Source: Armatimonadota bacterium
Lineage (GTDB): Bacteria > Armatimonadota > Fimbriimonadia > Fimbriimonadales > Fimbriimonadaceae
Direction of reading: 5' to 3'
Length of the DNA stretch: 47,178 nt
Assembly: GCA_029781035.1 (NCBI GenBank)
Contig: JAKOXK010000091.1
Coordinates: forward strand, 1-47,178
Below, piece after piece: positions 1-47,178 of the stretch (the first letter of the stretch is position 1; every line of letters begins with the position of its first letter). The translations under genes and the position numbers were made by a program. The notes under the pieces were generated by a model that was not told the DNA's origin, did no database searches, and was given only the letters and a program-made list of their open reading frames with translations.

Positions 1-192
1 ATTGATTTACCTCTTCTAACAAGTAGCGCGATACTGCCGCCCAGTGGCGACAGCGACACACACTCTCCGCCCTGGATGGGCAAGTTCTATATTACTGCAA
101 GTGAAGCCAAACCGAGACCCTCTGGCCCGATTTCTGAGGCAATTACGGTCCAAAACACTCGAAGAGAGAACAAAGCTGGCAATATTGACGGG

Positions 193-225
193 CGGTGCCC
201 AGGGCTTTGAACACGCTGGGCACCG
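193..225 (+). terminator. Hairpin, possible terminator
   Basis: A perfect 10-base inverted repeat (CGGTGCCCAG at 193-202, CTGGGCACCG at 216-225) with a 13-base loop is followed on the + strand by TTTGTT. It lies just past the 3' end of the isocitrate dehydrogenase gene, but that gene runs on the other strand, where no T-run follows. It may end a transcript entering from the left of the window. Positions 1-192 hold no gene I can support. Confidence 0.4.
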
Positions 226-260
226 TTTGTTGGGAGAGGTTGTGTCGATCCAAGGGGCAC

Positions 261-1484
261 TTACATGCGACTGATCACGGCATCCCCAAATCCACTGCAA
301 GAGACCTCGTTCGCCCCGTCCATGAGTCTTGCGAAATCGTACGTGACGTTCTTGGATCCGATCGCCGCCTCGACCCCCTTGATGATCAGGTCCGCGACTT
401 CGGGCCAACCCAGGTACCGGAACATCATCTCGCCACTCAGCAAGACCGATGACGGATTGACTTTGTCCAAGTCGGCGTATTTCGGGGCCGTGCCATGGGT
501 TGCCTCAAAAACGGCGTGCCCTGTCACGTAGTTCACGTTGCCTCCTGGAGCGATGCCGATGCCACCGACTTGAGCTGCGAGCGCGTCACTGATGTAGTCG
601 CCATTCAGGTTCAACGTCGCGATCACATCGTATTCCTTGGGGCGTAGCAGGATCTGTTGCAGGAAGTTGTCAGCAATGACGTCTTTGACCACGAGTTCAT
701 AGCCATCCACGTTGACTTTCTGCCACGGGCCACCGTCGATCTCCTGTCCTTGGAACTCGCGCTTGCACAGGTCATAACCCCATTTGCAGAACGCTCCCTC
801 CGTGAATTTCATGATGTTGCCTTTGTGGACGAGGCTGACCGACTTACGCTTGTACTGGGCGGCATATTTGAGGGCGGCGCGCACGAGCCTTTCGGTTCCC
901 TCTTGGCTGACCGGCTTGATCCCGTAGCCTGCTGAGTCGGGGAATCGGATCTTCTTGAACTTGTCTGGGAAATGGTCTCTCACGAGCTCCCCGAACTTCC
1001 TGGCTTCGTCGGTACCTTCCTCAAACTCGATTCCAGCATAAATGTCCTCCGTGTTCTCGCGGAAGATCACCATGTCGATGTGCTCTGGGTGGCGGACCGG
1101 GCTGGGTACACCCGTGAACCATCGGACCGGCCTCAGGCAGACATAGAGGTCGAGTTGCTGGCGAAGCGCCACGTTCAACGAGCGAATGCCGCCACCGACC
1201 GGAGTCGTCAGTGGACCCTTGATGCCGACCAGGTACTTCTTGAAGGCGTCGAGCGTCTCGTCAGGGAGCCAAGAGCCCGTCGTGTCGTACGCCTTCTGAC
1301 CAGCCAAGACCTCCAACCACTCGATTTGCCGAGATCCTCCGTACGCTTTTTTCACGGCAGCGTCGAAGACGCGGACAGACGCCCGCCAAATGTCTCTACC
1401 AGTGCCGTCACCTTCGATGTACGGCAGAATCGGGTCGTTGGGCACTTTCAAGCCCTGAGCGGTCATCGTGATCGGCGATCCCAT
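261..1484 (-). CDS. icd: Isocitrate dehydrogenase (NADP+)
   Basis: Oxidative decarboxylation of isocitrate to 2-oxoglutarate in the TCA cycle; cytosolic. With this start the protein is 407 residues, close to the 416 of the E. coli enzyme, and aligns along its whole length. It shows the PYIEGDGTG nucleotide region (21-29), the [10 protein letters not shown] substrate loop with the serine (about 102) that is phosphorylated in E. coli, [36 protein letters not shown] and [10 protein letters not shown]. The NADP-determining residues Lys335, Tyr336, Tyr382 and Arg386 (Lys344, Tyr345, Tyr391 and Arg395 in E. coli) are present. The frame is open to an ATG at 1577, but those 31 extra residues do not resemble the family; 1466 is another possible start. 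No strong ribosome binding site decides it. Divergent from the HD-GYP gene. Confidence 0.95.
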
Positions 1485-1687
1485 TGCGGCGTCGAGTCTA
1501 CCGGGCACCCAGAGTTCCTGAGGGCCAAAGTCAGGACGGCCCCGGGTTCGGTTGGGCAGGCTGTTTCGCTGGGCCATCGTCGCAATCGGCGAGCAAATCG
1601 ATCGGGTCCATAGCGAAAATCGTGAATTATGATGTCTAAGACCGAGACATTACGATCTTCTACACCGTATTATTCGCAGCAAGCCTT

Positions 1688-2662
1688 ATGCCTGAACTCA
1701 CCAAGGCAAGAGGTCGGCAGGTGCCGACTCCGGCTATGGCTGCGCTCAAGGTTGCCGTGGGTTGCTTTGCCCTCGGTGCCGTCTGGGTGGCCTCGACGAT
1801 CTTGGTCTATTGGCTTTATCCCGACGGAGGGCCAGGCACCCACAAAGCGGAACTGACCAAGGGTCTGTTGTTCGTAGTCTTCACTGCATTCCTACTGTTC
1901 CTTTACATCCGCAGGACGCTGAGCGATATCGAGGACCATCACGAAGCCGAAATGCAGGCAAAGCTGGACCTGGTGAACCGCCTCGCTTTGGCCGCGGAGT
2001 ATAAGGACGACCTTCAAGGCGGACACAATTACCGGATTGGAAAGAGCAGCGAGATCATCGCCAGGCACTTGGGTTTGCCGTCTGATCTGTGCGAAGCGCT
2101 TGGCCATGCCGCCGTGTTGCACGACATAGGGAAGATCGGGATCCCGGATGCGATCCTGTCAAAACCCGGTCCGCTCACGGCCGAAGAGCGGCGAATTGTT
2201 GAGAAGCACGTTCTCTACGGAGCCCACCTACTGGGCGGATCGGATCACCCACTTCTGATGATGGCCCGATCAGTGTGCCTCTACCACCACGAAAAGTGGG
2301 ACGGCTCCGGATATCCTTACGCGCTCAAAGGCGAGGAGATACCCCTCGAGGGTCGGATCGTGGCCGTGTGCGACGTGTTCGACGCCCTGACCTCGGAGCG
2401 GTCGTACAAAGAAGCTTGGACCGCCGACCGCGCGACTGGCTTTATCGTGGGATTCAGTGGCAAGCACTTTGACCCCCGGGTCGTCGGTGCGTTCCTGGCT
2501 GGACTCGAGGAAATCCAGGCGCTTCGGTTCATCGAGCCGGATCCGCAGTGGCTTCGGCAACCCCTGTCCCTCCCCTCAGAGCTGGGGGCCGACGATCTCG
2601 TATGGGTTCCCGAGACAGCGGCCGTTCTAGCCTGGCCGGAGGCCGAGGTCGCCAAGAACTAG
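1688..2662 (+). CDS. Membrane-anchored HD-GYP domain protein, probable c-di-GMP phosphodiesterase
   Basis: A 324-residue protein with two transmembrane segments (about 18-43 and 58-74), a short linker rich in charged residues (75-95), and a cytoplasmic HD-GYP domain (about 96-280). Metal and signature residues are complete: His113, the HD pair His145-Asp146 in LHDIGKIGIPD, His174, the HH pair 200-201, the GYP motif at 208-210 and Asp229. HD-GYP proteins hydrolyse cyclic di-GMP to pGpG or GMP. There is no PAS, GAF or receiver domain, so any signal would have to be sensed through the membrane region. It stands alone: divergent from icd and convergent with the propeller gene. A weak -10-like TATTAT lies about 20 bases before the start. 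Function is inferred from motifs only. Confidence 0.9.
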   Translation: MPELTKARGRQVPTPAMAALKVAVGCFALGAVWVASTILVYWLYPDGGPGTHKAELTKGLLFVVFTAFLLFLYIRRTLSDIEDHHEAEMQAKLDLVNRLALAAEYKDDLQGGHNYRIGKSSEIIARHLGLPSDLCEALGHAAVLHDIGKIGIPDAILSKPGPLTAEERRIVEKHVLYGAHLLGGSDHPLLMMARSVCLYHHEKWDGSGYPYALKGEEIPLEGRIVAVCDVFDALTSERSYKEAWTADRATGFIVGFSGKHFDPRVVGAFLAGLEEIQALRFIEPDPQWLRQPLSLPSELGADDLVWVPETAAVLAWPEAEVAKN

Positions 2663-2676
2663 CTTGGCTGACCGAA

Positions 2677-5600
2677 CTAGCCGCTTTTCGAGGGATCCAC
2701 GGGGGTGATCTCTGATCCACCGGCTGCCTTCAACTTTGCGTTGAACGCGGCCAGTTCATGGCTGAGGGCCGATCTGAGGGCGTCCAGATGAGGCTGCAAC
2801 TCCCGAGAGAGTTCGTCGAACACAGCGTAGCACTGCTTTGTCGGGCGGAAGTCTCCCGAAAGGGTACTCCCAAGCACGCCTGCTAGCTTGTCGTTCAACC
2901 GGATGGGGAAATTCAGTGGATCTTCGCCTGCCTTGATCTTCGTCTGGTAGATCGCTTCTTCGACCGCGCGGAAAGCCACTCTCACTTTCTCAGCGTCGGC
3001 CCCGAGCTCAGGCTTCTCTTTGACTGCGGCATCGACCTCCTTCACGACGTCGCGTGCGACCACTACCGCATCGTTGGCTTCGGTGATTCGTGCAGCGATC
3101 CTCTTGGCCAAGGCGAACTGCTCTTGGGTGGCCTGTTCCGTGGAACTGCTGTTCGGGTCGAGACCGATATGGACTGGCTGAGTCAGAGTCTGTCCGTCGA
3201 CCGTCAGCTGGACCGTATAGTCGCCGCAAGGGGCGGGAAGGCTGCCTGATCGTCCAGCCCAGAGAATCATCCCCGGGAATCCGCGATAGCCCGGATACCG
3301 GAGTCCGCCCACGGTCGTCCTGTGAAAGCCAGCGGAACCGGGAAGGCCCTCGGCCGTGCCCACAACGGTGCCGTCATGATCCAGGACTTTGACGGTTGAC
3401 TTCTCGACACTCTTCGGGAAGTAGACGTCCACAATGATGCCGGTCGGCGGGTTTTCGCCGTACTCACCGTCCTGTGTCGAGGTTGCCCGGCGGCCAAAGC
3501 CGAACGTGCGTCCGCTCCGAAAGGCGTTTTTGGGGCGGAACAACACAGGCCCGTTTTTAGGAGCCTCCGGCATTTGGCGCAGAGAGGCCAGGTCATCGAG
3601 CGCCCAGAAGCTTCTGCCGTGGGTCGCGGCAATGAGATCGTCGTCTTTGATGGTCAAGTCGTGGACGGGACACAACGGGAGGTTCAACTGCAGGGTTTGC
3701 CAGTGGTCGCCTCCGTCAACGCTGAAGAAGACGCCTGTCTCCGTCCCGCAATACAGAAGATTGGGCCGCACTGGATCTTCGCGGACAACCCGGACGAAAG
3801 TGTTGATGGGTAGCCCCGTGACGATGGGCTTCCATGTCTTGCCGAAGTCGTCCGTCCGGTAGGCATAAGGAGCATAGTCGTCGTTTTCGTGGTTGTCGAC
3901 GGCGAGAAACGCCCGTCCTTCGGCATGAGGCGAAGCGTCGATCATCGAGCAAAGGCCCCAATGAGGCATGAGTCTCGGGGTCACGTCCTGCCAATGTCCG
4001 CCCCCATCGACCGTCACGTGGACGAGACCATCGTCTGATCCGGCCCAAAGGACTCCCTTCTTCTTGGGAGACTCGGCCAGGGTGAACACGGTGCCGTAGT
4101 ACTCGACGCTCGTGTTGTCCTGGGTGATAGGGCCACCACTGCTTTGAAGAGTGGAGGGGTCGTTCCGAGTCAAGTCAGGACTGACCTCCACCCAACTCTC
4201 TCCTCCGTCGGTGGACTTGTGCACATGTTGAGAGCAGGTGTAGAGCACATTGGGATCGTGACGGGAGACCATGATCGGAAAAGTCCACTGGAACCGGTCC
4301 TTCAGATCGATCGCTGCATGGCCCATGGGGTTGTCCGGCCATGGATCGATGGACCGGTATTCCGAAGTCCGATGATTCATCATGCCGATCTCGCCGCCGT
4401 AGGATCCGCCATAGACGACATCGGGATCATTCGGCTTCGCGACGACGAAACCGCTTTCGCCACCGGCAGTCGCTGTCCAGTCTGTCGGCCCAATGCCTCG
4501 TGGCCCCCCTCGCGAAAGGATCCGGACAGTGCTGCTGTCTTGCTGGGCACCGAGGATGTGGTAGGGATAGGCGCTGTCGGTCGCTACGTGATAGAACTGC
4601 GCCGTCGGGAGATCCTCTTCTGACCACGATCTGCCTCCATCGACGCTGACAGTGACGCCACCGTCGTCGCTGTTGACCATCCGCTTGCTGTCGGTCGGAT
4701 CGATCCAGAGGTCGTGCTCGTCGCCGTGTCGGGAACCCAATGCGCTGAACGACTTGCCAGCGTTCTTCGATCGGCTGACACTCAGATTCAAAACGTACAC
4801 CGCGTCCTTGTCTTGAGTGTCGGCAACGACCCGACTGAAATACCACGCGCGCTGGCGGTACTCACGGTCGTCGTTGACGAGGTTCCAGGTGTGGCCCGCA
4901 TCGTCACTGCGGAACAGGCCACCGTCATCAGCCTCGACGAGGGCGTAGACGCGCTGAGGATCCACAGGCGAAACGCTGAGCCCTATTTTGCCGATCACGC
5001 CTTTGGGCAGTCCTGGACTACGGCTTATATCGTTCCACGTAGAGCCACCGTCTGTCGACTTCCAGACCTTGCTCCCCGGGCCGCCCGAGTTCAGGTGATA
5101 GGCTGTGCGCCAGGCTTCCCAAGTGGCTGCATAGAGAGTCCGAGGGTCTTTCGGGTCAATAGCGAGGTCGACCGCACCAGCTCGGTCACTCTCGTATAAG
5201 ACCTTGCGCCACGTCTTGCCGCCGTCCGTGGTCTTGAACACGCCGCGCTCTGTGTTCTTCCCATAGATGTGTCCGAGCGCTGCCACCCAGACGATGTCAG
5301 GGTTTTGGGGATCGATCACGATCCGGCTGACAGTGCGCGTGTCACGCAAGCCGACACAGGCCCAGGTCTTTCCACCGTCCAGGGACTTGTAGACCCCGTC
5401 GCCCTCGCTGATGTCGCCTCGAATGTCTTTTTCGCCGGTTCCCAAATACACCACGTTGGGCTGGCTTGCGCTCACGGCAACGGCACCCACCGATGAGGAG
5501 CCGAGAAAGCCATCCGTCACACACTTCCAGGTCGTGCCAGCGTCTTCAGTCTTCCAGAGTCCACCACCGCATTCGCCCGCGTAAAACGTGTTGGCGTTGC

Positions 5601-5751
5601 CAGCGACTCCAGTGCAAGCCAGTGAGCGACCACCCCGAAAGGGCCCAATCAAACGCCAACTCATTCCCGCGACCATCTTTGAGTCGACCTGTTGAGCCGG
5701 GGAGAAGCACGTGATCAAGGCGGTCAGTAGGACAAGGGTGGCGCGACGCAT
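2677..5751 (-). CDS. Secreted sortilin/BNR-type beta-propeller protein
   Basis: A 1024-residue protein with a signal peptide (residues 1 to about 20, ending near SPAQQ). The first ~720 residues carry many Asp-box (BNR) repeats of the form S/T-x-D-G-G-x-T/S-W, for example KTEDAGTTW, SLDGGKTW, TTDGGKTW, STDGGSTW and SVDGGDHW, as in VPS10/sortilin propellers and the so-called photosystem II stability-like proteins of non-photosynthetic bacteria. The C-terminal ~300 residues are a beta-rich stretch followed by a helical region with many Glu, Lys and Ala. Catalytic residues of sialidases are not evident, so a binding or scaffold role is more likely than glycosidase activity. Large families of such proteins are common in Armatimonadota and Acidobacteriota. 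Substrate unknown. Confidence 0.85.
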   Translation of the reverse strand: MRRATLVLLTALITCFSPAQQVDSKMVAGMSWRLIGPFRGGRSLACTGVAGNANTFYAGECGGGLWKTEDAGTTWKCVTDGFLGSSSVGAVAVSASQPNVVYLGTGEKDIRGDISEGDGVYKSLDGGKTWACVGLRDTRTVSRIVIDPQNPDIVWVAALGHIYGKNTERGVFKTTDGGKTWRKVLYESDRAGAVDLAIDPKDPRTLYAATWEAWRTAYHLNSGGPGSKVWKSTDGGSTWNDISRSPGLPKGVIGKIGLSVSPVDPQRVYALVEADDGGLFRSDDAGHTWNLVNDDREYRQRAWYFSRVVADTQDKDAVYVLNLSVSRSKNAGKSFSALGSRHGDEHDLWIDPTDSKRMVNSDDGGVTVSVDGGRSWSEEDLPTAQFYHVATDSAYPYHILGAQQDSSTVRILSRGGPRGIGPTDWTATAGGESGFVVAKPNDPDVVYGGSYGGEIGMMNHRTSEYRSIDPWPDNPMGHAAIDLKDRFQWTFPIMVSRHDPNVLYTCSQHVHKSTDGGESWVEVSPDLTRNDPSTLQSSGGPITQDNTSVEYYGTVFTLAESPKKKGVLWAGSDDGLVHVTVDGGGHWQDVTPRLMPHWGLCSMIDASPHAEGRAFLAVDNHENDDYAPYAYRTDDFGKTWKPIVTGLPINTFVRVVREDPVRPNLLYCGTETGVFFSVDGGDHWQTLQLNLPLCPVHDLTIKDDDLIAATHGRSFWALDDLASLRQMPEAPKNGPVLFRPKNAFRSGRTFGFGRRATSTQDGEYGENPPTGIIVDVYFPKSVEKSTVKVLDHDGTVVGTAEGLPGSAGFHRTTVGGLRYPGYRGFPGMILWAGRSGSLPAPCGDYTVQLTVDGQTLTQPVHIGLDPNSSSTEQATQEQFALAKRIAARITEANDAVVVARDVVKEVDAAVKEKPELGADAEKVRVAFRAVEEAIYQTKIKAGEDPLNFPIRLNDKLAGVLGSTLSGDFRPTKQCYAVFDELSRELQPHLDALRSALSHELAAFNAKLKAAGGSEITPVDPSKSG

Positions 5752-5789
5752 CGAGTGGACATTACCGCACGACTGACGGACCGAGTGCC

Positions 5790-7295
5790 TTATTCGCTCG
5801 CGATCCCGCCGCCTGATGGGCCCGCCGTCGCCTCCGCGATCAAGAGGCCGCGACTGTGTCGGACAGCAGCATGGGCTTGGGACCGGCTCCAGTTAAAACC
5901 TCGCCAGTCGGAGTCGCCCTTGGCGTAACCCGTCTGAAGCCAGTGGCTGACCATCTGGCGCGGTTCGGACTTCAGATAGGGTAGAGCGCGAATGAGGGAA
6001 GGAGCGGCGTCGGCTCCAAGAACCGTCTGGTAGGACGGATCGAAGAACCCGCCCTTCACCAAGAGGCCCACGTTGTACTCGGCGATCATCCGGCCAGGGT
6101 TGGAGAACATGAGGACCAGAGCGGCGGCCAGGCCCGAAGTCAGCGAGAGGAACACGAACCGACCGGGCTTCCCCCTGAGGACGGTAAACGAGAAGACGAC
6201 GAAGACGATCGCGAGCCACACCATGAACGAAGTCGAGTAGACGCGAAGCTCGGTCAGCCCGTTGGCGGAGACATAAAGCCCCATCCTGTAGAAGGCAGAA
6301 CTCATGATCAGCACGAGCAACGAGACCATGACTGCGCAACTCCATCGGAAGGTCGCCTGTTGCTTGGCGCTGGCGCTCTGAACGAAAGCGGAGAGTGCGA
6401 GCAGGAGAGGAAGCGCCAACGCCGAAACGGACACCAGTTGGAAGAACCCCTGCCTCGCGTACTGGGCAAAGGACATCCCAGTCGTCTGCTTGATAAAGCC
6501 AGCTCCCCAGAAGAACGTTTTGAGTTGGACCGCGACGAAGCAAAGGAAGAGCACATCCAGCGCGAGTGCTACGACCACCGCCTCAATGGAGTGGTCACGC
6601 GCCGGCGAACTTGTGGGTGGTGCAACGGCGGACTTGGGCGAAAGGAGTGCCCGCCGCAAAAACATCAGTGCCAGCGCACTGAATCCCAGAAAGAGCCCAG
6701 CGTGAGCCCACAAGCTGTCCCAATTGAGAGTGAGCGCTTGCGTCGTCAGCTTGTTGAAGACGGGGTCGGCTTGAGTCAGGAGGACGCCGAAGACCACGAC
6801 GATCGGAATGGCTACGATCGCGCCGCGAAGGTACGGCGAGACGTGCTGAGACCACTTGCTCTGCTTGAGGATCCTCCACTCGACGTCCTCGGCGAACACA
6901 AAGACGGGATCGAGGAACATCTTCAGCACGTTCCCGACGTTTCCGACCGTCGCCTGGCCGATCGAAAGCCTCCGAATGTCGAGGTGCCGGAGGTAACCGG
7001 CGAGCATCACGAGTGAGACTGCGGTGCCGATCGTGCACATGAGCACGGCGCCAGGTGAATCGAACAAGACGTAGCCCAACGCAAAGAGGACTGTCGGGAC
7101 AGCGAGGAGAGCGGTCACAGGCTTTGCCTCAGAAGCCACGTTCCGGGCGATGGACCAGCCCGTGACCACAAGTGCGAAGAGCCAAAGAAAGACGTTGAGG
7201 CCCCAGGCCGATTGATGGAAGAGGCCGTCTCCGAAGAGCCCCAGACCGAGCGATGCCCCTACGACCTTGAGGGCCAACTGATGTCGCCGCTCCAT
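5790..7295 (-). CDS. Polytopic membrane protein, DUF4153/DUF4173-like
   Basis: A 501-residue integral membrane protein with about 11-12 hydrophobic segments. Features typical of the DUF4153/DUF4173 family are the many short loops, the central ADPVF sequence after a membrane segment (in LLTQADPVFNKL) and the long hydrophobic C-terminal half. The last ~60 residues are soluble, with a conserved-looking DWRGFNWSRSQA. Function of the family is unknown; some members sit beside two-component regulators, but none is seen here. It lies downstream of nothing obvious on its strand, 81 bases from the divergent flippase-like gene, and may be co-transcribed with the propeller gene, which starts 38 bases past its end. 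Confidence 0.7.
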   Translation of the reverse strand: MERRHQLALKVVGASLGLGLFGDGLFHQSAWGLNVFLWLFALVVTGWSIARNVASEAKPVTALLAVPTVLFALGYVLFDSPGAVLMCTIGTAVSLVMLAGYLRHLDIRRLSIGQATVGNVGNVLKMFLDPVFVFAEDVEWRILKQSKWSQHVSPYLRGAIVAIPIVVVFGVLLTQADPVFNKLTTQALTLNWDSLWAHAGLFLGFSALALMFLRRALLSPKSAVAPPTSSPARDHSIEAVVVALALDVLFLCFVAVQLKTFFWGAGFIKQTTGMSFAQYARQGFFQLVSVSALALPLLLALSAFVQSASAKQQATFRWSCAVMVSLLVLIMSSAFYRMGLYVSANGLTELRVYSTSFMVWLAIVFVVFSFTVLRGKPGRFVFLSLTSGLAAALVLMFSNPGRMIAEYNVGLLVKGGFFDPSYQTVLGADAAPSLIRALPYLKSEPRQMVSHWLQTGYAKGDSDWRGFNWSRSQAHAAVRHSRGLLIAEATAGPSGGGIASE

Positions 7296-7376
7296 AACCG
7301 AGCCAACACCGACAGATCCCGCAAGCGTGCCAAGGCCCTATCGGGGGCCCCAGCGCCAGCAAACGGACAATGACCA

Positions 7377-8723
7377 ATGATCGGTAACCTGACGCACTTG
7401 ACAGCGACCGGTTTCGAGAACCCGCTCACGCTTCGCAGACTCCTCCAAGTCTATCTTCCACTGGCCGTCAGTTGGATGATGATGGCGGCCGAGTCTCCGA
7501 TCTGCACCGGTTTTGTCAACCGTTTGCCTGACCAGCGCGTACAACTGGCAGCCCTTCTCATCCTGTTCGGCACCTCGCTCTTCATTGAGAGCCCAGTGAT
7601 CGACCTCTTGGCGACGTCGACGACACTCGCTCGGAACCGCCAGAACTATGGGGCGATCAGGCGCTTTGCGCTGTGGATGATGGCTCTCGCTGGCGGCGTT
7701 CATGTCCTTGTTGCGGCCACTCCGCTGTTCGACGTTGTCTTCAAGGGCCTGTTGCTCCAATCCGATGATGTCGCTAACGCCCTGCGCCTGCCGATGCTGA
7801 TCATGATCCCCTGGAGCCCTGCGATCGGCTGGAGACGGCACATGCAAGGGCTCTTGATCAGGAACGGGATCACAAAGCCGATCGGCATTGGGACGAGTCT
7901 GCGTGTCAGTTCCGTCCTGACAATCGCGACTCTTCTCTTCCTCACGCACAGGTTGCCGGGTGCGGTCGTCGCCGCCTGCGCCATGGCGTCTTCGGTCTCG
8001 ATCGAGGCCGTCTATATGCACTACGTCGTCCATCGTGTCCTTCCTGACATCAGATGGTCAGAGGAGCCGCACGCCAACTTGGGGCAGCGAGACCTGGCTC
8101 GTTTCCACTTTCCGCTGACAGCGTCGACGATGGTGATGCTGACTGCGGGCCCACTGACGGGAAGGGCGCTCGCCCAGTCGCCTCACAGTCTCTTGGCCCT
8201 GGACTCGTGGCAGGTCGCCAGTACTTTGATCTTCTTGCTGCGCACGGTCACGTTCGCGTTGCCTGAAGTGGTCATCGCCAATTGGCGGGAGGGCCAGGGC
8301 GCGCGGCTTTTGAGTCGGTTCTGTATCGGAGTCGGCCTGTCAATGTCCCTTCTCATCGTCGTCATGTGGCTTACGAGTCTGGACAAGACGTTCTTTGAAC
8401 GCGCAACCCTGGCAACGCCAGACGTGGCCGGAATGGCTCGACAAGCGTTCCTGCTCTGCGCTTTATTGCCTCTTGTCAACGCCGGAACGAGCTACGTCAA
8501 GGGCATCCTGACAGCCCATCACGTGACGGTGTCTCGACTGGCGGGCACAGGCGGTTCAGTCTTGACGTTGCTGGCCGTGCTGTCCCTGGGCGTCAGCCTA
8601 AGATGGCCCGGGGTCAACACCGCGGCCATCGGAGTGACCCTTTCCCAGTTGATGGAATTCCTGGTCCTGGCTACCCTCTGGCGAGCGTGGGTTTCTCGGA
8701 AGCTCAAGACAGGAATTGTCTGA
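7377..8723 (+). CDS. Polytopic membrane transporter, MATE/ANK-like
   Basis: A 448-residue protein with roughly 12 membrane segments in two halves (about 20-230 and 235-440). The N-terminal half ([14 protein letters not shown], then an [13 protein letters not shown] loop) resembles the MOP flippase/MATE superfamily, and to my eye the progressive ankylosis (ANK) group that exports small anions. The motif evidence is weak: no charged residue diagnostic of Na+/drug MATE pumps stands out. Substrate unknown. The gene is divergent from the DUF4153-like gene and ends 35 bases before the prepilin gene. Confidence 0.55.
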
Positions 8724-8758
8724 GAAATTCGTCCGGGAAGGAGTCATTCGGGCCAAGC

Positions 8759-9613
8759 ATGCATTACGATAAACGCGTGCACATTCGCAGAGCACAGTCT
8801 TCGGTTCGGGCGTTCACACTCATCGAACTGCTTGTCGTGATCGCGATCATCGCCATTCTGGCGGCGATTCTCTTTCCAGTGTTCGCCCAAGCCAAAGACG
8901 CAGCGCGTCAGGCTCAGTGCGTCATTCAGATGAAGCAGATCGGCCTCGGCCTGGTCATGTATTCGAACGACAATGACTCATTTTGGGCACCCGTGGCCAA
9001 CGCGTCCACGACTGGCCCGGGATATGAGCCCCAAAAGCCCTGGATCGGCTATGACAACCGGAACGGCGGAGGCTACGGCCAGTTCTTTGGGGACATGACC
9101 CGCCCCGCGACTCACCCCTTGGCTCCCGGCCTGATCGATCCGTACCTCAAGAGCGACGCGATCAAGAAGTGTCCCAATGCCCCGAACGGATTTCAAATGG
9201 CGCTGGCCTACAACTACTGGCACAACTGCGCCCCGCAGGCATATTGCGACGCTTACTCGCCCTACTGGGACCGTAACCCCAACGCCCGGTTACAGGAATA
9301 CGGCCCAGGGGCCAAGCTGATGGATAATCGACTGGGATTCGTGACCGCGCAGGGGGTCAATGACAGTGAGATCGAAGAGCCTTCCAATACGATCGCGCTC
9401 TGGGAGCACGGCGCCTGGGCACCTGTCTGCACGTACCTGATGATCTTCGACTGGTTCGACCACCCGCCCGCCGATACGGAACTCGAGGCTCACTTCAAGT
9501 TCCTCCATCACCAAGGATCGGTGCTCGTCTGGTGCGACGGCCATACGCGACGAGTCGTGTACGGTGCTTTGAAGCGTCCGATGTTCTCAGTCAGAAAGGA
9601 CATCTACCGATAG
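8759..9613 (+). CDS. Type II/IV pseudopilin-like protein with H-X9-DG tail
   Basis: A 284-residue protein. An N-terminal prepilin signal, [20 protein letters not shown], begins near residue 17; cleavage is expected before Phe19, leaving a methylatable Phe and the conserved Glu at mature position 5. The continuation [17 protein letters not shown] is the form seen again and again in Armatimonadota and Planctomycetes. The C-terminus has the H-X9-DG pattern ([13 protein letters not shown]). The start chosen is the ATG at 8759, with GGAAGGAG at 8735-8742; spacing is long (16 bases), so the GTG at 8777 is also possible. Such proteins are abundant, single-gene, and probably form minor pilins or surface-associated secreted proteins. 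No pilus assembly genes are in the window. Confidence 0.85.
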
Positions 9614-9665
9614 GAGTCTGGGAGCCGTCCGCGAGGGCTCGAGGCCACCGGACACGACGAAAAAC

Positions 9666-9698
9666 GAGGTCGTCGCCCAACCGCCGGGCGACGACCTC
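9666..9698 (-). terminator. Rho-independent terminator of the PEP-CTERM gene
   Basis: A perfect 13-bp stem (GAGGTCGTCGCCC at 9666-9678, GGGCGACGACCTC at 9686-9698) with a 7-base loop, followed on the minus strand by GTTTTTCG. It sits between the convergent prepilin and PEP-CTERM genes; the T-run shows it serves the minus-strand gene best, though the stem could also stop + transcripts. Confidence 0.85.
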
Positions 9699-9720
9699 GC
9701 GATTCAAGTGAGTGTTGTCC

Positions 9721-10461
9721 CTACTTCCTGCGCCGGCGAAGGGCCAGGGCCCCGATCGCCAGAGCCAGAATCGAGGCGGGCTCAGGTACAGCGCGGACTT
9801 CGTAGCGCGATGTACCTGAGGCCATGTCGTTCGCGGAAAGCACGAAGTCGAACGTCGCGCTCATGTCGCTGACGGAACCCATACCAGCGAATCCAAAGGC
9901 TCCGTTTCGCACGTCGGTCAAGTTCGATCCGACTGCGAACGATCCGATCTGTGAAGAGAAGAGGTTCGTCAGGAAGCCGTTGTAGTAGGCACCATAGCTG
10001 TTGCCGCCGATCGTTCCTGTGAAGCTCGCGCCGTCGCCGTCAAAGTCGGTCACCGACACGCCGGACGACGCCTGGCCCTCGGCGGGATTGATGGTGCTGA
10101 AGGACAGCAGCGCAGAGTTGATCGTGAAGTGCGTTGCGGACGAACCTGCCTGCACAGCAAATCCCAGCCCAATGATGGGATCCTGCTGATAGAAGCTGCT
10201 CAGACCGCTCAGTGTGCCGATCACGTGACCGTCTTGGCTCGTCATTTCCACGGGCCCACCCAGGTTCCAGCTGTAGGAATCCTTCTCAGGGTTATAGGCC
10301 AGTTGTTCGAACGACACGTCATAGCTCGCCGTTCCCCAGGTACTGGTGGCTTCGATGTGGAGCGCAGGCCCCGTGAAGCTGGCCGAAGCGTTGGCGGCAA
10401 GGACGCAGAGCGATAGTACGATCCAGTTGGCCCGACGAAATCCGGTTGTGCACCTCTTCAT
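9721..10461 (-). CDS. PEP-CTERM sorting-domain protein
   Basis: A 246-residue exported protein: signal peptide (about 1-27, after a basic MKRCTTGFRR start), a Gly/Ser/Thr/Asn-rich, aromatic-poor body without recognisable catalytic motif, and a C-terminal tripartite sorting signal, VPEPAS, then a hydrophobic ALAIGALAL helix, then RRRRK. In other bacteria such tails are processed by exosortase/archaeosortase-type enzymes and the proteins reach the cell surface or matrix. The start at 10461 is preceded by GGAGAGG seven bases upstream, which rules out the longer frame to 10563. A terminator follows at 9666-9698. Confidence 0.85.
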   Translation of the reverse strand: MKRCTTGFRRANWIVLSLCVLAANASASFTGPALHIEATSTWGTASYDVSFEQLAYNPEKDSYSWNLGGPVEMTSQDGHVIGTLSGLSSFYQQDPIIGLGFAVQAGSSATHFTINSALLSFSTINPAEGQASSGVSVTDFDGDGASFTGTIGGNSYGAYYNGFLTNLFSSQIGSFAVGSNLTDVRNGAFGFAGMGSVSDMSATFDFVLSANDMASGTSRYEVRAVPEPASILALAIGALALRRRRK

Positions 10462-10515
10462 AAGAGAACCTCTCCAGGTCCGTATGGGAAACCCTATGGG
10501 GCTCACCAGTGACTC

Positions 10516-10521
10516 ATTATA
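10516..10521 (-). promoter_or_regulatory. Putative -10 element (TATAAT) for the PEP-CTERM gene
   Basis: On the minus strand a consensus TATAAT (10521 down to 10516) lies 55 bases upstream of the PEP-CTERM start, giving a short leader. No good -35 hexamer is found at 16-18 bases; a TTGCCA sits 24 bases away. Treated as a candidate only. Confidence 0.4.
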
Positions 10522-10641
10522 CAAGTGTCTAGCGGCTACCGCTTCTGGCAATAATGCTGGCAATTAGGGAGGTATCGTGCACTTCGCCGACTGGGTCAAG
10601 TCGATCGCCAAAGCCCGTGCCGTGCCAAAATCCGGCCCACG

Positions 10642-12147
10642 ATGAGCAAAGACCTCGGGATCACTCCCAGGGGCGAGAACTACGCCGAGTGGTACAACGA
10701 CCTCGTCAAGCGGGCGGACTTAGCTGAGAACTCCGTCGTCCGCGGGTGCATGGTCATCAAACCGCACGGCTTCGCCCTGTGGGAATTAATGCGGGACGCC
10801 TTGGACGGCATGTTCAAGGCCTCAGGACACGTCAATGCCTGCTTCCCGTTGCTGATCCCAAAAAGCTTCTTCGAAAGGGAAGCCGAGCACGTCGAGGGGT
10901 TTGCCAAAGAGTGCGCCATCGTAACCCACCACCGGCTTACGGCCGACGGGCAAGGCGGGCTGATTCCGGATCCCGAAGCTATGCTGGAAGAACCCTACGT
11001 GATCCGTCCCACGAGCGAGACGATCATCTGGCACTCTTATAAGAACTGGATCCAGTCCTACCGCGACTTACCCATCCTCATCAACCAGTGGGCCAACGTC
11101 ATGCGTTGGGAACTGCGCCCCCGCCTGTTCCTGCGAACGGCCGAGTTTTTCTGGCAGGAAGGGCACACCGCACACGCGACGTACGAGGAGGCCGAGGAAG
11201 AGGCTCTCCTGATCCTGGGGATCTACCGGCGCTTCTGCGAGGAGTGGATGTGTGTCCCCGTCGTTGCCGGGATCAAGAGCGAAGGCGAGAAGTTCGCCGG
11301 TGCCGACCACACGTACACCATCGAGACCATGACTCAGGACCTGCGTGCGATCCAAGCCGGCACGTCGCACCATTTGGGCCAGAACTTCGCCAAGGCGTTC
11401 GATGTGAAGTATCAGAGCGCGGAGGGGAAAGAGGAGTTTGTCTGGGCGACCTCATGGGGCGTTTCGACCCGGCTTATCGGAACCCTTATCATGGCCCACA
11501 GCGACGACAAGGGCCTCGTATGCCCACCCCGCATCGCTCCTGTCCAAGTGGCCATTATCCCGATTGCGCGTGCCGACGATCGAGAGCGGGTCTTCGCCGC
11601 GGCCGATCAACTTGCGGAAGCGCTACGATCATCCTCGTGGTCAGGATTACCCCTCCGCGTCAAGGTCGACAAGTCTGATAAATCGCCTGGGTTCAAGTTC
11701 AACGAGTGGGAGTTGAAGGGGTCGTGCTTGCGTATTGAGCTGGGTCCCCGCGATCTGGACGCAAACCAAGCTGTGATCGCCCGCAGAGACTCGTCTGAGA
11801 AGTCGACCGTCGCTTTGGACCAAGTGGTCGCTCAGGTACTGGCATCTCTTGACTCGCTGCAGAATTCGCTCTTTGACCGGGCCACCGTCCTACTCGAGTC
11901 GAACACGAAGCGGGTGGACAACTGGGAGGACTTCAAGGCAGCCTTTGGAGGCGAGGGAGGTGGAGGCTTTGTCGTGGCCCACTGGGACGGAACGGCCGAG
12001 ACAGAGGCGAGGATCAATGAGGAGACTCGAGCAACCATAAGGTGTATTCCGATCGTTCCGCTCGATCCTGCCGACGCAGAACCCGGGCAGTGTGTCTTGA
12101 CTGGGCGTCCCAGCAAGCAACGCGTGGTCTTTGCCAAGGCCTACTGA
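10642..12147 (+). CDS. proS: Proline-tRNA ligase (archaeal/eukaryal type)
   Basis: Charges tRNA-Pro. The 501-residue protein is the short ProS form without the editing insertion between motifs 2 and 3. Class II motifs are clear: the motif 1 region ([14 protein letters not shown]), RPTSE, motif 2 ([21 protein letters not shown]) and motif 3 ([16 protein letters not shown]). The anticodon-binding domain ([12 protein letters not shown] onward) is followed by a C-terminal extension that ends in Tyr, as in the archaeal/eukaryal class. Many bacteria have a longer, different ProS, so this is probably an old lineage trait or transfer. No strong ribosome binding site precedes the ATG. Convergent with the FG-GAP gene, stops 8 bases apart. 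Confidence 0.95.
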
Positions 12148-12154
12148 GCTAGGT

Positions 12155-13387
12155 TCACTTCCTCAGGAAAACCCAGACGAACCCGTGGTAGTCTACGGGC
12201 GGCAACATCGGCTGGAGAGCCGTGAAGATGTCTCCGAGCCGCTTATCGTTCGCCGACGCTTCATCGTCCGACTGGTACAGCCTGTCGTAAGCCATATCGA
12301 GTTGCGACGTCTGGGAACCGGTGAGCTTGGCGTCAGTGGCATACCCAAGTTCTTTGCAGGCGGCTTTTCTGATGCGGTCGTTGATGGACACCGATTTGAC
12401 TTGAAGTTCGTGTTGTTCCTTCCGAAGCGCCTCGAAGAGCGACTGCTTGTCGGGTGGTAGTTTGAGTGGGCGACCCTCCAAAAGGCGGAAGTCCCCAACC
12501 AAAAGGTCAGGTTTGCCGTCTCCGTTCCAATCGGCCACCGAAGGCTTTGGGCGCATGCCCGGCCTCGGCAGACTCCAATCGAGTTTGTCGCCAGGAACTG
12601 CTGGCACGGGGTTGGAGTCCAGTAGGCTCAGCGGTGGCAGGATCTCGACTGGGTTTTCAAACTCGGGGGCCTCCTTCGCCTTCTTCCCTTTGAAGTAGAG
12701 CAGGCTTCCGGTGTCATTGCCTAGGAACAAGTCCATGATGCCGTCGCCGTCCCAGTCCACGGCGGCAGGACCTCCGTCGGCGGCCTCGAGGCCCTGAATC
12801 TGCACCGGTGGATCGACCCTAAGTCCGCCAGCGTTGTGCACGTACCATACCGGGCCCGAGATAGTTCCGACGATCAGGTCGGGCTTACCATCCTTATCCC
12901 AGTCGTAGGCCGACACGACGGTGGCGTTATCGATGACAAGGTCACTCCCGTTCCGATCCTTGACGTTGACCCCACTCTCATACTGGCCCGTCCCGTCTCC
13001 TTTGAAGAAAACGATCTGGCCGTCGTACGTTCCCGTGATCACGTCCTTGTTGCCGTCGCCGTCAAAGTCCACGAACTGTGGACCAAACCCGACACATCAC
13101 CCATAAGAGACGCGCGCATCGACTCCGCCGGCTTGGAACCATTTGAAGTCTCCGAACTGCGGATCCTGAGCCGTACCTTTGTTCGCATAGACCCTGAGCA
13201 TGCCGTCCTGGAACTGGCCAACCAAGAGATCCGGCTTGCCGTCACCGTCGAAGTCGACGTACAGCGGATGGGCGTGACCGTGCGTGACATCGATCGAGCC
13301 CCCGTCTGCCCCGACACGCACGGGGTCACCTAGCCCGAATCGTGTCCACGGGCTCGCCAAAACGACGGCGGCGATCAACGACAGCAC
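12155..13387 (-). CDS. FG-GAP/VCBS repeat protein with one in-frame UGA (possible selenoprotein or nonsense mutation)
   Basis: Read through a single UGA, this is one 410-residue exported protein. It starts at a GTG (13387; the frame is closed by TAG nine bases upstream) with a signal-like MLSLIAAVVLAS. At least five FG-GAP-type repeats follow, with calcium-type D-x-D-G-D-G loops (VDFDGDGKPDLLVG, VDFDGDGNKDVITG, YDWDKDGKPDLIVG, VDWDGDGIMDLFLG, ADWNGDGKPDLLVG), building a beta-propeller, then a helical C-terminus ending in VFLRK. The UGA (13099-13097) is codon 97, in SYG-UGA-CVGFGPQ. The frame is the same before and after it, and sequence and repeat periodicity continue without a break. The downstream part has only a GTG (13072), no ribosome binding site and no signal peptide, so it is unlikely to be a separate gene. 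Confidence 0.75.
13067..13099 (-). promoter_or_regulatory. SECIS-like hairpin after the in-frame UGA
   Basis: On the minus strand the UGA (13099-13097) is followed after 13 bases by GUCCAC-AGUUC-GUGGAC (13083-13067): a perfect 6-bp stem, extendable by a G-U pair, with a 5-base loop at bases 20-24 after the UGA. An outer GUC/GAC pairing across an internal loop is possible. The loop position is almost that of the E. coli fdhF element (about 19-23), and the loop has G at its second base, as the general bacterial SECIS pattern requires. A chance palindrome in coding DNA is the alternative. Confidence 0.4.
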
Positions 13388-13548
13388 CTTTCCATTCTAC
13401 GCCCTGGGCAATGTTCTCCACCACGGTGTGCAAAGACTGGGTGGAAAACGCGTGGAAACAAACGCAAACTGTGAGTTCTTAGAGGGCCAGATGTCTGATA
13501 AAGTATTTCCATCAGACGGGGACAGCGAAGAGGCCAGATCGAGACCGG

Positions 13549-13609
13549 GAAACCGGCCACGAAGCAACCACTGAGCGACCCAGTCTGTACTGCGGATCGA
13601 AACCGGCCA
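13549..13609 (+). repeat. Direct repeat GAAACCGGCCA, two copies
   Basis: Identical 11-base copies at 13549-13559 and 13599-13609, 50 bases apart. The second copy is at the proposed 5' end of the structured RNA, and its ACCGGC can pair with GCCGGT at 13967-13972 near the 3' end. Confidence 0.6.
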
Positions 13610-13975
13610 GCGTTATGAGAGGCCCTGCGGGGCTTTGAGTCTGGTACGGAGCGAGCCGTGCGCGGAGCGAAGACTCGGTCGGTCGCCACTAAGGCTTGAT
13701 AAGGCTGATCGAGTTAGAGCCCGGGGTGCAAGCCAACCTTGGGTTCGCCACTCCGCATATGGCCTAGAGCCTGTGCGGTGTGTGTCGGTCGAAAGGTCGG
13801 TACAAACCGTTGGCTCAGTTGGCCGTGTGGACTGTAAGTACGGTCAGATCTTTCGAGATTTGGCAAGTAGTCGGAACCACTCGTAGGCATCGGCCAAGTC
13901 TGCCGCAAGGCGGGCGCGGAGTCAGCCTACAAGCTTTGACCGGCGCTGGAAGGTTCGCCTTGCGGTGCCGGTCTT
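13600..13975 (+). ncRNA. Candidate large structured RNA, family not recognised
   Basis: A run of hairpins, nearly all closed by stable tetraloops on the + strand: GAGGCCC[UGCG]GGGCUUU (13619-13636); GAGUCU/AGACUC (13637-13642 with 13671-13676) enclosing ACGG/CCGU; CACUCCGCA with UGCGGUGUG around 13749-13782; CGGUC[GAAA]GGUCG (13786-13799); a 9-bp stem with UUCG loop (13843-13864); CUGCC[GCAA]GGCGG (13900-13913) inside GUAGGC/GCCUAC (13883-13888 with 13925-13930); and a strong final stem with UUCG loop (13938-13973). The 5' ACCGGC and CCAGCG can also pair with the 3' end. The ~375-base length is like RNase P RNA or tmRNA, but I find neither the conserved RNase P core nor a tmRNA tag or CCA end. 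Pairings were found by eye, not by a folding program. Confidence 0.5.
13938..13973 (+). terminator. Strong 3' hairpin with UUCG loop
   Basis: GACCGGC (13938-13944) pairs with GCCGGTC (13967-13973); inside, most of GCTGG pairs with GCGGT (one mismatch, two wobbles) and AAGG[TTCG]CCTT caps the stem (13950-13961). A T-run (13992-13996) comes only 18 bases later, so it may be an RNA 3' domain rather than a standard terminator. Confidence 0.5.
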
Positions 13976-14150
13976 GCCGTTAAGAGTCTTGTTTTTCCGT
14001 GGCGTTCCCAGATGCCCCGCCACAGCCGAGGAGTTCGGTTCTGGCAGTTCCCGGGCAAGGATGCTCCGAGCCCGCGGTCAAGGCAAAAAAACTCAACGTT
14101 TTTCAGCGAATCGACAGCTAAAAGTACTAGGTTGGCGTACAAAGAGGGGA

Positions 14151-14828
14151 ATGGTTCGTCGGTTTGCAGACCGGCATGACGCTGGGAGGTCGCTCGCGGC
14201 GTGTCTCGTGCGCCTAGAGATTGACCCGGATGTCGTGATAGCTTTGCCTCGGGGAGGGGTGGCGGTGGCTACTATGGTGGCTGAAGCCCTTGGATGCCCC
14301 TTGGACGTCTTGCCCGTCCGCAAGATCGGAGCGCCGGGCCATTCGGAATATGCGATGGGAGCCCTGGCTTCGGGAGGAACGATCGTCTTGAACGAATCGG
14401 CGATTCAGAGCCTTTCGGTGCCTGCCGACCAACTGGCCGACATTGTTGAGCGCGAGCAGGCCGAGTTGTTGCGGCAAGAGGCCGTGTACCACGACAAGGT
14501 CTCGGCTATTTCCGTTCGGGGCAAGCGATTGGTCGTCGTCGACGATGGAATTGCGACGGGCGAAACCGTTCGCGCAGCCGCCAAGGAACTGCTCCGCAGA
14601 GGTGCGACTCAAATTGTCGTTGCGGCACCGGTCGGCGCGCCCGAGAGCATCGCTAGCTTGGCGCAGATTCCGGGAGTCGATGTTGTGTGCGTGCAAACGC
14701 CGTCGGACCTCCACGCAGTAGGACAGTTCTATGACGAGTTCGAGGCAGCTACGGACGATGATGTGAACCGGCTGTTGGCTGAATCACGAGCGGATGGTGG
14801 GGCAAATGGAGATGACGGAGACGACTAG
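14151..14828 (+). CDS. Phosphoribosyltransferase family protein
   Basis: A 225-residue type I PRTase fold protein. The PRPP-binding motif is VVVDDGIATGET (residues about 129-140), with the conserved acidic pair and Thr-Gly-Glu-Thr. N-terminal LPRGGVAVATMVAEAL and VRKIGAPGHSEYAMGALA are typical of the uncharacterised PRTases found next to, or fused with, dienelactone hydrolase-like proteins in actinobacteria and others. The substrate base is unknown. The start at 14151 has AGAGGGGA directly upstream; the frame is open further but enters the structured-RNA region. It overlaps the next gene by 17 bases, so the two are probably translated together. Confidence 0.85.
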   Translation: MVRRFADRHDAGRSLAACLVRLEIDPDVVIALPRGGVAVATMVAEALGCPLDVLPVRKIGAPGHSEYAMGALASGGTIVLNESAIQSLSVPADQLADIVEREQAELLRQEAVYHDKVSAISVRGKRLVVVDDGIATGETVRAAAKELLRRGATQIVVAAPVGAPESIASLAQIPGVDVVCVQTPSDLHAVGQFYDEFEAATDDDVNRLLAESRADGGANGDDGDD

Positions 14829-15540
14829 CACGATCGGAATCCAGGCAGACAGGGGCGAAATAGTTGGCGATTTGACACTGCCGGCAAAAGCCAAGGCGCT
14901 CATCGTATTCGCCCACGGCTCAGGGAGCAGTCGGTTCAGTCCTCGTAACCGCTTTGTCGCAAGAGCCCTGAATGAACGCGGATTCGGATCGCTCCTCGGA
15001 GACCTTCTTACGGCCGAAGAGGGCATTGCCGACGACCGGACACTCCACTACCGGTTCAACATCAGGTTTTTGACTGAGCGCCTCGTGAAGTTCCTGGACT
15101 GGGCTCGGCAAGACCAAACGTGCCGTGGCCTTCCGATCGGGCTCTTTGGCGCCAGCACGGGTGCCGCGGCAGCCCTCATGGCCGCAACGGTTCGGCGTGA
15201 CTCGGTTGGCGCGATCGTCAGCCGAGGTGGGCGTCCCGACTTGACGGGCACGCTGCTTTTTCAGGTCGAGGCGCCGACTCTCTTTTTGGTCGGTACTCAC
15301 GACCATGAAGTTCAGAAACTCAATCAAGAGGCGATGGCCGCCATGCCGCTTGCAGTCAAGGAACTGCAACTCGTAGAAGGTGCCTCACACCTGTTCGAGG
15401 AACCAGGTGCTTTGGAGCGGGTCGCCGAAAGTGCATGTGACTGGTTCGACCGTCACCTATTGTCCGGTCACGAACGCGGTCAGCTGGGCAAAAGAGAAGC
15501 CCCTCCGACCCAGGGTCGGAGGGGCGCCGACCAGGCTTAG
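14812..15540 (+). CDS. Alpha/beta hydrolase, dienelactone hydrolase-like
   Basis: A 242-residue protein. The oxyanion region is FAHGSGSSRFSPRN, the nucleophile elbow GASTG (GxSxG), the acid GTHDHEV and the base His in EGASHLFEEPGA. This matches the small hydrolases that accompany PRTases; substrate unknown. ATGs at 14794, 14806 and 14812 are in frame; 14812 has GGTGGGG nine bases upstream and is preferred. The last ~25 residues lie past the usual end of the fold, and part of them is encoded by the terminator hairpin of the opposite-strand citrate synthase gene (15500-15524). Its TAG overlaps the TAA of that gene in TTAG (15537-15540). Confidence 0.85.
   Translation: MTETTSTIGIQADRGEIVGDLTLPAKAKALIVFAHGSGSSRFSPRNRFVARALNERGFGSLLGDLLTAEEGIADDRTLHYRFNIRFLTERLVKFLDWARQDQTCRGLPIGLFGASTGAAAALMAATVRRDSVGAIVSRGGRPDLTGTLLFQVEAPTLFLVGTHDHEVQKLNQEAMAAMPLAVKELQLVEGASHLFEEPGALERVAESACDWFDRHLLSGHERGQLGKREAPPTQGRRGADQA
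15500..15524 (-). terminator. Terminator of the citrate synthase gene, inside the hydrolase frame
   Basis: CCCCTCCGACCC (15500-15511) and GGGTCGGAGGGG (15513-15524) form a perfect stem of at least 11 bp. On the minus strand it is followed by CTTCTCTTTT, so it belongs to the citrate synthase gene, which ends 12 bases before it. On the + strand no T-run follows. Confidence 0.85.
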
Positions 15541-16679
15541 CGCTGGTCGATCGGGACGAACTCGGTCACCTTAGGCCCTTCGTAGATGCAGGTGGGACGA
15601 ATCAATCGGTTGTTGTCCAACTGCTCGATCATATGGGCGCACCACCCTGTAGTCCGCGCCACCACGAAGATGGGCGTGTAGAGAGGGATGGGGATACCCA
15701 GCAGATAGTACGCATAAGCGCTGGGGAAGTCGATGTTCGGGAAGAGCTTCTTCTCGTCCCACATGATCTTCTCCATGACTTCGGCGATGTCGCCCCAGTG
15801 CGTGTCGCCGACACGCTTTCCGATCTCCTTGCCCAATTTGCTCATGTAGGCGGCGCGACTGTCACCGATGCGGTATTCACGGTGGCCAAAGCCCATGATC
15901 TTCTTCTTCTGGGCCAAGGCGTCGTGCGTCCACTTGGCGACGTCGCCCATTTTGTCGATCTCCATCAGCATGTACATCGCCTCTTCGTTCGCTCCACCGT
16001 GAAGCGGGCCTTTGAGCGTGCCGATGCCGCTGACGATGCCTGAATAGAGGTCGCTCAGGGTGGCTACCGTCACACGACTCGCAAAGGTGGACGCGTTGTA
16101 ACCATGCTCAGCGTACAGAGTCAGGCTCGCGTCCATAACCTTGATCACGAATTCGTCCGGCTTTTCACCCTTCAGCATGTACATGAAATTGCCGGCGATA
16201 CCCAATTCAGGGCTAGGTTGGATCGGTTCGAGCCCCTCGCTGATGCGGTGGGCAGCCGCCACGGCGTTCGCAGCCTTGGCGACTATCCTCACGGCCTTCC
16301 TGACATTGGCCTCGTGGTCGGTCGGCTCGGCACGATAGTCAGCGTCGAAGGCGCCCAGCATCGAGTACGCCACCTTCAGCCGATCCATCGGGTGCATGTT
16401 CTTCGGACACTGCTTAAGGGCTGCGATGACCTCATTGGGCAAAACAGATTCGTTGGAGATGCGGGCCTTGAACTCGGCAAGTTCGGACTTGTTGGGAAGC
16501 TTGCCCATCAGCAGGAGGTAGGCAGTCTCTTCGAAAACGGCGTGCTCCGCCAGCTCATGGACGTTGATGCCCCGATAAGTGAGACTGGAGGTTTCGACGT
16601 CGATCTCGCTGATCGTCGTGATGCCGGCGATGACGCCTTGGAGGCCAGGGCTGTAATTGGGATAGGTGGTTGCGCTCAT
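15537..16679 (-). CDS. Citrate synthase or 2-methylcitrate synthase
   Basis: Condenses oxaloacetate with acetyl-CoA (or propionyl-CoA). 380 residues, the usual size of the type II dimeric enzyme of thermophiles and Gram-positives. Catalytic residues are present: His227 in GPLHGGANE, His266 in GFGHREYR and Asp317 in NIDFPSAYAYYLLGIP; the C-terminal TPIFVVARTTGWCAHMIEQLDNNRLIRP is also standard. Sequence alone does not separate citrate from methylcitrate synthase: methylisocitrate lyase 1.4 kb away suggests the methylcitrate cycle, and isocitrate dehydrogenase in the window fits the TCA cycle. No clear ribosome binding site. Its terminator lies inside the convergent hydrolase gene. Confidence 0.9.
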   Translation of the reverse strand: MSATTYPNYSPGLQGVIAGITTISEIDVETSSLTYRGINVHELAEHAVFEETAYLLLMGKLPNKSELAEFKARISNESVLPNEVIAALKQCPKNMHPMDRLKVAYSMLGAFDADYRAEPTDHEANVRKAVRIVAKAANAVAAAHRISEGLEPIQPSPELGIAGNFMYMLKGEKPDEFVIKVMDASLTLYAEHGYNASTFASRVTVATLSDLYSGIVSGIGTLKGPLHGGANEEAMYMLMEIDKMGDVAKWTHDALAQKKKIMGFGHREYRIGDSRAAYMSKLGKEIGKRVGDTHWGDIAEVMEKIMWDEKKLFPNIDFPSAYAYYLLGIPIPLYTPIFVVARTTGWCAHMIEQLDNNRLIRPTCIYEGPKVTEFVPIDQR

Positions 16680-16876
16680 TTTGGTGTCTCTGGACGTACG
16701 AAATACGCGGGTCGCGGGGCAAGTGGCACGACACGCCGTAGTATCCTGACACCTGCGTCAGCCCGGCTAATCGGAGGGAGTGTACCTGGAGCGTCCCGAG
16801 GTTCTTGGCAGGTGACCGAACGTCCTAGCTACAGGTTGCCAGCGGGCCAATGTACGCGAAAGACCGTGTAAACAAC

Positions 16877-17275
16877 ATGAAAAACACCAAGTCAATTGTC
16901 GCCTTGTTCTTCTGTGCGGCCGTCATCGCGACCACGGTTTCTGGTTGTGGAGGGGTCACCGGCTTGCTCGGACATCTCGTGAGCATGGATTCCGGATCGG
17001 TCTTCAACCCGAAAACCGTGACGGTCGGACCCGGAGACACGGTCACTTGGACGAATGCCGACGCCATCGTGCACTCTGTCGTGGCGGACGTCTCTGGCGG
17101 CCCAGACTCCACCACGGACTTTCCCAACGGTCTGGCGACAGGGGATATCTACGAATGGACTGTTCCCAATGCCCCTTCCGGCACCAAGTACTACTACCAC
17201 TGCGGCTACCAAGGAACGGCAGGCAACGGCACTACGTTTGGTACGGGAATGGTCGGCGTCATCGTCGTCCAGTAA
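16877..17275 (+). CDS. Cupredoxin-domain lipoprotein with altered copper site
   Basis: A 132-residue protein with a lipoprotein signal (MKNTKSIVALFF to VSGC), so probably anchored in the membrane facing the periplasm. The plastocyanin-like domain has SGSVFNPKTVTVGPGDTVTWTNAD, the first ligand His in AIVHSV, the Cys in YYYHCGYQ and Met in GTGMVG at the end. The usual C-x-x-H reads C-G-Y-Q here: the second ligand His is Gln (codon CAA), and Cys to Met is longer than in plastocyanin. Either copper binding is changed or the neighbouring His is used. The start at 16877 fits the signal peptide; an ATG at 16850 is in frame. Divergent from citrate synthase; a shared terminator follows. Confidence 0.85.
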   Translation: MKNTKSIVALFFCAAVIATTVSGCGGVTGLLGHLVSMDSGSVFNPKTVTVGPGDTVTWTNADAIVHSVVADVSGGPDSTTDFPNGLATGDIYEWTVPNAPSGTKYYYHCGYQGTAGNGTTFGTGMVGVIVVQ

Positions 17276-17282
17276 CTGAAAA

Positions 17283-17309
17283 CCCCTCTGTCGCCAAGCG
17301 ACAGAGGGG
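17283..17309. terminator. Bidirectional terminator
   Basis: CCCCTCTGTCGC (17283-17294) and GCGACAGAGGGG (17298-17309): a perfect 12-bp stem with CAA loop, between the convergent cupredoxin and PEP-CTERM genes. The minus strand continues GGTTTTCAG; the + strand continues ACTTCTC. Confidence 0.85.
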
Positions 17310-17334
17310 ACTTCTCGTCGAAACCTTACTATCG

Positions 17335-17937
17335 TCAGGCTTTCCGGCGTCGAGCCATGAATGCCGCAAGTCCCGTGCCCAGCGCGATCAGGCTGGCCGG
17401 TTCCGGCACAACGTCGGCAGACGACGTGAAGGACGCGGTGTAGGTCATGTGATCACCGACCTGAGTCGCGTTGGCAAAGCTGAACGAAAAGGCCTGGTTA
17501 GTCAGGTTCCCGGGAACGTTCGGTCCGTTGAACGTGACCGCATCACCGTTGGCCGAGGCGGCAGCTGCGTTCAGCGGGTTGAGGAACGTTCCTCCACCAA
17601 AGCCGACCGTGAAGAACGGATTGTTCACGTCGTTCGTGTAGAACTTGATCGTGCCTGAACCCATCGTATAGAGCACGTTCGGAATGATCACTGTCAGAGC
17701 GACGGGATCCATGACGAAGTGCGTGTTGGCGACAGATCCTCCGCCATTGAACCCTGGCGTTTGAAGCGTCATGTTGGCCAACGTCCAAGACCCGGACAGG
17801 GTGTTGTTGGCCATGTCCCAGTCGAACAACGGGGTGGAACCATTGGGAGCGGGATCCGAGAAAGAGGCGAGCGTAAAGCTGGCCTGGCTGGCCACTCCGA
17901 GGGCCAGAAGTGCGGTCACAAATAACGTCCTTCGCAT
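17335..17937 (-). CDS. PEP-CTERM sorting-domain protein
   Basis: A 200-residue exported protein with a signal peptide (MRRTLFVTALLALGVASQAS), a body rich in Asn, Gly, Ser, Thr and Phe without catalytic motif, and a sorting tail VVPEPAS followed by a hydrophobic stretch and ARRRKA. Not closely similar to the PEP-CTERM protein at 9721 outside the tail. The start at 17937 has GGAAAGG about 11 bases upstream and fits the signal peptide; the frame is open to 18048. Likely a surface or matrix protein. Confidence 0.85.
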   Translation of the reverse strand: MRRTLFVTALLALGVASQASFTLASFSDPAPNGSTPLFDWDMANNTLSGSWTLANMTLQTPGFNGGGSVANTHFVMDPVALTVIIPNVLYTMGSGTIKFYTNDVNNPFFTVGFGGGTFLNPLNAAAASANGDAVTFNGPNVPGNLTNQAFSFSFANATQVGDHMTYTASFTSSADVVPEPASLIALGTGLAAFMARRRKA

Positions 17938-18106
17938 GCTCTTATGTACCTTTCCGAGAAGTAACGACCAAGGTGGAATCAGCGCTTGTCGGTCGCAGAC
18001 CCACGAATGCTCATCCATTTTGACGCAGATTTCTGGCCGAACGACCAAAGCTTAGGCCGATATAGCAAAATCACCAGGCCAAATCGGGTAAAGGGGGACT
18101 TGATCC

Positions 18107-19003
18107 CTACTTTCTTTGGGCCGTCCTCTCGCTCCACTCCTCATCGAGGGCCTCATACTTCTCGTACTCGATGAGTCGGTAAAGCTCTTGTCGTGTCGTC
18201 ATCTGAGGAATGAGGTGTTCCTGCGTGCCCTCTTGAATCAGGGTCGCATAGAAAGAGGTCACGGCCTTGAGCGCGATCCGCATCGCGCTCACTGGATAGA
18301 TGACCATCTCGTATCCGATGGAACTGAACGTTGAGACCGGAATGATCGGTGTTTTGCCAAACTCCGTCATGTTCGCCAGCAACGGTACCGACACTTCTTC
18401 GCGGAACCGCGCGAACTCCTCGACGCTGGACAGGCCCTCAGGAAAGACGGCGTCGGCTCCCGCGTCGACATACGTTTGGGCCCGACTGATCGCAAGCTCC
18501 AGTCCCTCGACCCCGCGAGCGTCTGTGCGTGCCACGATCAAGAAGTCGGGACTGCGTTTAGAGTCCGCTGCGGCACGGATCTTCTGAGCCATTTCATCGA
18601 CGGTAATCAGAGCCTTACCGTCCAAGTGCCCACACTTTTTCGGCATCACCTGGTCCTCCAGATGGATACCGGCCAAACCTGCCCGCTCCATCTCGATCAC
18701 ACAACGGGCGACGTTCCAGGTCTCACCGAAGCCTGTGTCGGCGTCAGAGACGACAGGAATCGGGGCCACCTGGCAGATTCGGGCTGCCTGCGCCGCCATC
18801 TCGCTGAGAGTGACCAGTCCGATGTCAGGGACCCCGAGTTGGCTGTTCGTGACAGCAGCGCCGCTGATATAGGCTGCCTGAAACCCCGCTCTATGGGCCG
18901 CGACGGCGGTCAAGGCATCGTACACGCCTGGCAAGACGACCGTGCCGTCCCGCATGAGCTCTCGGAGCACCTTCCCAGGGTTCACGATCGGTGGGCGCAA
19001 CAT
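18107..19003 (-). CDS. prpB: Methylisocitrate lyase
   Basis: Cleaves 2-methylisocitrate to pyruvate and succinate in the methylcitrate cycle of propionate breakdown. 298 residues, the normal PrpB size. The (methyl)isocitrate lyase fold shows VLPGVYDALTA, the metal/substrate aspartates in VVSDADTGFGE (Asp87, Asp89), GIHLEDQ and the catalytic loop PKKCGH with Cys124. The short length and KKCGH favour methylisocitrate over isocitrate lyase, which is usually over 420 residues. Divergent from enolase (122 bases between starts). The nearby citrate synthase-family gene could supply methylcitrate; no prpD-like dehydratase is in the window. Confidence 0.9.
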   Translation of the reverse strand: MLRPPIVNPGKVLRELMRDGTVVLPGVYDALTAVAAHRAGFQAAYISGAAVTNSQLGVPDIGLVTLSEMAAQAARICQVAPIPVVSDADTGFGETWNVARCVIEMERAGLAGIHLEDQVMPKKCGHLDGKALITVDEMAQKIRAAADSKRSPDFLIVARTDARGVEGLELAISRAQTYVDAGADAVFPEGLSSVEEFARFREEVSVPLLANMTEFGKTPIIPVSTFSSIGYEMVIYPVSAMRIALKAVTSFYATLIQEGTQEHLIPQMTTRQELYRLIEYEKYEALDEEWSERTAQRK

Positions 19004-19113
19004 GTCGTGGATTATGAGGAATCGAAGGTGGCTCCGGAGGGATCGTGCTTATCGACACAGGTGTGGGTTCCGCAATGTGGAACGTGCCTACGCCCTTGCC
19101 GTGGCCCCGGTAA

Positions 19114-20418
<1,305 letters not shown>

Positions 20419-20425
20419 TTTGTCG

Positions 20426-20899
20426 TCAGCCGATTGTCGCGGCCTCGTTGGCGAGGAACTCGCTCAGCTCAGCGATGCGCTCAAGGTCGTGGGCCATCAC
20501 GAGGACGAGGTATTCCTCGACCGAGTACGTCCCGTGTTTGTCTAGACTGATCGTCTTCTTGAGGTCTTCAGCCGACATGGCTTCGAGGTACTCAAGGGTC
20601 ATACCGCGGCGAGTCTCGTAGACCTCGGCCTCGTGGAACGGTTCCTTCTCGCTGTAGTGGCGGGCACGGGCCCGTTCCGTAGGTTCGTGCCAAGGCACAG
20701 TAGAACCTGGTTGGCGGTTGGCCATCCGGATTCGGTCGAGAACGATCTCCTCAGTGTCAGCCAGAAGGGCGAAGATCTCTCTGCAGGTCAAGCTTTCGTG
20801 GTACGGTCGCTCGTCGTATCGGTCGCGGGGGAAGACCCGGAGAAGGCGCTCGACGATCTTCGGGGCGGCCGCAAGGGCCTGAAAGCGCGGGTCGATCAT
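20426..20899 (-). CDS. DinB-like four-helix protein, metal site degenerate
   Basis: A 157-residue all-helical protein of the DinB/YfiT-like superfamily: WxxxE-type start region replaced by ESLTCREIFALLADTEEIVLDRI, middle PWHEPTERARARHYSEKEPFHEAEVYETRR, and VMAHDLERIAELSEFL near the end. In typical members three His bind a metal (in an aHLADxE-like motif and a HxxxH near the C-terminus). Here the first is Leu (ALLADTE) and the second His of HxxxH is Arg (HDLER), so only one is kept. Members act as thiol S-transferases or are uncharacterised; function here unknown. Convergent with enolase. Confidence 0.75.
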   Translation of the reverse strand: MIDPRFQALAAAPKIVERLLRVFPRDRYDERPYHESLTCREIFALLADTEEIVLDRIRMANRQPGSTVPWHEPTERARARHYSEKEPFHEAEVYETRRGMTLEYLEAMSAEDLKKTISLDKHGTYSVEEYLVLVMAHDLERIAELSEFLANEAATIG

Positions 20900-21054
20900 A
20901 CGTCCTCACTTTACACCGACCAGGTGGTCTTGCGGACGCGTTTGGTACCGGTTTTTCCTTTGGCGCGCTGTCTCCTAGGCATAAGAGCCTGTTTAAAGAG
21001 CACTTCGATTTCCTGAATCAACCAGGGGCGAGTTGTGCTCTAATAGATCCAGTA

Positions 21055-21075
21055 GGAACGGGACTGCCCGTATCC
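21055..21075 (+). promoter_or_regulatory. Leader hairpin before the multihaem cytochrome
   Basis: GGA-ACGGG-ACTG-CCCGT-A-TCC (21055-21075) can form an 8-bp stem with one bulged A, ending 18 bases before the ATG and just before the GAGGA ribosome binding site. A candidate for leader control or an mRNA-stabilising hairpin. Confidence 0.35.
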
Positions 21076-21093
21076 TTCTGAGGATCGATTGCT

Positions 21094-22332
21094 ATGCGCA
21101 CTTCACCTAAGACACGCGCAAGGACTTGGTGGCCGACACTCGCTATTGCCACCGCTTCGGTCAGCGTCTGGGCTGTCGCTTTCGCCGGCAGCCCGAAACC
21201 CGAACCGAAACCGGAAGCTCCAGCCGCAGGGAGCATCGTGGTCCTTGGATTCAACAACCTCGGGATGCATTGTATGAACGAGTGGTTCGACAATCTCTGC
21301 ATCCTTCCGCCCTACAACTCCCTCCATGCCCAAGTGCTGATCCGGGGCGAAGAACCGCACATCGTGACGTCCGGTGCGACTATCTCGTACATCGTGCCGA
21401 ACAACACCATGTCCTCGAACAAGACCAACTTCTGGAACTATGCCTTCCAGTTGTTCGGTGTGAACCTTCCTCCCGACATCGGATTGACCGGCAACGGGCT
21501 CGTCGGGACGATGACGTACTCGGGCAACCAGGACTGGGTGGCAACCGGCATTCCGATCACACCCATGAACGACGCGTTCCAACTCCAAGCCTACAACGTG
21601 ACCAACATCACGGCCAACTATCAAGGCATGGTGGCCAACACTGTCGCAGTGATGCCCGTCTCATGGGAGATCAGCTGCAACATGTGCCACGGGCGGACGC
21701 CCACTCAGATCGGTCCAAAGCCGCTCGGCAGTGACCGCCAGGTGGTCGAGATGGACATCCTTTCCAAGCACGACCGACTTCACGGGACGAACCTCGTGAA
21801 TGAGCGCCCGGTGCTTTGTGCCAAGTGCCACGCGGACCCCGCTCTGGGGACGTCGGGAGTCTTAGGCGTGCCGACCATGTCCTCGGCGATGCACCTCAGC
21901 CACGCCACCCGCGTGAACAAGCTCTTCATCCCGAACAAGTGCTATGCCTGCCACCCTGGTGTCAAAACCCAGTGCCAGCGCGACATTCACGTCACGAAGG
22001 GCATCGTGTGCACGAACTGCCACGGGAACATGACCGCTGTCGGTGACCCGAACCGTCGACCATGGCAAGACGAACCGCGGTGTGGTTCGTGCCACTCTGT
22101 CCCCGGCCATGAGTATGAACAGCCCGGAGTCCTCTACCAAGACTCTCACGGCCATGGTGGCGTCTTGTGCGCCTCATGCCACAACAGCCCACACGCCATC
22201 ACACCGACGACCAACCCCGAGGACAATCAGCAGGCTCTGATGCTCCAAGGGCACACGGGTGTGATCGACAAGTGCACTGTCTGTCACACTTCACAGCCCA
22301 GCGAGTCCTTCTTCCACAAGCGAAGCGACTGA
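21094..22332 (+). CDS. Seven-haem cytochrome c with unassigned N-terminal domain
   Basis: A 412-residue periplasmic or surface protein: basic start, hydrophobic signal (about 12-32), then a beta-rich domain (about 45-190) with no CxxCH that I do not recognise (notable LGFNNLGMHCMNEWFDNLC). The C-terminal half has seven CxxCH haem-binding motifs at 195-199, 242-246, 283-287, 306-310, 330-334, 359-363 and 394-398, with extra His residues available as distal ligands. Probably an electron-transfer protein; partner unknown. It needs cytochrome c maturation machinery, not seen here. The start is supported by GAGGA about 10 bases upstream. A good terminator follows, so it is probably monocistronic. 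Confidence 0.85.
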   Translation: MRTSPKTRARTWWPTLAIATASVSVWAVAFAGSPKPEPKPEAPAAGSIVVLGFNNLGMHCMNEWFDNLCILPPYNSLHAQVLIRGEEPHIVTSGATISYIVPNNTMSSNKTNFWNYAFQLFGVNLPPDIGLTGNGLVGTMTYSGNQDWVATGIPITPMNDAFQLQAYNVTNITANYQGMVANTVAVMPVSWEISCNMCHGRTPTQIGPKPLGSDRQVVEMDILSKHDRLHGTNLVNERPVLCAKCHADPALGTSGVLGVPTMSSAMHLSHATRVNKLFIPNKCYACHPGVKTQCQRDIHVTKGIVCTNCHGNMTAVGDPNRRPWQDEPRCGSCHSVPGHEYEQPGVLYQDSHGHGGVLCASCHNSPHAITPTTNPEDNQQALMLQGHTGVIDKCTVCHTSQPSESFFHKRSD

Positions 22333-22351
22333 CGAGCCCCGACTGATCCAA

Positions 22352-22379
22352 GGCGCGATCGTCCTGGTCGCGCCTTTTT
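22352..22379 (+). terminator. Rho-independent terminator of the cytochrome gene
   Basis: GGCGCGA (22352-22358) pairs with TCGCGCC (22368-22374), followed by TTTTT (22375-22379). It starts 20 bases after the cytochrome stop codon. Confidence 0.85.
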
Positions 22380-22514
22380 CGTGCCCGTCCGAAGACAGGG
22401 TTTGGCCATCTACTCGCCGCATACAGATCCGAGGACACGCCAAGTGGACAATACTGGACACTTAAGTCCCTGATCCAGGGCCCCCGGATGACACGAGGGT
22501 AGCCTAGGGGCATC

Positions 22515-23120
22515 ATGGAAGCGAAACTTGTCACCGTCCCCGAAGCTCTGCCATCCAAGTGCTATTCGACCGAACGCGTCGGGATCAGCAAGGCCACGCA
22601 TGACAATCACTTGACCCTCTGGAAAGGTTACGCAAACAAGACGAATGAGATTCGGAAAGCCTTGCAGGAAATGGATCCGGATCCCTCGAAAGCGAACCAG
22701 ATCTACAGTCAGATGCGGGCGTTGAAGATCAACTACGCCTTCGCCTATGGGGGCTATGTCAACCACCTTGTCTATTTCAACACGATCGGTGGCCAAGGTG
22801 GCGAGGCGACCGGCAACGTCGCCACCCTCATCAAGGACGCCTATGGAAGTTTCGACCGCTGGCGGAGCGAGTGGATCGCGACGGGCATCGCCGGCCGCGG
22901 CTGGGCATTCCTTGCTTACGACCATCTGGAGCAGCGCGTCCACACGTTCATGGGGGACGCTCAGGACACCTACCCTGCCTGGAACCAGACCCTCTTGCTC
23001 GCCATGGACGTGTACGAACACGCGTACTATCTCGACTTTCAAACAGCCCGCGCCAAATACATCGACGCCTACATGCAGGTGATCGACTGGGACGCGGTCA
23101 ATAGCTTCTTGCCGAAATAG
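22515..23120 (+). CDS. Superoxide dismutase (Fe/Mn family)
   Basis: Dismutates superoxide; 201 residues, normal size, no signal peptide, so cytosolic. Metal ligands: an N-terminal His (29 or 32 in ATHDNHLTLWKGY), His84 in GGYVNHLVYF, and Asp165 and His169 in MDVYEHAYYLDF. Glycine before the second ligand (YGGYVNH) together with a C-terminal-domain Gln (Gln150 in GDAQDTYPAW) is the arrangement usual for Mn-preferring enzymes, but metal use cannot be told for sure from sequence. The N-terminal ligand region is more diverged than in typical SodA/SodB. AGGGGC lies just upstream of the ATG. The convergent redoxin gene is separated by a long hairpin. Confidence 0.9.
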   Translation: MEAKLVTVPEALPSKCYSTERVGISKATHDNHLTLWKGYANKTNEIRKALQEMDPDPSKANQIYSQMRALKINYAFAYGGYVNHLVYFNTIGGQGGEATGNVATLIKDAYGSFDRWRSEWIATGIAGRGWAFLAYDHLEQRVHTFMGDAQDTYPAWNQTLLLAMDVYEHAYYLDFQTARAKYIDAYMQVIDWDAVNSFLPK

Positions 23121-23127
23121 GGGGGCG

Positions 23128-23166
23128 GGAGTATAGGTCGTATGAGGCTCATCGATCCTATACTCC
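23128..23166. terminator. Long imperfect hairpin between convergent genes
   Basis: GGAGTATAGG (23128-23137) pairs perfectly with CCTATACTCC (23157-23166); the loop continues as TCG/CGA and ATGA/TCAT pairs with single bulges around GGC, giving about 17 pairs in all. No T-run follows on either strand, so it is either a bidirectional terminator or an RNA 3'-end protector for the SOD and redoxin messages. Confidence 0.6.
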
Positions 23167-23173
23167 GCTCCGT

Positions 23174-23785
23174 TCAATAGTGGACGCGGCAGCCATACGG
23201 GCGGCTGCTTGGCGTCGTGACGGGCTTGCTGGCCATCGACTCTTCAAGTGCCTGGAGGACATAGTTTGTGGCGCCAGCGAGCGACTTCCTGTCAGGCGAC
23301 GGGCGGTTGTCGATCGCGCCGTGGTAGACGACGTTCCCGTCTGGCCCGACGATCACGATCTGCGGCGTGTTCCGAGCTCCGTAGGCGAGTCCGATCGAGC
23401 CTGTCGTGTCGAGAAGGATGGCGTTGGCGTGGGAACCCACCTCTTTGTAGTGGCGTGTCGCATCGTCAGCAGTGAGGTACCCCTGTTGACCCTCGGCCGA
23501 AGAGATCACGCTGAACCAAACCGCGCCCATGTCCCGCGCCTTCTGTTGGGTCTGTTGCATGTTGCCCGAGTTGTAATGCTTAAGAACATACGGGCAGTCC
23601 TTGTTCGTCCATTCGAGCACGACGTATTTGCCTTTGTAGTCGCTCAGCCTGTAAGTCTTGCCATCTGCGCCCGGAACTGAAAAGGCGGGCGCAGCCGCTC
23701 CAGGAGGCACCATCGGCTCGGGCCTCTTCTGAGCGACGGCAAGCGTGCATGCCGCACACGCCAAGATGATCAGTGTCCGTTTCAT
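23174..23785 (-). CDS. Secreted thioredoxin-fold redoxin (peroxiredoxin-like)
   Basis: A 203-residue exported protein: signal peptide (MKRTLIILACAACTLAVAQ), then an AhpC/TSA-thioredoxin fold with APAFSVPGADGKTYRLSDYKGKYVVLEWTNKDCPYVLKHY. The active-site region has a single Cys before Pro (DCPYV), not CxxC, and a cis-Pro (NTPQIVIV). A last Cys near the C-terminus (SSRPYGCRVHY) is typical of this group and may act as resolving residue. It probably reduces peroxides or manages thiols outside the cytoplasm. AGGTG precedes the start. It lies 18 bases downstream of the DsbD-like gene, in an apparent operon for redox homeostasis, and converges on the SOD gene. Confidence 0.85.
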   Translation of the reverse strand: MKRTLIILACAACTLAVAQKRPEPMVPPGAAAPAFSVPGADGKTYRLSDYKGKYVVLEWTNKDCPYVLKHYNSGNMQQTQQKARDMGAVWFSVISSAEGQQGYLTADDATRHYKEVGSHANAILLDTTGSIGLAYGARNTPQIVIVGPDGNVVYHGAIDNRPSPDRKSLAGATNYVLQALEESMASKPVTTPSSRPYGCRVHY

Positions 23786-23803
23786 AGTTCACCTATTTGT
23801 CTC

Positions 23804-24612
23804 TTACGTTTTTACGGGTACATCGATCACCTGCGCCCGGGTTCCTTTTCCCCAGACCTTGGGATCACTCGCCACCAGTAAGCCTTGGAGCCGAGTCGGC
23901 GGATCGTGCAGAAAGTCTGAAAGTTCGAGCGTGACCGTGGTCTCAACCCCCTTCGTAGACACCGTCTGAGGATCTCCTTCGGCGACTAGTTCGGGGTTGA
24001 TGGGAAAGAATTCGAGACCTCGCGGGTCAGTCACGCCGTGGACGACGAGGGCGATGGTCTTGCCCCGTAGCTTGGCCTCGGGCATGAATTCAGGCATCTT
24101 TTGGGGAAGAGCCCTTATGGCGGCCGCTACCAACGGCCCGTTGATGGGATCTCTCTTCGCGTCGCCAGTAGGCAGGTGAGGGTGCAGTCGGCCCCTTCAG
24201 CCACGCACGCGTCAGCGTTGCACACGACCCAGGCGATCTTGGCGACCAGCGTGGAAGACCCGGCCGTATGTACAGAATTGGGTGGGGTCAGTCGCGTCAA
24301 GAGCACGGCCTGGCCCTCATAGCCGTAACTCACCATGCCGTCGCCGAGTTCGATGCGCCGCGGCACTGGCCACTCGATCGGGCCAGCTTTCCATCCCTCG
24401 GGGAGTTGCCAGTCAATCGTGGGAGCCGAACCCATATCGCCCGGGTTCCTCCAATACGTGTGCCAACCGTCCTGAATGCTGAGCACCAGTGCGACGACGA
24501 ACTGTCCGCCCGGCCTGACCGAAGCGACTTCTGACGCCAGTCGGGCACTGATATGCAGTTGTTGCTGGCCTGTAAGGGCCACGAGCGCGACGGTGGCGGC
24601 GAGAAGGGGCAT
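23804..24612 (-). pseudogene. DsbD N-terminal-domain-like protein, frameshifted
   Basis: Two frames together make one ~269-residue exported protein like the N-terminal (DsbC-fold) domain of protein-disulfide reductase DsbD and its stand-alone relatives. First part 24612 to about 24176: signal MPLLAATVALVALTG, then DGWHTYWRNPGDMGSAPTIDW and AKIAWVVCNADACVAEGADCTL. The second part, to 23804, reads LPTGDAKRDPINGPLVAAAIRALP and so on. At 24175-24176 the minus strand has CACCTG where CACCCTG would keep the frame, a one-base loss; the first frame then stops at 24127. Relatives accept electrons through paired Cys (VCNADAC here). Sequencing error and a recent mutation cannot be told apart. Confidence 0.75.
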
Positions 24613-24820
24613 CGCTGGCGGTCTTCTCTCCTAAGATACGATCAGCCACCTGCCTATGTCAGCCCTTTCGCCCTGGTTTGAACCCCGTCTGAAACGAACA
24701 ACTACCTAGGCATGCCCCAGGCACCTGAGAGTCACCAGTTTGACGGACACGAATCTGTCGCTTTTCTGAGAGTGCTTGTTGATCCTGGTTTCCACGTTGG
24801 CGGGGCCATGGGCCTCCGGC

Positions 24821-25759
24821 TCACTTTGCAGTCAGTCCTGGGAGCTTTGTCTCGTCCCAGACGCGGTCGGGCCCGAGGCGCAGGACAACGGCGTCCCTGA
24901 GCAGGGGGTAGTCGTCAAAGGCGGACGACAGCTCGAGTCTTCGAACACCGGAGAAGAGGGTGAGGTATTCGATGCCTTGCGTCCCGCCATGCTGCTGCAC
25001 CCAGATCCGTGCCCGCGAGACGTCTTCCCACCGCATGCGCTTGCGGACGCCGATCCGGCGGCACTCGATCCCGTCGGCGGTCACGTCGACATAGTCCCGC
25101 CCGGCCTGGAAGCCGAGGAAAGCAAGGAGGACCCCGACTACGAGCGCCGACGCGACACCTTCAAGGGCTTTGTCTACGCTGAGGCCGCAGGCCAGCGATA
25201 GGAGGGCGGTGAACAGGGAAGCACCAAGGCAGACTGCCGAAAAGGAGCGCATCCGGAACCTATGTCCGGATTGGATCACGGAGGCGACGGACTCCGGTGA
25301 GATCGATCTCCACCAAGTGCCAAGGTTGTGCGTCAACGTGTCGCGCGGCAAAAAGCTGCGGAGACGAAGAAAGTGCGTCTTGCCAGAGATCGAGCGCACC
25401 TTGATCCAGGCCGTTCGGCTGCTACTGAAGAGCTGGACGGTGCCGACCTGTGAAGCGTGGAGACCTGTGGTCGTGAACAGTTTGCGGAGGGTGATGCCGC
25501 CCGGCGCGAGCCTGACTTCCCGGACTTCGATTGAGATCCACACGAGACTGAAGGCGGCGGCAAGACCAAAGCAAAGGCCGAAGACGATGCGCGCGGGCAG
25601 GGGTGTCCACGCGCTGACAGGTGTGAGACAGCCGACTGTCAGCAGCAAGAACAGAGCCGCGATGACGATCTCGTCAAGGCGATTCCACCAACGAGCCCTG
25701 TAAACCGCTTCCAACGCTCGATCTAAGTGTACCGGTGGTATCGGACTGGCGTTTGTCAC
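24821..25759 (-). CDS. Membrane protein with two TM-pair/PH-like units
   Basis: A 312-residue protein built as two similar halves: a pair of membrane segments (about 29-75), then a beta-rich PH-like domain (about 80-160, VREVRLAPGGITLRKLF), a second TM pair (about 170-215) and a second PH-like domain (about 220-300, DYVDVTADGIECRRI ending DDYPLLRDAVV). Bacterial PH domains on membrane helices are common and mostly uncharacterised. It is a paralogue of the next gene upstream, with the same order of parts, the shared start RxWxxRLDEI and the shared end DDxxxLRDVV. The 16-base gap suggests one operon. Confidence 0.6.
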   Translation of the reverse strand: MTNASPIPPVHLDRALEAVYRARWWNRLDEIVIAALFLLLTVGCLTPVSAWTPLPARIVFGLCFGLAAAFSLVWISIEVREVRLAPGGITLRKLFTTTGLHASQVGTVQLFSSSRTAWIKVRSISGKTHFLRLRSFLPRDTLTHNLGTWWRSISPESVASVIQSGHRFRMRSFSAVCLGASLFTALLSLACGLSVDKALEGVASALVVGVLLAFLGFQAGRDYVDVTADGIECRRIGVRKRMRWEDVSRARIWVQQHGGTQGIEYLTLFSGVRRLELSSAFDDYPLLRDAVVLRLGPDRVWDETKLPGLTAK

Positions 25760-25775
25760 TTATAGCCAGCGCCCA

Positions 25776-26645
25776 TTAAGCGCCGTATCGTTTGTCGGTG
25801 ACCTTCTGGGCCGGCACATTGGCCAGCACCACGTCCCGGAGGATCTCCCAGTCGTCGTACGCTTCACCAAGATACATGTTCGTCGTGCCGGAAGCGATGG
25901 TCATCCGCTCGTTCCTCGATCCACCACGGGGGCTTGACTGAATCCAGAGTGTCACCGAATCGGCCTGCTCCCACCCAACGCGCTTCGTGACCCAGAAGAA
26001 CTGTTGGACAATGCCCTCGGGCATGACCTGGGCGTAGTCACGTCGACTCAGAATGCCTGCGAAAACCCCCAAGAGCGAGCATCCGATGAGTGTGAGGCCT
26101 GCGCCGCTCAAGGGTTCTGTCACGATCGAGATCCCCAAGAGGACGAGGGACAAACAGATCAAGGCCAACGAGACCGATCCCTTCTTGAAGACGCGCCGCG
26201 AACGCATGGCGGCTTGGATCAAGTTCGCTTCATTGGGCGCGAACCAAGTTTCCAGGGCGGTGCGCATGGTGGCCGGATCGGGATACGATTTGAACAGAAG
26301 CGTGTAGTTCCTACCGTTGGCGCATTTGAAGAGGGCACGGCTCGACGTTCCTGCTTGGGTGCACTCAAGCGCGGCGAGGTGATCGAGCGGGATCGTCACA
26401 CGACGGGTCAACGACCTGAGCGTGACGCTGGTCGGAGTCAAAGTCACCTCAGAGACAGTGAGAAGGAGCACAGCCAGACCAAGCGTGGCCATCGTGCCCC
26501 AAAGCCCAAGCATGAAGACGTTGACCACAAAGGTCTGCGACTTGACCGGCATGAAGCACGAAAGGCAGAAGAAGACCCCGAAGAGGGCTGTGAGCCCGAC
26601 CTCGTCCAGTCGGCGGGACCAGGCGGCAGTATAGGTTTGGCTCAT
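25776..26645 (-). CDS. Membrane protein with two TM-pair/PH-like units (paralogue)
   Basis: A 289-residue protein with the same plan as its downstream neighbour: YTAAWSRRLDEVGLTALFG, TM pair (about 18-65), PH-like stretch (VSEVTLTPTSVTLRSLTRRVTIPLDHL), second TM pair (about 155-200), second PH-like stretch (DYAQVMPEGIVQQFFWVTKRVGWEQADSV) and the shared ending YDDWEILRDVVLANVP. The start at 26645 (MSQTY) is preferred over the GTG-like extension to 26663. Divergent from the ECF sigma gene, which starts 133 bases away. Function unknown. Confidence 0.6.
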   Translation of the reverse strand: MSQTYTAAWSRRLDEVGLTALFGVFFCLSCFMPVKSQTFVVNVFMLGLWGTMATLGLAVLLLTVSEVTLTPTSVTLRSLTRRVTIPLDHLAALECTQAGTSSRALFKCANGRNYTLLFKSYPDPATMRTALETWFAPNEANLIQAAMRSRRVFKKGSVSLALICLSLVLLGISIVTEPLSGAGLTLIGCSLLGVFAGILSRRDYAQVMPEGIVQQFFWVTKRVGWEQADSVTLWIQSSPRGGSRNERMTIASGTTNMYLGEAYDDWEILRDVVLANVPAQKVTDKRYGA

Positions 26646-26778
26646 GGCGGGACCCTGGCACAATTTGTACTACATGACGGCTAGCAGCGTTTCACCGTGA
26701 GCTGAAATCGACTGTTCTTAAGCAAAACCTCAGGCAGAGTGAAGAAAACAGCACGCCGGTCGGTCATATAGGGTAGAG

Positions 26779-27270
26779 ATGTTTGAAAACGTCTGGTTGG
26801 ACGAAGCGACGGCGGAGGACGCGGCTGAACGACTCGAAGGGCTCCGGACGTCGGCGCTGGCTACAGCAACCCGGTTGATGGGTGACCGGAGTAGCGCGGA
26901 AGACGTCGTGCAGGAGGCGTATTCTCGGGCACTGTCCGGTCTCAGCGCTTTGAGGGATCCCCGATCTTTGGCGGGGTGGTTTCGCCGCATCGTGGTGCAC
27001 TGCGCGATGAACGCGCTCTCAGCCCGCAGGGAAGCCGAAAACACTGAGGCAGAAGCGATGGTCGTGCCGGGAGACGGTTCGATCGCAGTGCGGCTGGTCC
27101 TGGCCCAGCTCAAGCCCGACCATCAGGCCGTGCTCGCGCTCGCTTTTGGCGATGGGCTCAGCTACAAGGAGATTGCCGAGACTCTGGGTGTGCCCATGGG
27201 AACGGTCGCTTCGCGCGTACACGCAGCAAAGGCGGCTTTTCGCGCCGTGTGGGGGGGCCAAGATGAATGA
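26779..27270 (+). CDS. RNA polymerase ECF-type sigma factor
   Basis: A 163-residue sigma-70 family regulator with region 2 (about 23-90: ATATRLMGDRSSAEDVVQEAYSRAL and LAGWFRRIVVHCAMNALSARRE) and region 4 (about 108-157: LKPDHQAVLALAFGDGLSYKEIAETLGVPMGTVASRVHAAKAAFR, a clear helix-turn-helix). No region 1 or 3, as usual for ECF factors. AGGG and AGAG precede the start. The next gene overlaps it by 8 bases, which suggests the partner membrane proteins control its activity. Target promoters cannot be told from the window. Confidence 0.9.
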   Translation: MFENVWLDEATAEDAAERLEGLRTSALATATRLMGDRSSAEDVVQEAYSRALSGLSALRDPRSLAGWFRRIVVHCAMNALSARREAENTEAEAMVVPGDGSIAVRLVLAQLKPDHQAVLALAFGDGLSYKEIAETLGVPMGTVASRVHAAKAAFRAVWGGQDE

Positions 27271-27520
27271 TAGGCAACTGGAAGCCCTCTTGACTAAGCA
27301 CTACGAGGGCCTTGCGCCGAGACCGGAGAAGGTTGGCGCCTCTTTGGCGGCGGGTGCAGCGGTCGGTGCGGCAATGATGGTGCTGCTGGCCAGTGTCGCT
27401 TGCGTGCCAGTGTCCGCGCCCCGAGTCCGACCGATACAAGAGCAGCCGGTGCAACGGATGGCCGAGTTTGGGGACGGAGTGCCGACTTTAGGATCCTTTT
27501 GGGGGGTCAGGAACTCGTGA
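27263..27520 (+). CDS. Small single-pass membrane protein coupled to the sigma gene, possible anti-sigma factor
   Basis: An 85-residue protein: soluble N-terminus (MNDRQLEALLTKHYEGLAPRPEKV), one membrane segment (about 30-48, AAGAAVGAAMMVLLASVACV) and a short Pro/Gln/Arg-rich tail. Cytoplasmic N-terminus, one TM and position right after an ECF sigma gene are typical of anti-sigma factors. No zinc-binding HxxxCxxC is present, so it is not the standard ZAS type. It overlaps the sigma gene (ATG at 27263, sigma stop 27268-27270), and the next gene's GTG overlaps its stop (GTGA, 27517-27520). Confidence 0.65.
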   Translation: MNDRQLEALLTKHYEGLAPRPEKVGASLAAGAAVGAAMMVLLASVACVPVSAPRVRPIQEQPVQRMAEFGDGVPTLGSFWGVRNS

Positions 27521-29301
27521 AGGCTTTTTGGATTGCTTTATCTGTGACGCTCGGCGCCCTGGTCGTGTGGCTGGCGCTACCGCAGACCCGATGGATCGCG
27601 CCGGCGATGCGGCTGGTTCAGGCTGAACAGGCGACGGCTGCAGCGGAACGCACATGGGGCGATCCGAACGATCCCACCGCGACAATCGCTGAGATCTTGT
27701 TCGGCGCCCATCCCGTCCAGGTCGACAACTTCGGGAGATGGGTCGAGGCGGCCCACCTTCGCGAACTACGGAAGACAACCTTGGTCTCGGACGCCGTTCT
27801 CGTGCGTCTAGCCTGTCAGAGGTTGACCTATGGCGAACTGGGTCAGATCTCACCGAAGCTGTCGGCCGGCACGCGGGCTATGCGCTTGGCGGTGGCTGCA
27901 ACTGTCCACGATATCTGCTCCCAACGGGCTCCTCAGGAGCCGGAGAACGCCTATTGGCACCTCATCGACGCAGTCACGGCGCACGAGCGTGGCGACCAGG
28001 CGGCCCAGGACGCCGCCATTGATGCGGCAGCAAAGTGCATGGTGTTCAGTTCGCACGTCATGGACGAGGCGGAGTGGCGATACGGGTACCTGAGCAGAAA
28101 GCTAGGAGCCCCGTCGGCCAGTTCCAGGCTGACTTTGGCCTATAGCATCCTCCTTCCGGACGTGGCCTCGTACCTTTCGCTGGCAAGGGTTTCGTTTGTC
28201 ACCAAGCCGTTACAAGTCTCAGTCAAGGCACGCGAATCATGGTCTCGGATCGGCACCACCATGGCCCGATCGGGAGACAGCCTCGTTTCCCGTTCGGTCG
28301 GGCGAGCCCTGTGTCAATACGCCGTCTCAGAACCCTGGGAAGTCATCGATGGCAAGTTGCACCGCATCAGGCTTGAGGACTGGAAGCGCTATGGCGAGGC
28401 GGAACTCAGGGCGGCGGCACGATCGGTGGGCGGTGACGGAGAAGCGTTTGAAGAGGCGGCTGCGGTCGCCGCGATCGACCCGGCTTCGTACACCCCGGGC
28501 CAGAATCCATTCTGGTTCGCCGAGGCTGAGAGTATCGTCAACTCGCAGGCGCCGATCTTCACTCCCCTTCTGAGCCTCGGTGTCGCTCTGCTCGGATCGG
28601 TGTTGGTGGCGGGCTTGGCCAACGTGTCATGGATCGCACAACACAAGCAGGCCCTCGCATTTGGGCTCGCTGCGTCCCTTGCGCTTCTCGTGAACGGGCC
28701 GCTCTCTGAGGAGAACGCGGCCAACGCGTTGCCGTTCCTCATTGGCATGGGAGTGGCGACGGCTCTTTTGGGACACTTGAGTTCCCGAGGCTGGCGCTGG
28801 GCCCTCATCGTCTTGGCCGCTCTTCCAAGTCTAGTGGTCTTGGGAGAAGTGCTGACCGGAGCCGGAACCGTGGTCATGCCAACACTTGTCGTGTGGCTCG
28901 CCATGGCTTTGCCGTGGTTGCTGACTCTGGCGGAGAAGCCTTCATGGTGGAGTGTCAGCCTTTCGGTGTTGTTGGCGATGGCGCTCGAAAGCGGCTTGGC
29001 GGTGCTTCTGATAGGTTCGGCCAGCCAGGGCAGCGCAGGCCTCGGTTCGTTGGCGACGTGGTCTGTACTCGGAGTCGCCCTACTCCTCGGTCTCGGCGCC
29101 ATCGTTCCGGCTGACCGACGATCAGCCTTGCTGCTAGCGATCGTGTCGGTCTATGTCGGTCTGGCGGTCTTCCTCGGCTCGACGGCGTTCATCCTCCGAC
29201 GCGAGGCGGTGGCACAACGTGCCTATCATGAGATGTTGCACGAGAGCGACACGCTCGACAGGTTGGTGGCCAAGGCGCTGGCAGGCGTGCCAAGGCGTTA
29301 G
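27517..29301 (+). CDS. Large membrane protein in the ECF sigma operon
   Basis: A 594-residue protein that I do not recognise. One N-terminal TM helix (about 3-20), an Ala-rich, mostly helical soluble region (about 25-345) with a possible repeat character, then about 8-9 TM segments (about 350-575). Start: the GTG at 27517, with AGGA four bases upstream and overlapping the previous stop, which makes the N-terminus begin with the TM helix. The extracytoplasmic Ala-rich region between membrane parts would fit a sensor in the sigma/anti-sigma pathway, but this is inference from operon position alone. A hairpin lies shortly downstream. Confidence 0.7.
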   Translation: MKAFWIALSVTLGALVVWLALPQTRWIAPAMRLVQAEQATAAAERTWGDPNDPTATIAEILFGAHPVQVDNFGRWVEAAHLRELRKTTLVSDAVLVRLACQRLTYGELGQISPKLSAGTRAMRLAVAATVHDICSQRAPQEPENAYWHLIDAVTAHERGDQAAQDAAIDAAAKCMVFSSHVMDEAEWRYGYLSRKLGAPSASSRLTLAYSILLPDVASYLSLARVSFVTKPLQVSVKARESWSRIGTTMARSGDSLVSRSVGRALCQYAVSEPWEVIDGKLHRIRLEDWKRYGEAELRAAARSVGGDGEAFEEAAAVAAIDPASYTPGQNPFWFAEAESIVNSQAPIFTPLLSLGVALLGSVLVAGLANVSWIAQHKQALAFGLAASLALLVNGPLSEENAANALPFLIGMGVATALLGHLSSRGWRWALIVLAALPSLVVLGEVLTGAGTVVMPTLVVWLAMALPWLLTLAEKPSWWSVSLSVLLAMALESGLAVLLIGSASQGSAGLGSLATWSVLGVALLLGLGAIVPADRRSALLLAIVSVYVGLAVFLGSTAFILRREAVAQRAYHEMLHESDTLDRLVAKALAGVPRR

Positions 29302-29333
29302 CCTTTAAGCGGTGGGATGAAAAGGAAAAGGGC

Positions 29334-29359
29334 GGGAGGAGCTTCCTTGCTCCGTCCTC
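29334..29359 (-). terminator. Probable terminator of the MoxR/glycosyltransferase operon
   Basis: A near-perfect stem (GGGAGGAGC with GCTCCGTCC, one mismatch) whose minus-strand copy is followed by GCCCTTTTCCTTTT. It lies about 80 bases past the glycosyltransferase stop codon on that strand. Confidence 0.5.
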
Positions 29360-29437
29360 CGTTACCACCGTCCGTGGTGACTTCCGCCGACATGACTATA
29401 GACGCCTCTCGCGCGCCGATGCAACCGCGACGGGGAC

Positions 29438-30439
29438 TCATGCCCCAGCAGAGTCTCGGTAAACCTCGGCCAGTTGCCGGGCGTACCGCACAAACTTGAA
29501 TCGCGATTCCGCGCGCATTTGTCCAGCCTTGGCGACAGTCTCCCTTGTCATTTCCAGTTCCAGAACCTGAATGATCCGGCTGGAAAGATCGTCATCGTTG
29601 TTGAAAAAAAACGCGTTGACTTCGGCTTCGGCCATATCCGGCATACCGCCGACGTTCCGAAAGAGGACCGGAGCCCCGGCCGTCATCGACTCGGCTCCGA
29701 CCAGGCTGAACCCGCACCGGCGACTGGGAACGACGACCAAATCGGCAGCTCGGAGCAATGGCCAGACTGAACTCAGCGGGCCGCGGACTTCGATCCCTTC
29801 TTGGTGGATCGGTGGTGGATGGGGCCCGGAGCCGGAAATGAACAGACGCGCTTTGGGCACCGCATACCGCACGTTGTCGAACGCTGACACGAGAGCGTCA
29901 AAACCGCGCTCGGGAACAAACCGTCCAACTGCGGCTATGATCACCGCATCGTCACGGAGCCCCAGTTTCGAGCGGGCTTCCGTCTTGTCTATGAACGTCT
30001 CAGAGGGGTCGGCCGGGACCGGAACTCCGGGAACGATGACATCGAGATTGAGAGTGTCAGCCTCATCGAGCTTCTGCTTCACGTAGTGGGAACTGCAAAG
30101 GCCCCTGCGTGCCGCGTTCAGACGATCGACGAGTTCGGAATGGGTCGTCTTCGGCGAATCGTAGGCTGTGTAGACCCATGGAAAACGTAGATAGAGAGCC
30201 TCTGAGCAAGCCCACGCCGTCCTGTATCCCCATGCGTGGACGAGGTCAAAGCCTTGTGCCGCTCGCTTGAGCGTCTTGCTGACCTCACGGTCGGTCCGAA
30301 AGCCTGTCTTGTCGGGGATCCAATTGTCGGCATCGTCCACAACGACTTCAATGCCCTCAGCATCGAGAGCTGCTGGTAGGGCGTCAGTGAGGGCCCGGGT
30401 CGAGCCTGAACGTTGTCTGCGAAGAACGAGGACTCTCAT
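29438..30439 (-). CDS. Glycosyltransferase, GT4-like
   Basis: A 333-residue GT-B fold protein. The C-terminal domain has the family's features: AVGRFVPERGFDALVSAF (donor-domain start), LFISGSGPH, VRGPLSSVWPLLRAADLVVVPSRRCGFSLVGAESMTAGAPVLFRNVGGMPDMAE, with the E-x7-E type segment read as GFSLVGAESMTAG. The N-terminal acceptor domain is short (DLVHAWGYRTAW). Retaining sugar transfer to a lipid, polysaccharide or cell-wall acceptor is expected; substrate unknown. No TM helices. Its ATG overlaps the MoxR stop (ATGA, 30436-30439), so the two are translationally coupled. Confidence 0.85.
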   Translation of the reverse strand: MRVLVLRRQRSGSTRALTDALPAALDAEGIEVVVDDADNWIPDKTGFRTDREVSKTLKRAAQGFDLVHAWGYRTAWACSEALYLRFPWVYTAYDSPKTTHSELVDRLNAARRGLCSSHYVKQKLDEADTLNLDVIVPGVPVPADPSETFIDKTEARSKLGLRDDAVIIAAVGRFVPERGFDALVSAFDNVRYAVPKARLFISGSGPHPPPIHQEGIEVRGPLSSVWPLLRAADLVVVPSRRCGFSLVGAESMTAGAPVLFRNVGGMPDMAEAEVNAFFFNNDDDLSSRIIQVLELEMTRETVAKAGQMRAESRFKFVRYARQLAEVYRDSAGA

Positions 30440-31383
30440 CGCGGGACTGTCTGCCCCTCGAGAAGCGAGCTCAGAACGGTGTCGACGCCGAGTCCCTCTA
30501 TCTCAGTCTCTGGTTTCAGCAACACCCTGTGCCTTAGCACCGGAAGGGCAAGTTCCTTCACGTCGTCCGGTATGACGAAGTTCCGTCCCCGGAGGGCCGC
30601 GACCGCCTTGCTACAGGCAAGGAGCGCCAGGCCAGCCCGTGGGCTCGCGCCAATCAAGATGTCATTGTGGTCGCGAGTCGTCGCCACGATCCCATAAATG
30701 TAATCGAAGACCTTGTCTTCGACGGTGACGGCGTTACACTCGGCCCTCAGTGCCTGGAGCCCGGCGGCATCGAGGACTGGGTGCAACCCCGCGCGCTCCA
30801 GACTTTGGGCACGGAATCCCTCATGGAAGCGGCGCAGAACTTCTCGCTCAGCTTTCGCCGGTTGGTAGCTCAGGACAACCTTCATGAGGAACCGATCCTG
30901 TTGCGCTTCTGGCAGGGGATACGTGCCTTCGAACTCAATGGGGTTTTGGGTAGCGAAGACGAGAAACGGAAACGGCAACTCATACCGCTCGGCTCCGATC
31001 GTCACGTGGCGCTCCTCCATGGCTTCCAGCAGGGCGGACTGAGTCTTGGGCGGCGTCCGGTTGATCTCGTCGGCGAGAAGGACGCCCGTGAACACGGGAC
31101 CTTTTCGAACCTTGAACTGGACGTCTCGCTGGTCGAAGACCTCTGTGCCCACGACGTCGGTCGGCATGAGGTCGGGGGTGAACTGGATCCTCGCGAACGG
31201 TAGGTCGAGTGCGGTCGCCAGCGTCCGTACGAGGAGGGTCTTTCCGAGCCCCGGCACGCCCTCGAGCAAGACGTGCCCATCGGCCAAGACGGCCGCCAGA
31301 ACCTGCTCGACGACGGCTTCTTGACCAACAAACGACTTCCCGACCTCGGCTTTGACCTTCTCCGCCGATTCGGCGACGCTCAT
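30436..31383 (-). CDS. MoxR-family AAA+ ATPase
   Basis: A 315-residue AAA+ protein: Walker A GVPGLGKT, Walker B LLADEINR, sensor 1 FATQNP and the PLPEAQQDRFL arginine-finger region, with the lid domain at the C-terminus (GASPRAGLALLACSKAVAALRGR). MoxR ATPases act as chaperones or remodelling factors, usually beside DUF58 and VWA-domain genes; none is here. Its partner is instead a coupled glycosyltransferase. The start at 31383 (MSVAE) has AGGG upstream; the frame is open to 31431. Divergent from the ABC transporter, starts 57 bases apart. Confidence 0.92.
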   Translation of the reverse strand: MSVAESAEKVKAEVGKSFVGQEAVVEQVLAAVLADGHVLLEGVPGLGKTLLVRTLATALDLPFARIQFTPDLMPTDVVGTEVFDQRDVQFKVRKGPVFTGVLLADEINRTPPKTQSALLEAMEERHVTIGAERYELPFPFLVFATQNPIEFEGTYPLPEAQQDRFLMKVVLSYQPAKAEREVLRRFHEGFRAQSLERAGLHPVLDAAGLQALRAECNAVTVEDKVFDYIYGIVATTRDHNDILIGASPRAGLALLACSKAVAALRGRNFVIPDDVKELALPVLRHRVLLKPETEIEGLGVDTVLSSLLEGQTVPR

Positions 31384-31440
31384 AGGGCCGATGCTACCCT
31401 TGCGCCAGGGGTCCGCGGTGCAGGGGTACAAAGCAGGCGG

Positions 31441-32193
31441 ATGCTACAGGTCGCCAACTTGGTGAAGGACTACAAGCGGTTCAGGGCCGTGGATCAGGTG
31501 AGTTTTCAGGTCAGTCCAGGTGAGATTGTCGGTCTGCTAGGCCCGAACGGGGCCGGGAAGACCACCATCTTGCGGTGCGTGTCCGGCATTCTGCGGCCCA
31601 CTTTTGGACAGGTCTTGGTATGCGGTCATGATGTGGTCCAGGATCAAGCAGGCGCCAAAAGCCGGCTCGCCTATGTTCCTGAGGTGCCCAACTTGTACGA
31701 ACTGCTGACAGTCGAGGAGCACATGAAGTTCGTTGCGATGTGCTTCCAGACCATGGACGTCTTCGAAAGCCTCAAGGAGGAACTGCTGGAACGCTACGAC
31801 CTGACGCCCAAGCGGAACAGTCTGGTCGCGACCTTGAGCAAAGGCATGCGGCAGAAACTAGCGGTGGCGTGCGCCCTCATCCACCGGGCGAGCGTGTTCC
31901 TCTTCGACGAGCCGATGATCGGGATCGACCCTGCCGGGGTTGCCGAGTTCAAGCGCGAGCTCGCCCGGACGCGCGAACTGGGTGGATCGATCTTGATTTC
32001 AACCCATCTGCTCGACACGGCTGAGAGGCTCTGCGACCGGGTTGTGATCATGGCGAAGGGCAAGATCGTGGCCGAAGGAACCCTGGATGACCTTCGCCAC
32101 AGCAGCCACCTTGAAGACGCTGACCTTGAGCAGGTTTTCCTGTCGTTGACGGAGGAGGATTCGAATGAGGGCCCTGGTCTTCCTGTACGTTAG
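31441..32193 (+). CDS. ABC transporter ATP-binding protein
   Basis: A 250-residue ATPase: Walker A LGPNGAGKTT, Q-loop YVPEVPNLYE, signature LSKGMRQKLAVACAL (SKGMRQK replaces LSGGQ), Walker B VFLFDEPMIGIDP, and H-loop ISTHLLDTAE. It resembles the DrrA/NatA class that powers ABC-2 type exporters. Start at 31441 (MLQVANLVKDY) with AGGCGG upstream; the longer frame into the moxR promoter is not used. It overlaps the permease by 29 bases and opens the long envelope operon. Confidence 0.95.
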   Translation: MLQVANLVKDYKRFRAVDQVSFQVSPGEIVGLLGPNGAGKTTILRCVSGILRPTFGQVLVCGHDVVQDQAGAKSRLAYVPEVPNLYELLTVEEHMKFVAMCFQTMDVFESLKEELLERYDLTPKRNSLVATLSKGMRQKLAVACALIHRASVFLFDEPMIGIDPAGVAEFKRELARTRELGGSILISTHLLDTAERLCDRVVIMAKGKIVAEGTLDDLRHSSHLEDADLEQVFLSLTEEDSNEGPGLPVR

Positions 32194-33850
32194 AAGCCTG
32201 GTCAACGGAGTGAAGCGGGCGTTCTCAAGTCCTACAAGAACGATCGGGGTCCTCTTCTTCATCGTCACGCAACTCTGGTGGTTGCCCAGGATGATGTTCG
32301 GCCAAGGGGCGATGGAGTCGATCCCGTTCGAAGGGCCTCGGCTCGACTTTCCACCGATCTATGTCATTGACGGGGTCGTCTTCGCGGGATTCAGCGCAGT
32401 CACGTTCGTGTTCGCCCTCAACCTGTTCGGGTATCGAGGCGGGTTTCGAGCGGCAGACGTCGACGTGCTCTTTCCGACACCGGTGGATCCGCGGACAGTT
32501 CTGATCCTGAGGGTGTTGCGGGACATTTGGGTCACGCTGATCATGCCCCTCTTCCTAGCCGTCGTGTTCTGGCGCCCGGCCAAGATGGGCTGGACGGCCG
32601 TTTTCGAGTCGGTGCCGCACCCGGAAACAGCCAACACCGTTTTCCGCGTGGCGGCGATCGCCTATTTCCTTTCAGCGATCGCTTGGGTCTGGATCGGCTA
32701 CGCCTTGAGCCTCGTGTTCTCAAAACCTGACGACCGTGTCGAGCGTTGGCGGGTTGCCCTGACTTGGGGAGTGGTCGGTGCCTTCTTGGCCCTTGGGGCC
32801 GCCGTGTACTTCAGGGTTCTGGGAACCGAGTTCCCTGACGGCTTGCTTCAGGTCTCCCATGCGGGCGATATCCGGGCTGTCTTCTTTATGGCGACGGCCG
32901 CGACCACCCTGACGACAGCGCCCCTGACGGGGAGCTTCCTGCAGGCCCTGGTCGGTGGCGGGGCATTGGTCGGTGTTGGCGCTGTCGCCGTCTGGCTAGC
33001 GCTTTCGAACACGGAGTGGATGTACGAACAGGCCGCACTCCGCGCCGCTGTGAGTGAGAACAGCCGCTTGATGCGCCGGACAGGCGACATGTACGGGCTC
33101 TATGCCAAGCAGGCTGAGTCCGGAAAGATCAAGGCCGGACGCCCTGGCTTGCTGAGCCGGTGGACAGTCAGAGGCCCCATGGCGATCCTGTGGAAGGAAG
33201 CCCTGACCGTGAAGCGGACGGGCATGCCGACACAAGTGCTCTTTATTTGCTTGAGCATCGGCATGGCCATGCTAGTCTCTTCTATGCACCGTCCCGGCAT
33301 CGGCGGCACCTTCCAAGGTTCCTTTTTGCTCGCGATGCAGGCGATCTTGCTCCTCGGACCGACCATGGGTTATGCCCAGGCGGGATTCATCGAAAGTCTC
33401 CGCCGTGTGGACTTGCTCAAGCCGTTGCCATTCACGGCCCAAGGGACGGTGTTCGTCGAGGTTGTCTCAAAGGGACTGGGCGGCTGGATCTCCGTGGCGT
33501 TCGGACTCGTGACTGCAGCCATCTTGCGCCCGTACTTGCTTCCGTTCTCTGTGGCCGGGTTGCTGATGTTCCCGGCCTTCACAGTCGCGCTCAGTGCAGT
33601 CTCGTTGCTGCTGGTCTTGCTGCTTCCGGATGTCGACGATCCGACGCAGCGCGGCTTTCGTGGCCTCGCAACAATGCTGGGCATGCTGGCGTGCACGGCC
33701 CCGCCGATCGGGCTGTTCATTTTGTTGGTCTGGGTCGGCGTCCCCATAGCGGTCGCAGCATTGCCGACCTCGGCTCTAATGCTCGGCCTCGGATGGCTAG
33801 CGACGTGGTTTGCCGGAAAGGTCTACGAGGACTTCAATCCATCGGAGTGA
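32165..33850 (+). CDS. ABC-2-type export permease
   Basis: A 561-residue membrane protein with about 12 hydrophobic segments and a cytoplasmic stretch in the middle (about 285-345, MYEQAALRAAVSENSRLMRR onward). Order and overlap with the ATPase mark it as the transmembrane subunit; it is of the long, putative ABC-exporter type rather than the ~250-residue ABC-2 form. A strong GGAGGAGG precedes the ATG although it lies inside the ATPase gene. The cargo is unknown: the downstream genes encode secreted lipoproteins and a cell-wall polymerase, so an envelope precursor or protein is possible. Confidence 0.85.
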   Translation: MRALVFLYVRSLVNGVKRAFSSPTRTIGVLFFIVTQLWWLPRMMFGQGAMESIPFEGPRLDFPPIYVIDGVVFAGFSAVTFVFALNLFGYRGGFRAADVDVLFPTPVDPRTVLILRVLRDIWVTLIMPLFLAVVFWRPAKMGWTAVFESVPHPETANTVFRVAAIAYFLSAIAWVWIGYALSLVFSKPDDRVERWRVALTWGVVGAFLALGAAVYFRVLGTEFPDGLLQVSHAGDIRAVFFMATAATTLTTAPLTGSFLQALVGGGALVGVGAVAVWLALSNTEWMYEQAALRAAVSENSRLMRRTGDMYGLYAKQAESGKIKAGRPGLLSRWTVRGPMAILWKEALTVKRTGMPTQVLFICLSIGMAMLVSSMHRPGIGGTFQGSFLLAMQAILLLGPTMGYAQAGFIESLRRVDLLKPLPFTAQGTVFVEVVSKGLGGWISVAFGLVTAAILRPYLLPFSVAGLLMFPAFTVALSAVSLLLVLLLPDVDDPTQRGFRGLATMLGMLACTAPPIGLFILLVWVGVPIAVAALPTSALMLGLGWLATWFAGKVYEDFNPSE

Positions 33851-33914
33851 GGCTTGGAACCCGCGGGAACGGTACACTGTTGGCCTTTCTGAGGGTTCAT
33901 CGTCGGTTCCAAAT

Positions 33915-35039
33915 ATGAGGTTGCGTACTGCGGGCGGGTTTGTAGCGGTGGCCCTGGGGGTCTTGGGCGCCATATGGGCGGTCAAGATCATCGTTCCCAA
34001 GTTGGTCCTCGACGGCTATCATCCCGCACCGATCGTGCCGGGCCGGATCGACCTCATTGCTGTGAGGCGAGAGGCCGGCTACCGCATTATCGTGTCCAAT
34101 GGGATCGCTCACCTTGTTGAGATCAGCGCGAATCAAGGTGCTTTTGACGCCCCTGACCCAGACAAACAGGGCACTGAGGACGCTCCCCGGCTACCGATCA
34201 GGGAAACGCTCCAGGCTCTGCAGGGCAACCCCGAAGCTTTGGGGAAGATGGTGATGAGCGTCAACAAAATGAAAGAAGAGGATCTGCCGCCAGTCCAGGT
34301 CGTGTGGACCTCGGCCGACATACAGGCTGCTCTGGGTGGCGATCCCGTGCTCCGCTCGAAGCTCGAGCACGACCTGAACACGAAGCTCGACGGCACACCG
34401 CTTGACACAGTCGATTTGAACGCGATCATGAACGGCATCGTCATTGAGAACTTGGTCGATGTGAAGGTTCCGTACGAGGGAAGCACGAAGACGGTGACCT
34501 GCAGGGTTCGCGAACCCTACACGACGCTCTTCTCGAGCGCAGTCGCCAACCAGATCAACCAGAAGTTCAACGTTTCGGAAGGCATGCTGATCGGGATCTA
34601 CCGCGAAGAAGCTAACAAACTGAACGGCAGGAGCAAAGAGGACGTGACCGCGTCCCTTCGGTCGAAGATCGACCGTCGGCGCAACCAGCAAAGAGCGGAG
34701 GGGCCAGAGCGGATCCTGTCGAACACGACGGTGGTCGTGAACGAAAACCAGATGGCTGGTGCCTCGTACTCCACCCGGGAAGGGCCCAATAACAGCATCC
34801 TTGCCGACATCGACTTGAGGCTGACGGACGAGGGACGCATGCGGCTTTGGAAGTACAGTCACGAGAATCCTGGGTTCCAGTTGTTGCTCACCATGGACGG
34901 CATCGCCATTGCCGCACCCAGGATCACGACGGAGTTGCCGGGAGATCAGGTCAAAATGACGGGTGTCCCGTCGGCGGACCTGGCGGAAAAGGCGGTCGAG
35001 GGAATCACGAAGGCCGCGACCACGACGAGAGGAAGATGA
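33915..35039 (+). CDS. Membrane-anchored protein with SecD-like segment
   Basis: A 374-residue protein: one N-terminal TM helix (about 7-28), then an extracytoplasmic region. Residues about 295-340 (ADIDLRLTDEGRMRLWKYSHENPGFQLLLTMDGIAIAAPRI) resemble the SecD periplasmic P1 motif, in which LTxEG and DGxxxSAPxI occur. The multi-pass SecD/SecF membrane domain is missing, so this is not a translocase subunit but a protein that shares that periplasmic module. The middle part (about 100-280) is Asn/Lys/Glu-rich and not recognised. The start at 33915 lies 64 bases after the permease stop. Its TGA overlaps the next ATG (ATGA). Confidence 0.6.
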   Translation: MRLRTAGGFVAVALGVLGAIWAVKIIVPKLVLDGYHPAPIVPGRIDLIAVRREAGYRIIVSNGIAHLVEISANQGAFDAPDPDKQGTEDAPRLPIRETLQALQGNPEALGKMVMSVNKMKEEDLPPVQVVWTSADIQAALGGDPVLRSKLEHDLNTKLDGTPLDTVDLNAIMNGIVIENLVDVKVPYEGSTKTVTCRVREPYTTLFSSAVANQINQKFNVSEGMLIGIYREEANKLNGRSKEDVTASLRSKIDRRRNQQRAEGPERILSNTTVVVNENQMAGASYSTREGPNNSILADIDLRLTDEGRMRLWKYSHENPGFQLLLTMDGIAIAAPRITTELPGDQVKMTGVPSADLAEKAVEGITKAATTTRGR

Positions 35040-35788
35040 AACAGAACACGACAACCTATATGGCCATCGCGACCGCGGCCGTGCTGCTTTGCGGTTGCGG
35101 GTCTTCGACCAAGTCTGGGGGCTCAACCACGAAAGCCCCGGAAAAGATCACGCCCGTTTCCGTCACGCCAGGACAAGAGGCGGACTTGTTCCCTGCGCAG
35201 AAGGACAACACGTGGGTGTTCGAGTCCACAGCGAGCCAAGGGAACGCGGTCAAAACGACTGAAGTCACCTTCAAGATCGCCAGTATCGAGGACACTCCGG
35301 ACGGCAAGTTGATCCACATTGAGGTTTCAAGCAACGGCCAAGTGGCGGACAAGATCACTTGGCGCCTTGGCCCGAACGGCCTGTACGACTATCAGGGCTC
35401 ATATCGCAAAACGGCGGACGATCCTCTGACCCCAATCAAGTACGAGCCTGCCGTACCCATCATCCCGTTCCCGGTCAAAGAGAACTCAGAAGTAGACGTT
35501 TCCTCGACCGGAACGAGGCCGCTGACCCTACCTGGCCCGTTCAAGTCCAAGATCTCGGTACTAGGGCCGCAAGAGGTAGATACAGCCACGGGACGCATGA
35601 GCGCCATGTGCACGGAGCAGAGGTCCCAGTACCAGAACGGCGACATCCAGTTCCTGACCGTCTCAACGGCGTACTGGGTGCCCAAGGTCGGATTGGTTCG
35701 ATACGTCCAGGACATCACGGTGCGGAACAAGGCAGGGAACACGCAGACTGTCTCGTCGGTACTTCGACTAAAGAGCCACCAACCTTGA
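35036..35788 (+). CDS. Lipoprotein 1 of a four-gene paralogous set
   Basis: A 250-residue lipoprotein: signal MKQNTTTYMAIATAAVLLCGC with the lipid Cys near 21, a Ser/Thr-rich linker, then a beta-rich domain. Marks shared with the three genes downstream are LFPAQKDNTWVFE (a G/N-x-x-W core), a P-F-x-V stretch (IIPFPVKENSEVDV) and a C-terminal aromatic-x4-GLV end (YWVPKVGLVRYVQD). No enzyme motif is seen. The ATG overlaps the stop of the SecD-like gene, with GAGAGGAAG as ribosome binding site. Confidence 0.7.
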   Translation: MKQNTTTYMAIATAAVLLCGCGSSTKSGGSTTKAPEKITPVSVTPGQEADLFPAQKDNTWVFESTASQGNAVKTTEVTFKIASIEDTPDGKLIHIEVSSNGQVADKITWRLGPNGLYDYQGSYRKTADDPLTPIKYEPAVPIIPFPVKENSEVDVSSTGTRPLTLPGPFKSKISVLGPQEVDTATGRMSAMCTEQRSQYQNGDIQFLTVSTAYWVPKVGLVRYVQDITVRNKAGNTQTVSSVLRLKSHQP

Positions 35789-35792
35789 GGAC

Positions 35793-36548
35793 ATGAACAA
35801 ACACGTCAGACACCTTGCGCCGTTCGCCCTGTTCGCCCTCGTCGTGGTCGGTTGTTCGAAGCCGTCCACTTCGGTGTCCCCGCCGGGTTCGACCGGTGCT
35901 TCGGACACGAAAGCGACCAGCGGAGGAACTAACTCGAGCGACAAGCCTTCGGTCGCGTCGATCCCGGCCGATTTGAAGAACGATGCGTTCGCCTACAGTG
36001 GTCTCGGCCGAGACAAGCCCAAGACCTACCTGTTCAGCCAGGTGGGGGGCTCGCAGCCCCAAGAGGGCACCGAGACGACGGAGCTCAAGTCGATTGCCAA
36101 AGACGGCGCGACGTTCACGGTCACTCGCACCGGTTCGTTGGCGAGCCTCGGAAGCGAAGAGGAGTTGATCCAGTCTGACGGTCTCTATCTCCTTTCCACG
36201 AGCCTGGGATCGCCCCCGAAGCCAGCCCGGGTTCTGCCGGCCAAGATGGCGGTCGGAGACACATGGAACTACGATTACGTCCTGAAGAACGAGGGCCAGC
36301 CCGACATCTCGTTCAAGGGCACAGGCAAGGCCCTCCAGGTCGAGAAGATCAAGGTCCCTGCCGGCGAGTTCGACGCACTGGTCGTGTCCGACACTGTGGT
36401 CATGGACAAGGGCCAAGGTAAAGAGACGGTCTCGAGCAAGACTTGGTACGCCAAGGACATCGGAGTGGTGAAGTTCAAGCTCGAGGTGAAAGGTAAGGAT
36501 AACAAGGTACTCACCTCAAGCGTCGAACTCTCGAAGGTTGGTGAATGA
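35793..36548 (+). CDS. Lipoprotein 2 of a four-gene paralogous set
   Basis: A 251-residue lipoprotein: signal MNKHVRHLAPFALFALVVVGC, Ser/Thr/Gly-rich linker (24-50), then a beta-rich domain with VLPAKMAVGDTWNYDY, VEKIKVPAGEFDALVV and TWYAKDIGVVKFKLEV. The PAGxF-A-x-V and W-x-x-x-GVVK pieces tie it to its neighbours. It starts 4 bases after lipoprotein 1, and its stop overlaps the next start (ATGA, 36545-36548). Function unknown; probably periplasmic face of a membrane. Confidence 0.7.
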   Translation: MNKHVRHLAPFALFALVVVGCSKPSTSVSPPGSTGASDTKATSGGTNSSDKPSVASIPADLKNDAFAYSGLGRDKPKTYLFSQVGGSQPQEGTETTELKSIAKDGATFTVTRTGSLASLGSEEELIQSDGLYLLSTSLGSPPKPARVLPAKMAVGDTWNYDYVLKNEGQPDISFKGTGKALQVEKIKVPAGEFDALVVSDTVVMDKGQGKETVSSKTWYAKDIGVVKFKLEVKGKDNKVLTSSVELSKVGE

Positions 36549-37174
36549 TGATTGCACTGTGCGCCGCCATTGCCCTGTCCCAAGAGAAACCGTCGGACGT
36601 TTCCGATTTCTTCCCGCTCGTCAAAGGGACAGTCTGGACGTACCAAGACACCTCCAACGGGCTGACGACGATCTACAAGGACAGCGTCGGAAACGAGCAG
36701 CCGATCGGCGACAAAGGTGGGAAATTGGCGACGCCGATCGTGAGCAAGGTGGACAGCGACGTGGACGGGAGCACATTCTACAGAGTTGAAGGGGATCAAG
36801 TCCTCGTCGTCGCGTTCGACCAGAACAAGCCGCTACCAAACCCCTATCCGATCATCAAACTCGGATCTGACAAGAATACTTGGCAATACACGGGGGCGAC
36901 TCAGTGGTACGGTGAACTGGCCCCGCTGACGATCAAGGGTTCAACTCGCAGGACCGGCCAAAAGGAGTTCTTTGGCGAAAAGAGGGACACGATCGAGGTC
37001 GTCATGGACGCGACGGTTGGTCCTGAAGGCAAGATGGGCGCGAAGAAGCACCAGGTTTATGTGTACGCCCGTGGCATCGGGCTCGTTTCTCTCCGTGACA
37101 CGACAACGCTCGACAAGACGAAAGTGGACCGCGAGCGGAAACTTGTGGCCTTTTCCCCAGGCAAACCAGATTGA
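36545..37174 (+). CDS. Secreted protein 3 of the paralogous set
   Basis: A 209-residue protein with a short signal-like N-terminus (MMIALCAAIALSQ) and no lipobox, so it may be released rather than anchored, or need a different start. The domain shows FFPLVKGTVWTYQD, PYPIIKLGSDKNTWQYTG and VYVYARGIGLVSLRDTT, the same core as in the other three genes. It overlaps both neighbours by 4 bases (ATGA before, TTGA after). No known function. Confidence 0.65.
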   Translation: MMIALCAAIALSQEKPSDVSDFFPLVKGTVWTYQDTSNGLTTIYKDSVGNEQPIGDKGGKLATPIVSKVDSDVDGSTFYRVEGDQVLVVAFDQNKPLPNPYPIIKLGSDKNTWQYTGATQWYGELAPLTIKGSTRRTGQKEFFGEKRDTIEVVMDATVGPEGKMGAKKHQVYVYARGIGLVSLRDTTTLDKTKVDRERKLVAFSPGKPD

Positions 37175-37806
37175 AACCTTTTCTCCTCACATTTGTCGTC
37201 GCAGCGACAGCCGGAATGGCCGGCTGCTGGATGAAGCTTCACGAGCCCCAGGAGCAGTCGCCCGTCCCGCTCGGAGAGATCTACAAGTCTCCTGCCGAAC
37301 TGGAACCCGACGCGCTCCCCTATGCGAATGCCAACCTGATCCTGTCAGGCAGTTCGGTGCCGGTGACGATGTCAAGGACGCAAAAAGGCGACAGTGTGAC
37401 CTTCAAACTGGAATCGAAAGACGAGATGCTGGAAGAGGAGTTCTACCAAGCCGACGATAAGAGCTTCCGGTTCATCGGGATCACCGGCGAAACGTTCGAC
37501 CCCGCGATCCCGCTGATCCGCTATCCGTTTCGGGTCGGGGAATCCTGGGACTGGACGGGTTACACCGCGTTGGGCCTAACCCGGAAGAAAGCGAAAGCGA
37601 CCCTGACGAGCGCCACCGACACGCTGAACTTGGCGGCCGGCGTCTTTCCGTGCATCTTGGTGACTGCGGACTTAGAAGCCGACACGGGAGGGGGCATGAT
37701 CGGCAAGCGCTCCCTCAAGTTCTGGTTCGAGCCCAAGAAGGGACTGGTCAAACGTGACCTAGGCTCGAGCACGACTCGGGAACCGCGACCCAAGCCGTCG
37801 TCATGA
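37171..37806 (+). CDS. Lipoprotein 4 of the paralogous set
   Basis: A 211-residue lipoprotein using a TTG start (37171) that overlaps the previous TGA. Signal MKPFLLTFVVAATAGMAGC, then a beta-rich domain with LIRYPFRVGESWDWTG, LNLAAGVFPCILVTADLE and KFWFEPKKGLVKRDLG, parallel to the others (P-F-x-V-G-x-x-W, AGxF, W-F-x-x-x-x-GLVK). The stop overlaps the ATG of the SEDS gene (37803-37806), placing it in the same translational chain. Confidence 0.7.
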   Translation: MKPFLLTFVVAATAGMAGCWMKLHEPQEQSPVPLGEIYKSPAELEPDALPYANANLILSGSSVPVTMSRTQKGDSVTFKLESKDEMLEEEFYQADDKSFRFIGITGETFDPAIPLIRYPFRVGESWDWTGYTALGLTRKKAKATLTSATDTLNLAAGVFPCILVTADLEADTGGGMIGKRSLKFWFEPKKGLVKRDLGSSTTREPRPKPSS

Positions 37807-38912
37807 TCCGTAACGCGGACGCCAAAGGCGCGTTCGAATCAAGCGTCCATCGGCCTGGAAGAGGGTTCGACGTGTGGCTCTTGGCCTCAGCCGGAATTCT
37901 TCTTCTCATCGGTCTCCTCGCGATCCATAGCGTGGACGCGTCCCGCGCGGATGGCGGGTTCATGGGAAAACAGGCCCTCTGGGCCGCGGTCGGCATCGTC
38001 GGACTCGTCCTGTGTGCGACCGTTCCACAGAAGACGTTGGAGCGGTCATCGCCATTCCTTTACGCCTTGAGCGTCCTTTCGCTGATTGCTGTCCGGATCG
38101 TTGGAAAGGAGGTCAATGGGGCTCGGCGTTGGGTCGACATCGGGCCACTCCAGTTCCAGCCGAGTGAGTTCGCCAAGGTCATCCTCATCATCACCCTGGC
38201 TGCCTACTTCTCAAAGCATTGGGACCAGAGCAAGGAGTTCAAAACCTATGTTGGCTCACTCGTACACGCCTTGCCGATCATTTTGCTGGTACTCCTCCAG
38301 CCTCACCTGGCTGGTGCCGTATCGTTGGTGATGATCTGGCTTGCCGTGTCGCTCTACGGCGGCGTCCCATGGAAGTTCGTGGTCGGCACGGTTTTGGCCG
38401 TCAGCGCGCTGGGTGCCTTCGCTTGGTTCACGCCGGGGGTCATGCCCAGCTACATGCGTCAACGGATCGAAGCGCAACTGAGGCCAGACTCCCAGTCCAA
38501 CGCCTACCAACAGGATCGCGCCAAAATCGCGCTTGGAGTTGGCGGCGTGACCGGTGTCGGGTACCTGCAGGGCGAACAAAAGGCGCGCCACTTCATCCCG
38601 GAACAGCAGAACGATTTCATCTTCACGGTCATCGGTGAGGAGGGCGGATTGATCGGGGGTTCCCTGACCTTGCTCGCTTTCGCTTTTTTCTTCTTCCGGG
38701 TCTGGCTGGTTGGCTACAGAGCGTCAGAGCCCTTTGGCCAGATGGTTTCGGCCGGAGTGCTGGCCGTCTTGGGCTTTCACACGATCGTCAACCTCGGGAT
38801 GAACGTTGGGATCTTGCCCGTCGCTGGCCTGTGGTTGCCATTCATCAGCTACGGCGGCACAGCACTGTGGATGTGCATGGCGTGTGTCGGGCTGCTTCTC
38901 GGCGTAAAGTGA
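37803..38912 (+). CDS. SEDS-family peptidoglycan polymerase (RodA/FtsW-like)
   Basis: A 369-residue protein with about 10 TM segments. Signatures: NGARRWVDIGPLQFQPSEFAK (about 105-125, including the conserved Trp), RPDSQSNAYQQDRAKIALGVGG and the PEQQNDFIF segment with the catalytically important Asp (about 271), and GMNVGILPVAGLWLPFISYGGT. SEDS proteins join lipid II into glycan strands together with a class B penicillin-binding protein, not found here. The otherwise conserved QPDLGTA reads QPHLAGA, so the Asp is His168. Coupled by ATGA to the lipoprotein run. RodA and FtsW cannot be told apart here. Confidence 0.88.
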   Translation: MIRNADAKGAFESSVHRPGRGFDVWLLASAGILLLIGLLAIHSVDASRADGGFMGKQALWAAVGIVGLVLCATVPQKTLERSSPFLYALSVLSLIAVRIVGKEVNGARRWVDIGPLQFQPSEFAKVILIITLAAYFSKHWDQSKEFKTYVGSLVHALPIILLVLLQPHLAGAVSLVMIWLAVSLYGGVPWKFVVGTVLAVSALGAFAWFTPGVMPSYMRQRIEAQLRPDSQSNAYQQDRAKIALGVGGVTGVGYLQGEQKARHFIPEQQNDFIFTVIGEEGGLIGGSLTLLAFAFFFFRVWLVGYRASEPFGQMVSAGVLAVLGFHTIVNLGMNVGILPVAGLWLPFISYGGTALWMCMACVGLLLGVK

Positions 38913-38978
38913 CGAGCCGGGTCGTGCCTGGGTTCACGCGCGGCGTCGTCGCTCCCCGACATCGAGCAAAATAGGGCC

Positions 38979-39800
38979 ATGACCGCACTGGTTCTGGCGA
39001 TGTGCCTCTTGTCCCCCGTACAACCGATCGACTCCACGCCTTTTGCCATGGGCGTTCAGGCCTGGACATTCAACCGTTTCACGGCCTTTGAGGCGATCGC
39101 GAAGACGGCACAGGCTGGGGCCAAGAACATCGAGCTTTTCCCGGGTCAAGCTTTGCGCCCGGGCTCTGAAGTCAAAGTCGGACCGGAGATGTCTGATGCA
39201 GACACGGCCGCGCTCGTCGAACAACTCAAGAAGTTTGGTGTCCGCGCTGTTGCGTTTGGTGTCACAGGCATCCCCAAGGACGTCGCACAGGCACGCCCAC
39301 TTTTCCAGTGGGCGAAACGTCTGGGCCTGATCGCCATCAACACCGAATCAGTGGACGCGATGGACACGATCGAGGTCTTGGTCCGGGAGTTCGACATCAA
39401 GGTTGGTTTTCACGACCACCCGAAACGCGCCGATGACCCCAGCTACAAGATGTGGGATCCAGCGTACGTCTACTCGATCCTGAAGAACCGGGACATTCGC
39501 ATCGGCTCCTGCGCCGACACGGGTCATTGGGTGAGGTCGGGCATCAAACCGGTCGACGCCATCAAAGCCCTCCACGGCCGAATTGTCAGCAGTCACCTGA
39601 AAGACCTCAACGCCTTTGGTCCTGACGCCCACGACGTTCCCTACGGCACGGGAGTCAGCGATGTTCCTGCAATCCTAGACGCATACAAGAAGCTGAACAT
39701 GACCGGGCCCGTCAGTGTCGAGTACGAATATGACTGGGACACGTCGCTGCCTGAAGTCGCCAGTTGTATCGGATACGTGCGCGGGTACTTCGAACACTGA
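38979..39800 (+). CDS. Secreted sugar phosphate isomerase/epimerase-like TIM barrel
   Basis: A 273-residue xylose-isomerase-like TIM-barrel protein with an N-terminal signal (MTALVLAMCLLSPVQP). Likely metal ligands: Glu in INTESVD, His in VGFHDHP, the Asp/His pair in CADTGHW, His in SHLKD and Glu in VEYEYD. Such exported isomerase-like proteins are frequent in Planctomycetes and Armatimonadota and are annotated from fold only; several act on keto-sugars or inositols. The stop lies in the stem of a small hairpin (39796-39810). Confidence 0.8.
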   Translation: MTALVLAMCLLSPVQPIDSTPFAMGVQAWTFNRFTAFEAIAKTAQAGAKNIELFPGQALRPGSEVKVGPEMSDADTAALVEQLKKFGVRAVAFGVTGIPKDVAQARPLFQWAKRLGLIAINTESVDAMDTIEVLVREFDIKVGFHDHPKRADDPSYKMWDPAYVYSILKNRDIRIGSCADTGHWVRSGIKPVDAIKALHGRIVSSHLKDLNAFGPDAHDVPYGTGVSDVPAILDAYKKLNMTGPVSVEYEYDWDTSLPEVASCIGYVRGYFEH

Positions 39801-39817
39801 CTGCGTCAGTTTCTTCT
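39796..39817 (+). terminator. Small terminator overlapping the stop codon
   Basis: ACTGAC (39796-39801), TGC loop, GTCAGT (39805-39810), then TTCTTCT. The TGA stop (39798-39800) is within the 5' arm. The stem is short, so efficiency may be modest. Confidence 0.5.
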
Positions 39818-39873
39818 GAGTTGAACCACTGCGGGATATACTGAAGGGCGAACGCCCACGGAGGGGCCTTCGT

Positions 39874-42114
39874 ATGAGTCAGAGAGAACGCCGACTTACG
39901 GCGGATAGCAGGATGCCAACCCCGACCCGCCGCCGACAGGGAACCAGGGCCCCGGCCAAGGCCACGGCCAGGAATCCTCACCGGACGAACGACGCCTGGG
40001 GGGTCGTTCTTCTGGCAGTGGCTCTCGTCACCCTCATCGCACTTTGGGCAGGAAACGCCGGAATGCTCGGCGACAGCTTGGCGCAGTTCTTCAAACTGCT
40101 TGTCGGACAGGCTGCATGGGCGGTGCCCGTCGTGATCGGTTTTGCAGGGTTCTCGCTCTTGGCGGGACGGTCGAAAGTCCAAGTCAGCCGCGTCTCCGTT
40201 GGTGCCGTCCTGGTCTTCCTCGGCATGGTGGCGTTCTTTGCCCGCTCCCTCAATGGGGATTTCTTTGATCCGGACGTTGTCCGGCTTTCGGGTGGCTATG
40301 TCGGAGCCGTTGTCGCGTGGGCGTTCCACGCGCTTTTGGGAGGAGCGATGGCGGTCGGCTTTGTCGCGACTTCCCTTGTCGGGCTCGTCCTTTGCTTGGA
40401 TTCGCCGGTGCATGCGATGATCGCCGCACTGAGAGAGCGGCGCGCTCAAGCCGTCGCATTGAAGCCACAAACGGAGCCCAAAACGATCAAAAAAGCCGTT
40501 GTCACGCTGCCAGAAGACGATGAGCCCAAAGCCGCCAAGCCGGAAGCCGGGCTCAATGACAAAGCCAAGCGCACGATCGACATGCTAGCCCGCAACGTGG
40601 AGCGCGAACGTCCTCCCGGGGTCAAACTTGAGACGCAGACGGCTCGCGAGGGGTACGAACTACCTCCGGTTCAACTCTTGGCCGAGCCACTGAACAAGGC
40701 CAAGCGGAGCAAGGAGGAGATGCAGAGGAACATCGAGACGCTGGAGAGCACTCTCGAGCAGTTCGGGATTGAGGCCAATGTCGTCGAAGTCGCGACGGGC
40801 CCGGCGATCACTCGATATGAACTCCAACTCGGTCCCGGAATCCGCGTCAACCGCATCACAGCACTCGGCGACAACATCGCCATGAACCTGGCTGCAAGTC
40901 ACGTTCGCGTGGAAGCGCCGATTCCTGGCAAGAACGCGATCGGTGTGGAGGTCCCTAACGCCGTGCGCGCGATGGTCACGCTTCGGGAAATGTGCGACTC
41001 GCTGGAGTTCCACTCCGACGATCTCAAACTGGGTGTCGCGCTCGGGAAGGACGTCAGCGGCACGCCTCAATACACGGACTTGACCCGAATGCCGCACGTC
41101 TTGGTGGCCGGAGCTACGAACAGCGGCAAGTCGATTTGCTTAGCGACGATGATCATGTCCCTGATCGTGCGGCACACGCCCAAGGACGTGCGGTTGGTCA
41201 TGATCGACCCCAAGAGAGTCGAGCTTGCCCTCTTCGAAGGCTTACCCCACCTCATGTGCCCCGTCGTCAAGGACGTCAAGGAAGCTGCAGGGGTGCTCCG
41301 GGCGGTGGTCCGCGAGATGGAGCGCAGGATCGAGCGGTTCAGCGACCGGGGTGTCAGGAACATCGACGGATGGAACGCCAAGGTGGATTTCGCTGAGAAA
41401 CTCCCCTATATCGTTGTGATCCTCGATGAGATGGCCGACTTGATGGTGCAGGCTCAAGCCGAGGTCGAGACGTCAATCCTCCGGCTGGCGCAGCTCGCCC
41501 GTGCGACAGGAATCCATCTGGTTCTAGCCACCCAGCGCCCTAGCGTGGACGTCATAACCGGCACCGTCAAGAACAACATTCCGAGCCGCATTGCCTTTGC
41601 AGTCTCGTCGCAAGTCGATTCTAGAACCATTCTCGACCAGGGTGGCGCCGACAAACTCATCGGCAAGGGCGACATGCTGTTCATGCCCATCGACCAGAAC
41701 AAACCGACCCGTATCCAAGGCTGCTATGTCAGCGAGAAAGAGATCGAATCGGTCTGCGACTTCTGGCGCCGACAGGCGCGACCGGAGTACCTGCTCAATC
41801 CGGTGCAGATTGCGATCGAGGAGCGCGAGGCCGAAATGAGAGAAGAGGAGGATGCCGATCCTCTCTGGGAGGAAGCCGTTCGGTTTGTGGTTTCGCGCGG
41901 CGAAGCCTCGACTTCGATGCTGCAACGCAAGTTTTCGATCGGGTTTCAGCGTGCTTCGCGCATCTTGGACTTGATGGAGTCGCGCGGAATCGTCGGCCCG
42001 CGCGATGGACCGCGACCCCGTGAAGTCCTGATCGATGCCCTCGGAGTGGAGCACATGTTCGGCGGCTCGCCGCCTCCCTTCGACCCCAGTGAGTGGATTG
42101 ACGAGGACGATTAG
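39874..42114 (+). CDS. ftsK: DNA translocase FtsK/SpoIIIE
   Basis: A 746-residue DNA pump that moves chromosome DNA at division. A basic N-terminus (1-38), four TM segments (about 42-175), a linker (about 180-260), the alpha domain (ATGPAITRYELQLGPGIRVNRI), then the RecA-like motor with Walker A AGATNSGKS (413-420; usual TGSGKS reads TNSGKS) and Walker B IVVILDEMADLM (about 512-522), ATQRPSVDVITG and RIAFAVSSQVDSRTILDQ, and a winged-helix gamma domain (about 665-725, WEEAVRFVVSRGEASTSMLQRKFSIGFQRASRILDLME). The short linker is like SpoIIIE rather than E. coli FtsK. GGAGGGG lies upstream of the ATG. Confidence 0.95.
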   Translation: MSQRERRLTADSRMPTPTRRRQGTRAPAKATARNPHRTNDAWGVVLLAVALVTLIALWAGNAGMLGDSLAQFFKLLVGQAAWAVPVVIGFAGFSLLAGRSKVQVSRVSVGAVLVFLGMVAFFARSLNGDFFDPDVVRLSGGYVGAVVAWAFHALLGGAMAVGFVATSLVGLVLCLDSPVHAMIAALRERRAQAVALKPQTEPKTIKKAVVTLPEDDEPKAAKPEAGLNDKAKRTIDMLARNVERERPPGVKLETQTAREGYELPPVQLLAEPLNKAKRSKEEMQRNIETLESTLEQFGIEANVVEVATGPAITRYELQLGPGIRVNRITALGDNIAMNLAASHVRVEAPIPGKNAIGVEVPNAVRAMVTLREMCDSLEFHSDDLKLGVALGKDVSGTPQYTDLTRMPHVLVAGATNSGKSICLATMIMSLIVRHTPKDVRLVMIDPKRVELALFEGLPHLMCPVVKDVKEAAGVLRAVVREMERRIERFSDRGVRNIDGWNAKVDFAEKLPYIVVILDEMADLMVQAQAEVETSILRLAQLARATGIHLVLATQRPSVDVITGTVKNNIPSRIAFAVSSQVDSRTILDQGGADKLIGKGDMLFMPIDQNKPTRIQGCYVSEKEIESVCDFWRRQARPEYLLNPVQIAIEEREAEMREEEDADPLWEEAVRFVVSRGEASTSMLQRKFSIGFQRASRILDLMESRGIVGPRDGPRPREVLIDALGVEHMFGGSPPPFDPSEWIDEDD

Positions 42115-42316
42115 CACCGTGCGCCAACGCGAGGCTCGTTGCGCGGCCCGCAGCGCAGGAGAAGCTGTTCGCGTCATGCGCCTCGACGGCGTCTTTGTCG
42201 GCCACCGGTCACGAAACTAGATGCCCCCGGGTGTCTGTTGAGTGCCAGACGTCCCAGTGAATCACGCCATCGAGTGGACGGATTCGCCGCGGCCGCGAGG
42301 TGGCTAAAATGGATGT

Positions 42317-43213
42317 ATGCGAAAGTTGGCGACGCTCCTCATGGTCGCAGCCCTGGCGACCTTGTCTCAAGCACAGGACCATCACTTGAAGATCCGGTTG
42401 GCGGTCGCGCCGATCGATTGGTCGTTTGCTGAGTCGTGGCACGTGCCGCAAGGCTTTCAGACGGCACTTTACGAAAAAATGGTCAAGAAGCTCATGGACA
42501 CGGGCCGTTTCGTCGTCCTTGAGCGAGAGGCCCTCGACGCCCTGCTGAAGGAGCAGGCGATCAAAGAGGAGAGCACGGGACAGAGCATGAAGGGGAAGAT
42601 CGTTCCCGCTCAGGCTCTTGTCCAGGGAAAGATCAGCGACTTTCAGGTTCAGGAGCGGGGCGGTGGCGGTGGTGTGAGCGTGGGTGGATTCCACATTGGC
42701 GCCGACGCGAACCAAGCTAAGGTCGCCATCAACGTTCGACTCTTCGACGTGGACACGAGCGAAGTCTTGTTCACCGATACCGCTTCAGGCACGGCATCGG
42801 GTGGGGGAATCAAGGTCGGAGCCAACATTGGCAGCACTTACACCGATTTCAATGCGTTTCAAAACTCGCCCTTGGGTAAAGCAACGACGACCGCCATCGA
42901 CAAAGCCGTGGACATGATCTTGAAGAAGATGAACAAGCAGCCTTGGTCGTGCAAGGTGGCCGACTATGACCAGCAAGCCAAGGAGGTCGCAATCAACGCG
43001 GGAGACGATGCCGGAGTCAAGGTAGGCGATCAGTTCGACATTGTCCGCGTGACCAAGGTCATCAAGGATCCGGACACCGGTGAGATTCTGGGCAAACGCA
43101 CGGAGCGCGTCGGGACCGTAAGGGTCAAGAGCGTGGACAAGAAGATTTCCTACTGCGAAGTCGTCGAGGGAGACAGTTTCACGGTGGGAGACACGGTCAC
43201 GGAGAAGCAGTGA
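42317..43213 (+). CDS. CsgG-family secreted protein
   Basis: A 298-residue exported protein with a signal peptide (MRKLATLLMVAALATLSQA). The N-terminal two-thirds resemble the CsgG/curli-assembly family: LAVAPIDW, MVKKLMDTGRFVVLEREALDALLKEQ, ALVQGKISDFQV, then a Gly-rich turn, VAINVRLFDVDTSEVLFTDTASG. The C-terminal ~80 residues (NAGDDAGVKVGDQFDIVRVTKVIKDPDTGEILG) look like a small beta-barrel module of the FlgT C-terminal type. True CsgG is a lipoprotein pore, but here no lipobox Cys follows the signal, so pore formation is uncertain. The stop codon lies in a shared terminator stem. Confidence 0.8.
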   Translation: MRKLATLLMVAALATLSQAQDHHLKIRLAVAPIDWSFAESWHVPQGFQTALYEKMVKKLMDTGRFVVLEREALDALLKEQAIKEESTGQSMKGKIVPAQALVQGKISDFQVQERGGGGGVSVGGFHIGADANQAKVAINVRLFDVDTSEVLFTDTASGTASGGGIKVGANIGSTYTDFNAFQNSPLGKATTTAIDKAVDMILKKMNKQPWSCKVADYDQQAKEVAINAGDDAGVKVGDQFDIVRVTKVIKDPDTGEILGKRTERVGTVRVKSVDKKISYCEVVEGDSFTVGDTVTEKQ

Positions 43214-43230
43214 GGCCGGCGCCTCACTGC
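43207..43230. terminator. Symmetrical terminator containing both stop codons
   Basis: GCAGTGAGGC (43207-43216), CGGC, GCCTCACTGC (43221-43230): a perfect 10-bp stem. The TGA of the + strand CsgG-like gene (43211-43213) and the TGA of the minus-strand esterase (43226-43224) sit at mirrored places in the two arms. TTTCG follows on + and TTCTCC on minus. Confidence 0.75.
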
Positions 43231-43985
43231 TTTCGTGTGTGCTGTTGAAAGAACTTGACGATCAAGGGAGGGGCTTCTTCTCGCGGGTATTCGTGCCCGC
43301 CGGGATGGAAGTACGCAACGACATCATTGCCATCCTTGCCTTTGTACAACGTGGCATACGGAGCGATCTTCACGCCTTCTGTCGAGCACCCGTTCCTCTT
43401 CTTGACCAAGTCGAGCGTTCTCGATTGACCCGAGAAATTGACAAGAGGGTCGTTTTCCCCCGAGATCTGGAAGACAGGCTTCGTCGGCATCCCAGCCACG
43501 AACGAAGGTGACCCGCTGGGTCCAAACGCTGCGAACAGTTCTCCACGCTGCTGCATGAGCAGGTAGGTGAACAGCCCCCCGTTCGAGTGGCCCATCGCGT
43601 AGACCCTGTCGGTATCAACGTGAAACCGCTTTGTCAGGTCGGCGTAAACGGAGTCGAAGAAATGCAGGTCGCGGTCGCCGAGCAGTCCCTTCCGGCCTTG
43701 CCAACCGGGGAACTTCCCCTCTTTGTCCACGATCCCCCCGGAACAAGGCAGACCCTGCATGTAGACCACGACTGCCTCCGGCCAGAGGTCTTGGATGTGG
43801 AACGAGTTCGAAGCGTTCCGGGTGTTGCCGCCGTGCCCGTGGAACCCAAAGACGAGTGGTGGATGGGCCGATGTCTTGGAAGGTGCATACACGTCGGCAG
43901 TCCGATCGAGACCGTCCACTGTATAGTGCAACGTCTGGGGCTTTGAAGGCGCCAAGACGAGAGCCAGAAGGACAAGGGAAGTCAT
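43224..43985 (-). CDS. Secreted esterase, PHB depolymerase/LpqC-like
   Basis: A 253-residue exported alpha/beta hydrolase: signal MTSLVLLALVLAPSKP, oxyanion HGHGGNTRN, nucleophile GHSNGG, acid GENDPLV and base HPGGHEYP. The pattern fits the esterase/polyhydroxybutyrate depolymerase and feruloyl-esterase-like group, which also includes lipoproteins such as LpqC. A polyester or a carbohydrate ester is a possible substrate. The start at 43985 fits the signal peptide; the frame is open to 44003. It follows the putative toxin/immunity genes by 60 bases on the same strand. Confidence 0.85.
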   Translation of the reverse strand: MTSLVLLALVLAPSKPQTLHYTVDGLDRTADVYAPSKTSAHPPLVFGFHGHGGNTRNASNSFHIQDLWPEAVVVYMQGLPCSGGIVDKEGKFPGWQGRKGLLGDRDLHFFDSVYADLTKRFHVDTDRVYAMGHSNGGLFTYLLMQQRGELFAAFGPSGSPSFVAGMPTKPVFQISGENDPLVNFSGQSRTLDLVKKRNGCSTEGVKIAPYATLYKGKDGNDVVAYFHPGGHEYPREEAPPLIVKFFQQHTRKQ

Positions 43986-44045
43986 CAAAGGACGAGACGC
44001 CAATTCGTTGACGAGGTTCGCTCCTTCACCCCCAAACTTGGGCCC

Positions 44046-44399
44046 CTAGGCCGGAATCCGGAAGTACCACCAGTTCTTTGTGGCCGTCCATCCGTTCTGA
44101 CTTGCATTGGCCGCACCCCAGACGCACTCGTTGACCGCCCGAGTCGAACCCTGGAATAGGTGGTCAGCCAACTTGAGGCGTTTGAGTTCGTGTTCGTCCA
44201 GGAGACCTTCGGCCTCCAAGTCAGCCAATATCTGACGACCGTCAACTTCGTTGAGGTACTCGTCCTTCGTTATGGGCCAGCTCTCGGCAAGGCCGCGTGC
44301 GGCGAGCTCCCACGCCGTGACGACGCCGTCTGAGCCGCCCCGTACAACGTGTGCCGGACAGCCGCGTTTCTCCAACCAATCGTGAACCGCCGTACTCAT
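44046..44399 (-). CDS. Putative immunity protein for the adjacent toxin
   Basis: A 117-residue soluble, mildly acidic protein without signal peptide. I do not recognise the family; DEYLNEVDGRQILADLEAEGLLDEHELKRLKLADHLF is helical, and the C-terminus is Trp-rich (WGAANASQNGWTATKNWWYF). Its ATG overlaps the stop of the upstream toxin-like gene (ATGA, 44396-44399). Size, charge and coupling are those of a cytoplasmic immunity protein, but this is position-based inference. Confidence 0.5.
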   Translation of the reverse strand: MSTAVHDWLEKRGCPAHVVRGGSDGVVTAWELAARGLAESWPITKDEYLNEVDGRQILADLEAEGLLDEHELKRLKLADHLFQGSTRAVNECVWGAANASQNGWTATKNWWYFRIPA

Positions 44400-44770
44400 C
44401 TGTTCAGTTGCCTCCAGTAGTAGCTCTCACCGTCGTTCGGCTTGAAGAAGGTTCGGATCGTACCGTCCTTGTCGAAAGCCAAAAACGAGCGGGTCGGTCG
44501 ATCGAACCGCGTGACCACCTCGTCCTTGCGCCTACCTTCCAAGACGTCCGGGCTCAGTGGCTTGTCGCGCAGTGCCTGGGCCATGTTTAGGTACTCGACT
44601 TCTGACCGCGCTTGGAACTCCGGACCATGCTTGACGAAGTGCTCGTGGAGAAGCGATGGACTGGCGAATCCAATGTGCGGACCGTATGCGGTCGCAGGGC
44701 CGCCTTCGCGTGCGACTTGGCATCCGGTGAGCATCAGCCCGAGCCCTAGCGCAAGGAGCAACCGTTTCAT
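44396..44770 (-). CDS. Lipoprotein with polymorphic-toxin nuclease-like domain (BECR type)
   Basis: A 124-residue lipoprotein: signal MKRLLLALGLGLMLTGC (lipid Cys17), then a compact domain. SLLHEHFVKHGPEFQARSEVEYLNMAQAL followed by a TRFDRPTRSFLAFDKDGTIRTFFKP block and a short SYYW ending match what I know of the toxin domain of contact-dependent and phage-associated polymorphic toxins (H-F-x-K-H-G-x-E-F start; DGxIRTxFKP end). These belong to the barnase/EndoU/colicin E5-D/RelE (BECR) nuclease group; His42/44/48, Arg106, Thr107 and Lys110 are candidate active-site residues. Fusion of this domain directly to a lipoprotein signal, with no large carrier, is unusual. A non-toxic housekeeping role is possible. 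Confidence 0.6.
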   Translation of the reverse strand: MKRLLLALGLGLMLTGCQVAREGGPATAYGPHIGFASPSLLHEHFVKHGPEFQARSEVEYLNMAQALRDKPLSPDVLEGRRKDEVVTRFDRPTRSFLAFDKDGTIRTFFKPNDGESYYWRQLNR

Positions 44771-44817
44771 CGCGTGAGTCTCTTATCGTACACGCCGTGG
44801 ACGCGTATCATGCGATT

Positions 44818-45510
44818 ATGCGGATCGCCGACTCGAATTGGATGCAGGTGGAGAATCGGTTGTTGACCGACGATCGGTGCGTCTTGCCTCTCGGGTGTAC
44901 CGAGCAACACGCTTATCTGCGTCTGGCGACAGACAGCATCCTTGCCGGGAAAGTGGCCCAGGAGGCCGCTGAACCTCTCGGCGTTCCTGTCTTCCCAGTC
45001 GTGTCCTATGGAATGACCCCGCTATTCCTTTCCTATCCAGGCACGGTTTCGATCCCAGCTGTCGTGTACATTTCCTTCGTAGTGTCGATCCTCGATTCCT
45101 TGCATCACCAGGGATTTCGACGGATTCTGATCGTCAACGGACACGGAGGGAACACACCGGCGCGTACGGCCGTGGCCGACTGGGTCGGTCATAACGAGGC
45201 CCGGGTGCTCTGGCACGATTGGTGGAGCGCTCCCCTTGTCTGGGCCAAGGTTAAGGAAACCGATCCGGACGCCTCGCACGCCTCGTGGATGGAGAACTTC
45301 CCATGGACTCGTGTCGAGGGCGTCCAGAGCCCATTGACGAAGAAGCCGATGGCGAACATCGAGCCGTTGCGCCTCGCCGAGCCGCCAGCGGTCCGCGAAG
45401 CTTTGGGAGACGGCAGTTTTGGGGGGCTGTACCAGCGCAGCGACGATGAGATGTCCGCGATCTGGGAGATTGCCGTCAGAGAGACCCGAACGATGATCGA
45501 TTCGCTCTGA
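44818..45510 (+). CDS. Creatininase-family metal amidohydrolase
   Basis: A 230-residue protein of the creatininase/MftE-like fold. Motifs: VLPLGCTEQHAYLRLATD (Glu and His of EQH, and the distal Asp, as in the dinuclear metal site) and LIVNGHGGNTPA, with a further acidic/His pair near LWHDWW. The usual EQHGPHLP reads EQHAYLRL, so one common His is missing. Members hydrolyse cyclic amides or trim redox peptides (mycofactocin); no mycofactocin gene is in the window. ATG 44818 is preferred; a GTG at 44797 is also possible, and neither has a strong ribosome binding site. Divergent from the toxin-like gene. Confidence 0.85.
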   Translation: MRIADSNWMQVENRLLTDDRCVLPLGCTEQHAYLRLATDSILAGKVAQEAAEPLGVPVFPVVSYGMTPLFLSYPGTVSIPAVVYISFVVSILDSLHHQGFRRILIVNGHGGNTPARTAVADWVGHNEARVLWHDWWSAPLVWAKVKETDPDASHASWMENFPWTRVEGVQSPLTKKPMANIEPLRLAEPPAVREALGDGSFGGLYQRSDDEMSAIWEIAVRETRTMIDSL

Positions 45511-45523
45511 CGGCGATTGAGGC

Positions 45524-47068
45524 TCATTGACCGTCGAGACAATTGGACTCGAACTTCATGACGTCATCGTGGAGCTTCTTCCGAGAGGACTTCTCGATGT
45601 ACATCATGTGTCCTGCGGGATAGAAGTCGAATGAAACGCGGGATCGGGCATCCTTGTCCAGGCCCATGTGGTTGACGGTGAACCGAGTCGCGTTCCAAGG
45701 GCACGCGAGATCGTAGTAACCGCAGCAGTACAGAACGTGGAAATGGGGGTTTCGGGCGAGCACGTTCCTCAAGTCCGTCGCCGTCTCCGCGTAGGAGCCT
45801 TCCGGTTCTTGCCAAGGACGCACGTTGCCTGAATTCAAGTACTGGAGGTCCGTCTTGATTTCGAGGTCGCGCTCGAGATAGTCGTTGATCGATGCCGTGA
45901 ACGGTGGCGTCGTGGCTTGGTCGCTGGGATCTCCCGAACCGCGCTCGCCGATCTGCGTTTCCTCTTTTCCGACAAGCCGCCCGTCATACCGACCGATGGT
46001 CAGGCTCTGGTCTCGCAAGAGTTCGCGGAAGAACTGACGCTCAGTGACTCGAAGGTTGGAACCGAGGCAGTAATCCCTGGAGATTCCCAGGAACTCCGAC
46101 ATCTTTTGGGCAATCTCCGACTTCTGCTGGTCGCTCAGGCTGTCTCCTAGTTGCAGGGCAGGCACGTACTCCTTGTCCACCCATTGGGTCGATTCCTGCA
46201 CGACCTGTTCGACGCTCTTGAACCGGCTCCCCAGCTTGTGGTGGTAGAAGGCGCAGGCAGCCATGGAAGGGAAGAACCCTACGTAAGTGGCATCGTTGCC
46301 GCGCATGCCATCCAGGGTGAGAAAGTCGCTTGTTCCCGAAATGCTGACGAACCCATTGACCGCGATCCCCGCCCGGAACAGGGAGTTGCTGAGGCCCGAG
46401 CCCCGGATCCCCCCGTAGCTCTCGCCCGCAATGAACAGGGGAGAGCGCCACCGCTCGTGCTTGGTCAGCCAACTGCGGACGAAGTCAGTGAAGGCGGCGA
46501 TGTCTTGCGTCACGCCGAAGTATTTGGTCGCCAAGTCGGGACGCGCGATCCGACTGTATCCGGTGCCGGGGGCATCGATCACGACGACATCGGTGAAGTC
46601 GAGCCACGTCTCCCCATTGTCGACGGCCGCATAAGGCGGTTTGGGCAGGCTGCCATCGTCATTCATCGGGGCGCGCTTCGGTCCGAGTGCCCCCATGTGG
46701 AGCCACATGCTTGCACTTCCGGGGCCACCATTGAAAGCAAATGTGACGGGCCTCTTGGCGGGATCGACGCCGTCCTTCGTGTAGGCCACGTAGAACATCC
46801 GACACTCCACGTCGCCACCGTCGGGGCCGAGCGGGATCTGGTCTGCGGTCGCCGTGTAGTTCAACGGCCCGGACGACAGGTTGATTGTATGCTTCGTCCT
46901 GACCTCAGGGATGCTGATGCGGATGGGGGAGGCGGTTCCGCCTTCAGAAGCGCCGGGAACTGTCCGCTGCTGTTGTGTCCGCCCCGTCCGCTGTCCGCCA
47001 GGCGGGGTCTGGTCGGGAAACTGCTGTTGGATGGCGAGAACGGAGCAAGCGAGGGTCGCACCAAGCAT
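45524..47068 (-). CDS. Serine carboxypeptidase (peptidase S10)
   Basis: A 514-residue exported peptidase: signal-like N-terminus (MLGATLACSVLA), a Gln/Pro/Thr-rich linker, then the S10 domain. TFAFNGGPGSASMWLHMGALGPKR is the oxyanion region; the nucleophile is GESYGG, the catalytic Asp lies in YCCGYYDLACP and His in PAGHMMY. It removes C-terminal residues from peptides, probably outside the cytoplasm. Bacterial S10 proteins of this size are common in Acidobacteriota, Fimbriimonadia and Planctomycetes. The gene ends 14 bases before the stop of the convergent creatininase-family gene. Nothing further is supportable to 47178. Confidence 0.92.
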   Translation of the reverse strand: MLGATLACSVLAIQQQFPDQTPPGGQRTGRTQQQRTVPGASEGGTASPIRISIPEVRTKHTINLSSGPLNYTATADQIPLGPDGGDVECRMFYVAYTKDGVDPAKRPVTFAFNGGPGSASMWLHMGALGPKRAPMNDDGSLPKPPYAAVDNGETWLDFTDVVVIDAPGTGYSRIARPDLATKYFGVTQDIAAFTDFVRSWLTKHERWRSPLFIAGESYGGIRGSGLSNSLFRAGIAVNGFVSISGTSDFLTLDGMRGNDATYVGFFPSMAACAFYHHKLGSRFKSVEQVVQESTQWVDKEYVPALQLGDSLSDQQKSEIAQKMSEFLGISRDYCLGSNLRVTERQFFRELLRDQSLTIGRYDGRLVGKEETQIGERGSGDPSDQATTPPFTASINDYLERDLEIKTDLQYLNSGNVRPWQEPEGSYAETATDLRNVLARNPHFHVLYCCGYYDLACPWNATRFTVNHMGLDKDARSRVSFDFYPAGHMMYIEKSSRKKLHDDVMKFESNCLDGQ

Positions 47069-47178
47069 GAGCGTGAGAATACCGACAGAGCTGCCATCTT
47101 CCGGGGCTCTGACCGGTTGTATCGGAAAGTTCTATAAGAAGCTTGCGAAGGAAGGCACCGATTGAGGGGCATGTACCG

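Follow-up and report, generated by a model that had tools for sequence, protein, structure and literature searches.

The in-frame UGA of an FG-GAP repeat gene

The question raised by this locus is whether a lone UGA inside an otherwise continuous FG-GAP repeat gene of an Armatimonadota bacterium is damage, an ordinary sense codon or the signal for selenocysteine (Sec). The window, that is, the whole 47,178-nucleotide stretch of contig JAKOXK010000091.1 that was analyzed, carries the gene on its minus strand (12155..13387), where the frame runs from a GTG at 13387 to a single UGA at 13099-13097 and is then open until a TGA at 12157-12155. The codon immediately after the internal UGA is UGU (13094..13096, minus strand), which encodes Cys. 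Numbered from GTG 13387, taken here as the start, the UGA (13097..13099, minus strand) is codon 97; translation might instead begin at a TTG at 13378, which has a GGAAAGG 8 nt before it, and the choice between the two starts is uncertain. Read through the UGA, the gene would encode 410 residues with Sec at position 97, and it is supported at this length by full-length homologues and a match to the Pfam FG-GAP_3 model (1.9e-24); the list of open reading frames has it split in two at the UGA. The original prediction, made from the letters alone, had recognized that the frame continues across a lone UGA at codon 97 with a Cys next to it, as the sequence confirms, and had supposed that Sec stands in for a Cys of a CC pair, which the homologue alignment bears out for the first Cys of the pair.

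A widespread family with UGA or Cys at one codon

Scanning one genome per species, and aligning the products with TGA read as U, we recovered homologues, mostly 27-47% identical, with a UGA at exactly the same codon in relatives from the Armatimonadota, Planctomycetota, Verrucomicrobiota, Sumerlaeota, Fermentibacterota and Bacteroidota, and with a Cys at the aligned codon in Chitinophaga, Odoribacter and ACE_ARM1. Such an alignment had been proposed at the outset as a check, and its outcome, UGA or Cys at codon 97 in relatives of several phyla, is the one that favors Sec. Cys98, the partner in the vicinal Sec97-Cys98 pair, is a Cys in 98% of 70 aligned members. Within its own phylum the UGA form occurs in 16 of 291 genomes, and in about one-fifth of the sampled Planctomycetota (83/392); members of any form were found in 90 of these 392 planctomycetal genomes, amounting to 108 matches. 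Bacteroidota (1/395) and Verrucomicrobiota (4/388) contain few members. The sequence comparisons thus place the gene in a widespread family; it is not an oddity.

A lone in-frame stop in a draft assembly, here of 98 contigs, is often a nonsense mutation, the mark of a decayed pseudogene or a sequencing mistake, any of which would leave the gene broken; the first and the last had been kept as real alternatives in the original prediction. All are contradicted by dozens of genomes, assembled independently of one another, in which the UGA recurs at this codon. Indeed, 101 of the 108 Planctomycetota matches have exactly one TGA, seven have no stop and none has a TAA or TAG, with the caveat that the position of the TGA in this phylum was checked at the aligned codon for the fetched loci only, the others being known by their stop count. 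Moreover, dN/dS among close pairs is ~0.2-0.3 downstream of the UGA, pointing to purifying selection that persists beyond it. Given this recurrence at a single position, and a frame that stays intact beyond it, we regard damage as refuted, with hardly a trace of doubt left.

Some members depart from the common arrangement. Three from the Nitrospirota (L045:5304, L057:5328 and L063:4609) have a GUxG motif that is one residue shorter and lacks the second Cys, with the UGA one residue off and the hairpin described below still present in a slightly shifted place. In another (L037:5226) the order is reversed to Cys-Sec (GCUG) and the hairpin lies a few bases further downstream. The genome under study has a second UGA-bearing paralogue (L127, G000:C12:2698-3873) with the same stem downstream.

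The hairpin downstream of the UGA

Thirteen bases after the UGA lies a putative apical hairpin of a bacterial SECIS element (bSECIS), G-GUCCAC-AGUUC-GUGGAC-U (13066..13084, minus strand), with a perfect 6-bp stem (13083-13078 with 13072-13067) plus one G-U pair and a loop (13077-13073) at bases 20-24. In the published bacterial SECIS model the loop has 3-9 nt and the stem 4-16 bp, a G is among the first two loop bases, the spacing is 16-37 nt and the minimum free energy (MFE) is at most -7.5. All of these constraints are met: the loop has 5 nt and occupies bases 20-24, the stem has 6-7 bp, G is at loop position 2, and the 48-nt stretch folds at -18.2 kcal/mol. The stem, loop, spacing and G originally described for this site are confirmed in full. 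Taken by itself, the hairpin of this gene is only modestly better than chance, by about two standard deviations, whether against dinucleotide shuffles (z -1.98) or synonymous recoding (z -2.4), and for this reason the single sequence is insufficient to make the case. The same codon followed by the same stem in dozens of relatives is, as a matter of sequence comparison, what lifts it far beyond chance.

We compared the stem across 58 aligned UGA forms with identical spacing and seven Cys forms. In the UGA forms, pairs 19-31 and 20-30 are invariant; pair 21-29 is A-U in 31, G-C in 20 and C-G in one; and pair 22-28 is C-G in 57, with a single U-A. The exception is a planctomycetal locus (L145:1780-1827) that has an odd peptide after the Sec (PSVMD), and in which columns 22-28 and 23-27 each carry substitutions in both partners, giving U-A and C-G, respectively. 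Such double-sided change in two pairs is strong evidence that the RNA is under selection. Over the whole set, both-sided changes number 35 cells versus 14.4 in shuffles, none of 500 of which reached as high, and the signal is destroyed when the partner column is slid; smaller sets were also examined. As relatedness among the sequences inflates the shuffle control, we rank the evidence from column 30, which is the stronger, above this count. In codon terms this column is the third position of Val or Ala (Gly in one form and Met in another), and is hence free of protein constraint except in the Met case. It is nevertheless G in 58 of 58 UGA forms versus one of seven Cys forms (p 8e-8, to be used only as a guide, given that the sequences are related), compared with less than one-third (470/1496) at the other Val/Ala wobble bases of these genes. 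Pair 20-30 is broken in six of the seven Cys forms. In a similar vein, the mean z under synonymous recoding is -1.7 in 26 UGA forms versus -0.2 in six Cys-coded relatives. A conserved stem in relatives had been put forward as a test of the prediction, and the stem is indeed retained, with covariation, where the codon is UGA and disrupted where it is Cys; the assignment of the hairpin as a bSECIS rests on this pattern together with its fold.

Sec machinery and the co-occurrence with selB

The assembly holding the window (3.42 Mb, 96% complete) contains all four genes of the Sec machinery that the original prediction had named for a genome search: selA (448 bits), selB (311 bits), selD (336 bits) and selC, a tRNA called as tRNA-Sec with the anticodon UCA. 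The tRNA-Trp detected has the anticodon CCA, and the gene under study is itself terminated by UGA, whereas TAA or TAG closes the frame in many relatives.

These observations bear on the possibility that the UGA is read by a near-cognate tRNA, such as that for Trp, or has been reassigned to an ordinary amino acid, with no Sec involved. Stop readthrough does occur in bacteria, and a frame open on both sides of the UGA is what it would leave. However, the anticodon of the tRNA-Trp and the continued use of UGA as the gene's terminator make a global reassignment unlikely. Further, the UGA tracks selB, Cys is the residue that takes its place in other members, and the stem, which covaries, is lost from the Cys forms. 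Readthrough or reassignment is thus an explanation to which we can attach only very slight weight.

The association with selB is pronounced. In the Armatimonadota it is present in 16 of 16 genomes with a UGA form versus 124 of the 275 others (p 5e-6), and in the sampled Planctomycetota in 48 of 51 UGA genomes, one of seven Cys genomes and 11 of 20 genomes without the gene. Three of the seven planctomycetal Cys genomes were read directly or grouped with those read, and the rest are defined by having no internal stop. In the first homologue set, 20 of 24 UGA genomes have selB. The genomes with a UGA form in which it was not found (G011, G013, G019 and G036 in the first set, and G460, G475 and G478 among the Planctomycetota) are probably incomplete draft assemblies. 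Conversely, two Cys forms (ACE_ARM1 and G517) coexist with selB. On a tree of 70 sequences, built by a quick method and with some long branches, six Sec/Cys changes are needed, at least five of which are forced by well-supported branches. The family offers a ready test set, comprising natural Sec forms, several independently arisen Cys forms and genomes with two paralogues.

A predicted five-bladed propeller with conserved entry loops

The protein scores above the Pfam cut-off for FG-GAP repeats (PF13517, 86.5 bits; PF01839, 55.9 bits) and has five DxDxDG motifs. Its AlphaFold model (pLDDT 92.9, pTM 0.87) is a beta-propeller, which VIA-align overlays on five-bladed propellers, the best being GH43 (Z ~18 over 240-250 residues, at 9-16% identity); the proteins indicated by Foldseek and by sequence profiles are CRTAC1, integrin alpha and lectins. 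We accordingly describe it as a predicted five-bladed FG-GAP beta-propeller. In the model, a helical insert (residues 312-394; 12206..12454, minus strand) separates the last blade from the closing strand; this insert is absent from short members. The C-terminal strand GFVWVFLRK (12158..12187, minus strand; G402 100%, V404 89% and W405 84% conserved) is inferred to close the propeller.

Outside the repeat core, the conserved residues are His38, Sec97-Cys98, Gly100, Pro103, Arg279 and Lys281, each of which is in a blade-entry loop. His38, in the GHA.P loop (13274..13276, minus strand), is 87% conserved and a candidate active-site residue whose role is inferred; the same holds for Arg279 and Lys281 in the RxK loop before blade 5 (12545..12553, minus strand; R279 91%, K281 as K or R 91%). 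The Sec97-Cys98 pair sits in the loop entering blade 2. In integrin propellers the blade-entry loops share one face, and by analogy we infer that those of this protein do likewise and would meet at the mouth of the channel, a geometry derived from strand order, without coordinates. Many members have hydrophobic N-termini resembling signal peptides, and the protein is probably secreted or extracytoplasmic, although no dedicated predictor stands behind this assignment.

Proposed mechanism and function

We consider it close to certain that the product is a true selenoprotein and belongs to a widespread family, one not described in the sources consulted, in which Sec is inserted through SECIS and SelB into a propeller with a likely redox or soft-metal center. 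At codon 97 the ribosome would meet the UGA, the hairpin lying 13 nt beyond it would act as a bacterial SECIS and recruit SelB carrying Sec-tRNA(UCA), and Sec would be inserted, with translation continuing to the normal stop. The comparative evidence for insertion at this codon through SelB and the hairpin is very strong, in the absence of peptide or 75Se data. The product would be a probably secreted five-bladed FG-GAP beta-propeller with Sec97-Cys98 at the entry of blade 2, where the pair, along with His38 and Arg279/Lys281, may form an extracytoplasmic redox (selenol/thiol) or soft-metal center at the propeller mouth. One or the other of these is the most likely nature of the Sec-Cys center, a catalytic role being inferred and not demonstrated.

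In bacterial selenoproteins termination competes with Sec insertion. One might hence envisage a regulated switch, with selenium yielding the full protein and its absence a 96-residue, one-blade fragment with a role of its own, and this is compatible with all the data of our analysis. Yet nothing indicates that the short product has a function, and the Cys forms yield the long protein only; such a switch remains conceivable but improbable. Returning to the full-length selenoprotein as the functional product, its Sec-Cys pair could alternatively be structural or bind soft metals (Cu, Hg) with no part in redox catalysis. Sec is seldom retained for purely structural roles, and metal-resistance neighbors are absent from the 5 kb around 30 members. 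On the other hand, a conserved His is nearby in another entry loop, and selenoproteins with adjacent Cys and Sec include the metal or organometal proteins MerB-like SaoL, HgcA and MbdU (PMC13188914, Table 1). We thus view this as a serious possibility, albeit one falling somewhat short of an even chance, and an extracytoplasmic redox center, preferred over soft-metal binding, remains our first choice, with the function of the Sec still an inference.

An operon or partner gene was also considered and rejected: a conserved neighbor was sought in the 5 kb around 30 members, and none was found, local synteny with L016, the nearest relative, being the one exception. The neighborhood common to the L016 contig (window positions 10642-19003) includes genes for a prolyl-tRNA synthetase, a citrate synthase and a PEP-mutase/isocitrate-lyase family protein, and no link between these neighbors and the selenoprotein was seen.

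Relationship to known selenoproteins and propellers

The fullest inventory of bacterial selenoproteins located, dated May 2026, lists 119 families (PMC13188914, Table 1), among which the Haft selenoprotein families are included. Like the present family, those listed have an in-frame UGA with a bSECIS directly downstream, Cys homologues and Sec machinery; unlike it, none is an FG-GAP protein or a beta-propeller, and most characterized selenoproteins combine a redox motif with a thioredoxin-like fold (PMC13188914). No selenoprotein model of NCBIfam 20.0 (June 2026) matches this protein (P0001) at E up to 1, or any of ten family members at E up to 0.01; for those listed families that NCBIfam does not model, the comparison was limited to names and domains. 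Nor did any known selenoprotein model match the family or the Nitrospirota GUxG variants (the 'hypothetical protein DG' motif). The literature yielded no FG-GAP, VCBS or propeller selenoprotein, with coverage incomplete and an earlier mention possible. The original remark, that no described selenoprotein of this kind was known to its author, thus holds for both the inventory and NCBIfam. As far as could be seen, the family and the Sec-carrying fold are new, and the insertion mechanism is ordinary.

With FG-GAP/VCBS proteins (PF13517, PF01839), such as integrin alpha and CRTAC1, the family shares the repeats and the DxDxDG calcium-type loops (sequence match to CRTAC1, 6e-11), and is set apart by the helical insert, by a Sec-Cys pair in the loop that leads into blade 2 and by having, in the model, five blades. 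To our knowledge, no Sec occurs in these relatives. GH43 and other five-bladed propeller enzymes provide the best structural overlay, but only the fold is alike, with no shared catalytic residues shown; a glycosidase reading was rejected on this ground. The GH43 Pfam model does not match the protein.

A probably secreted Sec-Cys propeller whose Sec is kept across many phyla suggests that selenium takes part, outside the cytoplasm, in a chemistry as yet unknown. In its fullest form, the proposal would be of secreted selenoenzymes forming a widespread, uncatalogued class, with a calcium-loop propeller as scaffold and a catalytic Sec-Cys at the channel mouth, carrying out new selenium chemistry and possibly among the commonest selenoproteins of Planctomycetota; this we would put at even odds. 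Standard gene calling would cut every member of the family in two at the UGA.

The selD of the genome (L104, G000:C64:3179-4108) is itself a selenoprotein gene, with an in-frame TGA at the enzyme's catalytic site, HCAG-U-ASK, the known Sec position of SelD in its UxxK motif (PMC13188914). This form of SelD, likewise decoded through UGA in the same genome, is an unrelated and long-known selenoprotein.
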